Below, in pieces: positions 1 through 13,811 of a stretch of DNA of 13,811 nt. Positions within the stretch are counted from its first letter, which is position 1. Every line of letters starts with the position of its first letter. The stretch comes from Deltaproteobacteria bacterium. GTDB lineage: Bacteria > Myxococcota_A > Polyangia > HGW-17. Below the pieces are notes generated by a model. The model made no database searches. It worked only from the letters and a program-made list of their open reading frames with translations, and was not told the origin of the DNA. The position numbers and the translations under genes are program-made. Location of the stretch: NCBI GenBank assembly GCA_003249585.1, contig QKIM01000093.1, positions 1-13,811 of the forward strand, written 5' to 3'.

Positions 1-522
1 CTCAAGACCTCCAGGGTGGGCACGCGGACCTACCACAAGGTATGGATCAAACTGGAATTTCCCAAGAAAGTCACCGAGCGGATGGTCGCATACTACTCCA
101 CCAAGAAGGAGTTCGAGGGTGTCACCGTGGTGAACTTCTTCCCGGGCCTCAACTGGGCCTTCACCAAGACCGTCCGCGGACCCGTCATCATCAAGATGTC
201 ACCCAAGTCTACCTTTAACGGCATCCTCAAGGTCGGGTACATCCTCACCCAGCTGCAGAACGAACCGCTCCTGGTGCTCTCGGACTTCGCCGAGAAGTTC
301 ACGTCCCTGCACAAGGTTCAGTTGGACAACAACCAGTGCAACCTGACCTTCCACTTCAAATACTGGCGCGCAGACACCCAGGATATCCTGGCCTCCACCT
401 CCCAGTATCAGTGGAAATGTCCCGACAAGGTCAAGACCAAGATCATCATCCGCAACAACGGATCCGGCATGAACCTCAATACCGGATTCCAGGGCAACAT
501 CTGGAACGACCCCTCCAAATAG
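1..522 (+). CDS. Unrecognised protein, C-terminal part (5' end outside window)
   Basis: The reading frame is open from base 1 and ends at TAG 520-522. The first possible start inside the window is the GTG at 16, but the frame already reads LKTSR before it and no ribosome-binding site can be seen, so the gene most likely begins outside the window. About 173 residues are visible. They are rich in Lys, Thr, Asn and aromatic residues with alternating hydrophobic positions, which suggests a mostly beta fold. Two Cys are present (in NNQCN and WKCPD). There is no transmembrane segment or sorting tail at the C-terminus, which ends NDPSK. I do not recognise the family. The gene runs in the same direction as the deiminase-like gene 114 bp downstream, with no convincing terminator between them, so they could share a transcript. 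Confidence 0.7.
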   Translation, partial: LKTSRVGTRTYHKVWIKLEFPKKVTERMVAYYSTKKEFEGVTVVNFFPGLNWAFTKTVRGPVIIKMSPKSTFNGILKVGYILTQLQNEPLLVLSDFAEKFTSLHKVQLDNNQCNLTFHFKYWRADTQDILASTSQYQWKCPDKVKTKIIIRNNGSGMNLNTGFQGNIWNDPSK

Positions 523-636
523 ACGTTCACCAAGTTTTTCCCCCCCTCCAAATAAAATGCATGGTATGAAAGAGGGCCGCCCGCGGAGGATCACCCGTGG
601 CGGAGTTCATTTCTCTTAACGCAAAGGATACTCGGT

Positions 637-2838
637 ATGTTGTCGGCACTCCTCGTTCCCCTCCTGTTGTTCTCGGCCCCCTCGGCGAAAACCTACACCC
701 CGAATCCCCAGGCGAGCCTCAGCCGGATCCTGCCCATCTGGCAGTCCCAGGGGCTCTACAACAAGGACTCGAGCACCCAGCTCTTCACCTATCGCGAGGA
801 ACACCCCGAGCTGTACGGGATCACCACGGCACCGGGGAACACCTACAACCTCTATGCGGAATTTGGAACGGTGGACCGGATCTACCTCGTGTACACCGAC
901 GACATGCGGGACTACTGGGTCCAGATCATCGAAGAAGCCGCCTCCCAGATGGAGGTCTACGTGATCTCCGGCGAGAGCGGTCAGGCCGCCACCATCGAGA
1001 CCATCCTCCAGAACAACGTTGACCCCGGGCTCATGGCCAACGTCACGGTCCTCGACTTCTATCCCACGGAGCACTACGTCTACACGCAGCCGGTCTACGA
1101 CTCGGGAATCGACGCCATCTGGACCGTGGATTTTGGCCCCTTCTACCTTGTCGACGGTTCGGGCAACATCGTCATCAGCGACGCCAAGTACTACCCCGAC
1201 CGCATCAATGACGATTCCGTCCCCACCAAGCTCGGCGACATGTTCGGCCTGACGGTCTTCCGCCCCGACATCTACATCGAGGGCGGCAACCTCATCTCCG
1301 ACGGGATGGGCAACTGCTACACCACGACGGTCGTGCAGGATTACAACACCAAGTACTCCGTCTCCGAACTGGAGAATGTCTTCGACCAGTATCTGGGCTG
1401 CCGCAATGTGGTCTGGCTCACCCCTCAGCAGGACGAGGGCACGGGCCACATCGACATGTTCTTCATCCTGGCCGACGCTCACACCGCCATCGTGGCCGAA
1501 TACACGACGACCCAGGACTCCGCCAACAAGACCATCCTCGATCAGAACGCAGCGCTGTTGTCAAGCACTCTGGCCGGCGACGGGTCCCCCATCACCGTCC
1601 TGCGCATGCCCATGCCCGATCCCGGCTCCGACTACTGGGGCCGCGTCTGGCGCACCTACACCAACGGTCTGCGCATCAACGACAAGTACCTCATGCCCGT
1701 CTACGCCGATGAGACCTCTCAGCAGGCGGACGCCGTCAGCGTCCTCCAGATGGCGCTCCCGGGCGTGGAGATCGTGACCGTGCCTTCCGACGAGATCATC
1801 GTCTACGGCGGCGCCATCCACTGCACCACCCGCACCCGCCCCGAGGGCACGGCTGCCGCCGTGGCCGATCCAGACTACCTGTGTGACGGCCACTCCCAGT
1901 GCGACGACTGCGTCGATGAGTGCGCCGTGGGAGAGACTGGCTGCAACGCCAACGGAAACCGGTACCTCTGCGGCTTCTTCGACGACGACACCTGCCTGGA
2001 CAAGCTGGAGCTCCCCTGCCCCTCCACCGCCCCCTGCAGCGAAGGCATGTGCGAAGGATACGACTGTGAGGACGAGTGCCTCCCCATGGAGCTTGGCTGC
2101 GAGGACGACGGCACCTCCTGGATGTGCGGCGAGGCCGGCGACGCCGATCCCTGCCTGGACAAGATCTACTTCGACTGCGGCACGGGCCGTCAGTGCAACG
2201 GCGGTATCTGCGCCGGTACCGGTGGCACCTGCGGCGACATCGATTACGACGGCGAGTGCCAGGGCACCTTCTCCGTCTACTGTGACGAGAGCACCCTCGT
2301 CTATTATGACTGCGCCGAGTACGGCATGGTCTGCGGCTACGTCACCGGTGACGGCTGGTACGACTGTATCGACGCCCCCAGCTGCACCGACGAGTGCGAG
2401 ATCGCCCAGACCCGCTGCGGGGAGGGTGAGGCCGACATCGAGTACTGTGCCGAGACCTTCGACGGCGACACCTGCCTCGAGTGGCGCTCGGACACCTGCG
2501 GTGACGAGATGATCTGCTCCGAGACCGGCTGCGTAGCCGACGGCTGCCAGGATGAGTGCACCCTGGACGAGATGATGTGCGCCGACGAGGCTACCCTCGA
2601 CACCTGCGTCACCGACGAGGTAACCGGCTGCACCGTGTGGTCATCCGAGACCTGCGGCGAAGGAACCACCTGCGACGCCACCACCCTCACCTGCCACGGC
2701 GACGAGAGCAGCTCCTCCGACTCCGGTTGCGGCTGCTCCACCCCTGGCTCTAAGGGCAACACCTCCCTGCCTGTGTTCCTCATGCTGCTTGGCGGCGCCT
2801 TCTTCGCCCTGCGCCGCTCCCTGATCACCCGCCTCTGA
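637..2838 (+). CDS. Secreted peptidylarginine/agmatine deiminase-family protein with Cys-rich repeats and MYXO-CTERM-like tail
   Basis: This 733-residue protein has three parts after a hydrophobic N-terminus (residues 1-17, probable signal peptide, no basic n-region). Residues about 60-405 match the bacterial PAD/agmatine deiminase fold by motif: W162-T-V-D165-F-G-P, E215-G-G-N, G270-H271-I-D273 and G-G-A-I-H395-C396. That gives the expected Asp, His, Asp and nucleophilic Cys of guanidino-group hydrolases, which turn arginine side chains into citrulline or agmatine into N-carbamoylputrescine. Secretion favours a peptidyl-arginine substrate. In the usual W-x-R-D motif the Arg is Val164. Residues about 422-687 hold five Cys-rich repeats of roughly 50 residues; the first two have eight Cys each and most begin C-x-D-E-C. 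The C-terminus has G697-C-G-C700, a hydrophobic helix (711-725) and R726-R727, as in MYXO-CTERM surface sorting. AAAGGA at 623-628 supports the ATG; there is no in-frame ATG, GTG or TTG between it and the stop at 553. It converges on the lipoprotein operon. Confidence 0.85.
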   Translation: MLSALLVPLLLFSAPSAKTYTPNPQASLSRILPIWQSQGLYNKDSSTQLFTYREEHPELYGITTAPGNTYNLYAEFGTVDRIYLVYTDDMRDYWVQIIEEAASQMEVYVISGESGQAATIETILQNNVDPGLMANVTVLDFYPTEHYVYTQPVYDSGIDAIWTVDFGPFYLVDGSGNIVISDAKYYPDRINDDSVPTKLGDMFGLTVFRPDIYIEGGNLISDGMGNCYTTTVVQDYNTKYSVSELENVFDQYLGCRNVVWLTPQQDEGTGHIDMFFILADAHTAIVAEYTTTQDSANKTILDQNAALLSSTLAGDGSPITVLRMPMPDPGSDYWGRVWRTYTNGLRINDKYLMPVYADETSQQADAVSVLQMALPGVEIVTVPSDEIIVYGGAIHCTTRTRPEGTAAAVADPDYLCDGHSQCDDCVDECAVGETGCNANGNRYLCGFFDDDTCLDKLELPCPSTAPCSEGMCEGYDCEDECLPMELGCEDDGTSWMCGEAGDADPCLDKIYFDCGTGRQCNGGICAGTGGTCGDIDYDGECQGTFSVYCDESTLVYYDCAEYGMVCGYVTGDGWYDCIDAPSCTDECEIAQTRCGEGEADIEYCAETFDGDTCLEWRSDTCGDEMICSETGCVADGCQDECTLDEMMCADEATLDTCVTDEVTGCTVWSSETCGEGTTCDATTLTCHGDESSSSDSGCGCSTPGSKGNTSLPVFLMLLGGAFFALRRSLITRL

Positions 2839-2970
2839 TCTCCGCACTCAAAACCGACATCCCCCATTCACACGGAACATCTTCACAAGGGGAAACCTGA
2901 AGCGGTCCTCCCTGCGCGTCGTCATCAGGATGCAAGCCTTGCCCCCCCAGGAGACAACCGGTGAGGAACG

Positions 2971-4734
2971 TCAATCCACGGGAGAACTCTGGACGAGAAG
3001 GGTCGCCATCCCGTCGGCTGACGTGGTGTAGGAGGAGAGCAGTCGAGCAGGAATCTCGCAACCGAGGTCATCGATCTCACACTCCTCGGCCACGGCGTAG
3101 GCACGTACCTGCATGTCGCGCACAGGCTGCCCCGCAGTGTCCAGAAGCACCACCCGAATCACGGAAGGCTGGGTCGGCGAGAAGGAGTAGGTGCTGTTCT
3201 GCCCCTGCTCGGGGGTGATATTGAGGTCTGTGTAGGTGTTGTAGGGGAGCCCGTAGCTGTCGGGGAAGAGCAGGGAGAAGTCGTAGTATCCCGGATCCAG
3301 CCGCAGGGTGAACCATCCCTCGGCGTCGGTCTGGTCCGTCTGCATGTAATTGGCGTCTATCATGGTCTCGGGGTGCAGCTCTTCGGCATTGTGCGAGATG
3401 GCCGCCTCCACGAGCACCGTGGACATGGGCTCACCCGAGTCGGCCCAGGTGATCTGTCCCACCACATCGATTCGGTTCTCCAGCTCGATGGACTCTCCGA
3501 AACCACTGGAAGACCCAACCTCGATCTGTTTCTTGATGGAGGCGAAGGGAGAGTCGTGAGGCGTCACCACGGTGACTTCGTAAATACGTCCCAGGGTGAA
3601 TTCCCCTGGGATGATCTCCACGGAGACAATCCCCGAGGCATCGGTCGTCCCTTCCACCACGATGATCCCCGTGGCGTCGGTGGTGCCGCTCCCTTGGGGG
3701 TCCACGTTGCCATGGCTCAGGCTCAGGTGGGTCACCTCGGAGCGGAAGGTCACCCTGGCTCCGGCCACCCATTCCGTAGTCCCAGATTTGGTCCTCCCGT
3801 AGATGGAGGTCTTGAACGTGATGGGGGCGGGAGTCGCCTGGAGCAACAAGGTCCCCGCGTCGAAGGTGGGGATCCCGTCAATACTCACCGTTCCCGTCGC
3901 CAGCGCCTCCTGGGAGACATCAAAACGATCGGCCGGGAAGATGGAGGAGTAGTCCGTGGGAGTGATATAGATGGAGAGGGAGGAGGGGATATCGGCAAAG
4001 ATGACCTCAAAATACCCCGAAGCGTCACCGGTGAGGGTCTCCACCGTCGAGGCGTGGCCTGTGAGCCAGTCGAAGATGAAGAGGGTCGCCTGGCCGTTGA
4101 AGGGAACCCCGTCGGTGTCGGTGATCCGCCCCCGCACCTTGTAGGTTTCCCTCCCCAGGGTGAAGTTTTGTTCCCAGTCCTGTGATGCCCACACATCCTT
4201 GAGCATGGGGGCATAGTCGGCGGCGGGGGAGGGGATCACCTGTAAAAGGTACATGCCTCGCTGGACCACGGAGAAAGAATACTCGACGCCAGGCGCTGGA
4301 GTGATGGTGCCAACGTCCAGGGTGGAGGTCACCACCTCCTTGCCGGGGATGGAGGAGGAACGGTAGGAGACCACCGTGCCGTTGACAAACCCTTCGGTGG
4401 TCTTGATGGTCCCGGAGATGGTAATAGGGTCGGGCACCGTGATATAGACGATGCCGTCGGTGTCGGGGACGAGATCCGCGGGGCCCACGTCCATGAGGAG
4501 CTTTCCCCGGGTGGAGGAGTCGCCACGGTGGTCATAGATTTCAATGCCAACGGGCACCTCGAGAGGATCCTTGAGTGGCAGGCAGATCTTCCTGGGGGTG
4601 CAGACGGTCCCCTCGACGGGACAATCGGCATCGATGGAGCACTCGGCCTCGGGGTTGGACACATCAGGCCCGTTGTCCACGCAGGCAGCGAATACCAGCG
4701 AGAAAAGAAAGAGCAGTGGGAAATACTTCGGCAT
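2971..4734 (-). CDS. Large lipoprotein with repeated beta-sandwich (carboxypeptidase-regulatory/CNA-B-like) domains
   Basis: The 587-residue product begins with a lipoprotein signal peptide: basic MPK, a hydrophobic core and the lipobox LVFAAC, with C18 as the lipidated residue. A short Cys-rich leader follows (C32, C38, C45, C51, in the CSIDADCP style common in myxobacterial lipoproteins). The rest is a string of beta-rich segments of the carboxypeptidase-regulatory or Ig-like type. Typical turns are V-R-G-R-I-T-D-T-D-G-V-P (about 200), V-V-G-Q-I-T-W-A-D-S-G-E-P (about 424), DAEG-W-F-T-L (about 472) and TSADG-M-A-T-L near the end. No catalytic motif is visible, so a structural or adhesive surface role is likely. 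Its ATG shares one base with the stop of the upstream lipoprotein gene (TGATG), and GGGGGA lies 9 nt before it, so translation is probably coupled. The C-terminus stops soon after a strand of the last domain, which may be slightly short. Confidence 0.8.
   Translation of the reverse strand: MPKYFPLLFLFSLVFAACVDNGPDVSNPEAECSIDADCPVEGTVCTPRKICLPLKDPLEVPVGIEIYDHRGDSSTRGKLLMDVGPADLVPDTDGIVYITVPDPITISGTIKTTEGFVNGTVVSYRSSSIPGKEVVTSTLDVGTITPAPGVEYSFSVVQRGMYLLQVIPSPAADYAPMLKDVWASQDWEQNFTLGRETYKVRGRITDTDGVPFNGQATLFIFDWLTGHASTVETLTGDASGYFEVIFADIPSSLSIYITPTDYSSIFPADRFDVSQEALATGTVSIDGIPTFDAGTLLLQATPAPITFKTSIYGRTKSGTTEWVAGARVTFRSEVTHLSLSHGNVDPQGSGTTDATGIIVVEGTTDASGIVSVEIIPGEFTLGRIYEVTVVTPHDSPFASIKKQIEVGSSSGFGESIELENRIDVVGQITWADSGEPMSTVLVEAAISHNAEELHPETMIDANYMQTDQTDAEGWFTLRLDPGYYDFSLLFPDSYGLPYNTYTDLNITPEQGQNSTYSFSPTQPSVIRVVLLDTAGQPVRDMQVRAYAVAEECEIDDLGCEIPARLLSSYTTSADGMATLLVQSSPVD
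3616..3687 (-). repeat. Tandem 36-bp duplication within the lipoprotein gene
   Basis: Bases 3652-3687 and 3616-3651 (- strand order) encode GTTDATGIIVVE followed at once by GTTDASGIVSVE. By hand count 26 of 36 bases match. The duplication keeps the frame and inserts an extra copy of a strand-turn unit at the edge of one beta-sandwich domain. It has diverged, so it is not a recent slip. Confidence 0.6.
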
Positions 4735-5336
4735 CAGTCGCTGTCCCCCGATTCATCGCCCTCGGGGTCGGGGAGTTTTGATTTTACGCCGCCGGAGACA
4801 CACTCCACGATGAAGCTCCACACATCGGAGCCACCGATACTGTTGCGCCAGTAGGGCCAGCGGGTCGAGTCCCGGAGAAACGCGTCGGTGACGACCACCT
4901 CGATGAGGTGGGAAGAACCCAGGGTGTCCCCGGAGGAGCTGGAGCACAGGAGGCTCTTTTTGAGCGGATAGGTGTACGTACTGACGTCATATCCATATTC
5001 AGAATTGGGATCACCACCCGTGGGAGGAATCTCTCCTTCGGTGATGAGCTTCATGTGACAGTCGGAGGGCTCCGAGGAGCTGGAACATTGATAGTAATCC
5101 TTGAAGATCCTGAACTCGATGCCATCATTGACATCGAGATCCTGCACCACCAGCTTGATGGTCTCGTACTCCTCGGAGTCCACCACGACGGAGAGGACAT
5201 ACCCGGGCAGGCAGAAATCCCTGAGGAACCGCGGAGGATTGAAGGTTTGTTCTTCTCCCTCGAGGGGGATGGGGACGACGCAGCTCGTCAGCAGTGATGC
5301 GATAATCAGGGCTGCGCCGGTTATCACGCGTCTCAT
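4734..5336 (-). CDS. Small lipoprotein of unknown function, first gene of the lipoprotein pair
   Basis: I place the start at ATG 5336 (MRRVITGA...), giving 200 residues, not at the more upstream in-frame ATG at 5369. The 5336 start has GGAGG four bases before it, and the protein then opens with MRR, a hydrophobic stretch and the lipobox L-L-T-S-C19. The longer version would add 11 residues before the signal peptide and would begin upstream of the predicted transcription start. The mature part is acidic, with Cys pairs close to Ser runs (QCSSSS, LLCSSSS) and a hydrophilic, Asp/Glu-rich C-terminus. It looks like a periplasmic or surface beta protein; I do not recognise a family. The stop overlaps the ATG of the next lipoprotein gene by one base, so the two products are probably made together and may form a complex. 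Confidence 0.75.
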   Translation of the reverse strand: MRRVITGAALIIASLLTSCVVPIPLEGEEQTFNPPRFLRDFCLPGYVLSVVVDSEEYETIKLVVQDLDVNDGIEFRIFKDYYQCSSSSEPSDCHMKLITEGEIPPTGGDPNSEYGYDVSTYTYPLKKSLLCSSSSGDTLGSSHLIEVVVTDAFLRDSTRWPYWRNSIGGSDVWSFIVECVSGGVKSKLPDPEGDESGDSD

Positions 5337-5340
5337 GGTA

Positions 5341-5345
5341 CCTCC
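5341..5345 (-). promoter_or_regulatory. Ribosome-binding site deciding the small lipoprotein start
   Basis: GGAGG on the - strand lies four bases before ATG 5336. It falls within the predicted 11-nt leader that starts near 5347. This is the main reason for preferring the 5336 start over 5369. Confidence 0.7.
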
Positions 5346-5358
5346 ACCCGCCGTACAC

Positions 5359-5374
5359 GCAAAATGCACGCCAA
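5359..5374 (-). promoter_or_regulatory. Sigma-54 (-24/-12) promoter of the lipoprotein operon
   Basis: The - strand reads TTGGCGTGCATTTTGC. This fits the sigma-54 consensus (YTGGCACG-N4-TTGC) with exact spacing: the invariant GG and GC are separated by 10 bases, and only the A-C of CACG differ (GT here). Counting 12 bases on from the -12 C puts transcription start near 5347, leaving an 11-nt leader with the ribosome-binding site. The activator gene ends only about 90 bp upstream on the same strand. Confidence 0.7.
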
Positions 5375-5375
5375 G

Positions 5376-5392
5376 AAAACAGCTACTGTTTT
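5376..5392 (-). promoter_or_regulatory. Perfect 7-3-7 dyad just upstream of the sigma-54 promoter
   Basis: AAAACAG-TAG-CTGTTTT (- strand) is a perfect inverted repeat ending two bases upstream of the -24 element, centred near -37 from the predicted start. It could be an operator for the activator or a repressor. The stem is too AT-rich to be a convincing terminator for the activator gene, although it does lie after that gene. Confidence 0.45.
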
Positions 5393-5428
5393 TATTATGT
5401 TTTTCTCAACTCTCAGGGACACGATCAA

Positions 5429-5440
5429 GACAGTTTTGTC
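5429..5440 (-). promoter_or_regulatory. Second dyad, possible activator-binding site
   Basis: GACA-AAAC-TGTC (- strand) is an inverted repeat centred near -88 from the predicted sigma-54 start, within the range usual for enhancer-binding proteins. It contains AAAACTG, close to the AAAACAG half-sites of the nearer dyad. It is short, so chance is possible. Confidence 0.35.
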
Positions 5441-5466
5441 ACGGTCTCGGAGAAGAGGGGGACATC

Positions 5467-7227
5467 CTACTCTCTCTCGAGATACCGGAAGATGGTCCGG
5501 GGATCAACCCCAAGGTCCCTGGCGGTCTTGGTCCGATTCCCATTGTTTTTCTCTAGTACTTCAAGAATATAGCGTTGAGTGAAGTCTTCGCGCGCCTGAG
5601 AGAGGGGTTTGATCTGGATGAGGGAATCTTCGTCGATGCCCATATCCTGAGCGCTGATGGTGGACTTCTCCGAGAGGACCACCGATCGCTTGATCCGGTT
5701 CTCCATCTCGCGAATATTCCCAGACCACGGATATTTACTAATGGCTTCAAGGGCATCGGGTGTAAATCCGTGGATCTTCATCCCGAACTCCTCGCGGAAT
5801 CTGGACAAGAGATACTTGGCAATGACAAGAATGTCATCCCCGCGCTCCCTCAGGGGCGGCAGGTGAATGTTTACCACGTTGATCCGGTAGAAGAGATCTT
5901 CCCGGAAGTTGCCCTCACGCACTTCCTCCTGGAGGTTGCGGTTGGTGGCGGCGATGATGCGGATGTCCACCTTCTCGGGCTGGGTGTCACCCACCTTGGT
6001 CACCAGCTTGTCCTGCAGCGCACGCAGGAGCTTCACCTGCAGGGCAAGGGGCACCTCCCCGATCTCGTCGAGAAAGAGGGTCCCGCCCTGGGCCGCCTGG
6101 AACCTGCCGCCACGGGTGGCAACAGCGCCCGTGAACGCTCCCTTCACGTGCCCGAAGAGCTCGGACTCCATGAGGTTCTCCGGTATGGCACCCATGTTTA
6201 TGGCAATGAAGGGGCCCTTGGCCCGGTCCGACCGTTCATGGAGCTCCCGTGCGATGAGCTCCTTGCCTGTTCCCGTCTCACCGGTGATGAGGACCGACAC
6301 ATCGGCGCTGGCGATCTTGCGCACCGTGCGGAACACCTCCAGCATGGAGGGGCAGGAGCCGACGATGGAGCCGAATTTGCTCTGCTCGAGTTTCTCCACC
6401 AGCTGCCGGTTGTCGAGCTGGAGCATATTGAGCAGAAGGGCGTTGCGGACGACCAGGGAGGCGATGGACGAGAAGACGGTGAGCATCTCCAGGGTGTGGT
6501 GAACGAAGAGCCCCCGGATATTGCTGTTCCCGACGTAGATCAGGCCGATGATGTTTCCGCGGTCCAGCAGGGGCACACACATGACGGAGGTGAGGTTGAG
6601 GGCCATGACCGACTGGGAGTTGGAGAACTCCTCATGGTTCAGGGCGTCGGATATCATGAGGGGGCGCTTGTCCTTGATGACCTTGCTGATGATGGAGTCC
6701 GAGACCTGGGTGACCGCCTGGGCCACATTCTCCTGGTTCAGGTTTCTGGCCACCTTGATGTCCAGCTTCTCCCCCTCGAGGAGGATGAGGAAGCCCTTGT
6801 CGGCGCCGGTGATCTCCACGACGGCGTCCATGAGGTTTTCCAGAAGACGCGTGAGATCATAGTCAGAGAGGATGCGCTTGGAGACATCGAAGAGCTTGCG
6901 GTAGTCCTCCTCCTTGGAAGCCTTTTTCTTGGGCTCGATCTCCTCCTCTTCGAGGAAGGTGATCTCGATGTCGCCGATCTTCACCGTATCGCCGAAATTG
7001 AGCGTGGCCTTGCTCTTCTTGCGGCCGTTGACGTACATGATGTTGGTGCCCCGCGTCGTCCGGATGTCATAGCGTTTCCCGTCGTAGAGGATGTTGGCAT
7101 GCAGGGGGGCTGCCAGCTCGTCGGCCAGCACCACGTCGTTGACTTCGTCCTTCCCCAGGGTGGTGATCTTCTTGAACAGGCTATACACCTTGGAGCTTTT
7201 TTTCGTTTTGATCTTGAGTACGGGCAT
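5467..7227 (-). CDS. Sigma-54-dependent activator, FHA-GAF-AAA+-HTH
   Basis: This 586-residue enhancer-binding protein has an FHA-like domain (about 4-92), a linker helix, a GAF domain (about 115-265), the sigma-54 AAA+ core (about 285-510) and a Fis-type helix-turn-helix (about 552-584). The core has every expected motif: Walker A GETGTGKE (316-323), sigma-54 contact loop GAFTGA (363-368), Walker B T-L-F-L-D387-E388, the F-R442-E-D-L-F-Y-R448 arginine region and P-W-S-G-N-I-R-E-M-E-N (500-510). It should therefore be a working activator of sigma-54 RNA polymerase. The FHA domain is unusual: the GR motif is G25-K26, the Ser of SxxH is Ala40, while H43 and N67-G68 remain. The ATG overlaps the upstream gene's stop (TGATG), so the two are coupled. 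A sigma-54 promoter lies just past its 3' end and is the obvious target candidate. Confidence 0.92.
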   Translation of the reverse strand: MPVLKIKTKKSSKVYSLFKKITTLGKDEVNDVVLADELAAPLHANILYDGKRYDIRTTRGTNIMYVNGRKKSKATLNFGDTVKIGDIEITFLEEEEIEPKKKASKEEDYRKLFDVSKRILSDYDLTRLLENLMDAVVEITGADKGFLILLEGEKLDIKVARNLNQENVAQAVTQVSDSIISKVIKDKRPLMISDALNHEEFSNSQSVMALNLTSVMCVPLLDRGNIIGLIYVGNSNIRGLFVHHTLEMLTVFSSIASLVVRNALLLNMLQLDNRQLVEKLEQSKFGSIVGSCPSMLEVFRTVRKIASADVSVLITGETGTGKELIARELHERSDRAKGPFIAINMGAIPENLMESELFGHVKGAFTGAVATRGGRFQAAQGGTLFLDEIGEVPLALQVKLLRALQDKLVTKVGDTQPEKVDIRIIAATNRNLQEEVREGNFREDLFYRINVVNIHLPPLRERGDDILVIAKYLLSRFREEFGMKIHGFTPDALEAISKYPWSGNIREMENRIKRSVVLSEKSTISAQDMGIDEDSLIQIKPLSQAREDFTQRYILEVLEKNNGNRTKTARDLGVDPRTIFRYLERE

Positions 7228-8162
7228 CAGAATTCACCACTAATCCCGAGGAGTCCCCCTCCCTCGACGGGAGCGGCGAAGAGCTTCACGCCCCCCTCGC
7301 GGCGGGGCACGAACCTGGAAAATTCCTCGGTCCGGGTCGGTGTAAAGTTGACGATGGCGTCCACGGCGCTCACAAGCCACAGGGCAAAAAAGGCGACGCC
7401 GGAACCGAACTGCAGATACTGGATCTGCTTGGCGGACTTGATCTCGTCGGAGGGAACGGTCCCCTTGGGGTATCGATACAGGAGATAGGTGTAGGCCGAC
7501 ACGGAGATGGCCGCGACGCCTGTCTGCAGTCCGGCGATGACCCAGCCCTTGGTGTTGTGGCCGTTTTGGAACTGCCCAACACCGAAGGGGAAGAGGTTGT
7601 AGATATAGAAGGATTTGTTGATGACCGTGCTCTTCATGAGGATGGGGGCGTTCTTCTTCCAGTCTTCGAGACGCTTCCTGCGCGCCTGCTCCTCGGACTG
7701 CTTCTTGCGCAGCTCCTCGAGCTCCTTGGCCTTGCGGATCTGCTCCAGCTTCTCCTTCATTTTCTTTTTGATTTTGTTAAAAAATTCGATCGCACCCACG
7801 GGCACGACCACGGGATCGAGGGTGAAGTTGGGGCGCCGGTTCAGGAGCACGGAGAAGGCCTGCTCGGCGTTGTCCACGTCACCCTTGAACCAGAACGAAA
7901 GCCCCAGGAGCCTGAGGGCCTCGATCTCCTTGCTCTCCGTGGAGAACTTGCTGGTGGGATACAACAGCGGGCGCAGGATGAAGATGACCCGGGCGTGATT
8001 GCCCTGCAGGGATTCCTGACGGGCCTTGACCAGCCCTTCGTCCGGGGAGACAACCGCAACAACGGTCTTGGTTGCGTCGGGCTTTTTGAGCCTGGTGGCC
8101 AGGTGCCCTTTCTTTGTTCCCGTCTGCGAACCAAGCAGCGTCAATATCACGATGAACCACAT
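7227..8162 (-). CDS. TPR-like/coiled-coil membrane protein coupled to the sigma-54 activator
   Basis: The 311-residue product starts with a hydrophobic MWFIVILTLL segment (signal peptide or anchor). A helical TPR-like region follows (about 43-115), ending in R-P-N-F-T-L-D-P, a phrase seen in many deltaproteobacterial TPR proteins. Next come a charged coiled coil (about 127-172, Lys/Glu-rich) and a C-terminal region with two probable membrane segments (about 205-229 and 252-273), introduced by F-P-F-G-V-G-Q-F-Q-N-G, which resembles DUF5683-type proteins. ATG 8162 is the only usable start: no ATG, GTG or TTG lies between it and the in-frame TGA 33 bp upstream. Its ribosome-binding site is weak. 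The stop overlaps the activator's ATG by one base, so the pair is translationally coupled and it may sense or relay an envelope signal. That role is inference. Confidence 0.8.
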   Translation of the reverse strand: MWFIVILTLLGSQTGTKKGHLATRLKKPDATKTVVAVVSPDEGLVKARQESLQGNHARVIFILRPLLYPTSKFSTESKEIEALRLLGLSFWFKGDVDNAEQAFSVLLNRRPNFTLDPVVVPVGAIEFFNKIKKKMKEKLEQIRKAKELEELRKKQSEEQARRKRLEDWKKNAPILMKSTVINKSFYIYNLFPFGVGQFQNGHNTKGWVIAGLQTGVAAISVSAYTYLLYRYPKGTVPSDEIKSAKQIQYLQFGSGVAFFALWLVSAVDAIVNFTPTRTEEFSRFVPRREGGVKLFAAPVEGGGLLGISGEF

Positions 8163-8295
8163 GGGATCCCGAACTACGACTTTCCTGAAAGATCATTGAA
8201 ACACAGGTTATTCCGGACCTTTCGGGGCCCGGCGCCCCTGAATTCCTTCATGGGGTCCCCCGGCGAGACAACCCCGACGGCGGACAAACACGAGG

Positions 8296-8311
8296 AAAAC
8301 TATATAGTTTT
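8296..8311. promoter_or_regulatory. 16-bp perfect palindrome overlapping the -10 of the activator operon promoter
   Basis: AAAACTATATAGTTTT is a perfect palindrome. It covers the predicted -10 hexamer (8299-8304) of the - strand promoter, so a dimeric regulator bound there would block that promoter. Part of the symmetry could be incidental to an AT-rich -10. Confidence 0.4.
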
Positions 8312-8327
8312 AATTACCTTTTCTCAA
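8299..8327 (-). promoter_or_regulatory. Sigma-70-like promoter for the membrane protein-activator operon
   Basis: On the - strand TTGAGA (8322-8327) is followed after 17 bases by TATAGT (8299-8304), each close to the housekeeping consensus. Transcription would begin near 8292, about 130 nt before ATG 8162. Confidence 0.55.
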
Positions 8328-8435
8328 GCACAATTCTTTTCCTTTTCCCTCCTTTCCATCCAAAAGACAGTGCGGGATCCCATCGGTTGCATGCCCAGGA
8401 GATCTCCCCCTCTTCTTGAGGAGACGCAAAGCCCA

Positions 8436-8465
8436 TTGACTCCCCTCAGAAGAAGACTATATTAT
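8436..8465 (+). promoter_or_regulatory. Sigma-70-like promoter for ssrA
   Basis: TTGACT (8436-8441) is followed by overlapping -10 candidates, TATATT (8458-8463, spacer 16) and TATTAT (8460-8465, spacer 18). Initiation would fall about 40 nt before the mature tmRNA 5' end, leaving a short leader to be trimmed. Confidence 0.6.
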
Positions 8466-8509
8466 CGTCATGCACCAAAACCCCGATTCTCCCCGGGGGT
8501 GCGTTTCCC

Positions 8510-8862
8510 GGGGGCGAAATGGTTTCGACGGGGGTATGGGAAGCAGTAGTGGCGTCCGAGGTCTCCACCGGGCCCTCGTTAAATAGGTGGAAAACAAATA
8601 AGTGCAAACGACACTGAATTAGCTCTCGCTGCTTAATTAGCGAGCGTCCTCCGAGAGGCCCTGCCGGTGGCGTCTCGGAAGGGCGCAAACAAAGCCGGCT
8701 GGTCCGATGGATGTCCAATAACATCGGATAAGAACGCATTGGGCTGGACCCCTCGAAGCCTGTCGGTGGGCGTCGTGGTGTCAAGATCAAATCAGCGACT
8801 ATGACGTAGAAGCTGCTGTGGACTACCTTCGGACGCGGGTTCAACTCCCGCCGCCTCCACCA
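8510..8862 (+). ncRNA. ssrA: Transfer-messenger RNA (tmRNA)
   Basis: A 353-nt tmRNA that rescues stalled ribosomes and tags their products for proteolysis. The 5' end GGGGGCG (8510-8516) pairs with CGCCTCC (8852-8858) to form the acceptor stem with one G-U pair, and CCA is encoded (8860-8862). The tRNA-like part shows the conserved GGTTTCGACGGG block (from 8521) and the T arm GCGGGTTCAACTCCCGC (8835-8851). The mRNA-like part resumes at GCA 8604-8606 and reads ANDTELALAA to TAA 8634-8636, ending in the ALAA degradation signal. The stop sits in a stem formed by CTCGCT (8625-8630) and AGCGAG (8639-8644). It is a one-piece tmRNA, not the permuted two-piece form. It stands alone on the + strand between two - strand operons. 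Confidence 0.97.
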
Positions 8863-8875
8863 CCGTTTATGGACA

Positions 8876-8905
8876 CCCCATCTCACGGCAGGCCGTGAGA
8901 TGGGG
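8876..8905 (+). terminator. Strong hairpin after ssrA
   Basis: Bases 8876-8888 pair perfectly with 8893-8905 (13 bp) around the loop CAGG. It begins 14 bases after the tmRNA 3' end. No long T tract follows (CTGTTCCCCC), so it may stop transcription imperfectly or protect the 3' end. It also lies downstream of the - strand RND gene and could serve both directions. Confidence 0.65.
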
Positions 8906-8990
8906 CTGTTCCCCCTGCAGTCCCCCCTTTGACCGATCGCCCTGTTCGCCTCAGGGAGTCATCAGTACAATTTCTTTTTTACGTTGATAA

Positions 8991-11204
8991 TCAAAACAGT
9001 TTCAGACGGTGGGCCACAACGTACAGAGCCGGGAGGAGCAGAAGATCTCCCGCCAGGGCGAAGGCCAGGGCGAGGACGATGAGAAAGCCCATGTCGAAGA
9101 TGGTCTGAAAGCTCGAGAGCATCATGACGGCGAAGCCTGCGGAGATAACGACGGAGGTCAGCATCACCGCCCGACCCGAGACGTTGAAGACGTGGGAGAA
9201 GAGCGCCGGGGGGGTCTTCATCCTGTGCCGCCAAAGGGTAAGGTGTGTGAGCAGGTGGACCGTGTCGTCCACCACCAGTGAGAGCGCCACGGCAAAGACG
9301 AGGAGGGAGGCCGGGGAAAGCTCATACCCCGAAAACCCCGCCACTCCGAGCACCCCGAGGAGGGGCAGGAGGTTGGGGGGCAGTGAAATCACCGCCAGGG
9401 CCAGAGAGCGCCCGGCCAACAGAAGGATGAAGAAGATGAGCACGCCCACGGCGCCCAGAGAGAGGGAGAAGCCCCGCATGAGACGCGTGTAGGTGCGTCC
9501 CGTGAGGTGGACGGTGCCCGTCACCCGGGCGTCGAGTCCGCGGCGCTCCCGTTTGATGAACTCCTTGAGTGAGGCCAAAAAGGGTTCCATTCTCTTGGAA
9601 CCGGCGTCCTTGACGAAGATCATGATTTGGGTCGATCCCGTAGTGGGGTCATACACGGACTCCAGAGCCTTCGCCCTGCGGGTCAGGGCGTCAGCCTGCT
9701 CCTTGAGGGCCGAGGGTGTAAACCCATCGACCATGGTGGGGTCGAAGTCGAGCCCCTTTCGCCTCAGACCCTCACGGAGGAAGGTGTTGAGCGAGACCAC
9801 CTTGGTGACGAAGGGGACACCACGGACGAAACGCTCCACCCGCCGGGCAAAATGGAGAACCGATGGGGCAATTCCTTCCGCGACCCCGGGCAGGTAGACG
9901 TTGACCTGAAAAACGCCGAATCCCGCCGACTGTACCTCCTCGAGATCGGCTCGCAACGGCGCCCCTGGCCTCAGATCATTGAGAATATGCGACTCCATAT
10001 GGACCATGCGACTCCCCGCGAGCGCCGCAGCGGAGAGGATCATGGTGACGACGAGGACGATGACGGCCCGCCGCAACGTGAGCGCGGAGAGGTATCGCAG
10101 CAGCCGGTCTCCCCGGGGTCGGACGCGCTTCGGCGCGGGAGCCGCCGCGAGAATGACAGGGAAGAGCACCATGGAGAACCCGAAGGTCAACATGATCCCC
10201 AGCGCCGCCGCGATGCTGAAGTCCACAATGACGGCGATCCCCGACAGGATCAGGGAACCGAACCCCAGGGCCGTCGTGAGGCTGGTGAGAAAGCAGCTCC
10301 GCCATATCTCCCGGAACGTGTCGAGAACCATCCCCTGGCGTTCCCTGGGCTGCGCGCCGGGACTCTCCGCCAGCCGCGCACGGTAGGGCATGAGGATGTG
10401 GAGAGCGTCGCTGAGCCCGACAACAAGGAGAATCAGGGGGAGCATGGACATGATGGCCGTGATCGGTCTCCCCGTGAGGGCGAGCAGCGCCAGGACGATC
10501 AGATAGGACGGGGTCACGGCCACCAGAGGCAGGAGGGCATGGACAACGGAACCCAGATACAGGAACAGGAACAGGAACGTGAGGATCACCCCGCCCCCGA
10601 TGAGCAGGATCTGATCGTGTGCCATGAGGCGCAGGTATTTCGCGCGGATGACCGGCTCCCCCGTGAGGACGAGCCGGCGGCCTTCCTTTTGAAACGGCCT
10701 CACCACCTCCTGAAGTCTTCGCTCCATGTCTTTGCGCCCCGCATCGGTGTTCTGACCCGGTGGAAAAAATCCGGTGATCACGTGGACGGTGCGGGCATGA
10801 TTCCAGATGAGGCCCTCGAAAAAGGGGTCGGCTCCGCGACGCCGGACGAACTCCTTCAGCGACGATATCCCTTCGTCCGCCATGGCTCGCCCCGTCCAGT
10901 AGAGGTCCGTGAGCCCAGCTCTTTGGAATCCCTCCACCAGAGCCGCCATGAGCGTGAGCGTCTGTTCGGTCACAGGGCCTTTTTCCCGCCAGAACAGGGA
11001 TACCGCTCCGTCCTGTGAGCGGAATCTCCCCTTGAATTCCCTGAAGGTCCGCATCTCTGTGTCGCCTTCGGGGAAATATCGCTCCACATCGAAGTCGAGG
11101 GATACCCTGCTCGCGAAGAACACCACAGGCACAAGGACGAGGGCCCCGGCGACGAGGATCCACCGACGCCGGGCCAGCACCATGGCGAAGAAGGTCCTGC
11201 TCAC
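8991..11204 (-). CDS. RND/MMPL-family transporter (exporter-like)
   Basis: The 737-residue protein has the duplicated RND layout with about 12 membrane segments. TM1 is about 15-32, followed by a large extracytoplasmic loop (33-197). TM2-6 lie between about 199 and 355, TM7 is about 378-398, a second large loop covers 399-580, and TM8-12 run from about 582 to 731. Conserved acidic residues occur in matching places of both halves: S-D266-A-L-H in TM4 and V-V-D646-D647-T-V-H-L-L in TM10, as expected for proton-driven RND/MMPL proteins of the 'predicted exporters of the RND superfamily' type. The start codon is GTG (11204-11202), inside the 4-base GTGA overlap with the NRPS-type gene, so it is translated in coupling with that gene. 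That points to handling of the upstream enzyme's product, or of a lipid carrying it. The substrate cannot be read from sequence. Confidence 0.87.
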   Translation of the reverse strand: MSRTFFAMVLARRRWILVAGALVLVPVVFFASRVSLDFDVERYFPEGDTEMRTFREFKGRFRSQDGAVSLFWREKGPVTEQTLTLMAALVEGFQRAGLTDLYWTGRAMADEGISSLKEFVRRRGADPFFEGLIWNHARTVHVITGFFPPGQNTDAGRKDMERRLQEVVRPFQKEGRRLVLTGEPVIRAKYLRLMAHDQILLIGGGVILTFLFLFLYLGSVVHALLPLVAVTPSYLIVLALLALTGRPITAIMSMLPLILLVVGLSDALHILMPYRARLAESPGAQPRERQGMVLDTFREIWRSCFLTSLTTALGFGSLILSGIAVIVDFSIAAALGIMLTFGFSMVLFPVILAAAPAPKRVRPRGDRLLRYLSALTLRRAVIVLVVTMILSAAALAGSRMVHMESHILNDLRPGAPLRADLEEVQSAGFGVFQVNVYLPGVAEGIAPSVLHFARRVERFVRGVPFVTKVVSLNTFLREGLRRKGLDFDPTMVDGFTPSALKEQADALTRRAKALESVYDPTTGSTQIMIFVKDAGSKRMEPFLASLKEFIKRERRGLDARVTGTVHLTGRTYTRLMRGFSLSLGAVGVLIFFILLLAGRSLALAVISLPPNLLPLLGVLGVAGFSGYELSPASLLVFAVALSLVVDDTVHLLTHLTLWRHRMKTPPALFSHVFNVSGRAVMLTSVVISAGFAVMMLSSFQTIFDMGFLIVLALAFALAGDLLLLPALYVVAHRLKLF

Positions 11205-13811
11205 GGATCGACCCCGAAAAATCCCCGGGAGCGGCAGTGGTCCAACATCCGTTTGACGTGTCCCTGCGCTGGAACGTCAAAGGCGAACCCGAGCTGTGCC
11301 AGCCAGGGATCAGCAGGGGGAAAGGCCCGATCATGTGCAGCCGCCATGAGGGCGATGCTCCCGGCTGCCAGGCGGAAGGCGCCGCGGATCTCCCTGGAGC
11401 GTGTCCTCAGTTCCTCGAGGAACCGATCGGGAGAGAGGGCCGTGACTGAAGCTCCCCATGTCGAGATCATGCGGGCGAATTCCGTGAGCGTGAGATCATG
11501 GGGATTGGCGACGGTGAGGTCACCCCCGGCGAGCGACCTGGTGGAGGCGATCAGCCGGATGGCACGGGCGAGTTGATCCACGAAGGTGAGGTTCACGAGC
11601 CGGCCACCCACGTCGGGCACAATCTGACTGGTGACCAGCAGCCTCACCATTCGATAGAAGGCGTTCTCATCGATATTATGTTGAAAATGTCCATCTCCTG
11701 AATCGCACACCACATTCCCCACCCTGAGAATGGAGGTCCTGGCTGAGGCGATCTCGTGCGCTCTGAGCATCCCCTCGGCCAGGGCCTTGGAGCGCAGGTA
11801 GTTGTTCTCCGAGGAGCGGCCGCGTCCAGTCACGGAGGTGGTGGATATGTGGACGAGCCTGAGCGCCGGATTCTCTTCGAGCAGCGCTGCCACGTGGGCG
11901 GTCCCCTGGACGTTGATCCGATGAAACACCTCAGGGTGTCCAACATGTTTGACCAGGGCCGCGGTGTGGACCACGGCATCGCAGGAGGCGGCGAGATCCC
12001 GGAATTCCTTCTTGGACAATCCCATGTGTGGGAGGGTGATGTCCATGGGGATCAGCGTGATCCTGTCGCCGTGACCGAGACAGTATCCGGCCCCAAAGTA
12101 TTCATCCAGGCGTGTCGTCAGGGCTCCCCTGGCCTCATCAACATCTCCCCGAACGCCCAGGAGCAGGTGGGTCTGGGTCTGCTCCAGATACTCCCGGACC
12201 ATATGAGCCCCGAGATATCCTGTCGCACCGGTGATGAGAATCGCCGTGTCCTCCCGGGTATTGAGGGGCTGCTCGACGTTCCCGATCATGGCGTTCGGAC
12301 CACCGGACGCGGGGGCCGGGTCCTCGGGAGGATCCAGAGAGGCCAGCCAGTCATCATCGTCCCAGGCCCCCCTGGGCACGAGCAGAGGGGCCAGAGTGGC
12401 AGGTGTCGTTGCCCGGAAGAGATCCTCCACAGCGAGCTCCCACTCGTCACTGAGAAGTGAAAACAGTTCCATGATCCCCAGTGAATCTCCCCCGGCCTCG
12501 AAATAGTCGGTGTGGGGTCTGACGGTACCGTGGAGCACCTTCCGGTAATGGGGGAGGATGGACTCAAGGATCCCCTCTATGGCCGGGCTTCCCGGAGTCT
12601 CACGGTCGGCGCCGGGTTCATGGAGCATCCCGTCCACTGTCAGTCTCACGGGGACCATGTGAGGCGGGAGTAGCGAACGCAGAGAGGCGGCGAGGGTTCC
12701 CGCCGAAGATCCGCCGGTGGTCTGTATATGCGCACAGAGCCTTCCCGCGGCGTCCACATTGACCGTGACCGCCTCCACCGCCTCGAGGGTGACGATGAGC
12801 CGCTCCACTTCCGCAAGCTCCACTCTGAACCCGGAGAGCTTCACCTGTCGGTCCACCCGTCCCATGAAATGGAGCTCCCCGTGCAGGTCTTTCCACCCAA
12901 AATCTCCTGTGGGGTAAAGCGCTTCTGAGACTCCAGGGAGTCTCAGCCCCGGAAGGGGGTGCAGCCTCCCTCCTTCCACATATCCTCGCGCAAGCCCCGG
13001 ACCTCCAATACATATTTCTCCTGGCATTCCTTCATGTTGGACACATTCCTTCCCGCAGACAACCACCCGATAGCCCGGCAGGGGTCGACCTATGGGGAGA
13101 TTCTCGGGGGAGGCCTCGGTGACGGCGTGGTAGGTGCAGGCCACGGTGGCCTCCGTGGGACCATAGGAGTTGTAGATCGTGTTGGCCGCGACCAGCGTCG
13201 CGATGTCAGCGCGCTTCAGACGTTCGCCACCGCAGATGATGGTTCGCCCTGAAATCCCTCTGGATCTCCCGTTGAGATGCCGCACCCAGGAGGGAGTCGT
13301 AGTAAGGTGCGTGATCCTCAACTGTTCCATTTGATCGACCATACGGTCGACATCCAGGATGGTCTCACGCCGGGGCACAAACAGTGACGCCCCCGTGAGG
13401 AGCGCTCCAAAGAGCGCCTCGAAGGAGATGTCCACCATGAAGGAGGTCGTGGTCGCGATGCCATCACCGGGCCCGAGGGGGACCTGCTCGAGGAACCGTT
13501 CCATGTAATGCAGGATGTTGTCGTGCCCCACGAGCACCGCGCGGGGTTCGCCCGTCGTCCCTGAGGTGAAGACCAGAACGGTCGACCGCTCCAGGGGATG
13601 TGCAACCCGTGGCAGCGCTCCCGGCAGATCCCCCGGGGCCATACCCGAAAGGCGCAGGGCTCCCGGTGCCAGCTCCACGAGCCGGGACCGCCGCTCTTCG
13701 GGGAGCCTGGGATCGATGGCGGCGAAGGGCACTTCGGCCAGCAGCGACCCTACCATGCAGGTGACCAGGGTCAGGGGTTCCTCACAGTCCCAGAGGATCC
13801 AGGGGGCCCCC
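11201..13811 (-). CDS. NRPS-type adenylation-carrier-thioester reductase protein (N-terminus outside window)
   Basis: The frame is open to the window edge (GAPWILWDC... before the Met at 13756), so the 5' end is missing. Numbering from that Met, the adenylation domain has T-S-G-T-T-G (64-69), an Asp typical of amino-acid substrates (D109, in F-M-V-D-I-S), Y-G-P-T-E (198-202), T-G-D (283-285) and G-F-R-V-E (309-313). The carrier domain has G-G-D-S425, the phosphopantetheine site. The C-terminal reductase (about 505-845) has the NAD(P)H loop G-A-T-G-Y-L-G (510-516), S-T-T (638-640) and the catalytic Y653-x-x-x-K657. Such A-T-R proteins bind an acyl or aminoacyl group as a thioester and release it by reduction to an aldehyde or alcohol. 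The A10 region reads E-P-G-A-D-R-E instead of the usual N-G-K, so the usual catalytic Lys is absent. The A3 motif also reads P-R-A-V for P-K-G-V. An upstream condensation domain may exist beyond the edge. The stop overlaps the transporter start (GTGA). Confidence 0.88.
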   Translation of the reverse strand, partial: GAPWILWDCEEPLTLVTCMVGSLLAEVPFAAIDPRLPEERRSRLVELAPGALRLSGMAPGDLPGALPRVAHPLERSTVLVFTSGTTGEPRAVLVGHDNILHYMERFLEQVPLGPGDGIATTTSFMVDISFEALFGALLTGASLFVPRRETILDVDRMVDQMEQLRITHLTTTPSWVRHLNGRSRGISGRTIICGGERLKRADIATLVAANTIYNSYGPTEATVACTYHAVTEASPENLPIGRPLPGYRVVVCGKECVQHEGMPGEICIGGPGLARGYVEGGRLHPLPGLRLPGVSEALYPTGDFGWKDLHGELHFMGRVDRQVKLSGFRVELAEVERLIVTLEAVEAVTVNVDAAGRLCAHIQTTGGSSAGTLAASLRSLLPPHMVPVRLTVDGMLHEPGADRETPGSPAIEGILESILPHYRKVLHGTVRPHTDYFEAGGDSLGIMELFSLLSDEWELAVEDLFRATTPATLAPLLVPRGAWDDDDWLASLDPPEDPAPASGGPNAMIGNVEQPLNTREDTAILITGATGYLGAHMVREYLEQTQTHLLLGVRGDVDEARGALTTRLDEYFGAGYCLGHGDRITLIPMDITLPHMGLSKKEFRDLAASCDAVVHTAALVKHVGHPEVFHRINVQGTAHVAALLEENPALRLVHISTTSVTGRGRSSENNYLRSKALAEGMLRAHEIASARTSILRVGNVVCDSGDGHFQHNIDENAFYRMVRLLVTSQIVPDVGGRLVNLTFVDQLARAIRLIASTRSLAGGDLTVANPHDLTLTEFARMISTWGASVTALSPDRFLEELRTRSREIRGAFRLAAGSIALMAAAHDRAFPPADPWLAQLGFAFDVPAQGHVKRMLDHCRSRGFFGVDP

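Follow-up and report, generated by a model that had tools for sequence, protein, structure and literature searches.

Domain Layout of the Predicted Deiminase

The open reading frame at positions 637 to 2,838 of the window, i.e., of the whole analyzed stretch of 13,811 nucleotides, raises the question of whether a myxobacterial lineage carries a peptidylarginine deiminase (PAD) on its surface, as best known from the secreted enzyme PPAD of Porphyromonas gingivalis, or an extracellular deiminase for small guanidino compounds. The features assigned to the frame are compiled in Table 1; papers given by PMC number in the table and below are cited for part of their text. The deduced protein begins with a hydrophobic run at its very start (mean Kyte-Doolittle value of 2.59 across 12 residues), which is not preceded by a positive charge. 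This signal-like N terminus is common to the orthologues, which begin similarly, and is in keeping with the signal peptide of the original prediction. At E 0.1, the one family that Pfam recognizes in the protein is PAD_porph (PF04371), which covers residues 87–402 with 143.3 bits (cut-off 25, E = 1.3e-41). The Ig-like and T9SS C-terminal domains of PPAD were not found by Pfam at E 0.1; where PPAD has these domains, the deiminase has Cys-rich repeats and a MYXO-CTERM tail. The PAD_N, PAD_M, and PAD_C domains of animal-type PADs were likewise not found in the sequence. Full-length homologues, each with the tail, occur in six of the seven other genomes of the same family (a long deiminase protein in 7/8 when the own genome is included), and thus the architecture is not a product of chance.

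Table 1. Features of the deiminase gene (positions of the window; residues of the deduced protein).
Feature	Position	Strand	Basis
Shine-Dalgarno-like AAAGGA, eight bases between its end and the ATG at 637	623..628	+	sequence read directly
CDS, 733 aa, predicted surface-anchored deiminase	637..2838	+	ORF list, ATG start; PF04371 and TIGR03901
Predicted signal peptide, residues about 1-17, MLSALLVPLLLFSAPSA	637..687	+	signal peptide and cleavage site both judged by eye
Catalytic alpha/beta-propeller domain, residues about 59-405	811..1851	+	
D165 = PPAD D130 (guanidinium binding)	1129..1131	+	invariant 96/96; role per PMC4487231
P187 at PPAD R152 position	1195-1197	+	same ungapped alignment as R189, D182 to D193
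R189 = PPAD R154 (substrate main-chain arginine)	1201..1203	+	ungapped D-x-x-Y-x-x-x-R-x-N-D-D alignment
G268 at PPAD Y233 position	1438..1440	+	ungapped run up to catalytic H271
H271 and D273 = PPAD H236 and D238	1447..1455	+	invariant 96/96
N343 = PPAD N297, fifth catalytic residue	1663..1665	+	invariant 96/96
C396 = PPAD C351, nucleophile	1822..1824	+	invariant 96/96
Cys-rich repeat 1, residues 422-472, 9 Cys	1900..2052	+	conserved Cys columns
Cys-rich repeat 2, residues 477-525, 8 Cys	2065..2211	+	conserved Cys columns
Cys-rich repeat 3, other type, residues 532-577, 6 Cys	2230..2367	+	conserved Cys columns
Cys-rich repeat 4, residues 583-632, 8 Cys	2383..2532	+	conserved Cys columns
Cys-rich repeat 5, residues 637-686, 8 Cys; missing in L028	2545..2694	+	Cys spacing
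MYXO-CTERM sorting tail: GCGC motif, hydrophobic helix, RR near end	2719..2835	+	TIGR03901

Fold and Active Site of the Catalytic Domain

The assignment of the protein to the PAD/agmatine deiminase (AgD) superfamily in the original prediction is borne out by the PF04371 match, which lies over the Pfam gathering threshold, and by the predicted fold, which is a confidently modeled alpha/beta-propeller. A structure comparison, which had been proposed as a check, supports the prediction as far as the fold is concerned, as it returned this superfamily fold with AgD-type structures and PPAD tied as best match. In phmmer, profile, Foldseek, and VIA-align comparisons, 1xkn comes out first, a structure that is AgD-type by its insert but functionally uncharacterized according to PMC4487231. 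Identity to PPAD (PDB 4yt9, 5ak7, 6i0x) amounts to 22% across the structural alignment. For the analysis of single residues, an alignment of 96 rows was used, from which seven loci were left out. The predicted active site residues D165, H271, D273, and C396 are all at the positions originally named, and N343 represents a catalytic residue beyond these four; these five residues as well as W162 and G217 are unchanged in 96/96 rows. Four near-duplicates were taken out before columns were counted, leaving 78 non-AgD rows (PPAD included) and 14 AgD rows.

Comparison With Agmatine Deiminases

Agmatine deiminase (AguA; TIGR03380; PDB 2jer) has a NAWGG insert, whereas an N-A/G-W or D-A-W insert of this type is absent from the substrate loop of the deiminase. 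Such an insert is present in all 14 AgD rows (12 loci and two PDB fragments), a count that is not independent since these rows were picked partly by the insert. At the position of R189 the AgD rows show tryptophan in 8/14 cases and arginine in none, whereas the deiminase has arginine. Moreover, it differs from agmatine deiminase by a signal-like start and an anchored tail, and its TIGR03380 score of 94.6 bits is far under the curated equivalog cut-off of 381.8; of the 12 AgD-like loci used, the eight proteins of the phylum that were scanned score 239–298 bits and are thus under the cut-off as well. In a quick tree without bootstrap, the 14 AgD rows form one clade, with the deiminase across a branch with an SH-aLRT value of 100. 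The AgD insert, which is found in 14/92 rows, should drop below the 30% column fill limit of this tree. PPAD is placed on the side of the deiminase in the free tree, on a long branch (2.19). Since a tree in which PPAD is made to group with the AgDs is 0.59 log units worse and is not rejected (AU p = 0.49), the tree was dropped as a proof of PPAD kinship. It is thus the loop, rather than the tree, that underlies the likeness of the deiminase to PPAD. Within PF04371, the deiminase appears closer in likeness to PPAD than to agmatine deiminase.

In view of the missing insert, the TIGR03380 score, and the large Cys-rich extension with its anchor, which one would hardly expect on a catabolic enzyme, we consider it rather unlikely that the protein, instead of modifying proteins, deiminates free arginine or some other small, agmatine-like guanidino compound outside the cell, even though a different small substrate would fit the pocket changes described below. 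PF04371 matches were found once each in the own genome and in six genomes of the same family and not in the seventh, so that a separate cytosolic AgD is not seen there. AguB (TIGR03381) was considered as a marker of agmatine use and rejected as it does not separate the readings: matches are present in 13/13 genomes, all below the cut-off, and 12 of the 14 control genomes match as well, 10 of them below the cut-off, so that these matches say little.

The Substrate Pocket Differs From Those of PPAD and Human PAD4

In PPAD, R152 and R154 hold the C-terminal carboxylate of the substrate, and Y233 of the Michaelis loop is said to leave no room for a residue following the arginine, whereby C-terminally extended substrates are blocked; the R152A mutant is inactive, and R154A retains about 30% (PMC4487231). 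The equivalent of R154 is kept in the deiminase as R189, which is an arginine in 70/78 non-AgD rows (0/14 AgD rows) and in 12/12 rows of the close set of the deiminase. In contrast, R152 is replaced by P187, Y233 by G268, and C239 by M274. The R152 column contains arginine in just 2 of the 78 non-AgD rows, one being PPAD, and PPAD itself provides the single tyrosine of the Y233 column (1/78). Within the close set, the G268 column is glycine in the deiminase and L022–L028 and E, P, P, and Q in L029–L032. The PPAD likeness implied by the original prediction therefore holds for the PPAD-type substrate loop with its retained R154 but not for R152 and Y233, and as the specificity residues differ, "PPAD with another anchor" would be too simple a description. 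Judged by specificity residues and domains, the predicted protein is not a PPAD; it is probably a PF04371 superfamily member with PPAD-like chemistry and exposure, and the changed pocket may point to other targets. The five catalytic residues are likewise kept, and two specificity residues altered, in centiPADs and other bacterial PADs (PMC7864903). They belong to other lineages, and MYXO-CTERM is not mentioned in the cited part of that paper.

One reading of the two replacements is that a free carboxylate is no longer clamped and that one backbone-binding arginine is left, which would fit an internal arginine of the substrate. Human PAD4, which prefers internal arginines, has a serine at the place of Y233 and keeps both arginines (R372, R374) (PMC4487231, PMC4893104), so that the pocket of the deiminase is also unlike that of a known endo enzyme. 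Furthermore, the activity of R152A and R154A PPAD was still limited to a C-terminal-arginine peptide (PMC4893104), and hence a loss of R152 alone does not open PPAD to internal arginine. It is a tentative and, in our view, unlikely suggestion that the protein is a Myxococcota surface endo-peptidylarginine deiminase in which one arginine would hold the backbone and an open loop would admit internal arginines, and which would not be recent kin of the animal PADs.

A strict exo-deiminase would act on C-terminal arginines generated by a surface protease, as PPAD does with gingipain R. R189 matches R154, and R152A PPAD retained its C-terminal preference in that one study (PMC4893104), both of which would agree with such an activity, but the carboxylate-binding R152, indispensable in PPAD (PMC4487231), and Y233 are not conserved. 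The same genome encodes a gingipain-family (C25) peptidase whose start looks lipoprotein-like by eye (G000:C511:5410-6579, L132), and C25 matches occur in 11/13 near genomes, the own one included. Of the genomes whose PAD match reaches at least 100 bits, 15/18 have C25 by hand count, compared to 18/41 of the others (Fisher p = 0.009). This co-occurrence is suggestive but confounded by descent, since the genome counts are not independent, and by family it amounts to 7/8 vs. 7/13 (hand count). At E 0.01, no PDB sequence matches the C25 protein, so that a specificity for arginine cannot be assumed. Overall, we regard strict exo-activity as improbable.

Cys-Rich Repeats

The original prediction had counted five Cys-rich repeats. 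All five are present, yet they are of two kinds, as repeats 1, 2, 4, and 5 (8–9 Cys) share a similar Cys spacing, which differs in repeat 3. There are 40 Cys in the 288 residues from 406 to 693 compared to 3 in residues 1–405. In an eight-sequence alignment of the Cys-rich region and the tail, Cys accounts for 34 of the 69 invariant columns, and these Cys columns are all located within repeats 1–4, just ahead of them, or in the tail motif. For the Cys-rich region, neither a domain family nor a usable fold match was found (best Foldseek E 0.012, probability 0.10); its model, built from eight sequences, has a pLDDT of 68.4. The repeats could be the working part of a non-catalytic binding or adhesion protein with a retained fold, for which nothing speaks directly and which is highly improbable in view of the five catalytic residues, W162, and G217 being invariant in 96/96 rows.

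MYXO-CTERM Tail and Predicted Surface Sorting

The predicted MYXO-CTERM-like tail is supported by TIGR03901 (NCBIfam), which matches residues 695–727 with 21.9 bits and thus narrowly passes the cut-off of 20 by 1.9, and by the presence of a Cys motif, a hydrophobic run, and a basic end. A tail helix is seen at residues 712–731 of the predicted model, where confidence is low (pLDDT about 46–53). TIGR03901 exceeds its cut-off at 11 places in the own genome (deiminase included) and at none in the 14 control genomes. TraA of Myxococcus xanthus shares the Cys motif, the hydrophobic helix, and the Arg-rich end with the deiminase; TraA is a receptor, whereas the tail described here carries a deiminase (PMC11980579). 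TraA is cleaved by the myxosortase MrtX and released by the T2SS (PMC11980579), and by analogy the same might apply to the deiminase. A search of 13 genomes gave MrtX matches in 11, none of which reaches the curated cut-off; the two genomes in which MrtX was not found include the own one, the assembly of which is 73% complete. The word deiminase is absent from the main text of PMC11980579 on MYXO-CTERM proteins. On the basis of the sequence features, the deiminase probably sits on the outer face of the myxobacterial cell.

Distribution in the Phylum and Genomic Neighborhood

The nearest named records of the deiminase are Myxococcota and Deltaproteobacteria MAGs. The very nearest is a Myxococcota MAG (80%), which is in line with the suggested myxobacterial lineage, and the same-genus homologue shares 80% identity in the catalytic part. 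The catalytic domain is matched in 35 of the 59 nearest genomes, some of these matches being AgD-like. With AgDs included, a search of the phylum at E 0.001 gives matches in 217 of 377 genomes; by hand count, the match scores at least 150 bits in 43 genomes. Tails were surveyed in 49 proteins whose 3' end is closed, namely the deiminase and 48 of 58 others; the remaining 10 were left out because they run off the end of their locus. By a simple rule, a tripartite tail is present in 21/49 proteins compared to 289/9800 shuffled tails. The co-occurrence of the PAD domain with MYXO-CTERM, a proposed check, was found in nine of the 49 proteins, which match TIGR03901 at E 0.01. The rule is satisfied by 9 of 11 close named loci, the two exceptions being L030 and L031, whose ends nevertheless appear similar on inspection by eye. 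A hydrophobic start (mean of 1.7 or more) was detected in 42/46 non-AgD rows, apart from L032 (contig end), L037, L043, and L072, and in many of the 42 rows a lipobox-like Cys ends it (by eye). Thus, the non-AgD rows seem to be mostly extracytoplasmic, with several anchors.

Other domain combinations were observed as well. A proprotein-convertase P-domain (PF01483) follows the deiminase domain in 4/49 proteins; judging by eye from the resemblance of their C-terminal ends, these are L033, L035, L094, and L096. In related deiminases of another family of the phylum (L130, L131), a Cys-rich insertion lies within the catalytic domain, past the Asn-bearing strand; several genomes of this family have 3–6 matches, although some of these may be fragments of a single protein. 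In G097, two matches lie 1.7 kb apart on one strand.

Upstream of the deiminase gene, an ORF at positions 1–522 (+) encodes the C-terminal end of a longer protein that is cut by the contig start. Its counterparts in L024 and L023 are open frames of 751 and 754 aa, respectively, with one transmembrane-like run by eye, and end 91–97 bases ahead of the deiminase frame; the end of this ORF also precedes the deiminase in L022. The other eight loci searched, three of them with <600 bases upstream, gave no match. Farther downstream, an ORF at 11204-13756 (-) combines AMP-binding, carrier, and reductase domains and adjoins an MMPL-type transporter at 8994-11204, possibly forming a small biosynthesis cassette. 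The neighbors were dropped as a functional system: within the 4-kb flanks of 11 relatives, the downstream order was matched only in the same-genus locus L022, and L029 showed one weak partial match to the downstream genes. Hence, no operon is claimed.

Proposed Function and Significance

Overall, we give moderate credence to a cell-surface deiminase resembling PPAD, which would be exported, anchored by MYXO-CTERM, and act on arginine of peptides or proteins. In this proposed mechanism, the signal peptide would export the protein, and the MYXO-CTERM tail would be cut and then anchor it on the cell surface, whereby the disulfide-rich repeats may serve as a stalk or binding part. The propeller domain would hydrolyze the guanidinium group of arginine to citrulline and ammonia via C396, H271, and N343, with D165 and D273 holding the guanidinium, as suggested by the invariant residues and the fold. 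The substrate would most likely be arginine inside or at the end of extracellular peptides and proteins, as, with the equivalents of R152 and Y233 missing, a free C-terminal carboxylate presumably need not be clamped.

PPAD was called unique among microbes by its structure paper (PMC4487231). The original prediction had likewise centered secreted PADs on P. gingivalis, a picture that applies in part, since PPAD-type genes outside Porphyromonas are already in print (PMC8826395, PMC7864903). Among the matches listed from the open-access literature, we found no paper on a Myxococcota surface deiminase and no MYXO-CTERM-anchored, Cys-rich form of a deiminase. If free-living myxobacteria share a conserved family of this surface-anchored kind, extracellular arginine deimination, and perhaps also protein citrullination, would extend to environmental bacteria. 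The family would supply natural pocket variants for the question of exo- versus endo-activity and would bear on the origin of PPAD. If the endo reading is true, the many relatives with their differing anchors (MYXO-CTERM, lipoprotein-like, P-domain) would make the citrullination of extracellular proteins common among bacteria rather than the trick of one oral pathogen.
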